Below are positions 1 through 64,000 of a stretch of 64,000 bases of DNA, in pieces. Numbering within the stretch: the stretch's first letter is position 1; each line of letters begins with the position of its first letter. This stretch comes from Terriglobales bacterium (GTDB lineage Bacteria; Acidobacteriota; Terriglobia; Terriglobales; Acidobacteriaceae), in contig DASRFG010000001.1 of the NCBI GenBank assembly GCA_035651655.1, forward strand, positions 32,001-96,000, in the 5' to 3' direction. Position numbers and translations under genes: made by a program. The notes beneath the pieces are model-generated. The model was not told the origin of the DNA and ran no database searches. It saw nothing but the letters and a program-made list of their open reading frames with translations.

Positions 1-393
1 CTGAAGGATGCAGGTTCGCCCACTCGCGACCTGACCCCGCAAGAGCGTGCCTACTTCCAGAGTTTACTTGACGACATGCACTCCCAGTTCATCAGAGCGG
101 TTTCGGATGGACGTCATTTGAAAGTGGACGAAGTAAAAGCAATCGCTGACGGCAGAGTATGGACCGGCCAGCAGGCGCTGACGCTCAAACTTGTTGACCA
201 GTTAGGTGACTTCCAGGCGGCGATTGATGACACGGCAAAGTCGGTGGGAATCAGCGGCGAGCCCGTGCTGGTGCGGCCACAAAGAGAGCGGAAGACGCTC
301 TGGGATCTGTTGTTCGGGGACGTTTCAGAGTGGCTTCCCGACCGGGCCAAGTTGATGGAAACCCACATCGGCTTTTACTATCTTTGGAAGTGA
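1..393 (+). CDS. sppA: Signal peptide peptidase SppA, C-terminal part (5' truncated by window edge)
   Basis: The reading frame is open from base 1, so only about 130 C-terminal residues are visible. SppA is a membrane-bound serine/lysine protease of the Clp/crotonase fold that degrades cleaved signal peptides. The visible part carries the family's hallmark C-terminal block: LTPEERAYF-like segment (LTPQERAYF), then IADGRVWTGQQAL and the KLVDQLG motif, all typical of the S49 peptidase family. The catalytic Ser and Lys lie upstream, outside the window. The HU/IHF gene follows after 140 bp. Assignment is confident; whether the whole gene is intact cannot be judged. Confidence 0.9.
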   Translation: MKDAGSPTRDLTPQERAYFQSLLDDMHSQFIRAVSDGRHLKVDEVKAIADGRVWTGQQALTLKLVDQLGDFQAAIDDTAKSVGISGEPVLVRPQRERKTLWDLLFGDVSEWLPDRAKLMETHIGFYYLWK

Positions 394-533
394 TGTCCGG
401 GAAAATTTCTGGGGGACTGGTATTCAGGAATATCCCGTGGGGTACACTCAAGTGGAGCGGATGCGTGGGCCGCTGGTGGCTGCATTTTGGGGGATGGGAC
501 AGCGACCGGCGTCTATAAAGGGAGCGGAACAAG

Positions 534-857
534 ATGACGAAAGCCGACCTGATCGATGAAGTTTCGCGTTTGGCGGAACTGACCCGGAAAGACAGTGAAG
601 TGATCGTCGAAACCATATTCGACAGCATCGTGCGCTCCTTGCGGGTCGGCGACAAGATTGAGATTCGCGGCTTTGGCAGCTTTCGCACGCGCCAGAGAAA
701 GCCGCGCGTCGGTCGCAATCCGAAAACCGGCGATCGTGTAGAAGTGCCGGCCAAGAAGATTCCCTTCTTCAAACCCAGCAAGGAATTGAAAGACCTGGTA
801 AACACCGGCGGTGCCGGGGAAAGCGCGCCTCCTCCGGCGGCCGCGCCCGCAGGCTAG
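534..857 (+). CDS. HU/IHF-family nucleoid protein
   Basis: A 107-aa histone-like DNA-bending protein acting on the chromosome as a dimer. Residues 1-90 match the Bac_DNA_binding fold from end to end: N-terminal helix [10 protein letters not shown], the GFGSF turn, the RNPKTG DNA-contact arm and the [17 protein letters not shown] end. The last about 17 residues are an Ala/Pro/Gly tail beyond the usual 90-95 aa length. An RBS-like GGGAGCGG precedes the ATG. HU and IHF-beta cannot be separated safely from sequence alone; the sppA-himD order seen in other bacteria makes IHF-beta-like a fair guess, but that is inference. Confidence 0.93.
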
Positions 858-910
858 TCAACCGACTTTTCGCTGCCAATACTTATCGCCGCTCGCGCAG
901 GATCACAACC

Positions 911-1486
911 ATGGTCTTCGTGCTCGACAACTACGACTCCTTCACCTACAACCTGGTGCAATATCTGGGAGAGCTGGGGGCGCGCGTTGACGTGCGGCGC
1001 AACGACCAGGTTACGGTGAACGAAGTGGAAGAATTGAAACCAGAGCGAATTCTGCTTTCGCCAGGGCCGTGCACGCCGCGGGAAGCGGGCATCAGCGTAG
1101 AACTCATCCGCAAGCTCGCGGGGCAGATGCCGATCCTGGGAGTATGTCTGGGACATCAGGCGATCGGAGAGGCGTTCGGTGGGGAGGTCGTGCGCGCAAA
1201 GAAAGTGATGCACGGCAAGACCAGCACCGTGGAACATGATGGCCGCACCATCTTCCGCGGATTAAACTCGCCACTCACCGCCACCCGCTATCACTCACTG
1301 ATTGTGGCGGAAGACAGTCTTCCCGCGGAATTGGAGGTTACGGCGTGGACATCCGATAAAGACGCTCCGCGAGTGATTATGGGCCTCCGCCATCGCCAGC
1401 TGCCAGTAGAAGGAGTGCAGTTCCACCCGGAGAGCGTGCTGACCTCCGACGGCAAGAATTTGATTCGTAACTTCTTGTTAATGTAG
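911..1486 (+). CDS. trpG: Anthranilate/aminodeoxychorismate synthase glutamine amidotransferase subunit
   Basis: 191-aa class I glutamine amidotransferase that passes ammonia to the chorismate-using partner (TrpE for tryptophan or PabB for folate). The N-terminus [10 protein letters not shown] and SPGPCTP are signatures of the TrpG/PabA group. The nucleophile is Cys79 in [10 protein letters not shown]; the His172/Glu174 pair is in FHPESVLT. Length fits the family (about 190 aa). No trpE or pabB is next to it, so the gene may serve both pathways, as in several bacteria. Stand-alone on the + strand between HU and the PilZ gene. Confidence 0.93.
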
Positions 1487-1559
1487 CTACTTACGTGAAC
1501 TCGGCGGAAATGACTCGGGGCCTGCCGCTGTCTCAGGAGGGCCACCATCCAGTGCGGGC

Positions 1560-1588
1560 TTGACACAATTCACAAGTGCAGACATGCT
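1560..1588 (+). promoter_or_regulatory. Possible sigma70-type promoter for the PilZ gene
   Basis: TTGACA at 1560-1565 is followed after exactly 17 bases by CATGCT (1583-1588), which keeps only three of six -10 consensus bases. The PilZ start codon lies 22 bases further on, after CGGAGG. Weak -10, so only a suggestion. Confidence 0.3.
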
Positions 1589-1609
1589 AAGCACCACTTC
1601 GGAGGCAGC

Positions 1610-1939
1610 ATGGATGAGCCCAAGCCGGACAAGCGTGCCACTCGCCGGTTCTCCTTACGGCTGCCAATATCAGTAAAGTTCCAGGACGGCGCAACAGTAG
1701 AAAAAGACGCTACCACCCGCGACGTCAGCGCGCGCGGAATTTGCTTTTTGATGGACGCGCCTATTGGAGGCGGCTCCGAGATTGAGTTCACGCTCACTTT
1801 GCCGCCGGAAATTACTTTGACGGAAAATATCCGCGTGCGCTGTAAAGGTAAAGTGGTGCGCACGGAAGAGAGTAATGGCACCGGACAACTGAGCGTGGCG
1901 GCAGTGATTGACGAGTACGAGTTCTTGAACGAGGGCTGA
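1610..1939 (+). CDS. PilZ domain protein (putative c-di-GMP receptor)
   Basis: A 109-aa single-domain protein. The two c-di-GMP contact motifs of PilZ are visible: an Arg-rich RxxxR stretch near the N-terminus (RATRRFSLR) and the D-x-S-x-x-G motif in TRDVSARGICF. PilZ proteins bind cyclic-di-GMP and change motility, adhesion or exopolysaccharide output through partners. The ATG is led by CGGAGG at good spacing. The window also has a diguanylate cyclase with a GGDEF site (about 18 kb), but no direct link can be seen. The next gene's long reading frame begins immediately after this stop, so co-transcription is possible. Confidence 0.85.
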   Translation: MDEPKPDKRATRRFSLRLPISVKFQDGATVEKDATTRDVSARGICFLMDAPIGGGSEIEFTLTLPPEITLTENIRVRCKGKVVRTEESNGTGQLSVAAVIDEYEFLNEG

Positions 1940-2038
1940 GTGGGTTTGCAGCCTGCGCACCACGTGATCCGGCCCCGCCCCTTCTCGCAGCAACTTACCA
2001 ATGATATGTTTTCAAGTCGGAGTAGTGTCTGCCCAGCC

Positions 2039-3349
2039 ATGGTTTTTCCCGGATTTCTTCGCTGGTGTCTATTGGCCACTTTAGTGGCGGGAGTGTCCAT
2101 CAGTCTCGGCGCTCAGTCCAACACACCGGCTGCTGTGCGCGACGTTATAATCGCGCCGGCGGCAGGTGGCATCACCATCCAGATTCTTGCCAGCCGGCCC
2201 ATCACGCCGATCGTTCAAAAGCTGGAAAATCCGCCACGCGTAGTTATTGATCTGCCGGACGCGCTGTTCTCGGCTGGGCAAAAGCGCATTACCGTAAACC
2301 GGCAGGACATCATTGAAATACGGGCCAGCCAGTTTCAAAACACACCACCGGTGACGCGCGTGGTTGTGCAGCTCAAGAAACTTCGCGAATATTCTGTCTC
2401 ATCTCAGGGAAACAATCTGTCGGTAAAGCTCACCCCGGTTGCTCCCCAGGCGGGCCCAAGGCCGATGGCCGCAAAACCGGAGCAGCCGACAACCGTGCTG
2501 GAAGCGGGCGCAGTTCCTCCTCCTGCGCCGGTCGCGATGGTGGAGGCTGCAACTCCGACCATGACGTTACAAGGAGCATCGTCCATCACCGCCGGAGCCG
2601 ACACGACCGTGCTACGCTTGCCACGTGGAGGCGAAGTGCGGATCTGCCCCGGGACTGCGGTCTCGGTGACGCCATCAGGTCACGACCTGATGGTAGGCCT
2701 CAATACAGGGGCCATCGAAACCCATTACGCGCTGAGTTCTGCAGCGGACGTGATTCTTACCCCCGACTTCCGCATCCTGCTGCCGGGACCAGGGCGTTTT
2801 GATTTCGCGATCAGCGCCGACCAACGCGGAAACACGTGCGTACGGTCGCTCACAGGAAATACCGCGTCATTGATGGTTTCCGAGTTGATGGGCGATGGGA
2901 ATTATCAGGTACATCCGAGCGATCAAGTGGTGTTCACGGCAGGCCGTTTACGAAACGTGAGTTCAGTCATGCCGCAGGGTTGCGGCTGCCCGCCAATTAT
3001 GGTTCCGGTGACTCGGGCACAAGCGCCTGCAGTGAACACTTCTCCCGTGGCGTCGCCAACGGCAACTCCATCCGTGACGAGTCCTCCGCCGCCCGTCAAG
3101 ACAGGCGAAGCACACGTGCAAGTCGACGCGCCCTTTGTTTTTCGTGCCACCGACCCCGTCTTGCCGGCAGCGCCGGTGGTAGCGCATTTACGTCTGGTGG
3201 GAGGACGCCCTCCCACCCAGTTGCTGAATGCGGATGCAGAGCCGCCCTCGGTGACGAATTACAACCAGCAGCCTCAACCGGCAAAAACCAAATCGTCGCG
3301 CGGGTTCCTTGCCAAGCTGCGCGGGTTCTTTGGCGCGATGTTCCGATAA
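2039..3349 (+). CDS. AMIN-domain envelope protein
   Basis: About 436 aa from the ATG at 2039, which opens a clear signal peptide (FPGFLRWCLLATLVAGVSIS, then GAQS). The frame is open back to a GTG at 1940 and has another ATG at 2006; I prefer 2039 because it places the hydrophobic core at the N-terminus. Residues about 30-125 read as an AMIN domain (IQILASRPITPIVQ, PPRVVIDLPDALF, RVVVQLKKLREYSV), which in other proteins binds peptidoglycan or targets secretin and amidase complexes. The rest is a beta-rich, FecR-like central part followed by Pro/Thr-rich linkers. No amidase or secretin domain is attached. Exact role unknown. Confidence 0.75.
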   Translation: MVFPGFLRWCLLATLVAGVSISLGAQSNTPAAVRDVIIAPAAGGITIQILASRPITPIVQKLENPPRVVIDLPDALFSAGQKRITVNRQDIIEIRASQFQNTPPVTRVVVQLKKLREYSVSSQGNNLSVKLTPVAPQAGPRPMAAKPEQPTTVLEAGAVPPPAPVAMVEAATPTMTLQGASSITAGADTTVLRLPRGGEVRICPGTAVSVTPSGHDLMVGLNTGAIETHYALSSAADVILTPDFRILLPGPGRFDFAISADQRGNTCVRSLTGNTASLMVSELMGDGNYQVHPSDQVVFTAGRLRNVSSVMPQGCGCPPIMVPVTRAQAPAVNTSPVASPTATPSVTSPPPPVKTGEAHVQVDAPFVFRATDPVLPAAPVVAHLRLVGGRPPTQLLNADAEPPSVTNYNQQPQPAKTKSSRGFLAKLRGFFGAMFR

Positions 3350-3508
3350 AAAAGCCGTTCCTGGGCCTATCTCAGAACACCGAAATCCCCGCGACCTGCG
3401 CCGAGAGCCAGTAACTCACTCATCCGCAAGTACCTTGGTGTACCCACTTTTGGCGATGCGGATTTGACATCTCAAAAGCCCATTCTGGCCTATACTTATT
3501 GGGCAGAA

Positions 3509-4399
3509 ATGTCGCCAACTACAACCCCTGAGAAGCCCGAGGCGATCCAGTCGCCCGCACCGGAGCCCATCCTTCTGCCCACGCTTTTTGGCGAGGGTTA
3601 CGGGATGTACGACACCAAGCCGGTGACGTTTGTGTATTCGTTCGTCGGACACATCGTGGCGGCAACAATCATCCTGCTGGTTGCCAACTACGTGGTCTCA
3701 CATCGCCACGAAATTAAGAGACAGGTTATTGATGTGGTGACAGATTTCAGCCCTTACGTACTGCCCGCCTCCAAGAACCAAACCGGAGGCGGCGGTGGCG
3801 GCGGCGATCGCGACAAACTTCAGGCTTCAAAGGGTGCTCTTCCGAAGGCAGCCAAGCGACAAATTACTCCACCCGCGGTTGTGGTGCGCAATGAAAATCC
3901 GAAGTTGACGGCCGATGCCAGCATAGTTGTGCCACCGCAAATAAAATTGCCGACCGGAAATATGCTGGGAGACCCGCTCACTGCGGTGCTGACGCCCCCT
4001 TCCAGCGGTACCGGCGCTGGCGGAGGAATTGGAAGCGGTAGTGGCGGCGGTGTCGGCAGCGGCCACGGCATTGGCGCCGGGCCTGGGTACGATGCTGGTA
4101 TTGGTGGAGGCGCATATCGTGTGGGCGGGGGCGTAAGCGCTCCACGCGCCCTGTTCGCGCCCGACCCGGAATATTCCGAAGAAGCCCGCAAGGCGAAGTT
4201 TCAAGGCACGGTAGTGCTTTGGGTGGTAGTTGGGCCGGACGGACGCCCGCACGACATTCGCGTGCAGCGTTCCCTTGGAATGGGGCTGGACGAGAAAGCC
4301 ATGGATGCGGTCCGGACCTGGAAATTCGATCCCGCTCGTAAGGATGGCCAGCCGGTGGCCGTCCAGATCAATGTGGAAGTGAACTTCCGGCTCTACTGA
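3509..4399 (+). CDS. Energy transducer TonB-like protein
   Basis: About 296 aa from the ATG at 3509 (a TTG at 3464 extends the frame by 15 residues). One membrane segment at about residues 37-60 (FVYSFVGHIVAATIILLVAN), then a long Gly/Ser-rich periplasmic linker (many GGGxGSG repeats) and a C-terminal TonB domain: DPEYSEEARKAKFQGTVVLW, VGPDGRPHDIRV and the AVRTWKFDPARKDGQPV block that contacts outer-membrane receptors. TonB passes proton-motive energy to TonB-dependent transporters. No exbB/exbD or receptor gene is adjacent. The family is expanded in acidobacteria, so this may be one of several paralogues. Confidence 0.85.
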   Translation: MSPTTTPEKPEAIQSPAPEPILLPTLFGEGYGMYDTKPVTFVYSFVGHIVAATIILLVANYVVSHRHEIKRQVIDVVTDFSPYVLPASKNQTGGGGGGGDRDKLQASKGALPKAAKRQITPPAVVVRNENPKLTADASIVVPPQIKLPTGNMLGDPLTAVLTPPSSGTGAGGGIGSGSGGGVGSGHGIGAGPGYDAGIGGGAYRVGGGVSAPRALFAPDPEYSEEARKAKFQGTVVLWVVVGPDGRPHDIRVQRSLGMGLDEKAMDAVRTWKFDPARKDGQPVAVQINVEVNFRLY

Positions 4400-4527
4400 G
4401 TGGCAGTTTCGAGTTTCCCGTTTCATATCTTCCCGTTGATATTCCGTCCACTTGCCACTCCTGGAACACCGATTTCGCAATTTCAGACTGGCACCTGAGT
4501 GCTGACTGCCTCTGCTATGATTCGCGC

Positions 4528-5145
4528 ATGTCTGCGGAGCGCGCCCAGAAGATCAAATTGGTTCTATTCGACGTGGACGGGGTGCTTACCGACGGCACGA
4601 TTTGGCTCTTCCCGGCGCCAGCCGGAGCGCAGATGCCAGCGCAAGATCATTCCCGCAAACATGGTGGCGAGGGTGGCTTCGGCATCATCAGCCAAACCAC
4701 CATCGAAGCGAAAGGTTTCCACGCCCACGACGGAACTGCGATCTCACTGGCTCGTTTGGGCGGAATTAAGTGCGGCATCATCACCAAACGGGTTTCAGAA
4801 ACCGTCGCATTGCGCGCCCGGGATTTGAAGCTCGACCACGTTCATCAAGGAATTCAAGACAAGCTGACGGTCTTCGAAGAAATTCTCCGCAAGGAGAAAC
4901 TACGGCCAGAGCAGGCAGCTTACGTGGGCGATGACGTAATTGACCTGCCGATTATGCGCAACTGCGGTCTGGCCATCGCGGTCGCCAACGCCCGCGCTGA
5001 AGTTAAGGAAGTGGCCCACTACATTACTGAGAACCGTGGCGGACAAGGCGCAGCGAGAGATGCCGTGGAGTACATCCTGAAAGCCCAAGCCAAATGGGAA
5101 GAGGTGATGCGGGAGTACATCCAGGAACGCAGCCCGGTGAAATAG
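4528..5145 (+). CDS. kdsC: 3-deoxy-D-manno-octulosonate 8-phosphate phosphatase KdsC
   Basis: 205-aa HAD-superfamily phosphatase that removes phosphate from Kdo-8-P in LPS inner-core synthesis. HAD motif I is FDVDGVLTDG with Asp15 and Asp17; the motif II/III region is IITKRVSETV and GDDVIDLPIM holds the acidic Mg-binding pair. Compared with the 188-aa E. coli enzyme there is an extra loop of roughly 20-25 residues just after motif I (about residues 28-52, Pro/Gly/His-rich). kdsD and kdsA are nearby on the opposite strand, separated by ProS, a PBP and a TPR gene. Assignment firm. Confidence 0.93.
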   Translation: MSAERAQKIKLVLFDVDGVLTDGTIWLFPAPAGAQMPAQDHSRKHGGEGGFGIISQTTIEAKGFHAHDGTAISLARLGGIKCGIITKRVSETVALRARDLKLDHVHQGIQDKLTVFEEILRKEKLRPEQAAYVGDDVIDLPIMRNCGLAIAVANARAEVKEVAHYITENRGGQGAARDAVEYILKAQAKWEEVMREYIQERSPVK

Positions 5146-5160
5146 ATGACTCGATAATAA

Positions 5161-5211
5161 AACCCACCGATTGCTGCTTGGGGCGTGCTCGGGTGATGCA
5201 ACCGGTGGGTT
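5161..5211 (+). terminator. Inverted repeat after kdsC, possible terminator
   Basis: AACCCACCG (5161-5169) can pair with CGGTGGGTT (5203-5211) across a 33-base loop, between the converging kdsC and TPR genes. There is no good T-tract, so factor-independent termination is uncertain. The rest of 5146-5312 shows nothing else I can name. Confidence 0.35.
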
Positions 5212-5312
5212 GTCATCTCTCCTTACTCACTTGTTCCTGTTTTCAGGAGCCTTTCCATTTCCAGACCCGGAAACTGAGCAAAAGTTGCGTTCCAGCTCAT
5301 TTTCTGGAGCAA

Positions 5313-6131
5313 CTACTCTGGAATTCCTGGAGGGCGTGAGGCCATTAACTCCGTGAAACGATGGTCTTTCCTCAGGGCGGCGAATTCGGCGTCTTTGAAT
5401 ACGTTGTTGATTCCTTTGTAGCCTTCTTCCATGGCCTTTCTCAAGTACTGCAAAGAACGGTCGGCAATTCCCAGCTTGGCGTACATTTTGGCCACGACGT
5501 AGTCGTAATGCGCACGGTCTTCGGGAGACGACATCTGGGCGGTGACGCCAGACGCGGAAGTTCGCTCCAGGATGTCAGGATCGAGCTGCACCGCGTGGTT
5601 GTAAGCCACGATAGCTTTTTCGAATTCTTTCTCGGAGAAGTACGCCGCTCCAAGGTTGCTACAGAACGAGGCTGACTCGGGGCGCAGCTTCAGCGCCGAC
5701 TCGTATCGCTTCACCGCCCGACCGTATTTCTTTCGGAGATACTCGATTACCCCAAGATTGTTGTAAGCATCGGCATATTGCTTGTCGTATTTGATGGCAC
5801 GATGGAAATACTTGTCCGCGTCCTTTAGCCGCTGCAGTTGCAAGTTGGTGATGCCGATTTTGTTTAGCAGAATGGCACTCTTGGCATCTTTGGAAAGAGC
5901 GGCGCTGTAGTAGTCGAGCGCATCGAGAAATGCCTTGCGCGTGCGCAAGAGGTCTCCTCGTTCCTCCAAACGCTCGGCGCTCCAATCGGCAGGAGGCGGT
6001 TCAATACGGCGCATCGGAGGCGCCACCTGGATTTGCTCACTTGTCTGGGCATGAGCGGCACCCGATAAAGAAAACGTCAAGGCCGGTAAAAGGAAGGAGA
6101 TCAGAAGAATCGTGCGGAAAACGCGCGGCAT
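5313..6131 (-). CDS. Secreted TPR-repeat protein
   Basis: 272 aa. The frame opens earlier (6152) but GGGAGG six bases before the ATG at 6131 fixes the start at MPRVFRTILL, which begins a signal peptide ending near AHAQ. Three to four tetratricopeptide repeats follow (around residues 50-190; e.g. AILLNKIGITNLQLQ, ADAYNNLGVIEYLRKKYG, ASFCSNLGAAYFSEKEFE), then a C-terminal helical part. TPRs are protein-binding scaffolds; partner unknown. It lies 48 bases after the stop of the upstream PBP gene on the same strand, so the two are probably co-transcribed, suggesting an envelope role. Confidence 0.8.
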   Translation of the reverse strand: MPRVFRTILLISFLLPALTFSLSGAAHAQTSEQIQVAPPMRRIEPPPADWSAERLEERGDLLRTRKAFLDALDYYSAALSKDAKSAILLNKIGITNLQLQRLKDADKYFHRAIKYDKQYADAYNNLGVIEYLRKKYGRAVKRYESALKLRPESASFCSNLGAAYFSEKEFEKAIVAYNHAVQLDPDILERTSASGVTAQMSSPEDRAHYDYVVAKMYAKLGIADRSLQYLRKAMEEGYKGINNVFKDAEFAALRKDHRFTELMASRPPGIPE

Positions 6132-6179
6132 ACGCACCTCCCAAGCAGCCAAATATTAGACGGCTGCAAACTCAACCAG

Positions 6180-8804
6180 TCACTGGGGCGGCGGGCTCTG
6201 GGGCTGGTCGGGTGGCTTGTCTTCCTTAAAGATACCCACAATCTTGCCCAAAACACCCTTTTTCTTTTTGGAGTCTTCTCCGGGTTGGGCTTGCTGACCG
6301 GGAATCTGCTGTCCCGCAGGAGCACCGGCAATGGGAGCCGGTGTTCCCGGCTTGGGAGCGGTCACCGGTTTCAACACCGTTCCGGGCGGCGCTGGGGGCA
6401 GAGGGTGATTGCCGATCCCCAGAATGCGGGAGAGGATTCCGCGATGGTCACCTAGCGCCTGGTCGCAGGTCTCCTTGGGCTCAGTTCCAGCCACAAATGC
6501 CGCGGTGTAGGTTTCCTGGCAGGTTGGGGTGGCCAAGGCATTTGTCACCTTATCGAGCTGAACGTCAACCACGCCCGCAGGCTGCTGAAAAGGTTCGGTG
6601 TCGTGGTACTCGGGCAGCTCTACGGCCCGTTTCATAAAGGACGTCCAAATGGGCGCGGCAGTATCGGCGCCACTCAGGCGTATGTCGCTATAGTCGTCGT
6701 ATCCTACCCACACGATACATAACAAATTTGAGGTGTAGCCTGCGAACCAGCCATCGTGGGAGCTTCCCGTCTTCCCCGCCGCTGGAGCCTTGAATCCTGC
6801 CGTGCGGACCCCGTACGCGGTGCCAAAGTTCAGGACACCCTCCATCAAATTGGTCATCACGTAGGAGACGCGCGGATCCAACACCGGCTTGCGTTCCGGC
6901 TGAAAATTGGCGAGAACTTGCCCTTGCGAATTGCGGACCGTGGTTACCAGAGTGGGTGAGATCTTCACGCCGCCATTGGCGAATATTGTGTATGCCGATG
7001 CCATATCGAGTGGGGTGGCGTCGTACGCTCCCAAGGCCATCGCCGGGGTAGCCTTGACCGAGTTGATGCCGGCGGCGCGAGCCAGGTCGGCAACTTTGTC
7101 ATATCCGACCATTTCAGCGAGCTTCACCGTGGCATTGTTCATGGACAAGGCCAGCGCATAGCGTGCCGTCACCTGACCGTGGTATTCATCCTTGTAATTT
7201 CTCGGTTCATAGATCTGGTCGCCGTAGGTGAACGTACTCGGCTGATCGTCAATCATCGAGACCGGGGTCAACACGTTGCCGCCTGCGAGCGCCGTATTAA
7301 CGGCGGCGGCGTAAACAAATGGCTTGAAAATCGACCCCGTAGGACGCTTGGCGATGGCGTGGTTCAATTGACTCGTGCCGTAGTTGCGGCCCCCTACCAG
7401 GGCCAGCACTTTGCCGCTGTGTGGATCCATCGCCACGAGCGCAACCTGGGCCTGCGGCCCGGGAAGCACCTTGGTCTCGTACTTGGCTTTCTTGCCTTTT
7501 CCGACCTTTACCCGGCGAGTGCGCAGCTTGGTGATCTTCGCGTCAACCACTTTCAACCCATCGTCCACCGCCTGTGCCGCCGCACGCTGCAAGTCAGGAT
7601 CGAGGGTGGTATAGATCCGCATGGCCTGCTCGTTTAGCTCGTTCTCTTTGAAGCGATTCACCAGCGTGTCTTTGATCAGGTCCACAAAATACGGCGCGTC
7701 ACTGGCTTCCACATTAGGGGGAGCAAGCTTCAGAGCCGCGGCCTTGGCCTTTTCCGCGTCGGGGCGGCTGATGGCGCGAGTCTCGACCATTGAGTCGAGT
7801 ACCAAATTCCGGCGCTCCAGGGCCCGCTCCGGGTGGCGGTAAGGGGAGAGGTAATTCGGATGTTGAATCAGTCCCGCCAGAAGGGCCGCTTCTGAAAGGC
7901 TAACGCTCTGCAGATCTTTATTGAAATAGGACCGCGCCGCTTCGGCAAACCCGCTGATGGTGAACGAGCCACGCTGCCCCATGTAGACCTGGTTGGCATA
8001 GAGTTCGAATATTTGCTTCTTGCTGAAACGCTGCTCCAGTTCAATTGAGATGAGCATCTCTTCCAGCTTACGTTTGATGGTCTTTTGCGGGCTTAAAAAG
8101 AAGCCACGCGAGACCTGCATGGTGATGGTAGAGCCGCCTTGCTCATGACGGCCCTGTCGCAGGTCAATCCACGCTGCCTCAAGCAAGCGGAGGTAATTGA
8201 CTCCGCCATGCTGAAAGAAGCGCCGGTCCTCAATGGCCAGAACTGCCTCAACCATCGTCTTAGGGATGTCCTCGTACTTCACCAGCTGGCGTTTTGAGCG
8301 CTCCTGGGCATCGAAAAGGGCAGTGACCAGTTGAGGTTCCAGTTCGTAGGCTGCCAGGTTGGGATTGCTGGCAGCGGCAATCCGGTCAACCTTGCCATCC
8401 TGCACGTGAATCGCGGCCTCACCCGGAGCGTGGTACGACTCCGGTCCGGGAGCGATCAGGATCCCATCTTTCGAGATTTGGAAAGTGCCAATCGGGGAGT
8501 CGCCACCACGACCCTTCTCGCTATACCCGGCATGCCGAAGAGCGGCGGCGATCTCTTTCGGCTCAATGGGTTCGCCTAGAGTAACTGTCTTTGGCAACGC
8601 GTAGATCTTGGCCGCGCTGGCAAAGATCGGGCCCCGCATACGGCGGTCTACGATGCGCTCAAAGCGGACGTAATAGTAGGCAAATACTGCAAGAAGGACG
8701 GTTACGCTGATAATAATAACGGCCACCACGGTGCGAACTACAGCATCGCGATAGGTGCTGGGCCCGCGGGTGATGCGTTTCGGGATTCTTATCCTGAGGC
8801 TCAC
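6180..8804 (-). CDS. Class A penicillin-binding protein (bifunctional peptidoglycan synthase)
   Basis: 874 aa. One N-terminal membrane helix (about residues 22-46) anchors the enzyme in the inner membrane. A UB2H-like region (about 60-160) is followed by the GT51 glycosyltransferase domain with catalytic Glu192 in IEDRRFFQHGG, GGSTITMQ and the RKLEEM motif, then the transpeptidase with Ser491-x-x-Lys494 (TGSIFKPF), S554-x-N556 and KTG 678-680. The UB2H-like N-terminus makes it closer to PBP1b than PBP1a. The last about 90 residues are a Pro/Lys/Gln-rich tail (GQQIPGQQAQPGEDSKKKK). It polymerises and cross-links peptidoglycan. Neighbouring TPR gene follows by 48 bases. Confidence 0.93.
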   Translation of the reverse strand: MSLRIRIPKRITRGPSTYRDAVVRTVVAVIIISVTVLLAVFAYYYVRFERIVDRRMRGPIFASAAKIYALPKTVTLGEPIEPKEIAAALRHAGYSEKGRGGDSPIGTFQISKDGILIAPGPESYHAPGEAAIHVQDGKVDRIAAASNPNLAAYELEPQLVTALFDAQERSKRQLVKYEDIPKTMVEAVLAIEDRRFFQHGGVNYLRLLEAAWIDLRQGRHEQGGSTITMQVSRGFFLSPQKTIKRKLEEMLISIELEQRFSKKQIFELYANQVYMGQRGSFTISGFAEAARSYFNKDLQSVSLSEAALLAGLIQHPNYLSPYRHPERALERRNLVLDSMVETRAISRPDAEKAKAAALKLAPPNVEASDAPYFVDLIKDTLVNRFKENELNEQAMRIYTTLDPDLQRAAAQAVDDGLKVVDAKITKLRTRRVKVGKGKKAKYETKVLPGPQAQVALVAMDPHSGKVLALVGGRNYGTSQLNHAIAKRPTGSIFKPFVYAAAVNTALAGGNVLTPVSMIDDQPSTFTYGDQIYEPRNYKDEYHGQVTARYALALSMNNATVKLAEMVGYDKVADLARAAGINSVKATPAMALGAYDATPLDMASAYTIFANGGVKISPTLVTTVRNSQGQVLANFQPERKPVLDPRVSYVMTNLMEGVLNFGTAYGVRTAGFKAPAAGKTGSSHDGWFAGYTSNLLCIVWVGYDDYSDIRLSGADTAAPIWTSFMKRAVELPEYHDTEPFQQPAGVVDVQLDKVTNALATPTCQETYTAAFVAGTEPKETCDQALGDHRGILSRILGIGNHPLPPAPPGTVLKPVTAPKPGTPAPIAGAPAGQQIPGQQAQPGEDSKKKKGVLGKIVGIFKEDKPPDQPQSPPPQ

Positions 8805-9012
8805 TGTAAGAAGGCGGAGTAGCTAATCAAATAAGACGACGTCTCGCGGCTATTCAGTTATCCAGAGCTGAGAAGCTTTTCGCCGATCACGCCCAGAGGT
8901 ATTGATTTGCCAGGCGGGTCGTTTCCAAGGAAAAGCCAAGCCCAATTCTAAATCATAGGTCGGTGTAGACGTAGACCCACGCTGCTGACCAGAGAGGTGC
9001 GGGTCAACGGCG
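8805..9012. other. Intergenic 208 bp, nothing recognised
   Basis: Between the PBP start and the end of the small membrane protein. I see no terminator with a T-tract, no repeat of the families found elsewhere and no convincing small ORF. It may hold the PBP promoter. Confidence 0.4.
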
Positions 9013-9360
9013 CTAAAACGGCGGCCGGTTTTTGGATCCAGGATGAAAAGCGATGTCCACTGGATAGCTGGGCAGGTCAATGTGGACGGTGTAATCAACC
9101 GCTATGGCCAGACCATTGTTGCCCAGTCGTTGCACTTTGATTTGCTCTTCGGTGATGGGAATCTCTAGGTCCTGTGCCTTTTTCAGCACCACTTTGCGGA
9201 CATCAGCCTCGGACTTGGAACTGTAAGAGTCAAACAGGGCTTCGTTGTCTATGGCATCCTGAAACCGGTAATTGGCAAAGTAGGGCGGTATGAGCTCGAA
9301 GCCCAGGTACACTGCCACAACGATTAGCCCCAGCCCAGCAAGCAGTTGTAGTAACTTCAT
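9013..9360 (-). CDS. Small membrane-anchored hypothetical protein (DUF4845-like)
   Basis: 115 aa. An N-terminal hydrophobic helix (MKLLQLLAGLGLIVVAVYLG) is followed by a soluble domain with alternating charged and hydrophobic residues (ADVRKVVLKKAQDLEIPITEEQI, VDYTVHIDLPSYPVDIAFHP). The layout of one TM plus about 80 residues resembles the DUF4845 group; this is a pattern impression, not a search result. It sits 42 bases downstream of proS on the same strand. The start MKLLQ at 9360 is preceded by GGAGCTCTGA, a modest RBS. Function unknown; probably faces the periplasm. Confidence 0.6.
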   Translation of the reverse strand: MKLLQLLAGLGLIVVAVYLGFELIPPYFANYRFQDAIDNEALFDSYSSKSEADVRKVVLKKAQDLEIPITEEQIKVQRLGNNGLAIAVDYTVHIDLPSYPVDIAFHPGSKNRPPF

Positions 9361-9401
9361 TCAGAGCTCCAGCTTCGGCGGCGGAGGGGAGGCACTCGCA
9401 A

Positions 9402-11177
9402 TCAGTGCCCGGGCCGGAGCAAGTCTTGAAAATGGCTGTTTATATCGCGGATATTAACATTCCGGATTTGACGTGTCGAGCGTTGGACGACCTCCACAAT
9501 GCCTTCGGTAACCTTCTTGCCCACAGTTACCCGAAAGGGTATGCCCACTAGGTCAGCGTCCTTAAACTTAACTCCCGGCCGCTCATCCCGGTCATCCAGG
9601 AGAACGTCGAATCCGGCGGCCTCGAGCTGACGGGTAATCTCTTCGGCGGTGGACTGTAGCTTGGTATCGGTGACGTTGGTAGGCGTGACCACGATTTCGA
9701 AAGGCGCTATCGAAATTGGTAGCCAGAAGCCATTCTCGTCATTGTTTTGCTCGATGGCCGCCGTGAGGATACGCTCGATGCCGATGCCATAGCTGCCCAT
9801 AATCGGCGTGATTTCCTTGCCGTTTTGGTCGAGAACGCGGGCCCCCATCGACTCCGAATATTTGTAACCCAGCTTGAAGATGTGGCCGATCTCGATTGCC
9901 TTCGCGACTTTCAATGGGCTGCCGCAGTTGGGGCAAGGCTCACCTTCAGCAACGGTGCGCAAGTCCACATATTCTGTAGGCGTGAAGTCGCGATCCGGCG
10001 TCACATTCTTGAGATGATAGTCTTCTTTGTTCGCTCCCACGATGAGATTTTTGCGGCCTTGCAGAGCAGTATCGGCCAGAATAATGGTTCCGGGGCCGAA
10101 ATTCCCGTTGGAGCGAGCGGCGACATCTTTTAGCCCAATAGGCCCGAGGAAGCCTGCAGGCGACCGAAACAGCTGTTCAATTTCCTGGGGCTGCATTGGC
10201 CGAAATTCGCGTCCGGCCAGCGCGGTGGTGAGTTTAGCCTCGTTTAACGAATGGTCCCCGCGCAGCAGAACCACCACAGGCCGGTGCTTCTGAGTTTTCG
10301 CATCGCTACCTTCCACGGCCATCAACGCCAGAGTCTTGATCTTGTTCTTGGGGGAGACGCCCAGGAACTTGGCGACATCCTCGATAGTTTTCATGCCCGG
10401 CGTGTGGACTTCCTGAGGCTTGCCATTGCCGGCTGGCTGCAACTCCTCGACAGAATCCAACCGCGACGCCGCCTTCTCCAGGTTGGCCGCATATCCACAC
10501 TTGGGGCAGCTCGCGATTACATCCTCGCCGGCATCGCTGTACACGGTGAACTCATGCGACTGCGATCCGCCCATGGCGCCGGAATGCGCCTCGACGACGA
10601 CGTACCTGAGGCCGCAGCGGTCGAAAATGCGACGGTAAGTGTCGTAATGTTTCTGGTATGAAACATCCAGCCCGGCGGCATCCAGGTCGAAAGAGTAAGC
10701 ATCCTTCATGATGAACTGCCGAATGCGCAGCAGGCCAGAGCGGGGCCGGGGCTCGTCGCGAAACTTGGATGCAATCTGGTACCAGATTTGCGGCAGCTGC
10801 TTGTAGCTGCGCAGCTCCTTGCGCGCAATTTCAGTCATGACCTCTTCCTCGGTCATACCCAGGCAGAGCTCGGCGCCCTTTCTGTCCTTCAGCCGGAACA
10901 GATTGTCGCCCATGGCCGACCAGCGGCCGCTGGCTTCCCAAACCTCCCGCGGATGCAGCGCAGGCAAATAAAACTCCTGACCGATCCTGTCCATCTCCTG
11001 CCGGACAATGTTCATGATCTTCAGCATGGAGCGATGGCCAAGAAAAAGATACGAGTAGATCCCCGCGGCGAGTTGGCGAATGTACCCTGCCCGCAACAGA
11101 TACTTGTGGCTCGCGACCTCCGCGTCGGCAGGCGCCTCGCGCAGGGTGGGGATGAAGAGCTGGGACCAGCGGTGCAT
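9402..11177 (-). CDS. proS: Prolyl-tRNA synthetase, bacterial type
   Basis: 591-aa class II aminoacyl-tRNA synthetase charging tRNA-Pro. The N-terminal catalytic block contains [38 protein letters not shown]-type motif 2 (RSGLLR.REF.MKDAYSF) and the [10 protein letters not shown] motif 3 region. Between motifs 2 and 3 is an insertion of about 180 residues (about 225-410) with the YbaK-like editing fold ([23 protein letters not shown]), the hallmark of bacterial-type ProRS that hydrolyses Ala-tRNA-Pro. The C-terminus has the anticodon-binding domain. E. coli enzyme is 572 aa. Downstream of kdsD on the same strand with a 119-base gap. Confidence 0.97.
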
Positions 11178-11296
11178 AGCGTCCTTTAAATTGCGAACAG
11201 ATATTGTAATTGAGAGATTGATTCAATTAGGCATTGATTCAGTAACGCATCTATAGCGCCGAGTGGAAGCTGTGCGGGTCGGCTCGTGACAGACGC

Positions 11297-12313
11297 TTAC
11301 AGCAGCTGCGTTTCCCAGAGGTCGTGCAAGTGGATGATGCCCTGTAATTGACCCTTGCCGTTGACTACGGGCAGAGACGTGATCTTTTTCTCCTCCATAA
11401 TGGCGAGAGCGGCGGTGGCGAACTCGTCGGGCGAAATCACTTTGGGATTGCGGGTCATGCACTCCGCCGCGGCGAGGTCAAGCACGTCCTTGCCGCGACG
11501 CTCGAGCAATCGTCGCAGGTCGCCGTCGCTAATAACCCCGAGGAGGCGATCGCCCTGGGTCACCGCCGTGACCCCCAGCTTCTTGCGTGACATTTCATAA
11601 ATGACGTCCGGCATCCGGGTGCTCGGAGCTACCTTGGGAATCGCATCGCCGGTGTGCATGAGGGTTTCTACCCGCGCCAGACGTTTTCCCAGCTTTCCGC
11701 CAGGATGCAGGTTGGCGAAATCTTCTTCTTTGAAGCCGCGTCGCTCAGCGAGAGCCATCGCCAACGCATCTCCGAGCGCCATCATTGTCGTAGTAGAGGC
11801 AGTAGGCGCCAGACCTAGCGAGCAGGCTTCCTGATCGACCGAGCAATCAAGCGCAACATCGGCAGCCGCCGCGAGGGTGGAACGCTTAGCCTTCTCGCGA
11901 GCGTGAGTGCCCGCCGCGCCCAAACGGTCGCCGGTCAGGCTGATCAGTGGAATTTGCAGCCGCTTCATGGTAGCCAGCAATTGCAGGATTTCTTCGGTTT
12001 CACCACTGGAGGAGAGCGCGATCACGACGTCTCCGCGCACCAGCATGCCCAGATCACCATGTAGCGCTTCCGCGGGATGAAGAAAAAGCGCCGGAGTGCC
12101 AGTGGAACTGAGCGTCGCCGCGAGCTTCCGCGCAATCAGACCACTCTTGCCAAGGCCGGTGACCACAACCCGTCCCGCACAGCAGAAAAGTAGCTCGACT
12201 GCGCGGTTGAAAGCATCTGACATGTCGCCAGCCAGACGGTCCGCCAGGGCCCGCAACGCCTCCGCCTCGATGCGGACCACGCTTTCGCCAGTGGATTTCA
12301 TCCTGGTCTTCAT
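11297..12313 (-). CDS. kdsD: Arabinose-5-phosphate isomerase KdsD (KpsF/GutQ family)
   Basis: 338 aa; converts D-ribulose-5-P to D-arabinose-5-P, the first committed step toward Kdo. An N-terminal SIS sugar-isomerase domain (about 40-175: VVVTGLGKSGLIARKLAATLSSTG split as GLGKSGLIARKLAAT, then ALSSSGETEEIL, LHPAEALHGDLGML) is followed by a linker and two CBS domains (about 205-335, with GVISDGDLRRLL and IIHLHDLW). Length matches the 328-aa E. coli enzyme. Upstream of it, where kdsA would be expected to abut, lies the 1.5-kb REP/RAYT cassette; kdsA resumes beyond. In the same operon as proS downstream by 119 bases. Confidence 0.93.
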   Translation of the reverse strand: MKTRMKSTGESVVRIEAEALRALADRLAGDMSDAFNRAVELLFCCAGRVVVTGLGKSGLIARKLAATLSSTGTPALFLHPAEALHGDLGMLVRGDVVIALSSSGETEEILQLLATMKRLQIPLISLTGDRLGAAGTHAREKAKRSTLAAAADVALDCSVDQEACSLGLAPTASTTTMMALGDALAMALAERRGFKEEDFANLHPGGKLGKRLARVETLMHTGDAIPKVAPSTRMPDVIYEMSRKKLGVTAVTQGDRLLGVISDGDLRRLLERRGKDVLDLAAAECMTRNPKVISPDEFATAALAIMEEKKITSLPVVNGKGQLQGIIHLHDLWETQLL

Positions 12314-12353
12314 GCGAGAAGAAGGATGTTAGCAAAGATTGCGGATTTCACCA

Positions 12354-12800
12354 CAATCCCAGCTGCGGAGCAGCGGCACAATCCATTCCGCAGCTGTAGC
12401 GCCGCTCGTAGAAAGACCACAACCCAGCTGCGGAGCAGCGGCACAATCCATTCCGCAGCTATAGCGCCGCTCGTAGAAAGACTACAACCCAGCTGCGGAG
12501 CAGCGGCACAGCCGTTAGCCCCGCGCGTAAGCGCTGGGTAAGGTCGCCAACAATGCAAGCCCCGGAGGGCCGACATTCCTGCTTAAGGGCGTGAGCCCGG
12601 CGCTAAACGACCGTATCCAAAGCGGAGCAGCGGCACAATCCTTTCCGCAGCTGTAGAGCCGCTCGCAGAAAGGCTACAACCCAGCTGCGGAGCAGCGGCA
12701 CAGCTTTTAGCCCAGCGCGTAAGCGCTGGGTAGGAGTCGCCAACAATGCAAGCCCCGGAGGGCCGACATTCCTGCTTAAGGGCGTCAGCCCGGCGGCCCG
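12354..12800 (+). repeat. Left REP array flanking the RAYT transposase (65-bp period)
   Basis: The 20-mer CAGCTGCGGAGCAGCGGCAC occurs at 12360, 12425, 12490 and 12682, with a 5'-eroded copy whose register falls at 12617. All spacings within the two blocks are 65 bases. Between 20-mers is a second palindromic segment (TTCCGCAGCTGTAGCGCCGC, then TCGTAGAAAGACTACAACC). Twice (about 12509-12603 and 12702-12797) the array runs into a different, longer element with AGCGCGTAAGCGCTGGGTA, AATGCAAGCCCCGGAGGGCC and TTAAGGGCGTGAGCCCGGCG. The array is non-coding; reading frames across it are artefacts. It is the mirror image of the array at 13314-13835. Confidence 0.92.
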
Positions 12801-12869
12801 CGCCCGGTCACAATTCGACGTGACCTGCGCCACTGCAATGCCTTACCGATCCGCCCACGCTATCAAAAT

Positions 12870-13313
12870 ATGTCCCACACTTACGCCCGCAACTACGTTC
12901 ATCTCATCTTCTCCACCCGTGAACGCCATCGGAAACTGCTGGCTCCAATCCGGCCCGACCTTTGGGCCTACATGGGCGGGATTGCGCGTGAATATGGCAT
13001 CCACATGCTTGCCATCGGCGGAACTGAAGATCACATGCACATCTTGATCGGGCTGCCACCCAAGCTTTCGCTCGCACACGCAATGCGTGCGATTAAGGCG
13101 AATTCCTCGAAATGGATGAACGAGAATGGGCATCTATTCGCCTGGCAGGAGGGATATGCCGCATTCAGCGTGAGCGTTTCGAACCTTGCAAATGTGACCA
13201 AGTACATTGAGAACCAAGCCGTGCACCACGCCAAGAAAAGCTTCGAAGAGGAATTCTGCGGGTTCCTGGTACGGAATGGAATCGAATTCGACTCAAAATA
13301 CGTCTTTGGATAG
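12870..13313 (+). CDS. REP-associated tyrosine transposase (IS200-like Y1/HUH family)
   Basis: 147 aa, the full usual length for this small single-domain family. The HUH metal site is GGTEDHMHILIG (His-Met-His), and the candidate catalytic tyrosine lies in VTKYIENQ; N-terminal strand YVHLIFSTRER and C-terminal NGIEFDSKYVFG are typical. Such enzymes nick single-stranded DNA at palindromic REP sequences. The gene has no left/right IS200 ends of its own; instead it is bracketed by inverted arrays of palindromes, and the right array starts at the base after its TAG stop. That layout is the hallmark of a RAYT (tnpA-REP). All key residues are present so it may be active. It separates kdsD from kdsA. 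Confidence 0.9.
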   Translation: MSHTYARNYVHLIFSTRERHRKLLAPIRPDLWAYMGGIAREYGIHMLAIGGTEDHMHILIGLPPKLSLAHAMRAIKANSSKWMNENGHLFAWQEGYAAFSVSVSNLANVTKYIENQAVHHAKKSFEEEFCGFLVRNGIEFDSKYVFG

Positions 13314-13835
13314 CGCCGGGCTCACGCCCTTAAGCAGGAATGTCGGCCCTCCGGGGCTTGCATTGTTGTCGACCTTACCCAGCGCTTACGCGCTGGGCTA
13401 AAAGCTGTACCGCTGCTCCGCAGCTGGGTTGTGGTCTTTCTACGAGCGGCGCTATAGCTGCGGAAATGGATCGTGCCGCTGCTCCGCAGCTGGGTTGTAG
13501 TCTTTCTGCGAGCGGCTCTATAGCTGCGAAAATGGACTGTGCCGCTGCTCCGCGGCTGGAGCGCAATTCCTTCGAACCTCCCTGTAGGTCCGGAGACATG
13601 GACCGTGCCGCTGCTCCGCAGCTAGGTTGTAGTCTTTCTGCGGGCGGCTCTATAGCTGCGGAAATGGACTGTGCCGCTGCTCCGCAGCTAGGTCTGTGGA
13701 GTGATCTAAACCGTATTAATCATCCAAAGTCATTCCGAGCGGGCTTAGCAGGAATTCTTATTGGTCGTCTTCAAATGCGATTAACGTAGAGTATCCTCAC
13801 AGCGGAATGACAGACGTGCCGCTGCTCCGCGGCTG
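13314..13835 (-). repeat. Right REP array flanking the RAYT transposase, inverted (66-bp period)
   Basis: Inverted relative to the left array. GTGCCGCTGCTCCGCAGCTG or one-to-two-base variants occur at 13407, 13473, 13539, 13605 and 13671, each exactly 66 bases apart, plus one more distant copy at 13816. The part next to the transposase stop codon (13314-13410) is the reverse complement of the longer element seen twice on the left. One unit (about 13560-13600) has a different spacer (GCGCAATTCCTTCGAACCTC). About 110 bases (13700-13810) between the last two copies are unrelated AT-richer sequence. Ends 32 bases before the kdsA stop. Confidence 0.92.
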
Positions 13836-13866
13836 GCGCGGCTATCCGGCCGACGGCCGATGCGCG

Positions 13867-14697
13867 CTATTTCCCCGCCACGGCCTTCTGCACCGCCAGA
13901 ATCCCGGCCAGAACTTCGCGAAGGTTTTGTAGCGCCAAGGCATTTGGGCCATCGGATTTGGCTTTGGCTGGATTGTCGTGTACCTCAAGAAAAATTCCGT
14001 CCACCCCCGCAGCCACCGCCGCTCGGGCGAGCACGGGTATGAACTCGGGCTGGCCGCCGCTCACGGCGCCGTTGTTAGTGTTGTTTGCCGAGGGTAGTTG
14101 GACGGAGTGCGTGGCGTCGAACACCACCGGCGCGAACTGCCGCATGATGGGCAGCGAGCGCATATCCACCACCAGATTGGTGTAGCCGAAAGAAGCGCCA
14201 CGCTCGGTGACGAAGACCTGGTCATTGCCGGCGGCGCGGCATTTTTCAACTGCATGCCGCATGTCCCAGGGCGACATGAATTGGCCCTTCTTAATGTTGA
14301 CGGCGCGTCCGCTTTTGGCAGAGGCGACGATGAGATCGGTCTGGCGGCTGAGAAATGCAGGAATCTGTAGAACGTCCGCCACTTCGGCCACACGCTGCAC
14401 GTCCGCAGGCTCGTGCACGTCGGTCAAAATTGGCACATGAACCGTCCGCGCAACTTTCTTAAGGACGCGAAGCCCCTCGCCTACTCCCGGACCCCGGTAG
14501 CTCTTAAGCGACGTGCGATTGGCTTTATCGTAAGACGCCTTAAAGATGTAGGGCAGGCGCAGGGCGCGTGCGACGCCCGCAATCGATTCCGCCATTCGCA
14601 GTGCGTGATCTTCGCTCTCGATGACGCAAGGGCCGGCGATCAGGAAAAGACGCCCGCCGCCGATATGCACGCTGCCGACTTGGAAGTTCGACTTCAA
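13867..14697 (-). CDS. kdsA: 3-deoxy-8-phosphooctulonate (Kdo-8-P) synthase
   Basis: 276 aa; condenses arabinose-5-P (made by KdsD) with phosphoenolpyruvate to give Kdo-8-P. The TIM-barrel DAHP-synthase-like family signatures are all present: [64 protein letters not shown] and [11 protein letters not shown]. coli KdsA is 284 aa. Lies 57 bases downstream of pyrG on the same strand, and the CTP from PyrG is the co-substrate for Kdo activation by KdsB. The 1.5-kb repeat/transposase cassette separates it from kdsD. Confidence 0.96.
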
Positions 14698-14701
14698 ATC
14701 T

Positions 14702-14750
14702 CACCACAAAGGACACGAAGGATCACGAACGCGCCCTGTCCTTGGTGGTG
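14702..14750. repeat. Palindrome between pyrG and kdsA
   Basis: CACCACAAAGGACA (14702-14715) pairs with TGTCCTTGGTGGTG (14737-14750) with one bulged/mismatched position across a 21-base loop. The arm reads ACCACAAAGGACACGAAGG, a variant of the ACCACAGAGGACACAGAGG-type dispersed repeat also present at 41203-41283 and inside nrdJ. Confidence 0.65.
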
Positions 14751-14754
14751 AATT

Positions 14755-16428
14755 CTACCGTCTGCCGACCTTTTCGGGGCGATGAAACATCTCCAACTCC
14801 GCCGCTTCTTTGCGGGCGCGGCGCTCAAGCCCGTGCTGGTGAGCGGCGCCTACGAACGCTTTGAATAATGGGTGCGGCTCGAGTGGCTTTGACTTGAACT
14901 CCGGGTGGAACTGGCACCCAATGAAATAGGGATGGCCCGGAAGTTCGATGATTTCTACATAAGTTCCGTCGGGCGTGGCGCCAGAAATTCGCAGCCCACC
15001 GGCGGTCAGCGGGTCCTCATATTCGCGGTTGAACTCGTAGCGGTGGCGATGGCGCTCGCTGATCTCGAGCTGACCGTAGGTCTTGTGCGCCAGTGTACCC
15101 GGCTCGATCTTGCAAGGCCAGGCGCCCAGGCGCATAGTGCCACCCAGTTCTTCAACGCCGCGCAACTCGCGCAACTTGTAGATGACGCGATGGGGCGTAG
15201 CCTGATCGAACTCCGTGGAATTCGCCTCTTCCAGTCCGCAAACGTTGCGCGCGAACTCAATGCACGCGGTCTGCATGCCCAGGCAGATGCCAAAATACGG
15301 AACCTTCTTCTCCCGTGCATAGCGGATTGCAACCAGCATTCCCGCTATGCCGCGTTTTCCGAAGCCGCCGGGAACCAGGATTCCGTCATAGCCCTCGAGC
15401 TGAGCGTCGAGATCAGCATCTTTCGATTCCAGTCCCTCTGCCTCCACCCAATTCACGTTCAGCTTGAGGTTGTGGGCCAGGGCGCCATGTACAAGCGCTT
15501 CTTTTAGGGACTTATAGGAGTCCTCATAATCGACGTACTTGCCGACAATGCCGATCGTGACCTCATCCTTAGGGTTGTAAACCCGGTGGATTAGCTCCTC
15601 CCAATTGCGGAGATCGCGATCTTTAGCTTTCAAATGAAGATATTTCAGCGCCAGGGTATCGACTTCCTCGCGGGCAAAAACGATGGGCACCTCGTAAATA
15701 GAGGCAACGTCTTTCGCCGTGATTACCGCCTCTTCTTCCACGTTGCAGAAGAGCGCGATTTTGGACTTGATGTCGTGAGAGAGGAAGCGATCGGTGCGGC
15801 AGAGCAGGATATCGGGCTGAATCCCAACGCTGAGCAGCTCTTTGACGGAGTGCTGTGTCGGCTTGGTCTTAAGCTCGCCCGCAGCGGCAATGTAGGGAAC
15901 AAGGGTCGTGTGGACAAATAGCGTGTTCTCGCGTCCCAGTTCCTGGCGCATCTGGCGAATGGCTTCAATGAACGGCAGGGACTCGATATCGCCAACGGTG
16001 CCGCCAATCTCAATGATGGCAACATCTACATCCTGCGAGACCTTCTTCATCGCGGCTTTAATTTCGTTGGTGACGTGGGGAATTACCTGGACGGTCTTGC
16101 CCAGGTAGTCGCCCCGGCGTTCTTTCGCGATGATCTGCTCGTAGATACGGCCGGTGGTCCAGTTATTGTCGCGAGTGAGGCGGGCGTGCGTGAAGCGCTC
16201 GTAGTGCCCGAGGTCGAGGTCGGTTTCAGCGCCATCGTCGGTAACGAAGACTTCGCCGTGTTGAAACGGCGACATGGTGCCTGGGTCAACGTTGAGATAA
16301 GGGTCGAACTTTTGAAGGGTCACCTTCAGCCCGCGACTCTCCAGAAGACACCCAAGAGACGCTGCCGCAAGTCCCTTACCTAAAGAGGACACCACCCCGC
16401 CGGTCACGAAGATATACTTTGCCGACAT
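14755..16428 (-). CDS. pyrG: CTP synthase
   Basis: 557 aa; makes CTP from UTP, ATP and glutamine. The N-terminal synthetase domain begins [20 protein letters not shown] with the P-loop-like VVSSLGKG, followed by [20 protein letters not shown] and the [12 protein letters not shown]-type allosteric/UTP site ([13 protein letters not shown]). The C-terminal class I amidotransferase has the nucleophile Cys in [10 protein letters not shown] and the His-Glu pair in FHPEFKSKP. Length is typical (545 aa in E. coli). First gene of the pyrG-kdsA unit; 57 bases to kdsA. The 207 bases upstream, shared with the divergent gene at 16636, should hold both promoters. Confidence 0.97.
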
Positions 16429-16635
16429 CGCCGCCTCGTAAGTTTTAATTGTTTGGATTTTGTGCAGGCTGGGTGCACGATCAATTATGCCCTAAAAGGA
16501 TGGTGGATTCCAGAGGAGAGTTGAAGCCCGTAATGTCCCAGCATGAAAGATACGAAGGGCCGCGGATCTTCAGCTGGTTAAATAGCAGCATCTAAGTAGA
16601 GCAGAAGCCCCGAAATCAGAGGAAATAGACGAAGT

Positions 16636-17688
16636 ATGCGGAGCCTTGTCCTCAAAGCGATTGGTACCGCCTTTTCCTGTTTGCTGGCGGTAGGTCTTTT
16701 TGGGCCACCCATGGCACAAGCCCAGCAGCTCGCCAAACGCCTGATCCTCAAAGATGGTTCTTACCAGTCCGTAGTTAAGTGGCAGGTCCGGGGAGACCGT
16801 GTCCGCTACCTGAGCGCTGAGCGGAACGAGTGGGAGGAAGTTCCCAACTCACTGGTGGATTGGCCGGCGACGGAAAAATACGAGAAGGGTCGCGGCAGCG
16901 GCACCCTTCCACCTGAGGCAAAAGAACTGGACAAGGAAGAGCAAGCGGACCGGGCGGCCGCCGACGCGGCTGCGCCCATTATCGCGCCAGGATTGCGCCT
17001 GCCTTTCGAGGGCGTATTTCTGCTGGATTCATTTCAGGGCCAGCAGCAACTCGTCGAGGTGCAGCAGAATGGTGGAGAGCTGAATCGCGACACCAAAGGC
17101 AATATTCTTCGCTCCGTCATTAATCCCATCCCGATCAATGCCAGCAAACAGACCATTGAGCTCAAAGGCGGGCACGCTCCGGTGCAAGCACACGCCGTGA
17201 GGCCAACCATCTTCGTGAATACCGGTGAGGAGCTGCCGGGTACAACCGGCCAGACAGAGCCCGGGCAGTCGCCTCCAGCGAGGAGCTCCGAAGGCCAGAG
17301 TAGTAAAGCGAAGCAGAAGAAGGCAGACCAGCCGCCATCAACCCCCACTCAACGCTTCCGATTGATTCAATTGGAAAGCAAGAAAGACAAGCGGGTGGTG
17401 GGCACGCTCACGGTGAAGATTTACGGAAAAGTCAGGGAAAAGGAAAAGGTGGTGCCCGCCAACGCTGAGGCCATGAGCAGTGGCTGGGTGAAAGTCACGC
17501 CCGCTGCCGACCTTCAACCAGGTGAATATGCCCTGGTGGAGATGCTGACCGACAAAGATATGAACCTCTATTTATGGGATTTTGGAGTGAACCCAGCGGC
17601 CCCCGCCAATCCCAGCGCATGGAAACCGGAAGCCCCGGCCAATAAACCTGCGGATAAAGAGCCGACCCTCGAACCGCGCAAGCAGTAA
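16636..17688 (+). CDS. Secreted hypothetical protein
   Basis: 350 aa with an N-terminal signal peptide (LVLKAIGTAFSCLLAVGLFG, cleavage near AQAQQ). After it, residues 35-75 (RLILKDGSYQSVVKWQVRGD, RVRYLSAERNEWEEVP) look like the small SH3-like DG(S/T) repeat common in acidobacterial secreted proteins. A charged linker, a beta-rich middle and a low-complexity region (about 205-235, Ser/Gln/Lys) follow, then a C-terminal domain (PGEYALVEMLTDKDMNLYLWDFGV) and a Pro-rich tail. I do not recognise a named family. Transcribed divergently from pyrG. Confidence 0.65.
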   Translation: MRSLVLKAIGTAFSCLLAVGLFGPPMAQAQQLAKRLILKDGSYQSVVKWQVRGDRVRYLSAERNEWEEVPNSLVDWPATEKYEKGRGSGTLPPEAKELDKEEQADRAAADAAAPIIAPGLRLPFEGVFLLDSFQGQQQLVEVQQNGGELNRDTKGNILRSVINPIPINASKQTIELKGGHAPVQAHAVRPTIFVNTGEELPGTTGQTEPGQSPPARSSEGQSSKAKQKKADQPPSTPTQRFRLIQLESKKDKRVVGTLTVKIYGKVREKEKVVPANAEAMSSGWVKVTPAADLQPGEYALVEMLTDKDMNLYLWDFGVNPAAPANPSAWKPEAPANKPADKEPTLEPRKQ

Positions 17689-17708
17689 TCTTCCGGGAAG
17701 AGACGGGA

Positions 17709-18761
17709 CTACTTCAACAGGCCGCGCTGAGCAACGCTGATGTTGTCGCGAGTGCTGTTCTTTACGGCATACATCATCTCGTCGGCCTGGCGGATGATGT
17801 CATGCGCGCTCTGCGCATCGGCGGGATAAGTTGCCAATCCGATGCTGGCGCGGATATTCAGATCGAGGCCTTCCTCGTGGCAAAACGCACTCCCGCGGAA
17901 AAGGTCGAGGATACGCTTGGCGACCACAAGGGCGGAGTCTTTGCTGGTTTGTGGCAGCAGGATTACAAATTCATCGCCACCATAGCGAAACGCCGAATCA
18001 ATCAGCCGCAGGTGGGCCTTAATCGCGAATCCAATCTCACCCAGCAATTTGCTGCCAATCAAGTGGCCGTGTGTGTCATTGACCTGTTTGAAGTGATCGA
18101 GATCAATGAACATCACCGTAAACTCGTGCCCGAATCGGGAGGAGCGGTAAACCTCGCTCTCCAGCATCTTGTAGAGGTGCCGCGCATTGAACAGTCCAGT
18201 GCAATCGTCGGTGATGGTAAGCTCTTGGATTTTTTCCACCGACTTGGCATTTTCAATGGCAATGGCCGCGTAGTCACAAACCGTCTGTAAAAAGAAGAGC
18301 TCGCCGTCACCGAAGCCGTTCATATCCACATTGACCAGCTGAATCACACCTAAGACGCGGTGCTTGGACCGCAGCGGCACGGCAATGATGGTGCGCGTTT
18401 CCCACTTGGTGCTCTGATCAATGCGCTTGGCAAAGCGAGCATCGGTGTAGACATCGGGAACAATTACATGCTCGCCATGACGGGCCACCCATCCGGCAAT
18501 TCCCTCCCCCACCTTCAACCGAACGCTCTTCAAAGACTCGGCGGCGTCGCCTACCGCGATCGCAAAGTAAAGCTCGTCGCGTTCTTCGTCCACCATGAGC
18601 AGTGACCAGGTGTCTGGGCGGAAATACTCCGCCATTTTTTCCATGATGGTCTGCAGGATGGAATCAAGGTCGAGGGACGAAGTCAGGGCCTTGGCTACAT
18701 CGTGGAAAATACTCAGTTCCTGAATCTGCCGCTTTTTCTCGGTCCCAGTGGCCTCGGTCAT
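17709..18761 (-). CDS. GAF-GGDEF diguanylate cyclase
   Basis: About 350 aa from the ATG at 18761; a TTG at 18833 extends the frame by 24 residues that look unlike protein of this family. A GAF sensor domain (about residues 15-175; DLDSILQTIM, AGWVARHGEHVIVPDV, VPLRSKHRVLGVIQLV) is linked to a GGDEF domain. The active site is intact GGDEF at about residues 261-265, with the RxxD inhibitory I-site (RLID) exactly five residues ahead, so product-inhibited c-di-GMP synthesis is predicted. No membrane segment; likely cytoplasmic, sensing a small ligand through GAF. The PilZ protein at 1610 is a possible target but not linked by context. Confidence 0.9.
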   Translation of the reverse strand: MTEATGTEKKRQIQELSIFHDVAKALTSSLDLDSILQTIMEKMAEYFRPDTWSLLMVDEERDELYFAIAVGDAAESLKSVRLKVGEGIAGWVARHGEHVIVPDVYTDARFAKRIDQSTKWETRTIIAVPLRSKHRVLGVIQLVNVDMNGFGDGELFFLQTVCDYAAIAIENAKSVEKIQELTITDDCTGLFNARHLYKMLESEVYRSSRFGHEFTVMFIDLDHFKQVNDTHGHLIGSKLLGEIGFAIKAHLRLIDSAFRYGGDEFVILLPQTSKDSALVVAKRILDLFRGSAFCHEEGLDLNIRASIGLATYPADAQSAHDIIRQADEMMYAVKNSTRDNISVAQRGLLK

Positions 18762-18990
18762 GGTGAAACTGATGTCCTCAATTGTGCAGACGGGGGTGCG
18801 GGTATTATAGGCGGCGTTTTCCCGCAGCGGCAATGGTATTGATCACGTGGAACCCTTTTTACAACAATAACGTGGCACACCTTAGTAACGTCCGGCATGG
18901 TCAACTTGACCCGCAAAACCTGCCGTCCAATGTGGCGGGCGTTGCTTCCCCTAGTGGCGTCTGGTAGCCTTTGTACGACTTGAACTGATG

Positions 18991-19005
18991 GGACCAGTGT
19001 GGTCC
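18991..19005 (+). promoter_or_regulatory. Small hairpin in the metK leader
   Basis: GGACCA-GTG-TGGTCC forms a perfect six-base-pair hairpin 48 bases before the metK start. I could not match the leader (18834-19052) to any SAM riboswitch consensus I know; its role, if any, is open. Confidence 0.3.
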
Positions 19006-19052
19006 TGCCTCCTGGCGGTTCCCCCGCGAAGAAGGAAGAGAAGGAGTCTGCA

Positions 19053-20243
19053 TTGAATAAGAATCGTTACTTATTTACCTCGGAATCAGTTACGGAAGGC
19101 CATCCTGACAAAATTGCCGACCAGATTTCGGATGCCATTGTGGATGCCTGCCTTAGCGAAGACCCCCACAGCCGAGTAGCTTGCGAAACCCTGCTGACCA
19201 CCGGTTTGGCATTCATCGCCGGGGAAATCACGACCAAGGCCTATGTAGATTTTCCCTCTATTGTGCGCGGCACAGTGACTTCAGTTGGATATACAGATGC
19301 GGCCTATGGCTTTGACGCCCAGACTTGTTCCGTGATCTCGTCTATTCACGAGCAGTCTCCCGATATAGCACAGGGAGTCGATCCGGGTGGCGCAGGCGAC
19401 CAGGGCATGATGTTCGGCTACGCCAGCAATGAGAATGAGCAATATATGCCGACGCCAATCATGCTGGCGCACCGGCTGACGCAGCGCCTGTCAGAAGCCC
19501 GCAAGAGCGGCGAACTTGATTGGCTGCGGCCCGACGGCAAGTCTCAGGTGACCGTGGAGTATGACGAGAAGCATAAGCCGGTGCGAGTTGATGCTGTCGT
19601 GGTTTCCACTCAACACTCCGAACTGGTAGATCACGCCAAGCTCCGCAGTGAAGTGCTCAAGCACATTATTCAGCCTGCCCTGCCTGCGCACATGCTCGAC
19701 GCCGACACCAAGTACCACATTAATCCCACCGGACGGTTTGTGGTGGGCGGCCCCATGGGCGATACCGGCCTGACCGGGCGCAAGATCATTGTTGATACCT
19801 ACGGCGGCATGGGACGTCACGGTGGCGGCTGCTTTAGCGGCAAGGATCCGACCAAGGTAGATCGTTCGGCCGCTTACATGGGCCGTTACATTGCCAAAAA
19901 CATTGTTGCTGCCGGTCTGGCGGACCGCTGCGAAGTACAGATCGCGTATGCCATCGGCGTGGCCGAACCGGTCAGCATTCATGTGGATACCTTCGGCACC
20001 GGCAAGATTGCGGCAGAGAAATTTCCCGATCTGGTGCGTTCGAATTTCGACCTGACACCGCGCGGCATCATTGATTCATTGAAGCTGCGGCGTCCGATTT
20101 TCCGCAAGACGGCATCCTTCGGCCACTTTGGTCGCAACGATCCCGACTTCACCTGGGAACGGACCGACAAGGCGGAAAAACTGGCAGAGAATGCCGGTAT
20201 TGGCCACAAGCATGAGCCAGTCCACGCTGGACATAGGAAGTAG
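19053..20243 (+). CDS. metK: S-adenosylmethionine synthetase
   Basis: 396 aa from a TTG start at 19053, chosen because AAGGAG (19041-19046) sits six bases ahead and the protein then begins at the family's usual N-terminus ([20 protein letters not shown]). A GTG at 18999 would add an unlikely 18 residues. It makes SAM from methionine and ATP. Motifs: [12 protein letters not shown] for [16 protein letters not shown] and the P-loop-like [19 protein letters not shown], where the common GGGAFSGKD has Cys for Ala. Followed by ahcY, so the methyl-donor cycle genes are side by side, with a hairpin between them. Confidence 0.96.
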
Positions 20244-21632
<1,389 letters not shown>

Positions 21633-21680
21633 ATCGAGGCTAAATCTCGGAGTTGCTGTTCCACACCGAATCCCCTGCAA

Positions 21681-21791
21681 GATTTATCATCAAGGCTTCT
21701 TGTGAGCATGACGCAGATTGCCGAGCTGGCGCTCGGCCGCACAGGCGACGTCACCTGTGCCCACGTGAGTCCCTCAAACGCTAAGAAGTAA
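21681..21791 (+). pseudogene. Relic of a duplicated tldD 5' region
   Basis: AAGATTTATCATCAAGGCTT (from 21679) recurs upstream of tldD (from 21925), each followed within a few bases by a start codon. The first copy then encodes a 29-residue frame (GTG 21702, ATG 21708, TAA 21789) beginning MTQIAELALGRTGDVTCAHV, which resembles the TldD N-terminus MNIKQISEWALNATNQQGVS. It breaks off at a palindrome (GCACAGG...CCTGTGC, 21739-21760) and repeat-like DNA. It therefore looks like the stub of a second tldD/pmbA-like gene or of a duplicated promoter plus start. Non-functional as a peptidase. Confidence 0.6.
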
Positions 21792-21857
21792 AAGAATGAT
21801 CGCCCTCGGCTTGCGTAGGCCGAGCCGCCCTCGGCCGGGCAGCTGAGCGAAGCTCAG
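21739..21857. repeat. Cluster of dispersed-type hairpins between ahcY and tldD
   Basis: Three hairpins in a row: GCACAGG/CCTGTGC (21739-21745/21754-21760), CTCGGC/GCCGAG (21805-21810/21819-21824) and CTGAGC-GAA-GCTCAG (21843-21857). The first resembles the CCCACAGGCG/CGCCTGTGGG palindrome at 55169-55192, including the GCACGT-like flank. These look like intergenic repeat units rather than terminators, since no T-tract follows. Together with the relic they fill the 316-base gap. Confidence 0.6.
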
Positions 21858-21948
21858 CACGATATTTCCGCCTCGGAATGACATCTTAAAAATCCTGAGT
21901 GTCTTTCCCACACGAAACCGCCCGCAAGATTTATCATCAAGGCTTCAT

Positions 21949-23421
21949 ATGAACATCAAGCAGATCTCCGAGTGGGCGCTCAACGCCACCAACCAGCAGG
22001 GTGTCTCCTACGCAGACGCGCGCATTGTGGATGAACGTGACCGCGGCCTGGCAACCAAGAATGGCAAAGTGGGACACGCATCCGACTCAGCTTCCCTCGG
22101 GCTTGGGATTCGCGTGCTTGCAAATGGCGCGTGGGGCTTTGCCGCTACAGAAAGCCTGACCCGAGCCGGAGTGGAGAGCACTGCCGCCAAAGCAGTAGAA
22201 ATCGCCCGCTCATCGGCGATGGTCAAGCAGGAGGATGTGCGGCTCGCGCCCGAAAAACCCATTACGGACGAATGGACTACTCCGATCAAGATTGATCCAT
22301 TCAGCAAGTCCATAGAGGAAAACCTCGATCTGCTGCTCAATGTCGATAAAGAGCTGCGCGCGGTCCAGGGTATTACCCTTGCGGAAACTAACATGAATTT
22401 CCGCCGCTATGAGCAGTGGTTCTTCTCTTCCGAAGGCGCCAATATTCATGAGACCAAATACACCACCGGCGCTGGCTATGCAGCATTTTCTTTCGAGGGG
22501 ACAGAAATCCAGAAGCGCTCTTACCCGAACTCTTTCGGCGGACAATACCAGAACAAAGGATACGAGCTGATTGAAGAGCTCAAGCTGTTAGAGAACGCGC
22601 GGCGCATTGCCGAGGAGGCGGTCGCCCTCCATAAAGCGCCGCAATGCCCGCAGGGCGTTTTTACTATCGTTCTGGATTCATCCCAACTCGGCCTGCAGAT
22701 CCACGAGTCAGTCGGCCATCCCATTGAGTTAGACCGGGTTCTGGGAATGGAAGCAAACTTCGCCGGCATGTCTTTCTTGACCATAGAAAAATTGCGCAAG
22801 CTGCGTTACGGCAGTGATTTGGTCAACATTGTCGCGGATGCCACCCGGCAACATGGACCCGGCCTGGGAACATTTGCCTATGATGACGAGGGCGTACCGG
22901 CGCAGTGCACGCCGGTGATCACGAATGGACTGTTCACCGGATACCTCTCATCACGGGAAACGGCGCATACCATTGGCGCGAATCGCTCCAACGGCACCAT
23001 GCGGGCGGAAGGCTGGAACCGCATTCCACTCATTCGCATGACCAACGTCAGCATTTTGCCAGGAGAGAAGCCGCTGACCTTCGAGCAACTCATCTCCGAC
23101 ACGGACGACGGCATTTACTTCCAGACGAATCGTTCCTGGTCTATTGATGACAAACGCTACAACTTCCAGTTCGGTACGGAAATTGGCTGGGAGATCAAAA
23201 AAGGTAAGTTGGGACGCATGCTGAAGAATCCGTCCTATTCAGGCATTACGACTGAATTCTGGAACTCCATGGACGCGATCTGCTCGCGCGACCAGTGGAC
23301 ACTGTGGGGCACTCCTAACTGCGGCAAGGGCCAACCCATGCAGACCATGGGTACCGGCCATGGTGCCTCGCCTGCGCGCTTCAGGAATATCCAGGTAGGG
23401 AGTGCGTATAAAGGGGCGTAG
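21949..23421 (+). CDS. tldD: TldD/PmbA-family metalloprotease, TldD type
   Basis: 490 aa. TldD and its partner TldE/PmbA form a heterodimeric zinc protease that degrades small unfolded peptides and matures modified peptides such as microcin B17. The zinc motif HExxxH is intact at residues 252-257 (HESVGH), preceded by VLDSSQLGLQ, which identifies the catalytic TldD subunit rather than TldE. C-terminal blocks GTMRAEGWNRIPLIRMTNVS and the FGTEIGWEIKKGKLGRM region fit the family. No pmbA partner follows; the CBS gene does, after 80 bases. A duplicated copy of the upstream and start region lies 240 bases before it. Confidence 0.92.
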   Translation: MNIKQISEWALNATNQQGVSYADARIVDERDRGLATKNGKVGHASDSASLGLGIRVLANGAWGFAATESLTRAGVESTAAKAVEIARSSAMVKQEDVRLAPEKPITDEWTTPIKIDPFSKSIEENLDLLLNVDKELRAVQGITLAETNMNFRRYEQWFFSSEGANIHETKYTTGAGYAAFSFEGTEIQKRSYPNSFGGQYQNKGYELIEELKLLENARRIAEEAVALHKAPQCPQGVFTIVLDSSQLGLQIHESVGHPIELDRVLGMEANFAGMSFLTIEKLRKLRYGSDLVNIVADATRQHGPGLGTFAYDDEGVPAQCTPVITNGLFTGYLSSRETAHTIGANRSNGTMRAEGWNRIPLIRMTNVSILPGEKPLTFEQLISDTDDGIYFQTNRSWSIDDKRYNFQFGTEIGWEIKKGKLGRMLKNPSYSGITTEFWNSMDAICSRDQWTLWGTPNCGKGQPMQTMGTGHGASPARFRNIQVGSAYKGA

Positions 23422-23501
23422 AATTCTGTGTCACTCTGGCGGGCGTCACATCTATCAGCCAGAAGAAGCGTTTAACATTGTCTATCGCCGAGGGTTTGTA
23501 G

Positions 23502-23900
23502 ATGGCACAGATTTCCGAAGTGATTCGAGAACGAGTGACGTTTACCGTCGGGCCGGACACTACTGTGTTCGACGCCGCCCGTCTGATGACCGAGCACCAC
23601 ATTGGCGCGGTTCCGGTGCTGCGTGATGGCAAGCTTCTGGGCATTTTCTCCGAACGCGACCTCATGACACGAGTAGTAGCTCTCGGTCGAGGACCGGGCA
23701 GCACACGCGTGTCAGAGGTAATGACCGCCTATCCACGGACCGTTCCCCCCGATGAGACCGTGGACAACTGCCTCTTCATGATGAAGGAATTCGGCTTTCG
23801 CCATCTGCCCATCTGCGATGGTGACAACGTGCAAGGCATTGTTTCGCTGCGGGACATCATCCTCTACCAGCAGCGCTTAGCGGCGCGCGAGCGCGCCTGA
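23502..23900 (+). CDS. Two-CBS-domain protein
   Basis: 132 aa made almost entirely of a CBS pair (Bateman module): first CBS about residues 8-62 (FTVGPDTTVFDAARLMTEHH, GKLLGIFSERDLMTRV), second about 72-128 (MTAYPRTVPPDETVDNCLFM, IVSLRDIILY). Such stand-alone modules bind adenine nucleotides or SAM-like ligands and often regulate partners; the partner is not identifiable here. The stop is 11 bases ahead of galE, so the two are probably one operon. Confidence 0.88.
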   Translation: MAQISEVIRERVTFTVGPDTTVFDAARLMTEHHIGAVPVLRDGKLLGIFSERDLMTRVVALGRGPGSTRVSEVMTAYPRTVPPDETVDNCLFMMKEFGFRHLPICDGDNVQGIVSLRDIILYQQRLAARERA

Positions 23901-23911
23901 AGGACCCGGAA

Positions 23912-24916
23912 ATGGCAGTTCTGGTTGTAGGTGGCGCCGGCTATATCGGGAGCCATGCCGCACGAACATTGCGCCGCCAGGGGCATGAAGTAATCATCTA
24001 TGACAATCTTTCGACCGGACACCATTTGTTGGCAGACGGTTTTGAGTTGATCGTGGGTGATATTGCCGACCGCAAAAAACTGGTGTCCGGGTTGGCTCGC
24101 TCGGAAGCAATCATGCACTTCGCCGGCTACATCAATGTGGGCGAATCGGTCGAAAATCCACGCAAGTATTTTCAAAACAATGTAGAGGCAACTCTCAGCT
24201 TACTGAACACCGCTGCGGAGGTCGGCGTGAGGAAGTTTGTGTTCTCATCCAGCTGTGCGGTGTATGGCGTTCCGGCGAAGATGCCCATCACCGAAGATAT
24301 GCCTCGCCAGCCGGTCAATCCTTATGGCATCTCCAAACTTTTTATTGAACAGGCTTTGGAGTCCTACCGGCAGGCCTACGGATTGCGTTTTGCCAGCTTG
24401 CGTTATTTCAATGCTGCGGGCGCAGATGATAGCGGCGAAATTGGCGAGTTACACGACCCTGAAACCCACCTGATTCCCTTAGCGCTCGCCGCGGCTGCCG
24501 GCACCGGCCCAGCCCTGAAGGTCTTTGGGTCGGACTATGCCACTCCGGACGGTACTTGCATCCGCGACTATGTCCACGTTAACGACCTTGCCGAAGCGCA
24601 CGTGCTTGCACTGCAGCACCTCGACGAGGATGGAGCGTCAAGTGTATCGCTCAATCTTGGTACCGGTCGCGGGCATTCGGTGAAGGAAGTCATGACGACT
24701 ATTGAAGAGGTGACCGGTCAAAAGGTTCCCTGGCAGCTGGCGTCACGCCGCGCCGGAGATCCGCCTGTGCTTGTTGCCGATGCCACGCAAGCAGAAAGAG
24801 TGCTTGGGTGGAAAGCCCGCCGCTCCTTAACCGAAATCGTTAGCTCGGCCTGGAACTGGCTGCAAAGATCGCCCGCTGCGTTATCGTCCGGGGCAGGAGC
24901 AGGCACGCCTCGGTAA
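23912..24916 (+). CDS. galE: UDP-glucose 4-epimerase
   Basis: 334 aa, extended short-chain dehydrogenase fold. The NAD-binding GGAGYIGSHAA is at residues 7-17, the catalytic Ser is in SSSCAVYG and the Tyr-x-x-x-Lys pair is in NPYGISKLFIEQ. HLIPLALAAA, CIRDYVHVNDLA and LGTGRGHSVKEV complete the GalE pattern, which distinguishes it from dTDP-glucose dehydratases. It interconverts UDP-glucose and UDP-galactose for envelope sugars. Eleven bases downstream of the CBS gene. Length typical (338 aa in E. coli). Confidence 0.95.
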   Translation: MAVLVVGGAGYIGSHAARTLRRQGHEVIIYDNLSTGHHLLADGFELIVGDIADRKKLVSGLARSEAIMHFAGYINVGESVENPRKYFQNNVEATLSLLNTAAEVGVRKFVFSSSCAVYGVPAKMPITEDMPRQPVNPYGISKLFIEQALESYRQAYGLRFASLRYFNAAGADDSGEIGELHDPETHLIPLALAAAAGTGPALKVFGSDYATPDGTCIRDYVHVNDLAEAHVLALQHLDEDGASSVSLNLGTGRGHSVKEVMTTIEEVTGQKVPWQLASRRAGDPPVLVADATQAERVLGWKARRSLTEIVSSAWNWLQRSPAALSSGAGAGTPR

Positions 24917-24987
24917 GATATCGAGCACTTCCTGGAAGTCATCGCCCATCTCATAAGACGCTTCCACCAATCCCACTGAGCGCTTTC

Positions 24988-26094
24988 CTATCCCAACTTC
25001 GCCAGGCGCGATAGGACGCCAATATTCCCCGCCACCGCCCCCAGTGAACTAAGATTCTCCCTGCTGGCCAAACACTTTAAGGCGCTCAATACCTCGCCCT
25101 CTCGTAGGTGTTCAACCGCATCCCCGAGAGAGACCGCGAAGTGCAGCATGACGCTCGAATCGCGATAGCAATCTGCGATGCAGGCTGTGCACCCGTCGCG
25201 AACCAGAGTGGCTGTGGCAAAATCCCAGACAGAGCAAATGCGTTCATTCCACGCATCACAGCGCCACATATCGAAATTCCAATCCATGTAGAAGCTCTTA
25301 TAGCCGCCATAACATACAAATCGTTCTGGCTCCCCCTTCAGGTGTCGCTTCATATCGGCGACAGAAGCCCGCGGATTGTTGACCGGAAATACTTTGCGCA
25401 AGTCCTCAACTCCGTCGAACGCCGCGATCAGTTCGGCATCATCGAAATTGACCAGGCGAGAACTGTCCGACCACGCGAGCGAAGACGATCCTAACCGTGC
25501 TCGCTGAGGATAGGAGAAGCTGACCGACTCAAAACCTAGCTCCCGCAGCAGCGGCACCAGGTCGCGGTAATTTTCGATCAGGCGGCTCATGGTCACTTGC
25601 GCCAGGGGCGTGATGCCCAGCGCCGGCATGCGGGCAATTGCGGCTCGAATACGGGCGCCCAGTCCTTTTAAGTCGCGGTTCTTCTCGTGCTCGGCCATCC
25701 CTGGCGCATCAATGGAAACGTAGATGGTCTTCAGTCCGGCGGCGGCAAGTTGATCGAGCTTGTCGGGAAGCAACCATCCGTTGGTAATGATCGCCGGCCC
25801 CATTCCTCTGGCCACCGCCGCCGCAATCATCTCCGCAAGGCGGGGATGCAGAAGAGTCTCACCTCCAAAGAAGCTTATGTATCGGACGTCGCGTTGGTAC
25901 AAAATGTCCAGTGCGCGCCCGAACTGATCGGCGTCAATCCAACGCAGGTTTTTTTGCGGGACTTTCCCATTCGCGAAATTGCAAAAATCGCATCTCGCAT
26001 TGCAGGCATTTGTGACTGCCACGTTGCAGAGCCCCGGCCCGCCGCGGGGCATTGTGCGCAAGATGTCCCAGGCTTTTGAGGCAACATTTGTCAT
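24988..26094 (-). CDS. Radical SAM protein with SPASM-like C-terminus
   Basis: 368 aa. The radical SAM cluster motif is C31-x3-C35-x2-C38 (AVTNACNARCDFCNFAN), followed by FFGGETLLHP (the GGE SAM-contact) and ITNGWLLP. The C-terminal third has extra cysteines: FVCYGG, MWRCDAW, ERICSVW and DGCTACIADCYRD, the pattern of a SPASM/twitch auxiliary Fe-S domain. Such enzymes modify peptides, cofactors or lipids; the substrate cannot be told here. The ATG lacks its own RBS and overlaps (ATGA) the stop of a tiny upstream ORF with a strong RBS, so its translation is probably coupled. Neighbours galE and a GT87-like gene are not obviously related. Confidence 0.85.
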   Translation of the reverse strand: MTNVASKAWDILRTMPRGGPGLCNVAVTNACNARCDFCNFANGKVPQKNLRWIDADQFGRALDILYQRDVRYISFFGGETLLHPRLAEMIAAAVARGMGPAIITNGWLLPDKLDQLAAAGLKTIYVSIDAPGMAEHEKNRDLKGLGARIRAAIARMPALGITPLAQVTMSRLIENYRDLVPLLRELGFESVSFSYPQRARLGSSSLAWSDSSRLVNFDDAELIAAFDGVEDLRKVFPVNNPRASVADMKRHLKGEPERFVCYGGYKSFYMDWNFDMWRCDAWNERICSVWDFATATLVRDGCTACIADCYRDSSVMLHFAVSLGDAVEHLREGEVLSALKCLASRENLSSLGAVAGNIGVLSRLAKLG

Positions 26095-26165
26095 CTTGGT
26101 CTGTTACTCAGAAATTCGGCCGTCCTGAACCGCGCCACTGGAGCCTTCTCCCATACCCGCGACAT
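26091..26165 (-). CDS. Possible 24-aa leader ORF coupled to the radical SAM gene
   Basis: On the minus strand GAGGAG (26177-26172) stands six bases before an ATG at 26165 that opens a 24-residue frame, MSRVWEKAPVARFRTAEFLS then NRPR, whose TGA overlaps the start codon of the radical SAM gene as ATGA. An in-frame ATG nine codons earlier (MNHYEEPV) has no RBS. The peptide is basic and lacks Cys, Gly repeats or other RiPP marks. It may be a translational-coupling leader or, less likely, a substrate peptide. No homology claim is made. Confidence 0.4.
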   Translation of the reverse strand: MSRVWEKAPVARFRTAEFLSNRPR

Positions 26166-26313
26166 CACGGGCTCCTCGTAGTGGTTCATGCTAGCAGCTT
26201 GGATGCTTAAGCTTGCGTTGCCGTAGATAGTATTCAGCAGCTTGTGATTCGCGGGCTCTAAAGTGCAGGTTATCACGGCCCCCGGACCGGACAGGTTTCG
26301 CATCAGAGTCAGA

Positions 26314-27510
26314 ATGCGAATTGCAAAAAAGGCGGTTACCGTACTCGCGTTAGCTGCGGCAGGCGTCATAACGGCCGTCGCCTTTCGCTACGTCCCGTTA
26401 CATGATTTCGTAGAGTACTGGACCGCTGCTCACGTATTCATGCGCCACCAGGACCCTTATTCGGTTGAGGCGCTCATGAAACTTCAGCAGGCGATGGGCT
26501 GGAGTGAAGCACAGCCGCTGATGGTAATGTCTCCGCCTCACTTCCTCCCTTTTTTGCTGCCCCTGGGATTCATGCATTCATACGCGCTCGCAAGGCTACT
26601 TTGGTTGTGCTTGAGCATAGCAATGCTGGTTTTTGAGGTATTCATCCTGTGGCGCCTCTACGGCGGTGATGATGACCACCGATGGATTTCAATATGCGTT
26701 GCGGGCGTGTTTTTTCCAGTTTGGCACTGCCTCGCTGTCGCCCAGATCGGCCCCCTTTTGCTCCTCGGAATAGTTGGATTTCTCTGGTTGGAGCGACGTG
26801 GTCATCTTTTCATGGCAGGAAGCGCGCTGGCCTTGACCACGTTCAAACCACACCTGTTCTATCTGCTCTGGCTGGCATTGTTGTTGTGGAGCGTTAAACG
26901 GAGAGAAATGCGGGTGATCGCTGGCGCAAGCGTAACCATCTGCATTGCGTTGACGGCCGCGCTGCTGGTTGATCCGGCGGCGCTCTCGCAGTACATGGCC
27001 CTCATACGAAGCGACTATGTTTGGGAATATTCCTCCGGTGCTGGCGGAGTCCTCAGATCGTTGTTCGCGAGATCATTGCTCGCGAGATCCTTGTTCGCGT
27101 CGCACAGTCACTTGCTCCAGTTGGCGCCAATGTTGCCCGGAGTACTCGCGCTGGGCTGGTACTGGAACAAACATAGCGGGCAGTGGCAGTGGCGTGATCG
27201 CCTTCCTGCCGTATTGACGTTATCCGTACTTACTGCTGCCTATGGATGGCCATTTGACGAAGTGGTCCTGCTTGTTCCTGTGCTGATGATAGCTGTTCAG
27301 TCTCTCTATGCTCCACGCGAGCGGAGCACCTTCACGTTCTGGTTGGCAGGAATGTTCTTTGCCTCATTGGCCGTGGTGCTCAGGTATGGAGACGCCGGAG
27401 GGATGACCGTTTGCGCGGGCGGGGTACTGGCTTATCTTGTCGTGGACTCCGTGACCGCCAGAAAGAACGAAAGCAGCACTCCTGCATGCGACAGCTCCCT
27501 GGCGCTTTAA
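26314..27510 (+). CDS. Multi-TM protein of the GT87/DUF2029 type (putative mannosyl/arabinosyl transferase)
   Basis: About 398 aa from the ATG at 26314 (the frame extends to 26263). It has around nine to ten hydrophobic segments. The first periplasmic loop begins DFVEYWTAAHVFMRHQDPYS, the acidic D-x-x-x-Y-W-x-A pattern common in GT-C glycosyltransferases of the GT87 group, followed by PPHFLPFLLPLGF and later TTFKPHLFYLLWLALLLWS and YGWPFDEVVLLVPVL. Such proteins use polyprenyl-phosphate sugars in envelope glycan synthesis. Between about 27050 and 27110 the DNA has a triple 'TCGCGAGATC...TTG' repetition encoding SLFARSLLARSLFAS. Donor and acceptor unknown. Confidence 0.75.
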   Translation: MRIAKKAVTVLALAAAGVITAVAFRYVPLHDFVEYWTAAHVFMRHQDPYSVEALMKLQQAMGWSEAQPLMVMSPPHFLPFLLPLGFMHSYALARLLWLCLSIAMLVFEVFILWRLYGGDDDHRWISICVAGVFFPVWHCLAVAQIGPLLLLGIVGFLWLERRGHLFMAGSALALTTFKPHLFYLLWLALLLWSVKRREMRVIAGASVTICIALTAALLVDPAALSQYMALIRSDYVWEYSSGAGGVLRSLFARSLLARSLFASHSHLLQLAPMLPGVLALGWYWNKHSGQWQWRDRLPAVLTLSVLTAAYGWPFDEVVLLVPVLMIAVQSLYAPRERSTFTFWLAGMFFASLAVVLRYGDAGGMTVCAGGVLAYLVVDSVTARKNESSTPACDSSLAL

Positions 27511-27539
27511 GAATCAGGACGTAAAATGAATCGGCCACC

Positions 27540-28019
27540 TTAAGAAGTCGAGACGCCCGCCTCGTTGAGATCTTTCAGGGCTTTTTGTCCCTGGCACCAC
27601 TTCAAAACGAAGAAAGCATGGATCCCGAATGCCCACAACGAAAACATGACCATCAGGGCGATCATGTCAGCCCCATACAGAACCATGCCGGCCAGAAACG
27701 CCCAACGATGGCCGCCGCGTCCGGCAAATCCCAGCGCCAACAAGGCAAACACCCACGTTGCTGCAACGCCGAACACCGCGAGGGGATAAAGGGGACCTAG
27801 TGACCCGCCGTAGAACCTCAAGAGGTCAACCGTGCCGATGCTGACCAGAACGTCCAGCCGTACCGGAAGCAGGCCGGTGCCGAGCGCAGCTAGACCTGCG
27901 GCCCAGAAGAAGTAGTTCGCATCGCTTCGGCTATCGGCACGTAGATCGCTGCGTCGCTGCTCCTCAGCCGCTTCGTACTCTTGGTCCGTTCGACCTGCAC
28001 CAACATTCAATGTCTGCAT
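27540..28019 (-). CDS. Hypothetical four-TM membrane protein
   Basis: 159 aa. After a charged N-terminus (TDQEYEAAEEQRRSDLRADS) come about four hydrophobic segments: YFFWAAGLAALGTGLLPV, LYPLAVFGVAATWVFALLAL, WAFLAGMVLYGADMIALMVM and FGIHAFFVLKWCQG. I do not recognise a named family; similar small proteins with an R/E-rich N-terminus occur in acidobacteria and planctomycetes. Start codon ATG at 28019. It is the last ordinary-looking gene before the accessory island; convergent with the GT87-like gene and divergent from the decayed ATPase. Confidence 0.65.
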   Translation of the reverse strand: MQTLNVGAGRTDQEYEAAEEQRRSDLRADSRSDANYFFWAAGLAALGTGLLPVRLDVLVSIGTVDLLRFYGGSLGPLYPLAVFGVAATWVFALLALGFAGRGGHRWAFLAGMVLYGADMIALMVMFSLWAFGIHAFFVLKWCQGQKALKDLNEAGVSTS

Positions 28020-28074
28020 AGGTCCACCACATTACGCTTTTGACACTACTCCGCTCGCCTCCTATTCTAACTAA

Positions 28075-29316
28075 GTGGACGCCGAAGTAACGGTCAGCAA
28101 TTATCGGTGCTTCTCTGACGCCCCGATACGTTTTGCTTTAAAAAACGGGCTACAGGCCTTTGTCGGGGTCAATAACTCCGGGAAATCTTGCCTGCTACGA
28201 CTCTTTTACGGACTACGTAATATCTTTACAAATCTCAGCAGCAGTCAACGTGACGAATGTTTCCATCCGCAATGAGGGGAACGACGTGTTAGTGTCGAGA
28301 GCGGTATCGCCATCTCCCGTACCTCTTGTTGCGCTCAAGCCTGCTGCAGATCTCTTCTCTATTCTCACTAGAATGTTATATCTGGGCCCATTTCGGAATG
28401 CTGTCAACGTTGGCGGCAGTGGCGATTACTACGACATCCAAATCGGGCAGCCATTCATAATGAACTGGCGACGCTTAAAAACCGGCTACCAAAAGGAGCA
28501 AAGTGAATCGGGTCTGGCTTAATCCAATTCATCCTCGTGTTACTCAATTCGGCAATCAGGAAGCCAAGCTATATCCTCATCGACGAACCTGAGCTGAATC
28601 TGCATCCCTCCCTGCAAATTGACTTTCTGACGACGCTTGCGTCTTATGCAGAGCACGGGGTGCTGTTCGCTACACACAATTTGGGACTTGCTCGGGCTGT
28701 CTCGGACAGGGTCTATTCAGTACGACGCGTCGGGTCTGAGGGCCGGGAAGTCCGGGACTTTGCCGGAACGCCGGCACTGGCGGAGTTCTTGGGAGAGCTT
28801 GGCTTCAACGCGTATCAAGATCTCGGATTCGAAACCATCCTCTTGGTCGAAGGTCCAACGGACGTGACCTGCATTCAGCAACTTCTTCGTCTTTATCAAA
28901 AGGAGCACCAAATCGTGCTATTACAGCTCGGCGGAAGCTCCATGATTAATGGAGCGTGCGAAGCCCAGCTTTCGGAAATTAGCCGAATCTCTCAGCGCGT
29001 GTACGCTCTCATTGACAGCGAGCGTAGTCAAGCCGGAGAGCCGCTTGCCGCGGACAGGCAAGGCTTTACCGACCTATGCTCTAAGTTGAATATTCCATGT
29101 TGCGTTCTTGAGCGTGGCGCCATAGAAAACTATCTGTCAGAGCGCGCTATCAGAACTGTCAAGAATAGCGATAAGTATCGTGCCCTTGCCCCTTACCAAA
29201 AACTGAGGGATGTGGATCCAGCATGGGGAAAAAACGAGAACTGGAGAATCGCAAGACTGATGACGAAAGAGGATCTCGCCGACACCGACCTAAGAGTATT
29301 TTTGGACAAGTTGTAA
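28075..29316 (+). pseudogene. Decayed OLD-family ATPase/TOPRIM nuclease
   Basis: Three consecutive reading-frame pieces (28075-28275 frame 1; about 28240-28522 frame 2; about 28507-29316 frame 1) together spell an OLD-like protein. Piece 1 has the ABC-type Walker A FVGVNNSGKSCLLRLF. Piece 2 has MLYLGPFRNAVNVGG. Piece 3 has the Q-loop/signature region GSGLIQFILVLLN, Walker B YILIDEPELNLHP, the H-loop LFATHN and a C-terminal TOPRIM-like part (ILLVEGPTDV with its Glu, then ALIDSERS). Frames shift at about 28250 and 28505 and the expected segments between motifs are shorter than in intact relatives, so internal deletions are likely. Intact OLD proteins act in anti-phage defence or as partners of nucleases; this copy should be dead unless the third piece is expressed alone. 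Confidence 0.75.
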
Positions 29317-29330
29317 CGAGCTTGCTCTCG

Positions 29331-29467
29331 CAAATGACGGCAGGAACGATCAAAACTCGGGAGAATTGCCGCTGGCTTCGACTCGCCTGCAATAACCGTC
29401 TGAATGGGTTCAAGAAGGTAAGTGGTAGGCACGTGGGGACTCGAACCCCAGACCTCTACCGTGTCAA
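29331..29467 (-). repeat. Left copy of 137-bp direct repeat with 3' half of tRNA-Val (att relic)
   Basis: 29331-29467 aligns without gaps to 31995-32131, with roughly nine in ten bases identical by eye. The last 45 bases (29423-29467) are identical and equal the 3' half of the intact tRNA-Val(GAC) gene at 32087-32163, from the CCA end to the anticodon loop (GTGTCAA). After base 29467 the sequence leaves the tRNA. It is what integration of an element at the 3' end of a tRNA gene leaves behind. Translations across it (GTRTPDLYRV) are artefacts. Confidence 0.88.
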
Positions 29468-29631
29468 TTTTGAGGTCACAAACCTAAAAACCTTTGCCCA
29501 CCTACGTTTTCCGCAAAAACAGGCCCCCGAAGCGAACCTAAAATGCCGGGTTTTGATGGCGAATTGATGGCGAGTTTTGAACTTTCTTTACTACCCCATG
29601 GCTTGGGGTTTGCCGCAAAGCCACGCGTGGG

Positions 29632-29673
29632 TCGGGGAGAGAGGATTCGAACCTCCGACCTTCTGGTCCCGAA
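29632..29673 (-). tRNA. 3' half of tRNA-Pro(CGG), truncated relic
   Basis: Read on the minus strand it runs from the anticodon loop TTCGGGA (anticodon CGG) through CCAGA, a T-arm GGAGG-TTCGAAT-CCTCT and acceptor strand CTCCCCG plus discriminator A, followed by CCCA instead of CCA. The 5' half (D arm and 5' acceptor strand) is absent; the sequence upstream of the loop cannot pair with CCAGA. This is a fragment, not a working tRNA, and probably a second attachment-site relic. Confidence 0.75.
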
Positions 29674-29948
29674 GATCGGCCCGGTTTATCAAGTTGTTGA
29701 TTCGCTTAGCTCGGTTCTGCGTCGTTTTGCCGTTTGTTCGCTGGTTTTCGGCACTATTTGGACCCAAGTTGGACCCAAATTCTGACCCCCTGGTTTTCTG
29801 TTTGACCCCCTTTGATGGGAAAAGGGTAATGGGCGGTCGCATAAACTGAAGGAAGGCTTCGGTTCGGCTCTCTCGTCAGCACCTAACAGGGTGTCACATG
29901 AACGACGGGCTGAACAAGCGATTTTTGACAGAAGCGAGATAATGAGCC

Positions 29949-30893
29949 GTGGTCCAAAGCGTCTTGACTCTCCTATTCGTACTGGTGCTCTCGGCGTACG
30001 GTGTCGGGCAAGCCAGTTCGATTTCTGAAAACGACTACTGTGAATCGGCGATCGTCCCCTTGAGCGCCATCAGTGGTCGAAAGGTCATGCGGGATCTCCA
30101 GTCAGATGAGCTCGCGGTGAAAATCGGGGGACGTCCTGTTCCCATTAAATCGCTGACCTTCGATGAGCATCCACAGCGAGTGATCCTTTTTGTGGACACG
30201 AGTGGAAGCATGGCGACAGATTCATACCCCTCCGGTTCACGTTGGAGTTTCGCCCAACGTATCACCACTTTTGCTTTGGATACGATTCCACAAAATGCGT
30301 CAATCGCGTTGGTTACCTTCAATGAGAAAACGCAGCTAATTGGGTTTACCGGTCGAAAACAAATTGCTGCCGATATCACTGCTCTGAGTGATAAACAGGG
30401 AAAGGGTCGCACTGCGCTCTATGACGCTATACACGAGAGTGTGGCTTCACTCGGTGCCCCTAGGTTCGGGGACGCCGTTTATCTAGTTACCGATGGGGGT
30501 GACAACCACAGTCATGTGCAGTTCGGTCGCGTGCGGGACGAGCTAATTGCAAACCGAGTAAGAGCGTTCGTATTCCTAATTCGTGACACTGTTCCACAGA
30601 GCGAAGAGGAGTTTGCGGGTGTCACCCGGATGGAAGATCTAACTGTCAGAACGGGAGGATACCTCGTTTCTATTCCACGATTCGGGCTCGGCGATAAAGA
30701 ACAAGCTCTACTCCAACAAGTAAAGAGTTTGATTACCGACCAGCTCCAAGGGGCGTACCGACTGCAACTTGGACTATCAACGCCCCTGGTAAACAGGCAG
30801 TCTCTGAAGGTCTCCTTAGCAAGAGATCAGAAGCAGAAACTGAAGAGTGTGTACCTTAACTATCCGCGTACTATCGGGCCTTGTTCGTTTTAG
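29949..30893 (+). CDS. Secreted vWA-domain protein
   Basis: 314 aa from a GTG start. A signal peptide (VLTLLFVLVLSAYGVGQASS) is followed by a short beta-rich part and a von Willebrand factor A domain from about residue 75 to 265. The MIDAS metal site is intact: DTSGS at 83-87, the Thr in KGRTALYDAI and the acidic VTDGGDNHSH. Such acidobacterial vWA proteins are exported and bind ligands through a divalent metal; no partner is known. It sits in the tRNA-Val island between attachment relics, followed by DUF2277. Base composition is lower in GC than the core genes. Confidence 0.8.
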   Translation: MVQSVLTLLFVLVLSAYGVGQASSISENDYCESAIVPLSAISGRKVMRDLQSDELAVKIGGRPVPIKSLTFDEHPQRVILFVDTSGSMATDSYPSGSRWSFAQRITTFALDTIPQNASIALVTFNEKTQLIGFTGRKQIAADITALSDKQGKGRTALYDAIHESVASLGAPRFGDAVYLVTDGGDNHSHVQFGRVRDELIANRVRAFVFLIRDTVPQSEEEFAGVTRMEDLTVRTGGYLVSIPRFGLGDKEQALLQQVKSLITDQLQGAYRLQLGLSTPLVNRQSLKVSLARDQKQKLKSVYLNYPRTIGPCSF

Positions 30894-30962
30894 TAAATAG
30901 TTTTCGGTCCCGACAGTGTTCCCAGTCCATTTTGGCGTTCCGAGAGCTTGAGGTAACAGTAA

Positions 30963-31232
30963 ATGTGCAGGAATATCAAGAAGCTTTTCAACTTTGATCC
31001 GCCCGTTGCTTCCGAGGAGATTCGAGCTGCTTCGCTTCAGTTCGTAAGAAAAATCAGCGGTTTTAACAAGCCGTCTAAGGCAAACGAAGGCTCATTCCTG
31101 GCCGCAGTTGATGAAATAGCCGAGATCTCGACTCGCCTTCTCAGCTCGCTCCAAACGAATGCGTCGCCGAGGAATCGAGAAGAAGAGGCCGCACGAGCGA
31201 AAGCTCGCGCCGCAGAGAGATTCGGCGTTTGA
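30963..31232 (+). CDS. DUF2277 family protein
   Basis: 89 aa, the full length of this small family. It starts MCRNIKKLFNFDPPVASEEI and continues AASLQFVRKISGFNKPSKAN, ending EEEAARAKARAAERFG, all family hallmarks. DUF2277 is a helical, cytoplasmic protein of unknown function found in actinobacteria, chloroflexi and acidobacteria, usually in the core chromosome. Its presence inside a tRNA island is slightly unusual. It is 69 bases after the vWA gene on the same strand. Confidence 0.88.
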   Translation: MCRNIKKLFNFDPPVASEEIRAASLQFVRKISGFNKPSKANEGSFLAAVDEIAEISTRLLSSLQTNASPRNREEEAARAKARAAERFGV

Positions 31233-31287
31233 TCTTCATTTCCACGCGCAAAGTGTGAGGGAAGGCGGCAAATGGCATAGGAGATGA

Positions 31288-31866
31288 ATGCTGTTTCCAG
31301 CGCTACTCTTGCTGATCATTGTCGATGTGTGTTCATTCTGCATTCAACCCGTGCGAACGGCAGGTGTTCCGATGCTCGACAAATATTCGGTCCGAGCGCG
31401 GCATGTGATCTTTATTGCCCGCCTCGTGGCCGGACAACGCGGCGCAAAAGCTATTGGGGTGGACGATCTTATAATGGCTTTTCTCCTTGAAGATCAGGGA
31501 GATGCCAACAACATATTGTCAGGAATTTTGTCAGGAATTCCTGAGTTTCGCCGCCTTAAGTTTGAAAATCATCCGCGCTTTTTTGATTCGAATTTGGCCG
31601 TTGACTTACTTACTAAAATGCAAGGACTTCTCTCACGAAAGACGCCTATCTCTACAGCTATAGACCTCCCCTTTTCCCGACGTGCCGCTACTATGATGAG
31701 GGTGGCACGATCCTTCGCAGACAACTCTTTGAAGAAACAGGTTGAGCCATTACATCTCCTGGCCGCCGCTACTCAAGACCGATCGAGCCAAATCGCTCAA
31801 ATCCTCAGAGAAACAGGAATCACTCAAGAGAGAGTCTTATCGGCAATCGGTCAGGCACCGAATTGA
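31288..31866 (+). CDS. Clp N-terminal-domain-like protein without ATPase
   Basis: 192 aa. AGGAG (31279-31283) four bases ahead supports the ATG at 31288, which opens a hydrophobic leader (LFPALLLLIIVDVCSFCIQP); a second ATG at 31372 would give a soluble protein starting MLDKYSVRARHVIFIARLVA. Two Clp-N-type repeats are visible: about 29-80 (QRGAKAIGVDDLIMAFLLED) and about 128-190 (FSRRAATMMRVARSFADNSL, PLHLLAAATQD). In ClpA/B/C this fold binds substrates and adaptors; here no AAA+ domain follows. Similar acidobacterial Clp-N-only proteins exist; role unknown. Last gene of the island before the tRNA-Val repeat. Confidence 0.75.
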   Translation: MLFPALLLLIIVDVCSFCIQPVRTAGVPMLDKYSVRARHVIFIARLVAGQRGAKAIGVDDLIMAFLLEDQGDANNILSGILSGIPEFRRLKFENHPRFFDSNLAVDLLTKMQGLLSRKTPISTAIDLPFSRRAATMMRVARSFADNSLKKQVEPLHLLAAATQDRSSQIAQILRETGITQERVLSAIGQAPN

Positions 31867-32086
31867 GCCCGAGATACAGCATCACGAGTCTCAACATTGA
31901 TAATTTTGAGATCACAACACTAAAAACCTTTGCCCACCCATGCTTTTCCGCAAACTAGTACGTGGGAACACCGCTGAAACTTTCCGTTTGATGGCAAATG
32001 ATGTCAGAAACGATCAAAACTCGGGAGAATTACCGCTGGCTTCGATTCGGCTGCAATGACCCTCTGAATGGATTCAAGAAGATAGA
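31867..32086. other. Right junction of the tRNA-Val island
   Basis: Non-coding. 31902-31994 resembles 29466-29577 (AATTTTGAG, CTAAAAACCTTTGCCCACC, TTTTCCGCAAA shared), and 31995-32086 is the tRNA-external part of the 137-bp repeat (CGATCAAAACTCGGGAGAAT shared). Nothing codes for protein here. Confidence 0.7.
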
Positions 32087-32163
32087 TGGTAGGCACGTGG
32101 GGACTCGAACCCCAGACCTCTACCGTGTCAAGGTAGCGCTCTAACCAACTGAGCTACGCGCCT
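32087..32163 (-). tRNA. tRNA-Val(GAC), intact
   Basis: On the minus strand: acceptor AGGCGCG, TA, D-arm GCTC-AGTTGGTTA-GAGC, anticodon stem-loop CTACC-TTGACAC-GGTAG (anticodon GAC), variable AGGTC, T-arm TGGGG-TTCGAGT-CCCCA, acceptor CGTGCCT, discriminator A and an encoded CCA (32089-32087). All stems pair, with one G-T in the acceptor. It is the attachment site of the island on its left; a copy of its 3' half is at 29423-29467. Confidence 0.96.
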
Positions 32164-32211
32164 ACGGGACTCGATTATTGTACTGGGCGAGCCTGCGCGC
32201 GGGCAACGAAC

Positions 32212-32628
32212 TTGCGCGCCGCACTTGCAAAGCTGGCCAGCGGCAGGGAGAATTCCCTTGTGCTGCCGCAGAAACCCCACAAATCGCAAAACACTCCCGG
32301 CGCGGATTCAGTAGGCGAGGGACCATTCCAACCGGGAGTGATGGTGCTGGTCAGCCTGGGCGAGCCGCGGGAAAAATTCTGGGGAGTAGTCGTGGCACTC
32401 AGCCCGGCCGGTTTGAGCATCCGCGGAATTGATTTGCAGTCGTTTGATGATTCCGCGGCCATGGTCAAATCCGACGAACCGTTCACACCGACTTCGGTGT
32501 TTTTCCCTATGCACCGCGTGGAACGCATTGAGCTGGATACGAATTCCGGCGGTGTCCCATCATTAAGCGAGCGTTTCACTACGCGCACCGGGCGCGATCC
32601 TGCCAGTCTGTTTGGGGCTGGCGAGTGA
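32212..32628 (+). CDS. Conserved hypothetical protein upstream of pgsA
   Basis: 138 aa if the TTG at 32212 is used; the conserved-looking part starts near residue 38 (FQPGVMVLVSLGEPREKFWG) and an ATG at 32341 is also possible, so the start is uncertain. It continues GLSIRGIDLQSFDDSAAM, FFPMHRVERIELD and RFTTRTG. I do not know a family name; the style (short, one beta-rich domain, GEP-REKFWG) is what acidobacterial conserved hypotheticals show. Its stop overlaps the GTG start of the phosphatidyltransferase gene (GTGAGC), so the two are translationally coupled. Confidence 0.65.
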   Translation: MRAALAKLASGRENSLVLPQKPHKSQNTPGADSVGEGPFQPGVMVLVSLGEPREKFWGVVVALSPAGLSIRGIDLQSFDDSAAMVKSDEPFTPTSVFFPMHRVERIELDTNSGGVPSLSERFTTRTGRDPASLFGAGE

Positions 32629-33212
32629 GCAAAGGAGAAGATGTGAGGCGTCTGCTCACTGCACCCAACCAGCTCACCCTGATGCGCATGATGTTCCTGC
32701 CTTTCATCATTATTAGCCTGCTGGGGCGCAATTACGGCTGGGCATTAGGATTATTCGTCCTGGCCGGCTTCAGTGACGGGTTGGATGGCCTGCTGGCACG
32801 CCGCCTTCATCAGCAGACCATGCTCGGGCAGTACCTCGATCCGATCGCTGACAAACTGCTGCTCAGCAGCATGTTTCTGGTCCTCTCCATCCTGCACAAG
32901 ATCCCGTGGAAATTTACCGTTTTAGTGTTCAGCCGCGACATTTCCATCTTGGTGGCAAGCGCGGTGTTATATGCCATAGTCGGATTGCGCGATTTCAGCC
33001 CCAGCATATTCGGCAAAGCCAACACCACGGCGCAGGTGGCGGCGGTCTTTTTTGTGATGTTGCAGGATGTCTATCCGGCAAGCTGGGTAGCGTATGCGCG
33101 CTTCTTTTTTCTGTGGGCCACGTTTGCCTTTACCATCATTTCCGCGGCCCATTACGTGCTGCTGGTGGGAGAGAGGCTGCACCGGATTGCTGCCGCAAGA
33201 CCGCCCGCTTAA
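32625..33212 (+). CDS. CDP-alcohol phosphatidyltransferase (PgsA-like)
   Basis: 195-aa inner-membrane enzyme with about five to six TM segments. The family signature D-G-x2-A-R-x8-G-x3-D-x3-D is complete: SDGLDGLLARRLHQQTMLG followed by QYLDPIADK. It probably makes phosphatidylglycerol-phosphate from CDP-diacylglycerol and glycerol-3-P, since the N-terminus TAPNQLTLMRMMFLPFIII is PgsA-like, though other polar headgroups cannot be excluded. The GTG start overlaps the preceding stop by four bases. Upstream of cysS by 111 bases. Confidence 0.85.
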   Translation: MSKGEDVRRLLTAPNQLTLMRMMFLPFIIISLLGRNYGWALGLFVLAGFSDGLDGLLARRLHQQTMLGQYLDPIADKLLLSSMFLVLSILHKIPWKFTVLVFSRDISILVASAVLYAIVGLRDFSPSIFGKANTTAQVAAVFFVMLQDVYPASWVAYARFFFLWATFAFTIISAAHYVLLVGERLHRIAAARPPA

Positions 33213-33323
33213 TCGCGGCGAGCACTCGCGGATTTGACCCTTTTTCGCGCCCACCCCTAGAATCAAGCTTCTGCGGATTAAGATTCAGCGAATCGCGACT
33301 CTGCGCTCCAACGCACTTTCAAT

Positions 33324-34808
33324 ATGGCACTGCACCTTTTTAATACGCTTTCTGGCGCAATAGAGGAGTTTGCGCCGATGGAGGACCAGCTTATCCGCAT
33401 GTACGCTTGCGGTCCCACGGTGTACGACTACGGCCACATCGGAAACTTCCGCACCTTCGTGGCGGTGGACGTGCTGCGCCGGTTTCTGCGGCAGAGCGGC
33501 TTCAAATTGCGCCATGTCATGAACATTACCGATGTGGAGGACAAGATCATCCGCAACGCTGCCGCTGCCGGGCTCAGCGTGCGCGAGTACACCGCCAAGT
33601 ACGAACAGGCATTCCTGGAGGACATAGACAGCATCAACGTGGAACGGCCGGAGCTAGCGCGCGCCACCGATCACATTCCCGAGATGGCGAAGTTCATAGC
33701 CCAACTTGTGGACAAAGGATTCGCCTACCGTACGGACGATGGTTCTTATTACTTCCGCATAGCCAGGTTTCCCGGATACGGCAAACTGTCGAAGAAGGAT
33801 TTTGCTGGAATCGAAGCTGGGGCGCGCGTGGACGTGGACGAATATGAAAAGGACAATGCGCGTGATTTTGCCTTGTGGAAGGCTCCCAAGCCGGGTGAAG
33901 CGCAGTGGCAGACGCAAATCGGCCCCGGCAGGCCAGGGTGGCACATCGAGTGCTCAGTGATGTCAATGAAGTTTCTGGGCGATACTTTCGATCTGCACGC
34001 CGGCGGTGAGGACTTGATTTTTCCCCACCACGAAAATGAAATCGCTCAGTCTGAGGCGCTCACCGGGAAGCCTTTCGTGCGTTTCTGGTTCCACGTGCGG
34101 TTTTTGCTGGTCGAAGGCGAGAAGATGTCGAAGAGTCTCGGCAACTTCTACACCCTGCGTGATCTGGTGCTCAAGGGCCATAAGCCCTCTTCGGTTCGCT
34201 TCCTGCTGGCATCAGGGCATTACCGCACCCAGCTGAATTTCACCTTCGCGGCGCTGAAACAGGCGGCAAACTCAGTGGAGCGGCTGCGCAATTTCCGGCT
34301 GCGTTTGCGGAGTGGACAGTTTCCCTCCGGCGCGAGCGGCAGCATGGCCCAGCTCGCCGACGAAACCATCAGCAAGATGCATTTAGCCCTCTCTGACGAC
34401 CTCAACGCTCCCCAGGCACTCGCGGCAATATTCGAAATGGTGCGGCAAGCCAACGCAGCCGCCGATGCGGGCCAGCTTAGGGCCAGCGACGTTCCCGCGC
34501 TCGAGCAGGCGCTGGAAAAATTCGATGATATCTTTGCCGTGCTCAAGGATGACGATGCGGCGAAGATTCGGCGCATTCTCGATTGGGCAAAAACCGAAAA
34601 CAAGCTGCAAGACGCAGCGCAAGAGCTGGTCGCCGGGGCGCGGTCCAACGGTCTACCCGACGAAGAGGTCAATCATTTGGTAGCCGAGCACGAACGGGCT
34701 CGCAAATCCCGGGACTTCGCCAGATCGGATGCCATTCGCACCCAGCTCGCCGAAGCCGGGATCCTGGTGGAGAACACCAAGCAGGGCGTGCGCTGGAAGC
34801 GGAAGTGA
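33324..34808 (+). CDS. cysS: Cysteinyl-tRNA synthetase
   Basis: 494-aa class I synthetase. The HIGH-type motif is YDYGHIGNFRTF right after the zinc-site Cys in MYACGPTVYD; the second zinc cluster region is GRPGWHIECSVMS and HHENEIAQSEA; KMSKS is at about 271-275 (GEKMSKSLGNFYTL). The DALR/anticodon-binding C-terminus follows. E. coli CysS is 461 aa; the extra residues lie in the C-terminal helical part (about 330-345, GQFPSGASGS, and near 425-440). Promoter expected in the 111-base gap after the phosphatidyltransferase. Confidence 0.96.
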   Translation: MALHLFNTLSGAIEEFAPMEDQLIRMYACGPTVYDYGHIGNFRTFVAVDVLRRFLRQSGFKLRHVMNITDVEDKIIRNAAAAGLSVREYTAKYEQAFLEDIDSINVERPELARATDHIPEMAKFIAQLVDKGFAYRTDDGSYYFRIARFPGYGKLSKKDFAGIEAGARVDVDEYEKDNARDFALWKAPKPGEAQWQTQIGPGRPGWHIECSVMSMKFLGDTFDLHAGGEDLIFPHHENEIAQSEALTGKPFVRFWFHVRFLLVEGEKMSKSLGNFYTLRDLVLKGHKPSSVRFLLASGHYRTQLNFTFAALKQAANSVERLRNFRLRLRSGQFPSGASGSMAQLADETISKMHLALSDDLNAPQALAAIFEMVRQANAAADAGQLRASDVPALEQALEKFDDIFAVLKDDDAAKIRRILDWAKTENKLQDAAQELVAGARSNGLPDEEVNHLVAEHERARKSRDFARSDAIRTQLAEAGILVENTKQGVRWKRK

Positions 34809-34883
34809 CGCCGCACGAGCAGCTCTGTACTTTGTTAGAATCGGGAGTTTCTTATCCAGCATCTGAACTTACCGGAGGGAATC

Positions 34884-35531
34884 ATGGCTCACGAAGTACC
34901 ACCATTGCCGTATGACTACTCAGCCCTCGAACCCTATATTGACACTCAGACCATGCATTTGCACCACGACGCGCACCATGCCGCGTATGTGAAGAACCTC
35001 AATGCCGCTCTCGAGAAACACCCCGAATTGCAAAGCAAGTCCGCCGATGAACTCCTAAAGAACATCAACAGCGTGCCCGAAGATATCCGTACCGCGGTCC
35101 GCAATCACGGCGGCGGCCACGTCAACCACAGCATGTTCTGGAAGATCATGAAGCCCAAAGGCGGCGGTGAGCCCACGGGCAAGTTGGCCGACGAGATCAA
35201 AAAGACATTCGGCAACTTTGCCGACTTTAAAAAGCAATTCGAAGAGGCGGGGACTAAAGTCTTCGGAAGCGGCTGGGTATGGCTGGCTCGCGCTTCCAGC
35301 GGCAAGATTCAGATAGTCACCACTCCCAACCAGAATAGTCCGCTCTCTGATGGTCAGTTCCCGATCATGGGCAACGACGTGTGGGAGCACGCCTACTATC
35401 TGAAGTACCAGAACCGCCGGCCCGAGTACCTATCAGCCTGGTGGAACGTTGTGAACTGGGACGAGATCAACCAGCGCTTCGAACACAGCCAGCTTGGCGC
35501 CACCCGCGAACCAGCACTGGCCAGCCGCTGA
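34884..35531 (+). CDS. Superoxide dismutase, Fe/Mn type
   Basis: 215 aa; dismutes superoxide. Metal ligands are visible: first His in [14 protein letters not shown], second in [13 protein letters not shown], Asp and last His in [20 protein letters not shown]. The DVWEHAYY motif and VNHSMFW fit Mn- or cambialistic SODs (Gly-Gly-Gly-His near the second ligand is a Mn-type feature), but metal choice is not certain. No signal peptide, so cytoplasmic. GGAGGGAATC precedes the ATG. A strong terminator follows the gene. Confidence 0.94.
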
Positions 35532-35553
35532 GTTAGACCCGTTTTCTCCACGG

Positions 35554-35591
35554 GGGCGCACTCGGATTCTTTCCGTGGTGCGCCCTTTTTT
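35554..35591 (+). terminator. Rho-independent terminator after the SOD gene
   Basis: GGGCGCAC (35554-35561) pairs with GTGCGCCC (35578-35585) across 16 bases and is followed by six T (35586-35591). An alternative inner/outer pairing CCACGG/CCGTGG (35548-35553/35573-35578) overlaps. This is the clearest intrinsic terminator in the window. Confidence 0.85.
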
Positions 35592-35932
35592 GTTCGTACC
35601 TCCAGGTTTTTCTACCTGAAACTCGTGTCATCTGTGGGTGAGATCTACATACCCGGTGCATTTCCTGTGCGCTCGATGTGAATATTTTGCCGACACGATT
35701 TGTCTTCCACGCTCTTCTGCCACGCATTCTGAAAAATCCCTTTGTTTTTCCAGCTGCTTCCACCTTCTACTCTGCTTTTTATAGCGCTGGAACTCCATGC
35801 ATGTCCTGGATAAAATTTTTTTCTGGTTGCACCTTCTTCGGGATTGACTCTCCACGATTTCTGGTACATTGCTCGCACTTGCTCGCGTCACGTCACTCAC
35901 AAACTCAATCAGCCCTCACCCAGGATGACGAA
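35592..35932. other. AT-richer intergenic stretch, no gene supported
   Basis: About 340 bases between the SOD terminator and the start of the 102-aa gene. The reading frame of that gene is open through most of it, but the translation is Phe/Ser/His-rich, unlike the downstream protein. It has a T- and C-rich character (e.g. TTCTACTCTGCTTTTTATAG). I expect a promoter here but cannot place it. Confidence 0.5.
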
Positions 35933-36241
35933 GTGACTGAAACCGGCGCTACCGAATGGAAGGTTTATCGCACGCGCTTTCTTGTGCGTGCCCGCCAGCT
36001 CACCGACACTGTCACCGTCATTGATCCCACGGGTCGCGAGCAGATCGGATGCGAGGGCGACTACCTGGTGGAGTGTTCTGACGGTTCCCGACGCATCGCT
36101 CCGCGGCAGATTTTTGAAGATATCTATGTCGAGCTGGAAAATGCCGAACTGGCGCGCGCTTTTACTCTCTATCGGGGGCGCCGCGTTGACCGGGAGAGTA
36201 CCGACCCTCGGCAGGTTCCTTTGTTTGGGATGACAGGATGA
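35933..36241 (+). CDS. Small hypothetical protein
   Basis: 102 aa from a GTG at 35933 (TETGATEWKVYRTRFLVRAR), about 10 bases after AGGATGA. The longer frame back to an ATG at 35678 is less protein-like and I leave it out. The protein has an even mix of charge and beta-like segments (LTDTVTVIDPTGREQIGCEG, DYLVECSDGSRRIAPRQIF, EDIYVEL) and then a basic C-terminus. I recognise no domain. Similar short proteins with WKVYR-type starts are plausible in acidobacteria but this was not searched. Confidence 0.55.
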   Translation: MTETGATEWKVYRTRFLVRARQLTDTVTVIDPTGREQIGCEGDYLVECSDGSRRIAPRQIFEDIYVELENAELARAFTLYRGRRVDRESTDPRQVPLFGMTG

Positions 36242-36377
36242 CCAGGTACTTACCTGATGATTATTGACGCCGGGAATACCTCGACCGCATCTTATTGTGG
36301 AATATCGCTTTCAAATTCAGCCTCCAGTCGCACAACCAGCCTATTTGCAGTAAAATACCACATATAGCGGTTTATTA

Positions 36378-36406
36378 TTGACAGGCCCTATTAGCAGCAG
36401 TACTGT
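36378..36406 (+). promoter_or_regulatory. Possible promoter of the 159-aa gene
   Basis: TTGACA (36378-36383), a 17-base spacer and TACTGT (36401-36406), in an AT-rich stretch 26 bases before the start at 36432. The -35 is perfect and the -10 poor. Confidence 0.35.
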
Positions 36407-36431
36407 TGCCATCCCAGATAGGTGATTGAGC

Positions 36432-36911
36432 ATGGGCACTGATGCCATAACCGGAGCGATGGGCAGTTTGCCCCCGCAGACTCAACCGGGTTTGAACTGG
36501 TCACGCTGGTGCCGTTGCGAGTCCAGCTTCAGCCTGCTGCTGGTACCGTCTCGCGCCGGCATTTTTGCCGTAGGGGAAGAAGTTCTCGCGCCCGGCGAAT
36601 CGGCTGCCACCGCCGGCAAGCGCTTGCTGGCCGTTCTGCTGTTCGAGCAAGCAAAGGACCTTTCCCGCGCGCTGAGCCGACTATTTACTCCGGCCAGCCC
36701 GATCTATGAACGCCTGGCGGGTGGCCGCTGCTTTGTGCGTTACACCGTAATTGAAGATTCCACGCGTCGCGAGGCTGCATGTGCTGCACTTCAAGAGTGG
36801 CTGGCAGCTTCCGCGGAAGCTGCGGCGCCGCCATCGAGTTCGCCTGCTGGCCCGGATCGGGAAACCAAGCGCGCAGAGGCGCCGCCTCCGTCGCTTCCCG
36901 CCGGCTTTTGA
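36432..36911 (+). CDS. Hypothetical protein (GYF-like small domain unrecognised)
   Basis: About 159 aa from the ATG at 36432 (a TTG at 36426 adds two residues). An ordered core, residues about 20-115, has NWSRWCRCESSFSLLLVPSR, AGIFAVGEEVLAPGES, KRLLAVLLFEQAKDLSRALS, LFTPASPIYERLAGGRCFVR and RREAACAALQEWL; it looks like a compact alpha/beta domain. The last 40 residues are Ala/Ser/Pro-rich and probably disordered. No named family recognised despite the call wording; function unknown. It precedes the nrdJ gene, with a repeat element between. Confidence 0.5.
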   Translation: MGTDAITGAMGSLPPQTQPGLNWSRWCRCESSFSLLLVPSRAGIFAVGEEVLAPGESAATAGKRLLAVLLFEQAKDLSRALSRLFTPASPIYERLAGGRCFVRYTVIEDSTRREAACAALQEWLAASAEAAAPPSSSPAGPDRETKRAEAPPPSLPAGF

Positions 36912-36966
36912 GGTTTAAAGTGGCTGGAATAAACGACATTTCCGTTCGGAGCGGAACTTGGGGTAG

Positions 36967-37120
36967 AGACGTAGCTTGCTACGTCTTCTTCCTTAGCAGG
37001 ATCCAGCCCGTGAGGGCGGCATAGCTTTTAGCTTAGGGCGTAAGCCCTGGGTAGGGCCGAGTAAAGCAGTAAGCCCCGGAGGGGCGACACAACATCCCGC
37101 AGGCCGTAAGCCCTGCGGGC
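36967..37120. repeat. REP-type palindromes upstream of nrdJ, related to the RAYT arrays
   Basis: AGACGTAGC/GCTACGTCT is a perfect inverted repeat at 36967-36986. Then 37021-37120 holds a second block: TTTTAGCTTAGGGCGTAAGC, CCTGGGTAGGGCCGAG, AGCAGTAAGCCCCGGAGGGG and CCCGCAGGCCGTAAGCCCTG. It is a diverged copy of the longer element in the arrays at 12.5-13.4 kb (TTTTAGCCCAGCGCGTAAGC...GGGTA...GCAAGCCCCGGAGGGCC). It lies between the 159-aa gene and the nrdJ RBS. No cobalamin riboswitch signature was seen. Confidence 0.8.
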
Positions 37121-37142
37121 AAAAACGTAAGGAGAGCGCACG

Positions 37143-40169
<3,027 letters not shown>

Positions 40170-40221
40170 TTTGGATTTACTGAGTACTAGCAACTGAGTA
40201 CTGACAACTGGCTTTAGCTTT

Positions 40222-40263
40222 GGCAGGGCGTGTGCGGGGCTCCAACCCCCCCCACCCCCTGCC
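40222..40263 (+). terminator. GC-rich inverted repeat after nrdJ
   Basis: GGCAGGG (40222-40228) pairs with CCCTGCC (40257-40263), with an inner GGGG/CCCC (40236-40239/40245-40248). A short CATCTTT follows. It may terminate nrdJ but the T-tract is poor. Confidence 0.4.
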
Positions 40264-40561
40264 CATCTTTAGAATCACGCGTTTGACCTATGTTTTTCCG
40301 CCAGGTCCATCAATGCAGGACGGTTAGAGGAAAAATCCTAGATTCCGAAGCACTTAGCCGCTGGCTTTCTTCAAGTTCCTCAAGCTTCGTTCCGAAAACA
40401 GAGCACAGATCGAGTGTGTGAGAAGGTTGAGGTGTATCAGTCAAGAAAAAATCGGGTCGGGATGTGAGAGGTTGCCATTTAAAACTGGCCTTTTACGCAG
40501 GCGAGTGGGTCAACAGCCGCTAGCAACTCCCCGAGGCTGTTCCAAATTCCGGAACTACCCC

Positions 40562-40586
40562 GTCACAAGATGTTGTGACGTCACAA
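40562..40586. promoter_or_regulatory. GTCACAA palindrome, possible operator
   Basis: GTCACAA (40562-40568), GATG, TTGTGAC (40573-40579) and a third half-site GTCACAA overlapping at 40579-40586. The symmetric seven-base half-sites look like a repressor or CRP-type binding site, but it is 214 bases from the next start codon; the factor is unknown. Confidence 0.35.
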
Positions 40587-40799
40587 TTCTCCAGTGACGC
40601 CCAAACACGCCCGAATTCCGGATTCTGGAACAAGACCATCTCAAGCACAGAGCCGCTCTTTGCGTCGCTTGATATCCGTGTGAACCATTTGCCGCTCATT
40701 GACTTGCACTACAACCAGTCCTAACATTCCAGCCGAATGGTCGGCCAGGCCAATTGCACACCGGCAATGCTGGACGGCGGGATTCAGCAGGAGGGCGTC

Positions 40800-41189
40800 A
40801 TGAATCGCATGCGGGCGCTGAAGGTCGTATTGATAGTAGTGGGATTGCTCTTTACGGCTGGCATTTATCCCTTGGTGGGATCTATACGGGATACCTGGCA
40901 AACGAACAAGGAATCTGCCGAGCCGATGTTTATAAGCCTGTATGTGGCGCTGGGGATTTTCTTGCTGCTGGCGGCGCGTAATCCTTGGGCGAATCGCAGC
41001 CTGATCGCTTATGCAGGGTGGGCGAACCTTGCTCACGCCGCGGTAATGGCGGTAATGGCGATCCACATTACGAGTGAACGCAAAGGTTTGCTGATCGCCG
41101 CGACTGTGTTTAGTGCGATCGGTGTGGCCCTGCTCGCGCTGGCGCCGGCAAAGCAGCCAGGAGAGCGAGCATCGGCAGTCGGCGCCTAG
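40800..41189 (+). CDS. Small four-TM membrane protein (DUF6632-like)
   Basis: 129 aa. AGGAGG (40789-40794) six bases ahead fixes the ATG at 40800; the frame extends upstream but the extra residues are not conserved-looking. Four hydrophobic segments: KVVLIVVGLLFTAGIYPLVG, MFISLYVALGIFLLLAAR, LIAYAGWANLAHAAVMAVMA and GLLIAATVFSAIGVALLALA. The SIRDTW loop after the first helix recalls the DUF6632 group, which I state from memory only. Function unknown. The long non-coding region in front has a palindrome. Confidence 0.65.
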   Translation: MNRMRALKVVLIVVGLLFTAGIYPLVGSIRDTWQTNKESAEPMFISLYVALGIFLLLAARNPWANRSLIAYAGWANLAHAAVMAVMAIHITSERKGLLIAATVFSAIGVALLALAPAKQPGERASAVGA

Positions 41190-41660
41190 GCTCGCATCAA
41201 ACTTTCACCGTAAAGGACACGAAGGAACACCAAGCTTAGGCATAAATCTTTCCTTGCCCTCTGTGTTCTCTGTGGTAAAAATTCTTAGCTCCGTCGCTCG
41301 CTCACGAAAGTTGATCGAGTAGTCAATGTGCAAACTCCTGCATCACTGTCGCGGCAAGGCGGGAGCAGCATCTCTGCTGGCTCCAAATGCCTGCAAGCCG
41401 ACAAAACTTCTTGTGAAGCTTGAAGGTATTAAGAGCGACGAAAATTTTTCCTCAGGAAAATTCCTATTGGCTTGAGCGATACTTTACAAACCTTCTCGAC
41501 TGAGAATAGGATGCGTTCACTGCAGAATTCTTGGTCCTTCTGAGTACGCCGTCAGAGACTCTCAGAGAACCCAGGCTATTCCAAAGCGCGCGGGGATGTC
41601 ATGGATGTTGCGCGCCCCAAGTTGACACGCGGTACCAGCACCCGCAATTTTTGGTGAGAG
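41190..41660. other. Intergenic 471 bp with an ACCACAGAGG-type repeat
   Basis: 41203-41283 is an imperfect palindrome: left arm TTTCACCGTAAAGGACACG-AAGGAACACC and right arm TTGCCCTCTGTGTTCTCTGT-GGTAAAA, a known style of dispersed bacterial repeat and related to 14702-14750 and to parts of nrdJ. The remaining 380 bases (41284-41660) show no gene or clear promoter; GTTGACACGCGGTACCAGCA at about 41620 could give a -35 for the response regulator. Confidence 0.6.
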
Positions 41661-42068
41661 ATGAAACCCAAACGAACCATTCTTTGCGTTGACGATAACG
41701 AACAATCACTTTCCATCCGCAAGGTCATGCTGGAAACTCGCGGATATCGCGTGATCGCCTGCAACAACGCGCAAGATGCGCTGGAGGCATTCCGCAAAGG
41801 CAGCGTGGACCTAGTGCTAACCGACCTGATCATGCCGGGGGTGGACGGCACCCGCCTGATTGACGAGATCAAGGCCATCTCTCCTACTACTCCAGCAGTG
41901 CTCTTCTCGGGGAAAATCAAGATTTACGATCGCGACACCCGCGCCGACGTCTTTCTGCCCAAGGGCATGTATGCCCCCGCCGAATTGCTGGAGCGGATTC
42001 GGCTGCTGCTGGTGCGCAAACGCGGTCCCAAGCGCAACGTGCAGCCACCTGCCAAGCTCGCGGGCTGA
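41661..42068 (+). CDS. Single-domain response regulator (REC)
   Basis: 135 aa, a receiver domain with no output domain. The acidic pocket is Asp11-Asp12 (CVDDNEQS), the phosphoacceptor is Asp55 (VLTDLIMPGVDG), the switch Ser is at 83 (LFSGK) and the conserved Lys at 101 (FLPKG). The last 15 residues (KRGPKRNVQPPAKLAG) are a short basic tail. It should be phosphorylated by a histidine kinase or act in a phosphorelay, but no kinase is nearby. Two to three similar single-domain regulators are common per acidobacterial genome. Confidence 0.9.
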   Translation: MKPKRTILCVDDNEQSLSIRKVMLETRGYRVIACNNAQDALEAFRKGSVDLVLTDLIMPGVDGTRLIDEIKAISPTTPAVLFSGKIKIYDRDTRADVFLPKGMYAPAELLERIRLLLVRKRGPKRNVQPPAKLAG

Positions 42069-42128
42069 CCCGCTGCTGCTAAATTCAGCGCCACTTGCAT
42101 CGCGCCCCTGCGGAGCGGATAATTCGTC

Positions 42129-42488
42129 ATGCTCCGGCTGGCGATCAATTGGATCCTGAGCGCGCTGGCGCTGCTGATTGTCGCGCGCGTGATTCCAGGC
42201 TTCGAGGTCAGCGGATTTCGCACCGCGCTGATAGCCGCCCTCGTCATCGGACTGGTGAACGCTACGCTGGGGCTTTTCCTCAAGATCATCACCTTCCCGC
42301 TCACAATTCTGACGCTCGGCGTTTTCTGGTTTGTGATCAATGCCTTGATGCTGGAGTTGGTCTCGGGCCATCTGCGCGGCTTTGAGGTACATGGATTCTG
42401 GCCCGCGTTTTTCGGGGCGATCGTGCTTTCTCTGGTCAATATGATTTTGCGGTGGCTGGTGCGCCCACCAGTGGAACGCGAACTCTAG
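42129..42488 (+). CDS. Phage-holin family 4-like membrane protein
   Basis: 119 aa with four TM segments: INWILSALALLIVARVIPGF, TALIAALVIGLVNATLGLFL, FPLTILTLGVFWFVINALML and FFGAIVLSLVNMILRWLVRP. The IPGFEVSGFxTALIAALVIGLVN and TLPxTLLTLGxFxFVINALML pattern is that of the 'four-TM phage holin, superfamily IV' (DUF360) group, found on most bacterial chromosomes and not specific to phages. No lysis genes nearby, so the holin name is only a family label. Start ATG follows 60 bases after the response regulator. Confidence 0.85.
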   Translation: MLRLAINWILSALALLIVARVIPGFEVSGFRTALIAALVIGLVNATLGLFLKIITFPLTILTLGVFWFVINALMLELVSGHLRGFEVHGFWPAFFGAIVLSLVNMILRWLVRPPVEREL

Positions 42489-42519
42489 GGGTCTATTCGT
42501 GGGCTGACACGAGAAACCT

Positions 42520-42930
42520 CTAACGATTATCGCCGAACTCCCATCCTCTGATGTTCGAAATGTGCTCAAGATAACCATTGTAGGCGGACACCCCTTCCGG
42601 CGGAGCGTGGTAGGTCCCGGCGAGGGTTATGTACTTGCCAACTAAACCCTTAACAGCGGATTCCTCGATCCTGACATCGACCGAATTCGAGACGATGAAG
42701 TTACGGGCGTCAACCTCGGACACATATAGACCCAGCGCCCGGTCAAGACCATTGTTAGCAAGATATCCTGTCAGACCCAATCGGCGACCGTCGAAGCTGC
42801 TGGGGTTGGCGATCAGACGAATAAGGCTGAGACCTGTTGGTTTGTCCTCGGACGCAGTTAGCCTCGATGCCCCCATAAAGGAGTAACCCAGCGAAGCACT
42901 CAACGCCGCAACGAGTTCTCTACGGTTCAT
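42520..42930 (-). CDS. Hypothetical exported protein
   Basis: 136 aa. The N-terminus MNRRELVAALSASLGYSFMG looks like a Tat-like/weak signal with two arginines, leading into SRLTASEDKPTG. The body has short beta-like stretches (LSLIRLIANPSSFDGRRLGL, GYLANNGLDRALGLYVSEVD, GKYITLAGTYHAPPEG). The motif 'NPxxFDGRxLxLxGY' resembles small OB-like exported proteins in acidobacteria, but I cannot name a family. Converges with the holin-like gene; lies just after the GT2-thiE unit on the same strand. Confidence 0.55.
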   Translation of the reverse strand: MNRRELVAALSASLGYSFMGASRLTASEDKPTGLSLIRLIANPSSFDGRRLGLTGYLANNGLDRALGLYVSEVDARNFIVSNSVDVRIEESAVKGLVGKYITLAGTYHAPPEGVSAYNGYLEHISNIRGWEFGDNR

Positions 42931-43027
42931 GGCTTTCAGCTCCTACGGGCATATTGGAATGGTCGTTCCGGTGCCGACTGGACTCCCACTGACAAATGCC
43001 TGACAGTTGGGCCTGGGTAGTAGATAA

Positions 43028-43453
43028 TCACGCGCCCCCAAATTTTCGTTGGCGCGACCAGAAGAGGTCTATGGGCAACGCCAGTCCCAGCACCAGCAAA
43101 CTCATTCCGATGATTTGAGGAAAAACGGTCTCGCTCATGAAGCCGAAGCGGCGCGCGTCCACAAACATTACCGGCACGCCATAGAAGGCCGCCAGGTTTG
43201 CCACCCAGGCCCAACGCTCGCCGCGCTGATAGGCATTCACCGTCAGCAGCACTCCCATCAGCACCAGTCCGGCGTTGGCCAGCGCGCCTGCCAGCAGGTG
43301 CCGTCCGACCGACGTATTCAAATCAATTCCGCGGCGCATGATGGCCACGCTGACCATAAACAGTCCGAGATAGGCGATCAGCATTACCTTCCAGGCAATG
43401 CGTAACCGCCAGTGTCGCGCGACAGGTGCTTCAGTTGCTGCTGCCAAATGCAC
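43028..43453 (-). CDS. Membrane protein downstream of thiE
   Basis: About 141 aa from a GTG at 43453, which overlaps the thiE 3' end by 23 bases; the frame is open further back to 43633 only because it runs under thiE. Four TM segments: MLIAYLGLFMVSVAIM, LAGALANAGLVLMGVLLTVN, WAWVANLAAFYGVPVMFVDA and IGMSLLVLGLALPIDLFWSR. No family recognised. Probable last gene of the GT2-thiE-membrane operon on the minus strand. No role in thiamine metabolism is implied by the sequence. Confidence 0.65.
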   Translation of the reverse strand: MHLAAATEAPVARHWRLRIAWKVMLIAYLGLFMVSVAIMRRGIDLNTSVGRHLLAGALANAGLVLMGVLLTVNAYQRGERWAWVANLAAFYGVPVMFVDARRFGFMSETVFPQIIGMSLLVLGLALPIDLFWSRQRKFGGA

Positions 43454-44135
43454 GGAGTTTCTCCACGACGGTCGAAATATCGTTTTGTTGGAATAATCGA
43501 ATGGCGGCGATCCCGGCTGCTCCTGCTTCCAGACAACGTTTAGCATTGGCCAGAGTGATGCCCCCGACCGCGAGCACAGGCATGCGGCCTGCGGGCACGG
43601 GTGCTTCGAGTCCAGGCGCGGGAATTTTGCCACATGCCGCGCGCAGCGGCGCGACGCCTACACCCTTTACAGCAGACTTCGCTTCTCTTTTGTCGGCGGC
43701 CACTTTGCCAAAGATCGGGCCGAAGAGCGCGAACTCGGCGCCGTGCGATTCAGCCAGACGAACCTCGGAGACCGAGTGGCAGGAAACTCCGATCAGCGGC
43801 CGATTCTGTCCTGCTTTGCAAAACACAACTCGCGCCTCGCTGGCGGAGATATCGTCGGAACGCAGATGGACCCCATGGGCGCCGACCGCAAGGGCCACGT
43901 CCGTCCGCGAGTTGATCAGCAGCCGGGTGCGGGTGGACGAGGAGGCTGCGCGAATTGTCTCCAGCGCCTCACGCGCGAGGGACACAAGATCGCGCGCAGA
44001 AACGTCTTTTTCGCGAAGCTGAATCATGTCCACTCCGCAAGCCGCCGCGGCCGCAATTCTATCCAACAGCCTGGCGCGCTGCTCCGCGTCAGGACCGGGA
44101 AAGCCGGTACGATCGGTAATGTAACAGAGGAGCAA
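43431..44135 (-). CDS. thiE: Thiamine-phosphate synthase
   Basis: 234 aa from a TTG at 44135. Couples HMP-pyrophosphate with THZ-phosphate to give thiamine phosphate. TIM-barrel signatures: IQLREKDVSARDL for pyrophosphate and Mg, GVHLRSDDISASEAR, IGVSCHSVSEVRLAE and AVGGITLANAKRCLEAGAAG. Slightly longer than typical ThiE (about 211 aa) because of a loop after residue 155 (SAVKGVGVAPLRAACGKIPA). 24 bases downstream of the GT2 gene. No other thi gene is in view, so the pathway is scattered. The TTG could not be checked with a strong RBS. Confidence 0.9.
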   Translation of the reverse strand: MLLCYITDRTGFPGPDAEQRARLLDRIAAAAACGVDMIQLREKDVSARDLVSLAREALETIRAASSSTRTRLLINSRTDVALAVGAHGVHLRSDDISASEARVVFCKAGQNRPLIGVSCHSVSEVRLAESHGAEFALFGPIFGKVAADKREAKSAVKGVGVAPLRAACGKIPAPGLEAPVPAGRMPVLAVGGITLANAKRCLEAGAAGIAAIRLFQQNDISTVVEKLRAFGSSN

Positions 44136-44159
44136 AGGGCACAGCCTAGCACACGCCGC

Positions 44160-44921
44160 CTAGGGCTCGCGCCAGAGACGTTCCAGCAACCTCAAATAAT
44201 GCCAGCCCGTGCTGAGGTCGGCTTTGCTGCTTCCGGCCTGCCGCAGGCCGAACACAAAGGGCACCTCGGCGACGGAGCGGATGCGTCCTTTGACCAGTAT
44301 CTCCAGCAAGATCTTGAAGCCCTCAGGCTGAAGTGAAATGCCATCGAGGGAGGAACGGCGGACCAGGAAGAAGCCGGAAAGCGGATCCTTCACACGGATT
44401 CCAGGCCGCTGAAAGGGCCAAGCCAAACGCGTGCTGATTTTAGAGAGCAGCCGACGAATGAGATTCCATTCGCGCATTCCTCCGGGAGCTGCATAGCGAC
44501 TGGCAATTACCAGGTCGTGGCCAGCTTGCATTGTTTTCCAAAGTTCAGGCAAAACCTCCGGCGGATGTTGCAGATCGGCGTCTATCACTCCCAGGACCTC
44601 AGCCTGGCTGTGCCGCCAGCCATGAGCGATGGCTCCCGCCAACCCGCGCTGGTTCTGCCGCAGTAAAAGCCTGACCCGAGTATCTTGCTGGGCGACGTGC
44701 TTGACGATGGATTCTGTTCCGTCGCGACTATCATCATCAATTACAATAAGTTCATAGTTGATATCCAAAGGGTCCAGGCTGCCGCGAATGCGCTCGAGCA
44801 CAGCCTTGATGTTTTTTGCCTCGTGAAGCGTAGGTATCACGACGGCCAGCTGGGGCACTGGACCAGGGGGAATCGGCGTCTCATCTAATGGACCAACAGC
44901 AAGTTGTCGAACGTCCTTCAT
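44160..44921 (-). CDS. Polyprenol-phosphate glycosyltransferase, GT2 family
   Basis: 253 aa. GT-A fold with LAVVIPTLHEAKNI at residues 25-38, VIDDDSRDGT and VIDADLQHPPEVLPEL (the D-x-D metal site), ending KDPLSGFFLVRRSSL and PEGFKILLEILVKG. This matches the soluble domain of dolichyl/undecaprenyl-phosphate mannosyl- or glucosyltransferases (DPM1/DpgS type). It makes a lipid-linked sugar in the inner membrane for GT-C enzymes. The 5' end overlaps by 34 bases with the 5' end of the divergent multi-TM gene (start 44888), an odd arrangement. Confidence 0.88.
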   Translation of the reverse strand: MKDVRQLAVGPLDETPIPPGPVPQLAVVIPTLHEAKNIKAVLERIRGSLDPLDINYELIVIDDDSRDGTESIVKHVAQQDTRVRLLLRQNQRGLAGAIAHGWRHSQAEVLGVIDADLQHPPEVLPELWKTMQAGHDLVIASRYAAPGGMREWNLIRRLLSKISTRLAWPFQRPGIRVKDPLSGFFLVRRSSLDGISLQPEGFKILLEILVKGRIRSVAEVPFVFGLRQAGSSKADLSTGWHYLRLLERLWREP

Positions 44922-46450
44922 ACCGGAAATTCAGAACGATTCTAAAGCTTCCCCAAAGAGGGAGCCATTCCGAACAAAGTACATCCTGGCGAGATTTGGG
45001 ATTGCTGCTACTCATCACGGTGGCGGCAATTCTGGTGCAGGGGTACCACCCCGGCGTAGAGGACGCCGAAATTTACCTGCCGGGGATCCTGAAAGTCCTT
45101 CATCCGGATTTGTATCCGTTTAACCAGGGCTTCTTCGCGTCGCACGCGCACATGACGCTGTTTCCGAATCTGATTGCGTGGTCGGTACGAATTTCTCACA
45201 TTCCGTTGGATTACGCGCTGCTGCTATGGCAGATGGCGGCGATTTTTTTGCTACTGCTGGCGTGCTGGCATATCGGGCGGCTGTGCTTTAACAGTGTCCG
45301 GGCCCAATGGGGCGGAGTTATCTTGGTGGCGGCACTTTTGACGATACCGGTCGCCGGGACGTCGCTGTACATCATGGACCAGTACTTGAACACTCGTTCG
45401 CTTTCTGCGCCCAGCGTCCTCTTTGCCATCGTGAATGCTATAGAACATAAATGGAAACGTGCTGGGCTGTGGCTGTTGTGCACGGGCTTGATTCATCCTC
45501 TGATGGTGGTGTTTGGCCTGGCCTATGTGGCAATCGTGATGGGGATGGAAATTATCAGTGCCGGCGCACCCCATCGCCTGTACGGGCGGGTGTCGACGGC
45601 GATGGCAATTCTGATTCTCCCCATGGGATTATTTCCCCCAATGACCCAGGCCTATCATGAGGCCCTGGTCACGCGTGAATATTTCTTCCTGCTGCGCTGG
45701 CAGTGGTATGAGTGGCTGGGGATATTCGCGCCGCTGGTGCTCTTGTGGTGGTACCAGCGAATTGCGCGACGTCACGGGCTGTCAACGCTGCAACGGCTGA
45801 GCTCGGCGCTGATCGCTTTCGGAAGCGTCTTCTTCGTAATCTCATTGATCATCACAGTCCCCAGGCGCTTTGAGAACCTTACGCTGCTGCAACCCATGCG
45901 AGCATTATTCTTGCTTTACATCCTGCTATTCGTGTTTACCGGGGGAATGCTCGCAGAATGGGTGCTAAAGGCGGAGGTCTGGCGCTGGCTACTGCTTTTC
46001 GTTCCACTCTGCTTTGGTATGTGGTATGCACAGCGACAGTTGTTTCCAGCCACTCCACACTTGGAGTGGCCCTGGAGCGTGCCACAAAATCCCTGGGTTA
46101 GGTCTTTTCTGTGGATCAGGGACAACACACCGAGGGCCGCTTATTTTGCTCTGGATCCCGACCACATGGGGATGGCAGGTGAGGACCAGCACGGCTTCAG
46201 AGCAATTGCGCAACGGAGCATGCTGGCGGACAATCTAAAGGATAGCGGCGCTGTAACCATGTTCCCCAAGCTGGCAGAGTTATGGAAGCAGGAGGTGGAG
46301 GCGGAACAGGGGTGGAAGCACTTCGGATTGGCCAATTTTAAGCAACTGAACTCGCAGTTCGGCGTAGATTGGGTAGTAGTGGCAAGCCCGGTTAGCGGAT
46401 TGCCGTGTCCTTATCACAATGAGGCAGTAGTTGTATGTCAGATCAAGTGA
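44888..46450 (+). CDS. Multi-TM protein, DUF6798-like
   Basis: 520 aa, about 11 TM helices. After a 40-residue polar N-terminus comes RDLGLLLLITVAAILVQGYH, then the periplasmic acidic motif GVEDAEIYLPGILKVLHPDL and YPFNQGFFASHAHMTLFPNL, a GT-C-like first loop with an E/D pair. The rest is membrane bundle and a soluble tail ending WVVVASPVSGLPCPYHNEAV. The layout and ED-x-E pattern resemble the DUF6798 group (recollection, not search). It may use polyprenyl-sugar made by the divergent GT2. Its stop overlaps the next gene by 16 bases, so translation is coupled. Confidence 0.7.
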   Translation: MDQQQVVERPSYRKFRTILKLPQRGSHSEQSTSWRDLGLLLLITVAAILVQGYHPGVEDAEIYLPGILKVLHPDLYPFNQGFFASHAHMTLFPNLIAWSVRISHIPLDYALLLWQMAAIFLLLLACWHIGRLCFNSVRAQWGGVILVAALLTIPVAGTSLYIMDQYLNTRSLSAPSVLFAIVNAIEHKWKRAGLWLLCTGLIHPLMVVFGLAYVAIVMGMEIISAGAPHRLYGRVSTAMAILILPMGLFPPMTQAYHEALVTREYFFLLRWQWYEWLGIFAPLVLLWWYQRIARRHGLSTLQRLSSALIAFGSVFFVISLIITVPRRFENLTLLQPMRALFLLYILLFVFTGGMLAEWVLKAEVWRWLLLFVPLCFGMWYAQRQLFPATPHLEWPWSVPQNPWVRSFLWIRDNTPRAAYFALDPDHMGMAGEDQHGFRAIAQRSMLADNLKDSGAVTMFPKLAELWKQEVEAEQGWKHFGLANFKQLNSQFGVDWVVVASPVSGLPCPYHNEAVVVCQIK

Positions 46451-47802
46451 GCACGCCGATGGTGGAGACGAGAGTCGCGGAGAACAATGCGACGAGCGTT
46501 CACTCGCTGCCGGTGTCTCAGGCTGCGGACACTCACGCGTCCAATCAGAGGGTCGGCGTTGCACCGATTGCGAGACGAGTGGTACGCAATCCTCCTGAAC
46601 TATGCCTGGGCGAGGTATTCAGCTTCGCCTACGAAACTTTTACCAGCAATAAGGTGCGGTTTGCGCTGACCGCTTTGGGAATGATGATCGGGACGGCCTC
46701 ACTGATCCTGGTAGTTACCATCGGACTCACGGGGAAACAATACATTCTGAAGTTGATCCAAGGAATCGGGTCGAACCTGGTTTATGCGGAGTATGAGGGG
46801 GGCAGCACCCATGTCAACAAAGCGGCGCTCGACCCCATGACTATCAATGATATGAATGCGGTGCAACAGCAGGTGCCGGGCATTACCGCTGCGTCACCGG
46901 TGGTCAACCTTACCGATCGCATCGTCCTCCCCGGTGGCAAAGAGCGTGACATTCTGGTCCTAGGAGTGGAGCCTCAGTACCAGACAATTCGAAACGTTGA
47001 CGTGATTTCCGGCCGTTTCTTTGACCATGAAGACGAACAGGCCCGCAACAAGGTGGCGGTGCTCCAGCAAAAATTGGCGACCAAGCTTTATGGGTCACCG
47101 GATGCAGCCATCGGACAGAATTTGAAGCTAAGTAACCTTCCATTTACCGTAATTGGGACCTTCAAAGAGCGGGTTGAAACCTTCGGAATGTCCGAGGTCA
47201 CCGAGGACACGATTCTCATTCCTTACACCGTGAGCCGATACTTCACCGAAGGAGCAATCGTCAAGCAGATTTACTTCACAGTATCCGACGCAGCCGATGT
47301 ACCGCGGGTGACGCAGGAGGCGCACCGGATTATTCAATCCCGCCACCGTCCAGAGTCGGTGTATGCCGTCAATAACCTGACACAACTGCTGGACGTGGCC
47401 ACCAAGACGGCAAATGCGTTGACATTGGTGCTGCTTCTGATCGCCATGGTCGTCCTGCTGGTGAGTGGCATTGGGATCATGAACATTATGTTGGCCACGG
47501 TGAGTGCTCGAATCCGCGAAATCGGGATTCGCAAAGCGGTGGGCGCGACGAAACGGGAAATCAAGTATCAGTTTCTGGCTGAGGCCATCCTTATTTCTCT
47601 CATCGGCGGCATTGTTGGAATCGCCATTGGTCTGGCCTTGCCATTTTCGGTGCGCTTTTTGACTAGTTACCGGCTGCCGGTCTCGGGATTGTCGGCGGTA
47701 ATTGCCATCGTGGTATCTACCATGGTGGGGGTGCTGTTTGGCACCGTCCCGGCGACCCGCGCCGCGCAACTGGATCCGGTGGAGAGCCTGCGGTACGAGT
47801 AG
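46435..47802 (+). CDS. MacB-like ABC transporter permease, ATPase lacking
   Basis: 455 aa. After a 70-residue polar N-terminus with no known domain, a TM helix (ALTALGMMIGTASLILVVTI) leads into a large periplasmic MacB_PCD core (about 100-330), then three TM helices in FtsX arrangement (LTLVLLLIAMVVLLVSGIGI, MNIMLATVSARIREIGIRKA, AILISLIGGIVGIAIGLALP) with the IGIRKAVGATKREI coupling motif. No ATP-binding subunit is encoded beside it, so a distant ATPase must partner it, or the gene is an orphan. It overlaps the DUF6798-like gene by 16 bases. Exports macrolides, peptides or lipids in other bacteria. Confidence 0.85.
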   Translation: MSDQVSTPMVETRVAENNATSVHSLPVSQAADTHASNQRVGVAPIARRVVRNPPELCLGEVFSFAYETFTSNKVRFALTALGMMIGTASLILVVTIGLTGKQYILKLIQGIGSNLVYAEYEGGSTHVNKAALDPMTINDMNAVQQQVPGITAASPVVNLTDRIVLPGGKERDILVLGVEPQYQTIRNVDVISGRFFDHEDEQARNKVAVLQQKLATKLYGSPDAAIGQNLKLSNLPFTVIGTFKERVETFGMSEVTEDTILIPYTVSRYFTEGAIVKQIYFTVSDAADVPRVTQEAHRIIQSRHRPESVYAVNNLTQLLDVATKTANALTLVLLLIAMVVLLVSGIGIMNIMLATVSARIREIGIRKAVGATKREIKYQFLAEAILISLIGGIVGIAIGLALPFSVRFLTSYRLPVSGLSAVIAIVVSTMVGVLFGTVPATRAAQLDPVESLRYE

Positions 47803-47858
47803 CAGAGCCTTCCCACAAACCTCACCAAGAACGAACGATTTATCGGGTTTAAATAAGA

Positions 47859-47882
47859 AAGCCGGGCTGGTTGGCCCGGCTT
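47859..47882. terminator. Bidirectional terminator
   Basis: AAGCCGGGC (47859-47867), six-base loop, GCCCGGCTT (47874-47882). On the minus strand it is followed by TTTCTTATTT, which suits the 76-aa gene; on the plus strand (CAGTTTG) the tail is weaker and would close the MacB-like gene. Confidence 0.75.
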
Positions 47883-47915
47883 CAGTTTGTGGTGGAAGAA
47901 TCCACTTGGGACTAC

Positions 47916-48146
47916 TTACATCACAAGAGCAATAGTTTCCAGTTCCTTCTGAATCACCTCAAGAGAGCAGCCTGCGCCCTCGACCCGGCTGGCTGCATCA
48001 CGAGCTGCCTCAGGCGATACTCCGTAGCCGCGACCTATCAGGAACACTTGCAAGAGTTCGGCGGCTTCGCGGCAATCAATGCCGCCCTGCAACAGGTCAT
48101 TACGCAGTGCTGCAAGCTCGGTACCGGAAAACTTCTCAATCGCCAT
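47916..48146 (-). CDS. Small conserved-looking protein of unknown function
   Basis: 76 aa. GGAGGTGA stands right before GGT-ATG on the minus strand, the strongest RBS in the window. The sequence is compact and helical: MAIEKFSGTELAALRNDLLQ, GGIDCREAAELLQVFLIGRG, YGVSPEAARDAASRVEGAGC and SLEVIQKELETIALVM. Two Cys (one in GIDCRE, one in GAGCSL). It has its own terminator (47859-47882). I recognise no family; it could be a small regulatory or stress peptide. Not a shadow frame, because the RBS, start and terminator agree. Confidence 0.65.
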   Translation of the reverse strand: MAIEKFSGTELAALRNDLLQGGIDCREAAELLQVFLIGRGYGVSPEAARDAASRVEGAGCSLEVIQKELETIALVM

Positions 48147-48430
48147 ACCGTCACCTCCGACCCGTGCTTCTCCTTAATTAGACTCCGTTGACCCTATCAT
48201 CGTTGCGTGCAATTTGCTCTCCAAAGCCAATAATTTAGATGAGTTTTTCAACAGGGAGTCACATATCAAGGTAAACCCTTGTAGCTACCTGAAGTTGCGA
48301 CGCCAAGGGGAAGTGGAGAGAGCACTGTTGGTCGGCTTCCCATTAGGCCGGGGTGGCACAAGCGCGTCAACCTGACCCAAATTGACGTTTACGTGCCACG
48401 AAATGCCACTCTGGAACGGCGCGGCCTGTT
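48147..48430. other. Intergenic 284 bp, palindromes only
   Basis: No gene. GTGGCAC (from 48353) and GTGCCAC (from 48393) form a 7-base inverted repeat around GTCAACCTGACCCAAATTGAC. TTTTTCAACAGGGAGTCACA near 48244 could be leader sequence for the minus-strand genes. Confidence 0.4.
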
Positions 48431-48601
48431 TTACGATTTCTCGACCACGGCTTCGTCAATCAAAAGGATAGGGATGCCATCACGAATCGGGTACACACGA
48501 TGGCACTGCGCGCACTTCAAGCTTTGACCCTCGTCTTTTAAGACAAGGGGTTTCTTGCAGGCGGGACAGACCAGAATGTCGAGCAAATCCTGCGGAATCA
48601 T
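48431..48601 (-). CDS. Trm112-family zinc-ribbon-like protein
   Basis: 56 aa, too short for a long-ORF list. It reads MIPQDLLDILVCPACKKPLV, LKDEGQSLKCAQCHRVYPIR, DGIPILLIDEAVVEKS. This is the Trm112/YcaR pattern: L-L-x-I-L-x-C-P-x-C near the start, a second Cys-x-x-Cys, and YPI-DGIPILL at the end. In eukaryotes and archaea Trm112 is an activator of methyltransferases; in bacteria the role is undefined (YcaR is near kdsB in E. coli). Four cysteines at 12, 15, 30 and 33. The RBS is weak. Stand-alone gene. Confidence 0.88.
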   Translation of the reverse strand: MIPQDLLDILVCPACKKPLVLKDEGQSLKCAQCHRVYPIRDGIPILLIDEAVVEKS

Positions 48602-48656
48602 GGGCCGATTCTACACCGGGGGCACGCGTAAGGGCCGACACTCCTATTGCGGAAAT

Positions 48657-48716
48657 GGCGGACAAGAGTGTCCGCCCCAAAACGATCGCCGCAGGCCGCA
48701 CGGCTGAAAGCCGTGC
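48657..48716. repeat. Two dispersed hairpins upstream of folD
   Basis: GGCGGACA-AGAG-TGTCCGCC (48657-48676), perfect eight-pair stem, followed by CCAAAACG; then GCACGGCT-GAA-AGCCGTGC (48698-48716), also perfect. The first recurs with one mismatch at 63392-63411, also followed by CAAAACG. Confidence 0.75.
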
Positions 48717-48800
48717 TCTTCCACGTTGGTGCGATCAATCCACCCGTTTGGTTTAGAATTCGATCACGTTCGCGGGCTGAATTTTAGGTTGCGAGGATCC

Positions 48801-49751
48801 ATGGCCACCATTCTGGATGGCAACAAAATCGCGGCTGAGATAAGAGCAGAGGTCGGGGAAGAGGCGCGTCTTCTGACGGCAGCCGGAATGCGCCCGGGAC
48901 TGGCGGTGGTCCTGGTGGGGAACAATCCCGCGTCTGAGGTTTACGTCCGCGGCAAAGTAAAGGCTTCAGAAGAGTTAGGAATCTACAGCGAGAAACATAC
49001 CCCGCCGGAATCGGTGAGTACGAGGGAGCTTCTGGAGCTGGTCCACAGCCTGAACCGGCGCGACGAAATTGATGGCATCCTGGTTCAGTTGCCGCTTCCA
49101 AAGCAGGTGGATTCTAAAGCCGTGCTGCTGGCCGTGGATCCAGCGAAGGACGTGGACGGGTTTCATCCCATGAACGTTGGGTTCCTCTCTACGCAACGCC
49201 CGGGACTGGTTCCGTGCACACCCGCCGGGATTGTGGAGATTCTAGAGCGGAGCCAAATCCCGGTTGCTGGGCAAGAAGCAGTGGTCGTAGGCCGCAGCGA
49301 CATCGTGGGCAAGCCAACGGCAATGCTTTTAATCAATCGCAATGCCACCGTGACCGTCTGCCACTCGAAGACCCGTGACCTGCCGGAAGTATGCCGCCGG
49401 GCCGATATCCTGGTGGCGGCGATCGGTCGCGCGGGAATGATCACCCGCGATTTCGTCAAATCAGGCGCCACCATCATTGACGTAGGCATGAACAAGATTA
49501 CCGACAAGGCTGAGTTCGAGCGCTTTTTCCGTGGCAATGAAAAGCGGGAGCAGGCGTTTGCCAGGAATGGGTCAGTGCTGATGGGCGACGTACACCCAGA
49601 GGTGGCAGAAGTGGCGGGAGCCTTGACCCCGGTACCGGGGGGCGTGGGGCCGCTGACTATCGCCATGCTGATGTCGAATACCGTGAAAGCGGCGAAGATG
49701 CGCCGCGGCAGTCGCTTGCGGGAAGCGGCACTCTCGCTGGAGCGCGGGTGA
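48801..49751 (+). CDS. folD: Methylenetetrahydrofolate dehydrogenase / methenyl-THF cyclohydrolase
   Basis: 316 aa from the ATG at 48801 (the frame is open to 48726 but the family starts at MATILDGNKIAAEI). The bifunctional enzyme interconverts 5,10-methylene-THF and 10-formyl-THF. Signatures: GLAVVLVGNNPASEVYVRGK with the active-site Tyr/Lys region (YVRGKVKASEELGI), GILVQLPLPK, the NADP loop VVGRSDIVGKPTAMLL and DVHPEVAEVAGALTPVPGGV-GPLT. Length is a little above the usual 285-300 because of about 15 residues in the C-terminus (RGSRLREAALSLERG). The next gene coaE starts 1 base after the stop. Confidence 0.95.
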   Translation: MATILDGNKIAAEIRAEVGEEARLLTAAGMRPGLAVVLVGNNPASEVYVRGKVKASEELGIYSEKHTPPESVSTRELLELVHSLNRRDEIDGILVQLPLPKQVDSKAVLLAVDPAKDVDGFHPMNVGFLSTQRPGLVPCTPAGIVEILERSQIPVAGQEAVVVGRSDIVGKPTAMLLINRNATVTVCHSKTRDLPEVCRRADILVAAIGRAGMITRDFVKSGATIIDVGMNKITDKAEFERFFRGNEKREQAFARNGSVLMGDVHPEVAEVAGALTPVPGGVGPLTIAMLMSNTVKAAKMRRGSRLREAALSLERG

Positions 49752-49752
49752 C

Positions 49753-50385
49753 GTGCTGCGCGTCGGCCTGACCGGCGGGATCGCATGCGGCAAGACGACA
49801 GTAGGCGAGATGCTAGCCAAACGCGGCGCCCACGTGATCCAAGCCGACCTCATCGCCCACGAACTGATGCAGCCAGGACAAGCGGTATATGAGGAAGTGG
49901 TCCAGCATTTCGGACGCGAAATCCTCGAACCGGACGGGAAAATTAACCGGCAGAAGCTGGCGACCCTGGCATTTGCCACTGATGTCGCCGGGTCGCGCGT
50001 GCAGGAACTGAATCGCGTTGTGCACCCGGCGGTGATTAAGCGCCAGGAAGAATGGATGGAAGAGGTCGGAAGGCGGGAGCGGGACGCGATCGTGGTAGTA
50101 GAAGCGGCCCTGATTGTGGAGGCGGGAGTCTCCAAGCGCTTCGACAAGCTCCTGGTGGTCACCTGCCGGCCGGAACAGCGCAGCGAAAGGCTCGCCAAAA
50201 GACTGCATTGGGACGCGGAGAGGGCCCGAGCAGAGGTGGCGCGTCGCATGGCGGCGCAGACACCCGAAGAAGAGAAGGTGCAAGCCGCGGATTTCGTGAT
50301 TGACAACTCGGGAACGTTGGCGGAAACCGAGAAGCAGGTCGAACGAGTCTTTCGGGAGCTGCAAATAGTGGCCGCGCGCCGGTAG
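49753..50385 (+). CDS. coaE: Dephospho-CoA kinase
   Basis: 210 aa from a GTG at 49753, directly after the folD TGA. Phosphorylates dephospho-CoA, the last step of CoA synthesis. P-loop GLTGGIACGKTTV at residues 5-17; substrate region IQADLIAHELMQPGQ; LVVTCRPEQRSERLAKR and the lid RARAEVARRMAAQTPEEEK follow. About 10 C-terminal residues are basic. Translation is coupled to folD by the one-base gap. Length fits (206 aa in E. coli). Confidence 0.95.
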   Translation: MLRVGLTGGIACGKTTVGEMLAKRGAHVIQADLIAHELMQPGQAVYEEVVQHFGREILEPDGKINRQKLATLAFATDVAGSRVQELNRVVHPAVIKRQEEWMEEVGRRERDAIVVVEAALIVEAGVSKRFDKLLVVTCRPEQRSERLAKRLHWDAERARAEVARRMAAQTPEEEKVQAADFVIDNSGTLAETEKQVERVFRELQIVAARR

Positions 50386-50510
50386 ACTTTCTGGTTCCGG
50401 TTGACACAATCCAGCGTGGACAATCTAACATCCAGGTTCCGTTTGTTTCTGCCCGACTGTTCAGGCAGTCGGTTCCAATGATTTGTTTAAATAGGCAAGA
50501 AAGAGGATTT

Positions 50511-51650
50511 ATGCGCTTGTTACGACCCATCATCTTCGCCCTGCTGATCGCAGGAGCGTTCTACTACTTCACCACCCACGGACGAGGCCGGATAACCGCA
50601 GCGAACTGGATAGCGAATCCGAGCAAAGTGGAGATCACCGAGGCAGCGGGGCCGGAAGGCGTCGACGCCGAAGAGCAAAACAACATCTCGGTATATCGCA
50701 AGAACATACCGGCGGTGGTCAACATTACGTCACGGGCGCTGACCTTTGACTTCTTTTACGGAGTGATGCCGCAGGAAGGCCAGGGTTCTGGATTCGTAAT
50801 TGACAAGGAAGGACATATCCTCACCAACTACCACGTGGTGGCGGACGCGCAAGAAGTGGACGTCACCATGCACAATCGCAAGAAGTATCGCGCCAAGGTG
50901 GTGGGCAAGGATCCGACGCATGACTTGGCGGTCCTGCAGATTTCCGCACCGAATCTGGTATCCGCGGTGCTGGGTGATGCGCAGAATCTTCAGGTCGGAC
51001 AGAAGGTGTACGCCATCGGAAACCCATTCGGCTTGAATGGAACCTTGACCACCGGGATTGTGAGCTCAATCCGTTCAGTGCGCGAGCCCAACGGAGCCAC
51101 GATTGATAAGGCGATCCAGACGGATGCCGCCATAAATCCGGGAAATTCGGGCGGGCCGCTGCTGAATTCTCACGGTGATGTAATCGGGATCAATACCATG
51201 ATCCTCGGCTCGACTGGGCAAAGCTCAGGTATTGGCTTTGCGATTCCTATTAACACTGCGAAGGCGGTGCTCAATGACTTGGTAACTCTGGGCCGAGTGC
51301 GTCGGCCGGCGTTGGGCATCCGCAGCTTGCCGATCGGGCCGGAACTGGCGGCAGAATTGGGACTTCCCGCCGACAACGGCGTGTTGATCATCCAGGTAGT
51401 TCCGGGAGGAGCAGCAGAGCGAGCGGGGTTGCGGGGCGGAAGCGAGCGGGCTTATCTCGGAAACACCCCGATCATGCTGGGCGGGGATTTGATTGTGGGT
51501 ATAGACGGGAAAGACATCATTGATCAGCAGGACCTCTCCGACGTAATGAACCAGCATCGCGCAGGAGACACGGTGCGAGTGAGCATCTTCCGCGGAAAGC
51601 GGAAAATGGAAGTCCCCGTCACTTTGGGGGAAGCGGACCGGCAAACCTAA
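50511..51650 (+). CDS. HtrA/DegP-like periplasmic serine protease with PDZ domain
   Basis: 379 aa from the ATG at 50511, led by AAGAGGATTT. A membrane anchor (IIFALLIAGAFYYFTTHG) is followed by a trypsin-like domain: His in TNYHVVADAQ, Asp in THDLAVLQI, Ser in NPGNSGGPLLN, all present. A single PDZ domain closes the protein (ALGIRSLPIGPELAAELGLP, GVLIIQVVPGGAAERAGLRG). Quality control of misfolded envelope proteins is the usual role. A loop GGSERAYLGNTPIMLGGD inside PDZ is typical of the cyanobacterial/acidobacterial HhoA-like group. Stand-alone gene with a likely promoter in 50386-50510. Confidence 0.93.
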   Translation: MRLLRPIIFALLIAGAFYYFTTHGRGRITAANWIANPSKVEITEAAGPEGVDAEEQNNISVYRKNIPAVVNITSRALTFDFFYGVMPQEGQGSGFVIDKEGHILTNYHVVADAQEVDVTMHNRKKYRAKVVGKDPTHDLAVLQISAPNLVSAVLGDAQNLQVGQKVYAIGNPFGLNGTLTTGIVSSIRSVREPNGATIDKAIQTDAAINPGNSGGPLLNSHGDVIGINTMILGSTGQSSGIGFAIPINTAKAVLNDLVTLGRVRRPALGIRSLPIGPELAAELGLPADNGVLIIQVVPGGAAERAGLRGGSERAYLGNTPIMLGGDLIVGIDGKDIIDQQDLSDVMNQHRAGDTVRVSIFRGKRKMEVPVTLGEADRQT

Positions 51651-51759
51651 GCCTTCGGAGCGTGTGACGGCGATCACATACCCTGGTGATGGTTGCCGTG
51701 GGCAAGGCTTTGGTTCTTCTCCTATTCTGATACCGCGTTTATAAGAATGAGGAGGATAG

Positions 51760-52341
51760 ATGAAAAGCACTATTCTGGTAGCAATTGCTTTCTTACTCGC
51801 AACCGGTCTGTTTGCCAGTGCTGGAACCCTAAGCGGCAATGTGAAGGCTGGCGCCGGGCCGACGGTTGTATATCTGGAAACTTTGGTAAAGCAGTCATTC
51901 CCCCCGCCTACCACGGCCTACAAAGTAGACCAGAAGGGCATGAAGTTCATCCCCGACATGCTGGTCATCCCACAAGGAGCTACGGTCGAATTTCTAAACA
52001 ATGACAATGACGCGCACAATGTAAGCTGGCTGGCAGTCGGAGGCGACAGGAGATTGGCCCGCAATCTCGGAACGTTCCCGAGAGGGCAGACGGCGTCGTG
52101 GAAATTTGATCACCCCGGGGCGATCCATATTGTGTGCAATCGCCACTCCGATATGCTGGCGACCATCATTGTTACGCCCACCCCATACTTCGCGCAGCCG
52201 GACCAGATCCTGGGCGACTACTTCATCCAGAATGTGCCCGATGGGCAGTACAAGCTGACGGTATGGCACAACGGCAAGACCACGACCAAGGACGTGACCG
52301 TGGCTGGAAATACGAAGGCCGATTTAGCCCTAACCCAGTAG
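51760..52341 (+). CDS. Secreted cupredoxin-like protein
   Basis: 193 aa. Signal peptide MKSTILVAIAFLLATGLFAS, then a plastocyanin-like domain (about 55-125) with copper ligands His in NDAHNVSW, Cys in HIVCNRHSDM, His three residues later and Met at the end, the type 1 copper set. The C-terminal about 60 residues (DYFIQNVPDGQYKLTVWHNG) resemble the carboxypeptidase-regulatory-like beta sandwich seen in methylamine-utilisation and acidobacterial proteins. A GAGGAGGATAG RBS leads the ATG. Electron carrier or copper binder in the periplasm; its redox partner is not visible nearby. Confidence 0.82.
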   Translation: MKSTILVAIAFLLATGLFASAGTLSGNVKAGAGPTVVYLETLVKQSFPPPTTAYKVDQKGMKFIPDMLVIPQGATVEFLNNDNDAHNVSWLAVGGDRRLARNLGTFPRGQTASWKFDHPGAIHIVCNRHSDMLATIIVTPTPYFAQPDQILGDYFIQNVPDGQYKLTVWHNGKTTTKDVTVAGNTKADLALTQ

Positions 52342-52346
52342 TTTCA

Positions 52347-52397
52347 AGTTTCAGGTTTCGAGTTCGAGATGATATTGAGGGCTTGAAACCTGAAACT
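52347..52397. repeat. Perfect 13-bp inverted repeat after the cupredoxin gene
   Basis: AGTTTCAGGTTTC (52347-52359) and GAAACCTGAAACT (52385-52397), loop of 25. Related in base sequence to 56582-56627 and to 39985-40018 in nrdJ (GAAACTCG/GTTTC arms). Fits a dispersed repeat, though it may double as a terminator. The rest of 52398-52545 shows no gene. Confidence 0.65.
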
Positions 52398-52545
52398 GAA
52401 AACCTCTTTACCCATTCCGTGCGCTCTTCAGTCCACAAATTTGACTCTCTCTAGGGGTGTGGGCTAGCCTCAAAGGTCTGCTCAGGACATCATGCTCTGC
52501 CTGTGCTGGCATGTGATTCTGCGCTGAGCGGAATCTCCCGCATAC

Positions 52546-54285
52546 ATGAGATCCCATTGCAAGTTATTGACTGCGCTGCTGCTAATGCTGGTGGCCGGGG
52601 CTGCGCCGCGACCGCTGGTCGCATCCATGCAGCCGGCGCACGCGAGCCACGCTATGGTGGTGAGCGTTCATGGGCTGGCGTCGCAAGCTGGAGTTGAGGT
52701 ACTGCGCAAAGGTGGCAATGCAGTGGATGCCGCGGTAGCTACGGGTTTCGCGCTCGCGGTGGTGCATCCTGACGCAGGAAACATCGGCGGGGGCGGCTTC
52801 ATGCTGATCCGCATGGCAGATGGCGCTACTCACTTTTTGGATTACCGCGAGAAGGCGCCGGCCAAAGCCACCGCCAACATGTACCTGGACGCGCAAGGGA
52901 ACGTCATTCCCGGCGCCAGCATCGTCGGCTATAAAGCTGTGGGAGTACCCGGGTCGGTCGCAGGAATGGCGGCCGCAGAAAAGAAATATGGAAAGTTGAC
53001 CTTGGCGGAGGTAATGGCTCCAGCCGTCCGGCTTGCCCGCCAGGGATTTGCTTTGACCTGGGCGGAAGCCGATGGCATGCACGACCAGGATTTAGGAAAA
53101 TTCCCGGAGTCGCGGCGGATCTTCCAGCGGGACGGCAATTACTACACAGCCGGCGAAGTCTTCCGGCAACCCGAGTTGGCGAACACACTGGAGCGGATTG
53201 CCCGGAACCCAGACGATTTTTACCACGGAGAAATCGCGCGGCAGCTTGCGGCAGCGGTACAAAAGGGCGGCGGGCTGATTACCGCTGAGGACCTGGCGGC
53301 TTATCAGGTGAAGGAGCGGACGCCGATCCAAGGCAGCTATCGCGGGTACGAGATCATTGGCGCTCCGCCTCCGTCCTCGGGTGGAATTGCACTGGTGGAA
53401 ATGCTGAACATTCTGGAAGGCTACGACCTTTCCAAGCTGGGGCGCGGCTCAGCAGCCACGTTGCACCTGACAACAGAGGCCTTTCGACGGGCATTCTTTG
53501 ATCGCGCCGAGTTTTTGGGCGACCCTGATTTTTCGAAGATCCCGGTGCCACAACTGGTGGACAAACGTTATGGAGCGGCGTGGCGGGCGACGCTTGATCC
53601 GCTGCATGCTACGTTAAGCGCTGACTTGAAACGCCCAGCAGAATTCAATGAACTGGAGCGCTATGCGGCCTCTCATCCGCAGCCACTTGCCAGTCGCGAG
53701 CCTGACCAGACTACCCATTATTCTGTGGTGGACGCGGCGGGAAATGCGGTTGCGGTGACCACCACGTTGAATGATGATTTTGGGTCGAGGGTCACGGTGC
53801 CGGGTTTGGGTTTCTTGCTCAACGACGAGATGGACGATTTCTCGTCCAAGCCCGGCGTGCCGAATATTTATGGGTTGATTCAAGGGCCGGCAAACGCGAT
53901 TGGCCCCGGCAAGCGTCCGCTTTCGGCAATGACCCCGACCATCGTGCTGAGGGACGGCAAACTGTTTCTGGTGCTGGGGTCGCCGGGAGGTCCGCGGATT
54001 ATTACGACCGTTGCCAATATTCTTATGGGGATGGTTGATTACGGCATGAATATTCAAGAGGCCGTGAATGCACCCCGCTTCCACCATCAGTGGTTGCCGG
54101 ACACGGTTTACCTGGAGAAGGGCTTTTCGCCAGATACGGTCAGCCTGCTGGGGAAAATGGGCCACAAAGTGGAGCAAGAAGACTACTGGAGCGACGGTGA
54201 GTGCATCGCGATTGACCCGAAGACGGGCGAGCGCTTGGGCGCGACGGACGAGCGGAATGCGACCGGCAAAGCGGTGGGGTATTGA
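52546..54285 (+). CDS. ggt: Gamma-glutamyltranspeptidase
   Basis: 579 aa. Signal peptide (LLTALLLMLVAGAAPRPLVA). Proenzyme that cleaves itself before a Thr to give two subunits and breaks down glutathione in the periplasm. Signatures: NPVDAAVATGFAL-type GNAVDAAVATGFALAVVHPD, NIGGGGFMLIRMADG, DYREKAPAKAT, then the catalytic Thr in the TTHYSVVDAAGNAVAVTTTLN region and LLNDEMDDFSSKPGVPN. PLSAMTPTIVLRDGKLFLVL is the large end block. Typical length (580 aa). Promoter expected in 52398-52545. Assignment firm. Confidence 0.95.
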   Translation: MRSHCKLLTALLLMLVAGAAPRPLVASMQPAHASHAMVVSVHGLASQAGVEVLRKGGNAVDAAVATGFALAVVHPDAGNIGGGGFMLIRMADGATHFLDYREKAPAKATANMYLDAQGNVIPGASIVGYKAVGVPGSVAGMAAAEKKYGKLTLAEVMAPAVRLARQGFALTWAEADGMHDQDLGKFPESRRIFQRDGNYYTAGEVFRQPELANTLERIARNPDDFYHGEIARQLAAAVQKGGGLITAEDLAAYQVKERTPIQGSYRGYEIIGAPPPSSGGIALVEMLNILEGYDLSKLGRGSAATLHLTTEAFRRAFFDRAEFLGDPDFSKIPVPQLVDKRYGAAWRATLDPLHATLSADLKRPAEFNELERYAASHPQPLASREPDQTTHYSVVDAAGNAVAVTTTLNDDFGSRVTVPGLGFLLNDEMDDFSSKPGVPNIYGLIQGPANAIGPGKRPLSAMTPTIVLRDGKLFLVLGSPGGPRIITTVANILMGMVDYGMNIQEAVNAPRFHHQWLPDTVYLEKGFSPDTVSLLGKMGHKVEQEDYWSDGECIAIDPKTGERLGATDERNATGKAVGY

Positions 54286-54325
54286 TTACTAGTCCGAAGG
54301 ACAAGACTGAATGCTGAGAGCGATG

Positions 54326-55144
54326 TCCACGTACGTTTACGTAAAGCAGCGGCTGCATCCTGGGCTGCTGGAAACGCTGACCCGTGGTGGCGCGCAGGCG
54401 ATTGAAATCTTTGCCGCCCGCCAGCATCTCGACTATGCCAACCGCAAGTCGCATGTTCGCGAGATCGCACAGTGGTTCCAAAGCACCGGCGTGCCCTTGA
54501 ACTCAGTCCACTCCCCCATGTTCTCCGATTACGACTTCGGGCGCAGCGGCTCGCCGCCGGTGAATATCGCCGACACTGACCGCGCACGGCGTATTGAGGC
54601 GATGGATGAGATCAAGCGGGCCCTGGAGATAGCCGAGCAGATCCCGTTTCGCTTCCTGGTGCAACACATCGGGAATGGCGGCGAGGAGTTCAGCGACAAG
54701 AAAATGGAAGCCGCGATGACTTCCATCGAGCATCTGCGCGCCTTCGCGAAGCCGCTTGGAGTACAGATTCTAGTGGAGAACATTCCAAACGAACTCTCCA
54801 CACCCGAGAAGCTGGTGGAGTTTATCCGCGCCAGCCATCTCGAGGATGTAGGAGTGTGCTTTGATGTCGGACACGCGCATCTCGCAGGCGGGGTGGTGCA
54901 GGCCTTTGAAATCCTGAAGGACCATATTCGATCCACGCATGTGCACGATAATGCCGGCGACCGCGATTCGCACCTTTGGCCCACGGAAGGGAGCATTGAT
55001 TGGACGGAGGCCATGGGTGCGCTGGGCTCGGCTCCGCAAGTGCCGCCCTTACTGATGGAAATTGATGGGGAAGATAAGACCGACGTGTCTAAGCAAATGA
55101 GCGAGGCCTTCCGCACATTGGAACAGGCGGCGGGCAGAGCGTAG
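54326..55144 (+). CDS. Sugar phosphate isomerase/epimerase-like TIM-barrel protein
   Basis: 272 aa from the ATG at 54326 (an ATG at 54311 adds five residues). The xylose-isomerase-like fold is suggested by the repeating blocks IEIFAARQHLDYAN, SVHSPMFSDYDFG, FRFLVQHIGNGGEEFSDKK, ILVENIPNELSTPEKLVEFI, VGVCFDVGHAHLAGG, STHVHDNAGDRDSHLWPTEG and LLMEIDGEDKTD. Metal ligands are likely the Glu of VENIP, the Asp-His of FDVGHAH and the His of HVHDN. Substrate unknown; it follows ggt by 40 bases. Such orphan isomerases are numerous in acidobacteria. Confidence 0.85.
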   Translation, partial: STYVYVKQRLHPGLLETLTRGGAQAIEIFAARQHLDYANRKSHVREIAQWFQSTGVPLNSVHSPMFSDYDFGRSGSPPVNIADTDRARRIEAMDEIKRALEIAEQIPFRFLVQHIGNGGEEFSDKKMEAAMTSIEHLRAFAKPLGVQILVENIPNELSTPEKLVEFIRASHLEDVGVCFDVGHAHLAGGVVQAFEILKDHIRSTHVHDNAGDRDSHLWPTEGSIDWTEAMGALGSAPQVPPLLMEIDGEDKTDVSKQMSEAFRTLEQAAGRA

Positions 55145-55168
55145 GGTCAAAGGCGAGCTGCGCTCGCC

Positions 55169-55192
55169 CCCACAGGCGAGGGCGCCTGTGGG
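55169..55192. repeat. Ten-base-pair palindrome before asnS
   Basis: CCCACAGGCG-AGGG-CGCCTGTGGG, perfect stem, then CACGTACT. A cousin of the palindrome at 21739-21760 (GCACAGG...CCTGTGC followed by CCACGTGAG). GGCGAGCTGCGCTCGCC just before it forms another small hairpin. Confidence 0.7.
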
Positions 55193-55225
55193 CACGTACT
55201 CTGAGGAGTAGAGAGATTTATTGTT

Positions 55226-56578
55226 ATGGGTGAAGCGGAAAGAGTAACGGTGACGCAGGCCCCGGTGGCGTCCATCGCGGAGATCGGAAGGCACGAGGGA
55301 CAGTCTGTCACCGTGCGCGGATGGCTCTATAACCTGCGAGAGAGTGGCAAGCTGTTGTTTCCAATTTTTCGAGACGGGACGGGTGTGATCCAGGGAGTGG
55401 TGGCCAAGAATGCAGTCTCACCTGAAATATTCGATGCAATCAAGGGCCTCACCCAGGAATCGAGTGTAATCGTCGAAGGAAAAGTGCGGGCCGACAAGCG
55501 CGCTCCCGGCGGATATGAGCTCGACGTGAGCGATGTGCAGGTGGTGCAGAAGGTGCCTGAGTCCGAACCCTACCCCATTTCGCTGAAGGAGCATGGGGTC
55601 GAGTTCCTCATGGACCATCGGCACTTGTGGGTGCGAACTCCGCGGCAGGCGGCGATTTTGCGCTTGCGAGCGGAGATCATCAAAGCGGCGCGTGATTTCT
55701 TCGATGATCGCGGTTTTGTGCTTACCGATCCTCCCATATTGACTCCCGCAGCCTGCGAAGGGACATCCACTCTTTTTCCCGTGGATTATTTTGAAGATCA
55801 GGCGTTTCTAACGCAGTCCGGTCAGCTCTATATCGAGGCGACCGCGATGGCTCTGGGCAAGGTGTACTCGTTTGGCCCAACTTTCCGCGCTGAAAAGTCC
55901 AAGACCAGACGCCATCTGACCGAGTTCTGGATGGTAGAGCCAGAGGTCGCTTATGCGACCCTCGACGACATCATGGAACTGGGTGAGGGACTGATCAGCT
56001 TTATCGTAAAGCGATGCCTGGAGCGTCACCAGGAAGACCTAAAAACGATTGGCCGTGACGTCAGCAAATTGGAGAAGATCACACCGCCTTTCCCCAGGCT
56101 CAGCTATGACGAGGCGGTGAAAATGCTCCAAGATGCGCATGCCAAAGGCGCGCTGGAAGCCAAATTCGAATGGGGTGGAGACCTGGGCGCGCCGGACGAA
56201 ACGTATCTTTCTGCGCAATTCGAGAAGCCGGTGATGGTGCATCGCTATCCCGCCAAGGTCAAGGCGTTCTACATGGAGCCTGACCCGCAGCGGCCGGAGC
56301 TGGCGCTGTGCGTGGATGTGCTGGCTCCTGAAGGGTACGGCGAAATTATCGGTGGCTCGCAGCGTATTGGGTCTTACGAACTGCTGCGAAAACGCATCCA
56401 GGAGCACGGGCTTCCGGAAGAGGCATTTAAATGGTATCTGGACCTGCGCAAATATGGAGGCGTGCCACATTCCGGCTTCGGTATGGGAATCGAACGTGTG
56501 GTGGCCTGGCTCTGCGGATTGGAGCACGTGCGCGAGACGATTCCGTTTCCCAGGATGCTGTACCGCATGTATCCGTAA
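55226..56578 (+). CDS. asnS: Asparaginyl-tRNA synthetase
   Basis: 450-aa class II synthetase. N-terminal OB-fold anticodon-binding domain (about 20-115: [33 protein letters not shown]), then catalytic motifs: [40 protein letters not shown] (motif 2) and [15 protein letters not shown] (motif 3). The [14 protein letters not shown] segment favours asparagine over aspartate enzymes. Slightly shorter than E. coli AsnS (466 aa). The ATG at 55226 is after TTATTGTT with a weak RBS; a palindrome lies upstream. Confidence 0.95.
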
Positions 56579-56581
56579 GGC

Positions 56582-56627
56582 GTTGCGAGTTTCCAGTTCC
56601 GGTCGCGGGAGTGTTGAAACTCGCAAC
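56582..56627. repeat. Perfect 12-bp inverted repeat after asnS
   Basis: GTTGCGAGTTTC (56582-56593) and GAAACTCGCAAC (56616-56627) with a 22-base loop. Same GAAACTCG/GAGTTTC core as other intergenic repeats and as a linker inside nrdJ. May also serve as a terminator-like hairpin. Confidence 0.65.
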
Positions 56628-56688
56628 CTGAAGCTTGATTCTTTTGGTGTTGACCCTCAGAAGGTTTTGACTCGCAGTAAGGAGATTG

Positions 56689-57660
56689 ATGAACGACGTT
56701 GCTTCGAAGCAACCGGGAGCTGTGGCTGTGGCCACAGCGTCAAATATTATCCCCAGGAAGATTCGTGTGATCGGCGTGCCACTCGACCTGGGGCAGTCGC
56801 GGCGCGGGGTGGACATGGGACCGTCAGCGGTACGAGTGGCTGGGTTGGAAGCCCGCCTGGAAGGTCTCGGCCACGTGGTGGAAGATGGCGGAAATATTAG
56901 CGTCGCTATCGCTGAGCAGAAGAAGGAAGGCGATCCTCACGCCAAATATCTGAAAGAAATCACGGCCACGTGCACAAAGCACGCGGAGCTGGTGGTTAAG
57001 ACGCTGGAAGCGGGCAAAGTGCCGGTGGTACTTGGTGGTGATCATTCCGTGGCTGCGGGGACGGTGGCGGGGATCGCAGAATTTCACCGCCGACAGGAGC
57101 AGAAGATTGGCTTGGTTTGGATTGATGCGCACGCGGACATCAACACACCGGAGACATCGCCCAGCGGCAACGTGCATGGCATGCCGTTGGCGGCAATCGT
57201 TGGACTGGGGCCACCCGAACTGGCCAACATCTTCGGCTTCTCCCCCAAAGTTGCACCGGAAAACTGTGTGATTGTGGGAGTGCGCGACATTGACGCCACG
57301 GAAAAGGAGAACATCCGGAAGACCGGGGTTGAAGTCTTCACCATGCGCGACATTGATGAGCGAGGCATGCGAGCCGTTATCGAAGAAGCGCTGCGCATGG
57401 CGGGCCGGGGCACTACCGGGTATCACATCTCCGTGGACATGGATTGGATTGATCCTGAAGATGCGCCTGGCGTGGGCACCCCGGTCCGCGGCGGCGCGAC
57501 TTACCGGGAAGCGCACCTGGCCATGGAAATCATCGCCGACCACGCCCGCATGCTGGGATTCGAGATTGTGGAGGTCAATCCGGTGATTGATGAGCACAAT
57601 CGGACGGCAAACCTGGCAGTAGAGCTGGCACTCTCCGCCTTCGGGAAGAAGATTCTCTAA
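56689..57660 (+). CDS. rocF: Arginase
   Basis: 323 aa from the ATG at 56689, five bases after TAAGGAG. Splits arginine to ornithine and urea with two Mn ions. Conserved ureohydrolase blocks: GVPLDLGQSRRGVDMGPSAV, LGGDHSVAAGTVAG (first metal His), VWIDAHADINTPETSPSGNV-HGMP (Asp/His ligands) and HISVDMDWIDPEDAPGVGTP (Asp pair). The order GGDHS, DAHAD, SVDMDWIDP is complete, so it should be active. It is separate from agmatinase by the ROC-type 'GVP-DLGQ' start. No rocD/ornithine gene is adjacent. Stand-alone gene. Confidence 0.93.
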   Translation: MNDVASKQPGAVAVATASNIIPRKIRVIGVPLDLGQSRRGVDMGPSAVRVAGLEARLEGLGHVVEDGGNISVAIAEQKKEGDPHAKYLKEITATCTKHAELVVKTLEAGKVPVVLGGDHSVAAGTVAGIAEFHRRQEQKIGLVWIDAHADINTPETSPSGNVHGMPLAAIVGLGPPELANIFGFSPKVAPENCVIVGVRDIDATEKENIRKTGVEVFTMRDIDERGMRAVIEEALRMAGRGTTGYHISVDMDWIDPEDAPGVGTPVRGGATYREAHLAMEIIADHARMLGFEIVEVNPVIDEHNRTANLAVELALSAFGKKIL

Positions 57661-57823
57661 GGCCCACTACTGCCTATATCCTGAAAGCGCCGCAACCTCG
57701 GTCGGGGCAAACCCGACCTTGCTAACGGTCGAACGACGTATAACCGTGGTAATACCTCCGCGCAGTGACGTCGCCCTGACGGCACGGTAATATGCTCATA
57801 TCTTTTCCGAATCTATCTAACCG

Positions 57824-59020
57824 ATGAATAAGATCCGAGTGGGCATTCTTTTCGGTGGGCGAAGCGGTGAGCACGAAGTTTCCTTGCTATCGGCGGCCTC
57901 GGTTATCACTGCGATTGACAAGCAAAAGTACGACGTGGTCCCGATCGGTATCAGCAAGGAAGGCCGCTGGCTGGTAGCAGGCCATGCCGAGCGGATGCTG
58001 AAGGGAAACAATCCCGGACAGCAATTGCGCGCCGGAGACCCCGGGGCGACGCCTGGGGCCGCTGTCCTGGCCAGAGGCGAGCAGATCGTAGTACCACCGG
58101 TGCCGGTGCGGGCAGGCGGTTCATTGCAGCCCTTCCAACCTGATGGCAACACGGCGCAATTAGCAAGACGCTGGAGCGACCACACCATCAACGTAGATGT
58201 GATCTTTCCCGTGCTTCACGGCACCTTTGGGGAGGACGGAACCATCCAGGGGCTGCTGGAACTGGCAGACATCCCCTACGTCGGCGCGGGCGTGCTGGGC
58301 TCGGCGGCGGGCATGGACAAGGACATTATGAAGCAGCTTTTCATCGCGGCCGGACTGCCCATTGTGAAGCACGTGACCGTGCTGCGACATCACTGGGAGA
58401 CCAACCCTAAGCGAGTTCAGAAGCTGATCGAGAGCAAGCTCAAATATCCGGTTTTCATTAAGCCGGCCAATCTGGGTTCGTCAGTAGGAATCACAAAAGT
58501 GCACGGGTGCGGAGAGCTGGCGAGCGGCATGAATGCTGCCGCTGCTTACGATCGCAAGATCGTCATCGAGGAAGGCGTGGGCGGAAAGAAGCAAAAAGCG
58601 CGCGAACTGGAGTGCTCGGTCCTGGGCAACGATGAGCCACAGGCGTCATTGCCGGGGGAAGTCGTCCCCATTAAAGAGTTCTACGACTATGCTGCGAAGT
58701 ATCTGGAAGCAGGCTCAGAGCTGATCATTCCCGCCAAGTTGAACAAAGGGCAGACCAAAAAAGTGCAGGAGATGGCGACTGCCGCTTTTCGGGCGGTGGA
58801 CTGCGCCGGGCTGGCGCGGGTGGATTTCCTGATGGATCCACGAAGCAAGAAGATCTACGTGAATGAGATCAATACTATGCCGGGATTTACTGCCATCAGC
58901 ATGTATCCCAAGTTGTGGGCAGCGTCAGGGGTCCAGTATCCAGAACTGATTGACCAACTGATTGTTTTGGCGCTAGAGCGCCACGCCGAGAAGATGAAAA
59001 CCCGATTTACCCGGGAATAG
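57824..59020 (+). CDS. ddl: D-alanine--D-alanine ligase
   Basis: 398-aa ATP-grasp enzyme joining two D-Ala for peptidoglycan. Starts VGILFGGRSGEHEVSLLSAA; then VIFPVLHGTFGEDGTIQGLL, the ATP-grasp loop KPANLGSSVGITKV, and the metal end INTMPGFTAISMYPKLWAASG. Longer than the common 306-350 aa: about 45 residues after residue 60 (GNNPGQQLRAGDPGATPGAA, through PVRAGGSLQPFQPDGN) form an extra Pro/Gly-rich loop, and a smaller one lies near 265-275. The core is intact. Promoter expected in 57661-57823; no stop-codon overlap with arginase upstream (163 bases). Confidence 0.95.
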   Translation: MNKIRVGILFGGRSGEHEVSLLSAASVITAIDKQKYDVVPIGISKEGRWLVAGHAERMLKGNNPGQQLRAGDPGATPGAAVLARGEQIVVPPVPVRAGGSLQPFQPDGNTAQLARRWSDHTINVDVIFPVLHGTFGEDGTIQGLLELADIPYVGAGVLGSAAGMDKDIMKQLFIAAGLPIVKHVTVLRHHWETNPKRVQKLIESKLKYPVFIKPANLGSSVGITKVHGCGELASGMNAAAAYDRKIVIEEGVGGKKQKARELECSVLGNDEPQASLPGEVVPIKEFYDYAAKYLEAGSELIIPAKLNKGQTKKVQEMATAAFRAVDCAGLARVDFLMDPRSKKIYVNEINTMPGFTAISMYPKLWAASGVQYPELIDQLIVLALERHAEKMKTRFTRE

Positions 59021-59294
59021 GCCAGCGACGTAAGACAAAACCTTCGCACCAAAACCCCAAGAGAAGATGGCCGCCGCCCGGGCCGGCATGATCCCCGGCA
59101 GGCTCGGATCAGAGGAATGCCCGAGAACAGCCTTGTTTGCCCGTTAGATATAGAGCTTTGACGCGGCGGAACCATGGGCCAATCATGCTTAGGTGCCGTT
59201 AGTAACATTGGGGTGAGCAGGTGACTGTGGTACTTTACGACCAGTTTCACGGTAATCACTTTTCTGCAGTTCTGTGTTCGGAGTCCGCAGCGCT

Positions 59295-61862
59295 ATGGCT
59301 TTTGGTTTTGGTTTCAACAAGACGAAGGTCCTCAGTGCGGCCGAACGCTACATCCAGCAAGGCAAGCTGCAAAACGCCATTGCGGAGTACGAGAAGGTCG
59401 TAAAAGCAGACCCTAAAGACCTCACCGTTCTAAATACCATCGGGGACTTGTACGCCCGAATTGGACGGACCGACCAGGCGATCTCCTTCTTCCGCAGCGT
59501 CGGCGATACCTATGCCACCCAGGGCTTCACCGTAAAAGCCATCGCCATGTACAAGAAGCTCACCAAGCTCAAGCCGAGCCTGGAGTGCACTCTGCGCCTC
59601 GCTGATCTGTACGCTCAGCAAGGGCTACAAAACGATGCGCGTGCACAGTACATGCTGGTGGCCGATCAGCTATTGAGAAGCGGCCAAACCGAGCAAGCGG
59701 TCCGGATATTTCAAAAGGTCCTGGACATTGATCCCGAAAATGTTCCGCTGCAACTGCGGCTGGCTGAAGTGCATGTTCGCCTTGAGAACAAGCAAGAAGC
59801 CATAAAAATCTTGTGGCGCAGCGTGGAAGTCCTGAAAGCGCGCAAAGCTCATAAGGAAGTGGAAGCGGTGGTTCAGAAGCTGCTGGAACTTGATCCTTCT
59901 GACGCCCATGCATTGCTGGCGCGCGCGAATGCCGCTCTGGAGGCAGGAGAGACAGGCAGCGCCATTAAAGCCCTGCAAGGTATCAAGAACATTGATTCAC
60001 TTTCTGATGGGTTGCGGCTTCTGGCCCGGGCTTATATTGCGGCCGGTAGGACCGCAGATGCGAGCACGGCAGCGAAAAAACTTCTCAGCCAATACCAGGA
60101 CCACAGTGCCCTGGTCATGTACGCAGATGCACTGATGAAATCGGGCGAGCACGAAGAAGCGCTGCGTACTTATCATCAGTTCGCCGACCAACTGTTTGCC
60201 GGCAAGGCAGATGAGATCATACAAAATCTGAACGCCTCCATTCCGCTGGTCGAGGGCAACCGGGCGGCACTTGAACTTCTGCGGGAGCTCTATGAACGAG
60301 CCGGCGAGAATGTCCATTTATCTGAGGTAACTGAATTACTGGCCGAGGCATGCAAACAGGCCGGCGATACCGACCGCGCCCGCGACCTGCACTTGCAAGT
60401 GGCGGCTGTGGAGCCGCAGGAACCCGCGGCCACGCATGAGCAATACCATGGCATTGGCGAAGCAGGATCGAAGATCGCCGGCAAGTCGGAAGATGAACCC
60501 GGCCCGGTGGTCCTGGACGATCTGAATACGAGTGCCCCACCGGTGGAACAGAAATATCCAGAGGCGCTGGCCACCGAGCTTCACCAGGCCATCACCGATG
60601 CCGATCTTTATATTTCTTATAAATCGCCGGAAAAAGCGATGCCGGCGTTAGTGGCGGTACTTCCCAAGGCTCCGAATGACGTGCCCATCAACCAACGACT
60701 GGCGGCGTTACATGTTCGCGCCGGCCGGCTGGACGAGGCTGCTGAATGCTGCCGCACGCTAGAAAGCGCCTATGCGCAAGCCGGCCACCGCGAGTATGCG
60801 ACCAAGTATGGCAAGCTCGCCGATAGGTTTGATAAGCAACGTTCAGCGTCGGTGGTGAGGGAGCCTGCGGAGCCGGTTGCGGCTCCAACGCAAGAGATCG
60901 ATCTTTCGCACGAGTGGGAAGGCAGCACTGACGTTACCGAGGCAGCGAAGACAGAATCCCATGCGCCGGCAAAGGCCGATGCCGCGGAGCTAGTAGAAGA
61001 GATCAAGTTCTATATTGAGCATGCGATGTGGGAGGAAGCGGAAACAGGAGTCGCAAAGTGCGCGGCGGAATTTCCCAAACTGCCTGAATTGACTGATCTG
61101 CGCGCGCTCCTGGCCGCCAAGACCTCTGCCAAGCCGGGCATCGCTACGGGAAAGCCGGCTCCGGAAAAGCCGGCCCCAGAAAAGCCTCTCGCGAAAAAGC
61201 CCGCCGACAAAGGCGCGCTTGGCGATCTGGCAATGGCATTAGAAGATGCGTTGCCGCAGGAATTTGCTGTTCCCGCTTCGCCCGCACCAGCGCGCGCAGC
61301 GGCGGCTGCGGCTGGAGCGCAAACCGCGGTCATGCAGGCGCCCGTTGTCGCGCCCGCGCCCGCGCCAGCACCACCGGTGACTGTCCGAGCGGCCACGCCG
61401 CACCTGGACACATCAGACTTGAGCGAGATTTTCAGCGAATTCAAAGAAGGACTCGAGGAAAATGCCGGTCCCAGCCAGGATGAAGATCCGGAGACGCACT
61501 ACAACCTGGGTGTAGCTTTCAAGGAAATGGGCCTTATGGATGAGGCCATCGGAGAGCTGCAGAAAGTATGCCAGGCGGTTGAGCGTGGCCAAGCATTCTC
61601 TAACGTCATGCAGGCGTATACCTGGCTGGCTCAGTGCTTTCTGGAAAAAGGAGTACATCCGGCGGCGATCCGCTGGTATGAAAAGGCATTGACAATTTCG
61701 AACATCGACGAAGAAGCCCGTACTGCTCTACACTACGAGTTGGCTGCTGTGTATGAGGCCTCAGGCAATAAACAATCCGCGCTCAGCCATTTCATGCAGG
61801 TTTATGGCAGCAACATTGATTATCGTGATGTGGCGGAACGCATCAAAGCCTTGAAATCGTAA
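59295..61862 (+). CDS. Large TPR-repeat protein
   Basis: 855 aa from the ATG at 59295 (the frame also has an ATG at 59274). No signal peptide; likely cytoplasmic or peripheral. Two TPR blocks: about residues 10-380 with around eight repeats (AERYIQQGKLQNAIAEYEKV, GDLYARIGRTDQAISFFRSV, ADLYAQQGLQNDARAQYMLV) and about 720-850 (NLGVAFKEMGLMDEAIGELQ, AYTWLAQCFLEKGVHPAAIR, AVYEASGNKQSALSHFMQVY). The middle (about 600-710) is an Ala/Pro/Lys-rich low-complexity linker with PEKPAPEKP-type repeats. TPR scaffolds of this size occur in motility/pili and stress systems, but partner genes are not in the window. Confidence 0.8.
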   Translation: MAFGFGFNKTKVLSAAERYIQQGKLQNAIAEYEKVVKADPKDLTVLNTIGDLYARIGRTDQAISFFRSVGDTYATQGFTVKAIAMYKKLTKLKPSLECTLRLADLYAQQGLQNDARAQYMLVADQLLRSGQTEQAVRIFQKVLDIDPENVPLQLRLAEVHVRLENKQEAIKILWRSVEVLKARKAHKEVEAVVQKLLELDPSDAHALLARANAALEAGETGSAIKALQGIKNIDSLSDGLRLLARAYIAAGRTADASTAAKKLLSQYQDHSALVMYADALMKSGEHEEALRTYHQFADQLFAGKADEIIQNLNASIPLVEGNRAALELLRELYERAGENVHLSEVTELLAEACKQAGDTDRARDLHLQVAAVEPQEPAATHEQYHGIGEAGSKIAGKSEDEPGPVVLDDLNTSAPPVEQKYPEALATELHQAITDADLYISYKSPEKAMPALVAVLPKAPNDVPINQRLAALHVRAGRLDEAAECCRTLESAYAQAGHREYATKYGKLADRFDKQRSASVVREPAEPVAAPTQEIDLSHEWEGSTDVTEAAKTESHAPAKADAAELVEEIKFYIEHAMWEEAETGVAKCAAEFPKLPELTDLRALLAAKTSAKPGIATGKPAPEKPAPEKPLAKKPADKGALGDLAMALEDALPQEFAVPASPAPARAAAAAAGAQTAVMQAPVVAPAPAPAPPVTVRAATPHLDTSDLSEIFSEFKEGLEENAGPSQDEDPETHYNLGVAFKEMGLMDEAIGELQKVCQAVERGQAFSNVMQAYTWLAQCFLEKGVHPAAIRWYEKALTISNIDEEARTALHYELAAVYEASGNKQSALSHFMQVYGSNIDYRDVAERIKALKS

Positions 61863-61945
61863 TCGCGGCCCTAACGTCGTAAAATCAATCAAACAGCTTT
61901 CATAGCGGCGAACCTTGAGGCACCTGCCTGTCGTATGCTGTTTGA

Positions 61946-62338
61946 ATGGAGAGTGGTGTGACTTCGAATCCGGACCGGCTAACCAGAAGCGATCGCTGGG
62001 GTGCACTGGCCAACCGCCCGGAGGAGCGCGAAACTCCCAACAACTCCACCGCCACTGGACTGGAGCCCCAGCCGGAACCGATGCCCCAGTCAGAAGTGTG
62101 GGCGCGACGGCTGTCGCTAATTCTATTCATGCTGATTTGCCTCTTGCTGGGGACAGTTTTGGCGGTGCTTCCGTGGACGCTCTGGTGGTCGGAGAACAAC
62201 CTGCTGTTTCGTTTTCCAGCGTTACGTTCGATAGCACTGAGCCCATTTGTGAAGGGAATTGTTTCGGGTCTGGGACTTATAGATGTCTGGATTGGAATCT
62301 GGGAGGCAGTGCGAAACCGGGCTCCCCACCCCAACTAA
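61946..62338 (+). CDS. Hypothetical protein with two TM segments
   Basis: 130 aa. A polar, Pro/Thr/Glu-rich N-terminus (about residues 1-55) precedes two hydrophobic segments: LSLILFMLICLLLGTVLAVL and SPFVKGIVSGLGLIDVWIGI. The motif WTLWWSENNLLFRFPALR links them. I recognise no family, but the pattern VLPWTxxWSxNxLL...SxxVRGxVSGLGLxNxWxG is one acidobacterial small membrane proteins show. The overlapping frame at 61915 is a shadow. Lies between the TPR gene and the LOG gene on the same strand. Confidence 0.65.
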   Translation: MESGVTSNPDRLTRSDRWGALANRPEERETPNNSTATGLEPQPEPMPQSEVWARRLSLILFMLICLLLGTVLAVLPWTLWWSENNLLFRFPALRSIALSPFVKGIVSGLGLIDVWIGIWEAVRNRAPHPN

Positions 62339-62403
62339 CGTGCTTGCTCTCGGCCACTTTTCCGCAGCAATCTCTGCCCCAGCGTGGAATTATTAATTAG
62401 CTC

Positions 62404-63345
62404 TTGATTCGAGGAAATGCGTTGAAGACAAAGTCTGAGCAGCCAACTGACAAATCTCCTGAGAGACTCGCAACTCCGGCCTCGCTGCTTCATCGGGCGC
62501 CGCTGGCCTACGAAAATAAGAATTTCCTGCATAGTCCGGACGGGCGCGCCCTGCGCATCCTCTCGGAATATTACGAGCCGCTGGCCCGCTTCCGCCGAGA
62601 GCAGATACAGGACACGGTGGTTTTTTTTGGATCGGCGCGCTTTGTTAGTTTGTCCGCCGCGGAAAATGCGCTGGTGCTGCTGGAAAAACCTGGATCCGCG
62701 CGGCCAGCCCCGCCTGAAGAGCAGACCAAAGTACAAAGGGCGCGGGCGGCAGTGGAGATGGCGCGCTATTACGAAGACGCCCGCCGCATGGCCTCTATGC
62801 TCACCAACTGGTCTTTGCAGATTCCCGCCAAGCGCCAAAGATTTGTGGTCACCACCGGCGGGGGGCCGGGGATCATGGAGGCCGCCAATCTGGGCGCGCG
62901 CGAGGCCGGCGGCAAGACGATTGGGCTCAACATTCGGCTGCCTTATGAACAAATGCCGAATCCTTACATTACTCCCGAGCTCAACCTCGAATTCCATTAC
63001 TTCTTCATGCGTAAGTACTGGTTTGCTTATCTTGCCAAAGCGCTGGTGATTTTTCCCGGTGGCTTCGGCACTTTTGACGAGCTGTTTGAAATTCTCACCC
63101 TGGCCCAGACAGAGAAACTTGCAAAGAAGATCCTGGTGATTATTTACGGCAAGGATTACTGGAGCCGGCTAATAAATTTTGATGCCATGGTGGAATCGGG
63201 GACAATCTCGCCCGAGGACTTGAATTTGTTTCGTATAGTTGACTCGCCAGAAGAGGGTTTTGAGTTTCTGCGCGACGGACTTACCAAATTCCATCTCGGC
63301 CCGCAGCGGCGGGAGACACCGGAAATCGCGAAAACGAGGCCGTGA
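62404..63345 (+). CDS. LOG-family (lysine decarboxylase-like) protein
   Basis: 313 aa. Central Rossmann-like domain with VFFGSARFVS, the VVTTGGGPGIMEAANLGARE phosphate-binding loop and the hallmark PGGFGTFDELFEILTLAQTE (PGGxGTxxE). LOG enzymes hydrolyse cytokinin nucleotides or NMP-like substrates in plants and bacteria; the bacterial role is uncertain. Longer than the typical 190-aa protein because of an N-terminal helical extension of about 70 residues and an insert at about 100-140. TTG start with GAGGAAATGCG upstream of a second TTG at 62422; either is possible. Confidence 0.88.
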   Translation: MIRGNALKTKSEQPTDKSPERLATPASLLHRAPLAYENKNFLHSPDGRALRILSEYYEPLARFRREQIQDTVVFFGSARFVSLSAAENALVLLEKPGSARPAPPEEQTKVQRARAAVEMARYYEDARRMASMLTNWSLQIPAKRQRFVVTTGGGPGIMEAANLGAREAGGKTIGLNIRLPYEQMPNPYITPELNLEFHYFFMRKYWFAYLAKALVIFPGGFGTFDELFEILTLAQTEKLAKKILVIIYGKDYWSRLINFDAMVESGTISPEDLNLFRIVDSPEEGFEFLRDGLTKFHLGPQRRETPEIAKTRP

Positions 63346-63391
63346 ACTATTGCCGGCAACGTACTTCAATTAGACGAGGTGGATGGTGTAG

Positions 63392-63411
63392 GGCGGACAC
63401 TCTTGTGCGCC
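63392..63411. repeat. Dispersed hairpin at the end of the LOG gene
   Basis: GGCGGACA-CTCT-TGTGCGCC, eight-base arms with one mismatch, followed by AAAACG. Matches 48657-48676 in both arms and flank, so it is a repeat family member rather than a gene-specific signal. Confidence 0.7.
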
Positions 63412-63421
63412 AAAACGCTGA

Positions 63422-63844
63422 CTATGCGGCGGGCCGAATTTCCTGACCGCCAGGTTTCGACTTCTGCTCCACCTGCTTCTCTACCCTCTTGATTTCTACT
63501 CTTTCCTTCTTGATGTCGAGCCGAAGATGGCCGTAGAGGCTCATGTATTGATTCGCGACCCACACCAGCGCCAAAGCAGCGATGAGGTAGCCACGCCAGT
63601 CCGGCAATAGCAGCTTGTAGCGGGTGATGGCCAGAAACAAGATGGTCACGTAGTTGCTGAAACAAAATTCGCAGGTGAATAAGAAGAAGAATTTTCGTCG
63701 TAAGACGGACGACGCCTGCTCGCTTTGGCGAACGCAATATTCCCTGGGTTCACGAAAGATTTCCTCGTGGGTAACGGTCCAGCTGATGGTGGCGATGGGG
63801 AGAGCCAGCAGGAAGAGCCAGATGATCTGGGCGGCGAGGGGCAT
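63422..63844 (-). CDS. Hypothetical three-TM membrane protein
   Basis: About 140 aa from the ATG at 63844; the frame is open to 63940 but those residues run under RHS-like sequence of the other strand. Segments: PLAAQIIWLFLLALPIATIS, FFFLFTCEFCFSNYVTILFL and WRGYLIAALALVWVANQYMS. Two Cys close together (FTCEFCFSNY) and a His/Glu-rich first loop (TVTHEEIFREPREYC). Charged C-terminal tail (KERVEIKRVEKQVEQKSK). No family recognised. Confidence 0.6.
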   Translation of the reverse strand: MPLAAQIIWLFLLALPIATISWTVTHEEIFREPREYCVRQSEQASSVLRRKFFFLFTCEFCFSNYVTILFLAITRYKLLLPDWRGYLIAALALVWVANQYMSLYGHLRLDIKKERVEIKRVEKQVEQKSKPGGQEIRPAA

Positions 63845-63853
63845 CAGGGATGA

Positions 63854-64000
63854 GATGCAGTTCCGGCGCAGGGGTGTGCCGCCCCCCCGGGGTTGGACCT
63901 GGTCGGCAAGATCAAGCAGGTCACCGACCCCACCCGGCACGTACGGCTCGCTTACGACAACATGGGACGCCTGACCGGCACCAGCACGCAGTCCTCGTTC
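63854..64000 (+). CDS. RHS/YD-repeat protein fragment (runs off the window)
   Basis: Frame open from 63854 to the window end, without a start. It reads GLDLVGKIKQVTDPTRHVRL then AYDNMGRLTGTSTQ, which is the YD-repeat pattern (x-Y-D-x-x-G-R-L) of RHS/polymorphic-toxin proteins. The preceding 30 bases contain a C7/G4 run (GCCCCCCCGGGG, 63881-63892) and unrelated residues. It could be the continuation of a large RHS gene outside the window, a silent RHS tip, or a relic abutting the neighbouring gene. Confidence 0.6.

Follow-up and report, generated by a model that had tools for sequence, protein, structure and literature searches.

Inverted three-hairpin ends of the Acido-Lenti-1 family flank a subclass 1.2 Y1 transposase gene in a probable transposon-like element of a Terriglobales bacterium

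Among the TnpAY1 proteins, subclass 1.2 is distinguished by a Y---Q--HH signature, a WQ motif, a median length of 148 residues and a low copy number; its members belong mainly to Cyanobacteria and Bacteroidetes, generally lack typical terminal structures, do not share the properties of insertion sequences and were reported without associated DNA structures (PMC6006769). Y1 genes between inverted repeats are known as TIRYT/TIRtrons, with one TIR family of K. versatilis being repeated in its genome (PMC3733652); 20 of the 26 TIRYTs fall into class 2.1 and the others into classes 2.2 and 2.5 (PMC6006769). Acido-Lenti-1 (RF01687) was proposed from comparative genomics and is listed in tabular form as probably RNA (rated "y") and not cis-regulatory (PMC2864571).

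The stretch of DNA analysed here (the window; 64,000 nucleotides) covers positions 32001-96000 of contig 1 in a genome of 4.07 Mb in 39 contigs (G000). Between its kdsD-like and kdsA-like genes, a transposase gene present as a single copy in the genome is surrounded by hairpins designated H1, H2 and H3:

11297-12313, minus strand: kdsD-like gene (SIS and CBS domains), left neighbour of the Y1 ORF
12344-12358, no strand: outermost left inverted motif GATTTCACCACAATC, complement of approximately 13692-13706
12360-12509, minus strand: left array of three H3 copies (12360, 12425, 12490) at 65-bp spacing
12490-12602, minus strand: the outer one of the two complete left ends (H3-H2-H1) arranged in tandem, a 193-bp direct copy of the inner end
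12617-12636, minus strand: degenerate H3 copy (...CCGCTTTGG), lying outward of the inner left end by 65 bp
12682-12795, minus strand: inner left end (H3-H2-H1), with Acido-Lenti-1 at 12683-12730 (44.3 bits; RF01687 cut-off 37)
12870-13313, plus strand: IS200-like Y1 transposase, TnpAY1 subclass 1.2 (147 aa; H55/H57, Tyr112, YIENQAVHH)
13314-13426, plus strand: right end (H1-H2-H3) mirroring the left ends, with Acido-Lenti-1 at 13378-13425 (43.2 bits)
13407-13690, plus strand: right array, in which five H3 copies recur every 66 bp and are separated by spacers of 46 bp
13816-13836, plus strand: isolated copy of the H3 hairpin, situated between kdsA and the right array
13867-14697, minus strand: kdsA-like gene (DAHP synthase I family), right neighbour of the Y1 ORF

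The original prediction of a Y1 transposase with intact HMH site and tyrosine agrees with the ORF at 12870-13313, in which the EDHMHIL and YIENQ motifs are intact. The protein passed the NCBIfam IS200/IS605 model NF033573 (69.7 bits, cut-off 55), matches Pfam Y1_Tnp with 85.7 bits and failed the curated RAYT model NF047646 (29.1 bits, cut-off 80). Its Y motif, YIENQAVHH, corresponds to Y---Q--HH and not to the RAYT-type Y---NP. Across an alignment of 35 homologues, the residues H55, H57, W92, Q93, Q116, H119 and H120 never vary and Y112 hardly does; in a tree that also includes 17 RAYTs from the same set of genomes, a 100/100 branch parts the homologues from the RAYTs. The best PDB matches of an AlphaFold model (mean pLDDT 89.6) are TnpA of ISDra2 and IS608, the RAYT structure 4er8 ranking lower. 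With all features of the subclass present (Y---Q--HH, WQ, 147 aa, low copy number), the protein is a TnpAY1 of subclass 1.2 and not a RAYT; the latter label, given to it in the original prediction, had to be abandoned. Homologues (E <= 1e-5) are encoded in 27 of 61 related genomes, none of which is from the genus of the window genome, and a contig search yielded named relatives at two loci, in an Acidobacteria MAG and in one Bacteroidota strain. The window genome also has a true RAYT gene (G000:C2:154802-155191, L180), without Acido-Lenti-1 nearby.

On both sides of the transposase gene, the hairpins follow each other outward in the order H1 (TGTCGGCCCTCCGGGGCT), H2 (CCCAGCGC-TTAC-GCGCTGGG-CTA) and H3 (CCGCTGCTCCGCAGCTG), forming an end module of about 90-100 bp, and at the right end all three fold as single-stranded DNA stem-loops. 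The complete order is (H3-u-H3-u-H3-H2-H1)(d-u-H3-H2-H1)-gene-(H1-H2-H3-u-H3-u-H3-u-H3-u-H3), with d standing for the degenerate H3 and u for the spacer. A longer element doubled on the left and inverted on the right, as had been described before, was recovered as direct copies at 12543-12602 and 12736-12795 (98 % identical, 193 bp apart) and as inverted arms at 12451-12605 and 13311-13465 (96 % complementary). The outermost inverted pair (12344-12387/13663-13706; 44 nt, 84 % complementary), the motif at 12344-12358 included, may represent the outer limits of the element.

A Rfam scan of the window placed RF01687 above the cut-off on both flanks of the gene (12683-12730, minus strand; 13378-13425, plus strand), and the outer left end contains a sub-threshold match (12491-12538, 33.2 bits). 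The hairpins are thus those of the Acido-Lenti-1 "RNA" of Rfam, which the original prediction had overlooked. The model spans H2 and H3 and leaves out H1, which accompanies most of the copies read. The window genome contains 11 copies above the cut-off, and the family is present in 36 of the 61 related genomes (E <= 0.001; up to 76 copies each), with multiple copies in many of them; among the genomes examined, copy number ranges from 1 to >100 per genome. The H2 stem is canonical in 438 of 472 pairs across 23 stem variants and the H3 stem perfect in 56 of 59 across 14 variants, a retention of stems despite sequence change which would fit protein-bound single-stranded DNA hairpins as well as RNA. 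Inspection by eye revealed mostly YC before H1 and H3, CTTA or CCTA before H2 in many copies, and no GT[AG]G foot of REPs in the copies read. No universal motif was recovered in a search beyond H3, a loose GGYGAGAAAT(A)CC occurring in just 3 of 102 flanks. Sequences close to this motif lie shortly beyond H3 in G056 (L205-L213), in G057 (L284) and at 12344-12358 of the window, and such an outer motif may be the true element end in some lineages. Elsewhere in the window (37005-37117, minus strand), a second solo three-hairpin end of Acido-Lenti-1 type (27.7 bits, below the cut-off) is located just upstream of a 1008-aa ORF, with a further H2-like hairpin alongside.

The association between gene and hairpins was analysed for 61 homologous Y1 genes in 60 loci, using about 1.2 kb per side where the contig allowed and the full Rfam library. 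Counting as subclass 1.2 the 57 genes with >= 37 % identity (24 Acidobacteriota genomes), 50 have an outward-facing Acido-Lenti-1 within 250 bp on at least one side and 38 on both (left 43, right 45), at median distances from the gene of 56 bp (left) and 49 bp (right). By chance, such a neighbour is expected for about 0.36 of the 61 genes. Acido-Lenti-1 was absent from all 20 true RAYT loci taken as controls from the same genomes, and no outward copy was found within 250 bp of the four more distant Y1 genes. Alignment of left against right flanks yielded mirror-image ends, which at most loci start no more than about 10 bp from the ORF and stop just past H3. No nearby match up to E = 1 was obtained for 7 of the 57 genes, some of which (e.g., L141 and L148) nonetheless possess inverted ends.

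Gene and hairpins also co-occur at genome level: of 61 genomes, 23 contain both, 13 Acido-Lenti-1 only, 1 the gene only and 24 neither (Fisher p = 1e-6; Spearman 0.76). The 13 genomes counted as lacking the gene were defined by a threshold of E <= 1e-20, and a profile search of nine of them retrieved only a gene fragment in G009 or weak matches, several of which were RAYT genes. Genomes such as G004, with 46 Acido-Lenti-1 copies and no subclass 1.2 gene, are left unexplained by the model proposed below. Two isolated fragments spanning just residues 1-58 of a subclass 1.2 transposase were observed in G070 (C166 and C170). Outside the Acidobacteriota, one Bacteroidota genome (Plebeiobacterium marinum) harbours a 37 %-identical gene between inverted repeats of 76-92 nt, which fold into the same succession of three hairpins, with CTA again following H2; another seven end repeats are dispersed elsewhere in this genome (E <= 1.5e-4). 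Taken together, this suggests that what is called the Acido-Lenti-1 "RNA" is in fact the terminus of a mobile-element family.

Copies without a gene occur as inverted six-hairpin units (H3'H2'H1'-H1H2H3, about 166-217 bp) in G056, G059 and G067, where 31 of 34 testable copies are paired in this way; such a miniature unit amounts to the two ends with the gene missing. Solo H1-H2-H3 ends of about 90 bp, with H1 mostly about 21-22 bp before H2 and similarity ceasing after H3, were read in the window genome, G006, G026 and G058; the inverted doublet was not found in the tested copies of these four genomes and of G031. G067 contains 97 copies and one clear subclass 1.2 gene, which is itself bracketed. 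Since hairpin units are dispersed in the window genome and in related genomes, the earlier idea of a mobile cassette was right, the locus consisting of a transposase with intact motifs between inverted arrays of probable cognate hairpins. In many G067 copies (L235-L254), an additional hairpin motif (GGGCGTGTTGCCCA..TGGGCAACACGCCC) is present on the outside, and a different palindromic repeat (GGGCTTTGCACAAAAAATACATCG...GCAAAGCCC) is found inside or beside miniature elements at L254 and L251. An apparent nested insertion into the H2 loop of another copy (L238 of G067), with what looked like a 4-bp GTCA repeat, is retained as a lead only, the similar loci L236 and L242 not being clean.

Two congeneric species, G057 and G065, differ markedly in copy number (75 vs 8). 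At one orthologous site they differ by about 353 bp, with G057 having two tandem ends there, and the 7-bp sequence GGCTAGC, found once in G065, stands at each of the two junctions in G057. From these two genomes, the site may reflect either gain of the segment by insertion or its deletion between short repeats. IS200/IS605 elements insert next to a short target motif and are not known to duplicate the target, whereas this site has the GGCTAGC direct repeat, which the model does not explain and which would count against it. A second presence/absence site (G057 C292 vs G065 C8) was rejected as a clean empty site, as 143 bp of other sequence are located there. A further dispersed repeat, unrelated and about 245 bp long (L286:3151-3397 in G057), occurs at >20 places in G065, with many copies being 90-95 % identical.

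The unit of the window arrays is H3, the outermost hairpin, followed by a spacer of 45/46 bp which folds no better than shuffled sequences. On the left, the predicted recurrence of the 20-mer CAGCTGCGGAGCAGCGGCAC every 65 bases was verified by exact copies at 12360, 12425 and 12490; a further exact copy is situated at 12682, and one with 4 mismatches at 12617, 65 bp from it. On the right, the reverse complement recurs five times every 66 bases as had been stated (13407, 13473, 13539, 13605 and 13671; one copy is exact and each of the other four has 1 mismatch), with an additional solo copy at 13816. The claim of a strict period holds for the unit lengths of 65 and 66 bp (TRF scores 299 and 357) and not for the sequence throughout: the unit at 13539-13604 is only 64-69 % identical to the others, while the remaining units share 85-97 % identity within and between arrays. 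A search of the genome, as originally proposed, demonstrated that the 20-mer is not confined to the locus, there being exactly two copies outside the window, both on contig 14; the reversed control pattern gave 0 matches genome-wide.

On contig 14, a 365-bp block of the left array of the window, junctions included, is present with 93 % identity between genes for an MFS transporter and an amidohydrolase, and no subclass 1.2 gene is located there; among the junctions found again is that at the degenerate H3 copy (12617-12636). Array blocks have therefore been copied as units. End-family copies on this contig (L287; G000:C14:13166-13405 and 18124-18171), which include the 193-bp doubling and lack a transposase, face each other 5 kb apart. 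Tandem end arrays are also found beside other subclass 1.2 genes, with periods of 74 bp (L123), 145 bp (L120) and 67 bp (L150). Contig 25 of the window genome bears a 78-bp-period Acido-Lenti-1 array without a subclass 1.2 gene (L294; G000:C25:30974-31253). G057 (C132, C233, C235, C250 and C172) was noted to have composite arrays in which Acido-Lenti-1 copies converge and the period is about 177 bp, and a related 590-bp block occurs in G065 (C61). Tandem clusters of REPINs next to RAYTs have already been described (PMC3116915), so that arrays in themselves are no novelty; this removes the basis for regarding transposase-associated arrays as a departure from known RAYTs.

Protein class, end structure, co-localisation and co-occurrence, dispersed gene-less copies and block copying, all established computationally, make it very probable that the locus represents a transposon-like element belonging to the IS200/IS605 superfamily and comprising one subclass 1.2 Y1 HUH transposase and inverted three-hairpin ends, with the H2+H3 "RNA" being transposon-end DNA. 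A genuine small or cis-acting RNA, with which the transposase travels or through which it regulates, would accord with the rating of RF01687 as probably RNA (PMC2864571) and with the covariation of its stems; however, hairpins bound by a Y1 protein on single-stranded DNA would covary likewise, the Rfam model lacks the H1 that goes with most copies read, and an RNA gene is hard to reconcile with mirror-image copies flanking a gene, with occurrence on both strands, in tandem arrays and at 1 to >100 copies per genome, or with 75 vs 8 copies in two species of one genus, so that this reading is very improbable. Bidirectional terminators of the neighbouring genes, unrelated to the transposase, would likewise be G+C-rich stem-loops in intergenic DNA, but no T-run follows H3 in the copies read and hairpin position and orientation track the transposase gene, leaving this proposal with next to no probability. 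A true RAYT (TnpAREP) with REP arrays is largely refuted and hardly credible: membership in the Y1 family, a single gene copy with dispersed palindromes and the known REPIN clusters beside RAYTs (PMC3116915) are outweighed by the score of the RAYT model, the Y---Q--HH motif in place of Y---NP, the 100/100 branch and the absence of these repeats from the RAYT locus of the window genome itself (C2:154802).

A further alternative is limited to the arrays and does not conflict with the transposon-like element: the 65/66-bp arrays could be ordinary tandem repeats formed by replication slippage or unequal recombination, the transposase being uninvolved in their growth. Head-to-tail units of fixed period and 85-97 % identity (one unit excepted) are the expected outcome of such processes, and the locus-specific periods (~67, 74 and 145 bp in L150, L123 and L120) fit independent local events. 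On the other hand, the units consist of hairpins from the ends of the transposon itself, other subclass 1.2 genes also have arrays beside them, one unit kept its length and not its sequence, and slippage alone does not give a whole block with junctions at a second locus. The chances of this explanation are rated as even; the arrays may have been lengthened by slippage, recombination or transposase action.

Regarding the transposon-like element, analogy to the IS200/IS605 family predicts that the transposase would recognise the hairpins on single-stranded DNA, cleave near them via Tyr112 with HUH metal coordination, and move the whole element or, in trans, its gene-less derivatives. In the window copy, the ends have been enlarged into tandem arrays of H3 plus spacer (65/66 bp), the whole left end has been doubled and an array block has been copied to another locus. 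One may tentatively speculate, while considering it rather unlikely, that subclass 1.2 enzymes maintain a REP-like system of their own, which spans phyla and has inverted ends of three hairpins, and that they also build the tandem end arrays themselves (e.g., if end units are inserted again and again as single strands next to the enzymes' own ends), so giving rise to hairpin families that are annotated as RNAs today.

A likely substrate is hereby assigned to a transposase subclass published as having none, and a Rfam RNA family of unexplained role is reinterpreted as transposon-end DNA. If this is right, pipelines reporting Acido-Lenti-1 "sRNAs" count ends of mobile elements. Since genomes carry from one to >100 copies, activity, target choice and array growth are directly testable.

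Compared to the closest described systems, the protein shares Y---Q--HH, WQ, length (147 vs a median of 148) and low copy number with TnpAY1 subclass 1.2 (PMC6006769), but, in contrast to the subclass as published, its Acidobacteriota members and one Bacteroidota member possess conserved inverted three-hairpin ends. With the IS200 group (tnpA only) it has in common the passed IS200 model, the fold of ISDra2 and IS608 TnpA and an element length of about 0.6 kb, with hairpins at the ends. IS200/IS605 elements (subclass 1.1) have non-inverted ends and several near-identical copies, whereas here the three-hairpin ends are inverted, the copies diverged and a direct repeat of 7 bp is present at the one polymorphic site. 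RAYT/REP systems and REPINs (PMC3116915) resemble the present one in the single-copy gene, dispersed inverted hairpin pairs and tandem clusters by the gene, but the transposase class differs, the ends have three hairpins and no GT[AG]G foot was seen; six-hairpin units thus correspond to REPINs, and solo ends to single REPs, in organisation and not in family. TIRYT/TIRtrons (PMC3733652), which include an Acidobacteria group, likewise have a Y1 gene between inverted repeats, but their Y1 protein is of class 2 and the one described here of class 1 type, the distinction resting on protein class and not on TIR sequence; a GGGGWSAS motif is frequent in TIRYTs. TnpAY1 class 3 (PMC6006769) also occurs in Acidobacteria and has atypical hairpins in hundreds of copies (Solibacter), yet neither its Y----Q motif nor its CnGA foot was found here. 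As to the Acido-Lenti-1 RNA, H2+H3 match above the gathering cut-off, but what Rfam holds to be an sRNA gene behaves here as transposon-end DNA. The window locus is accordingly an array-ended example of a well-supported element, and the wider result is the link between subclass 1.2 and Acido-Lenti-1.
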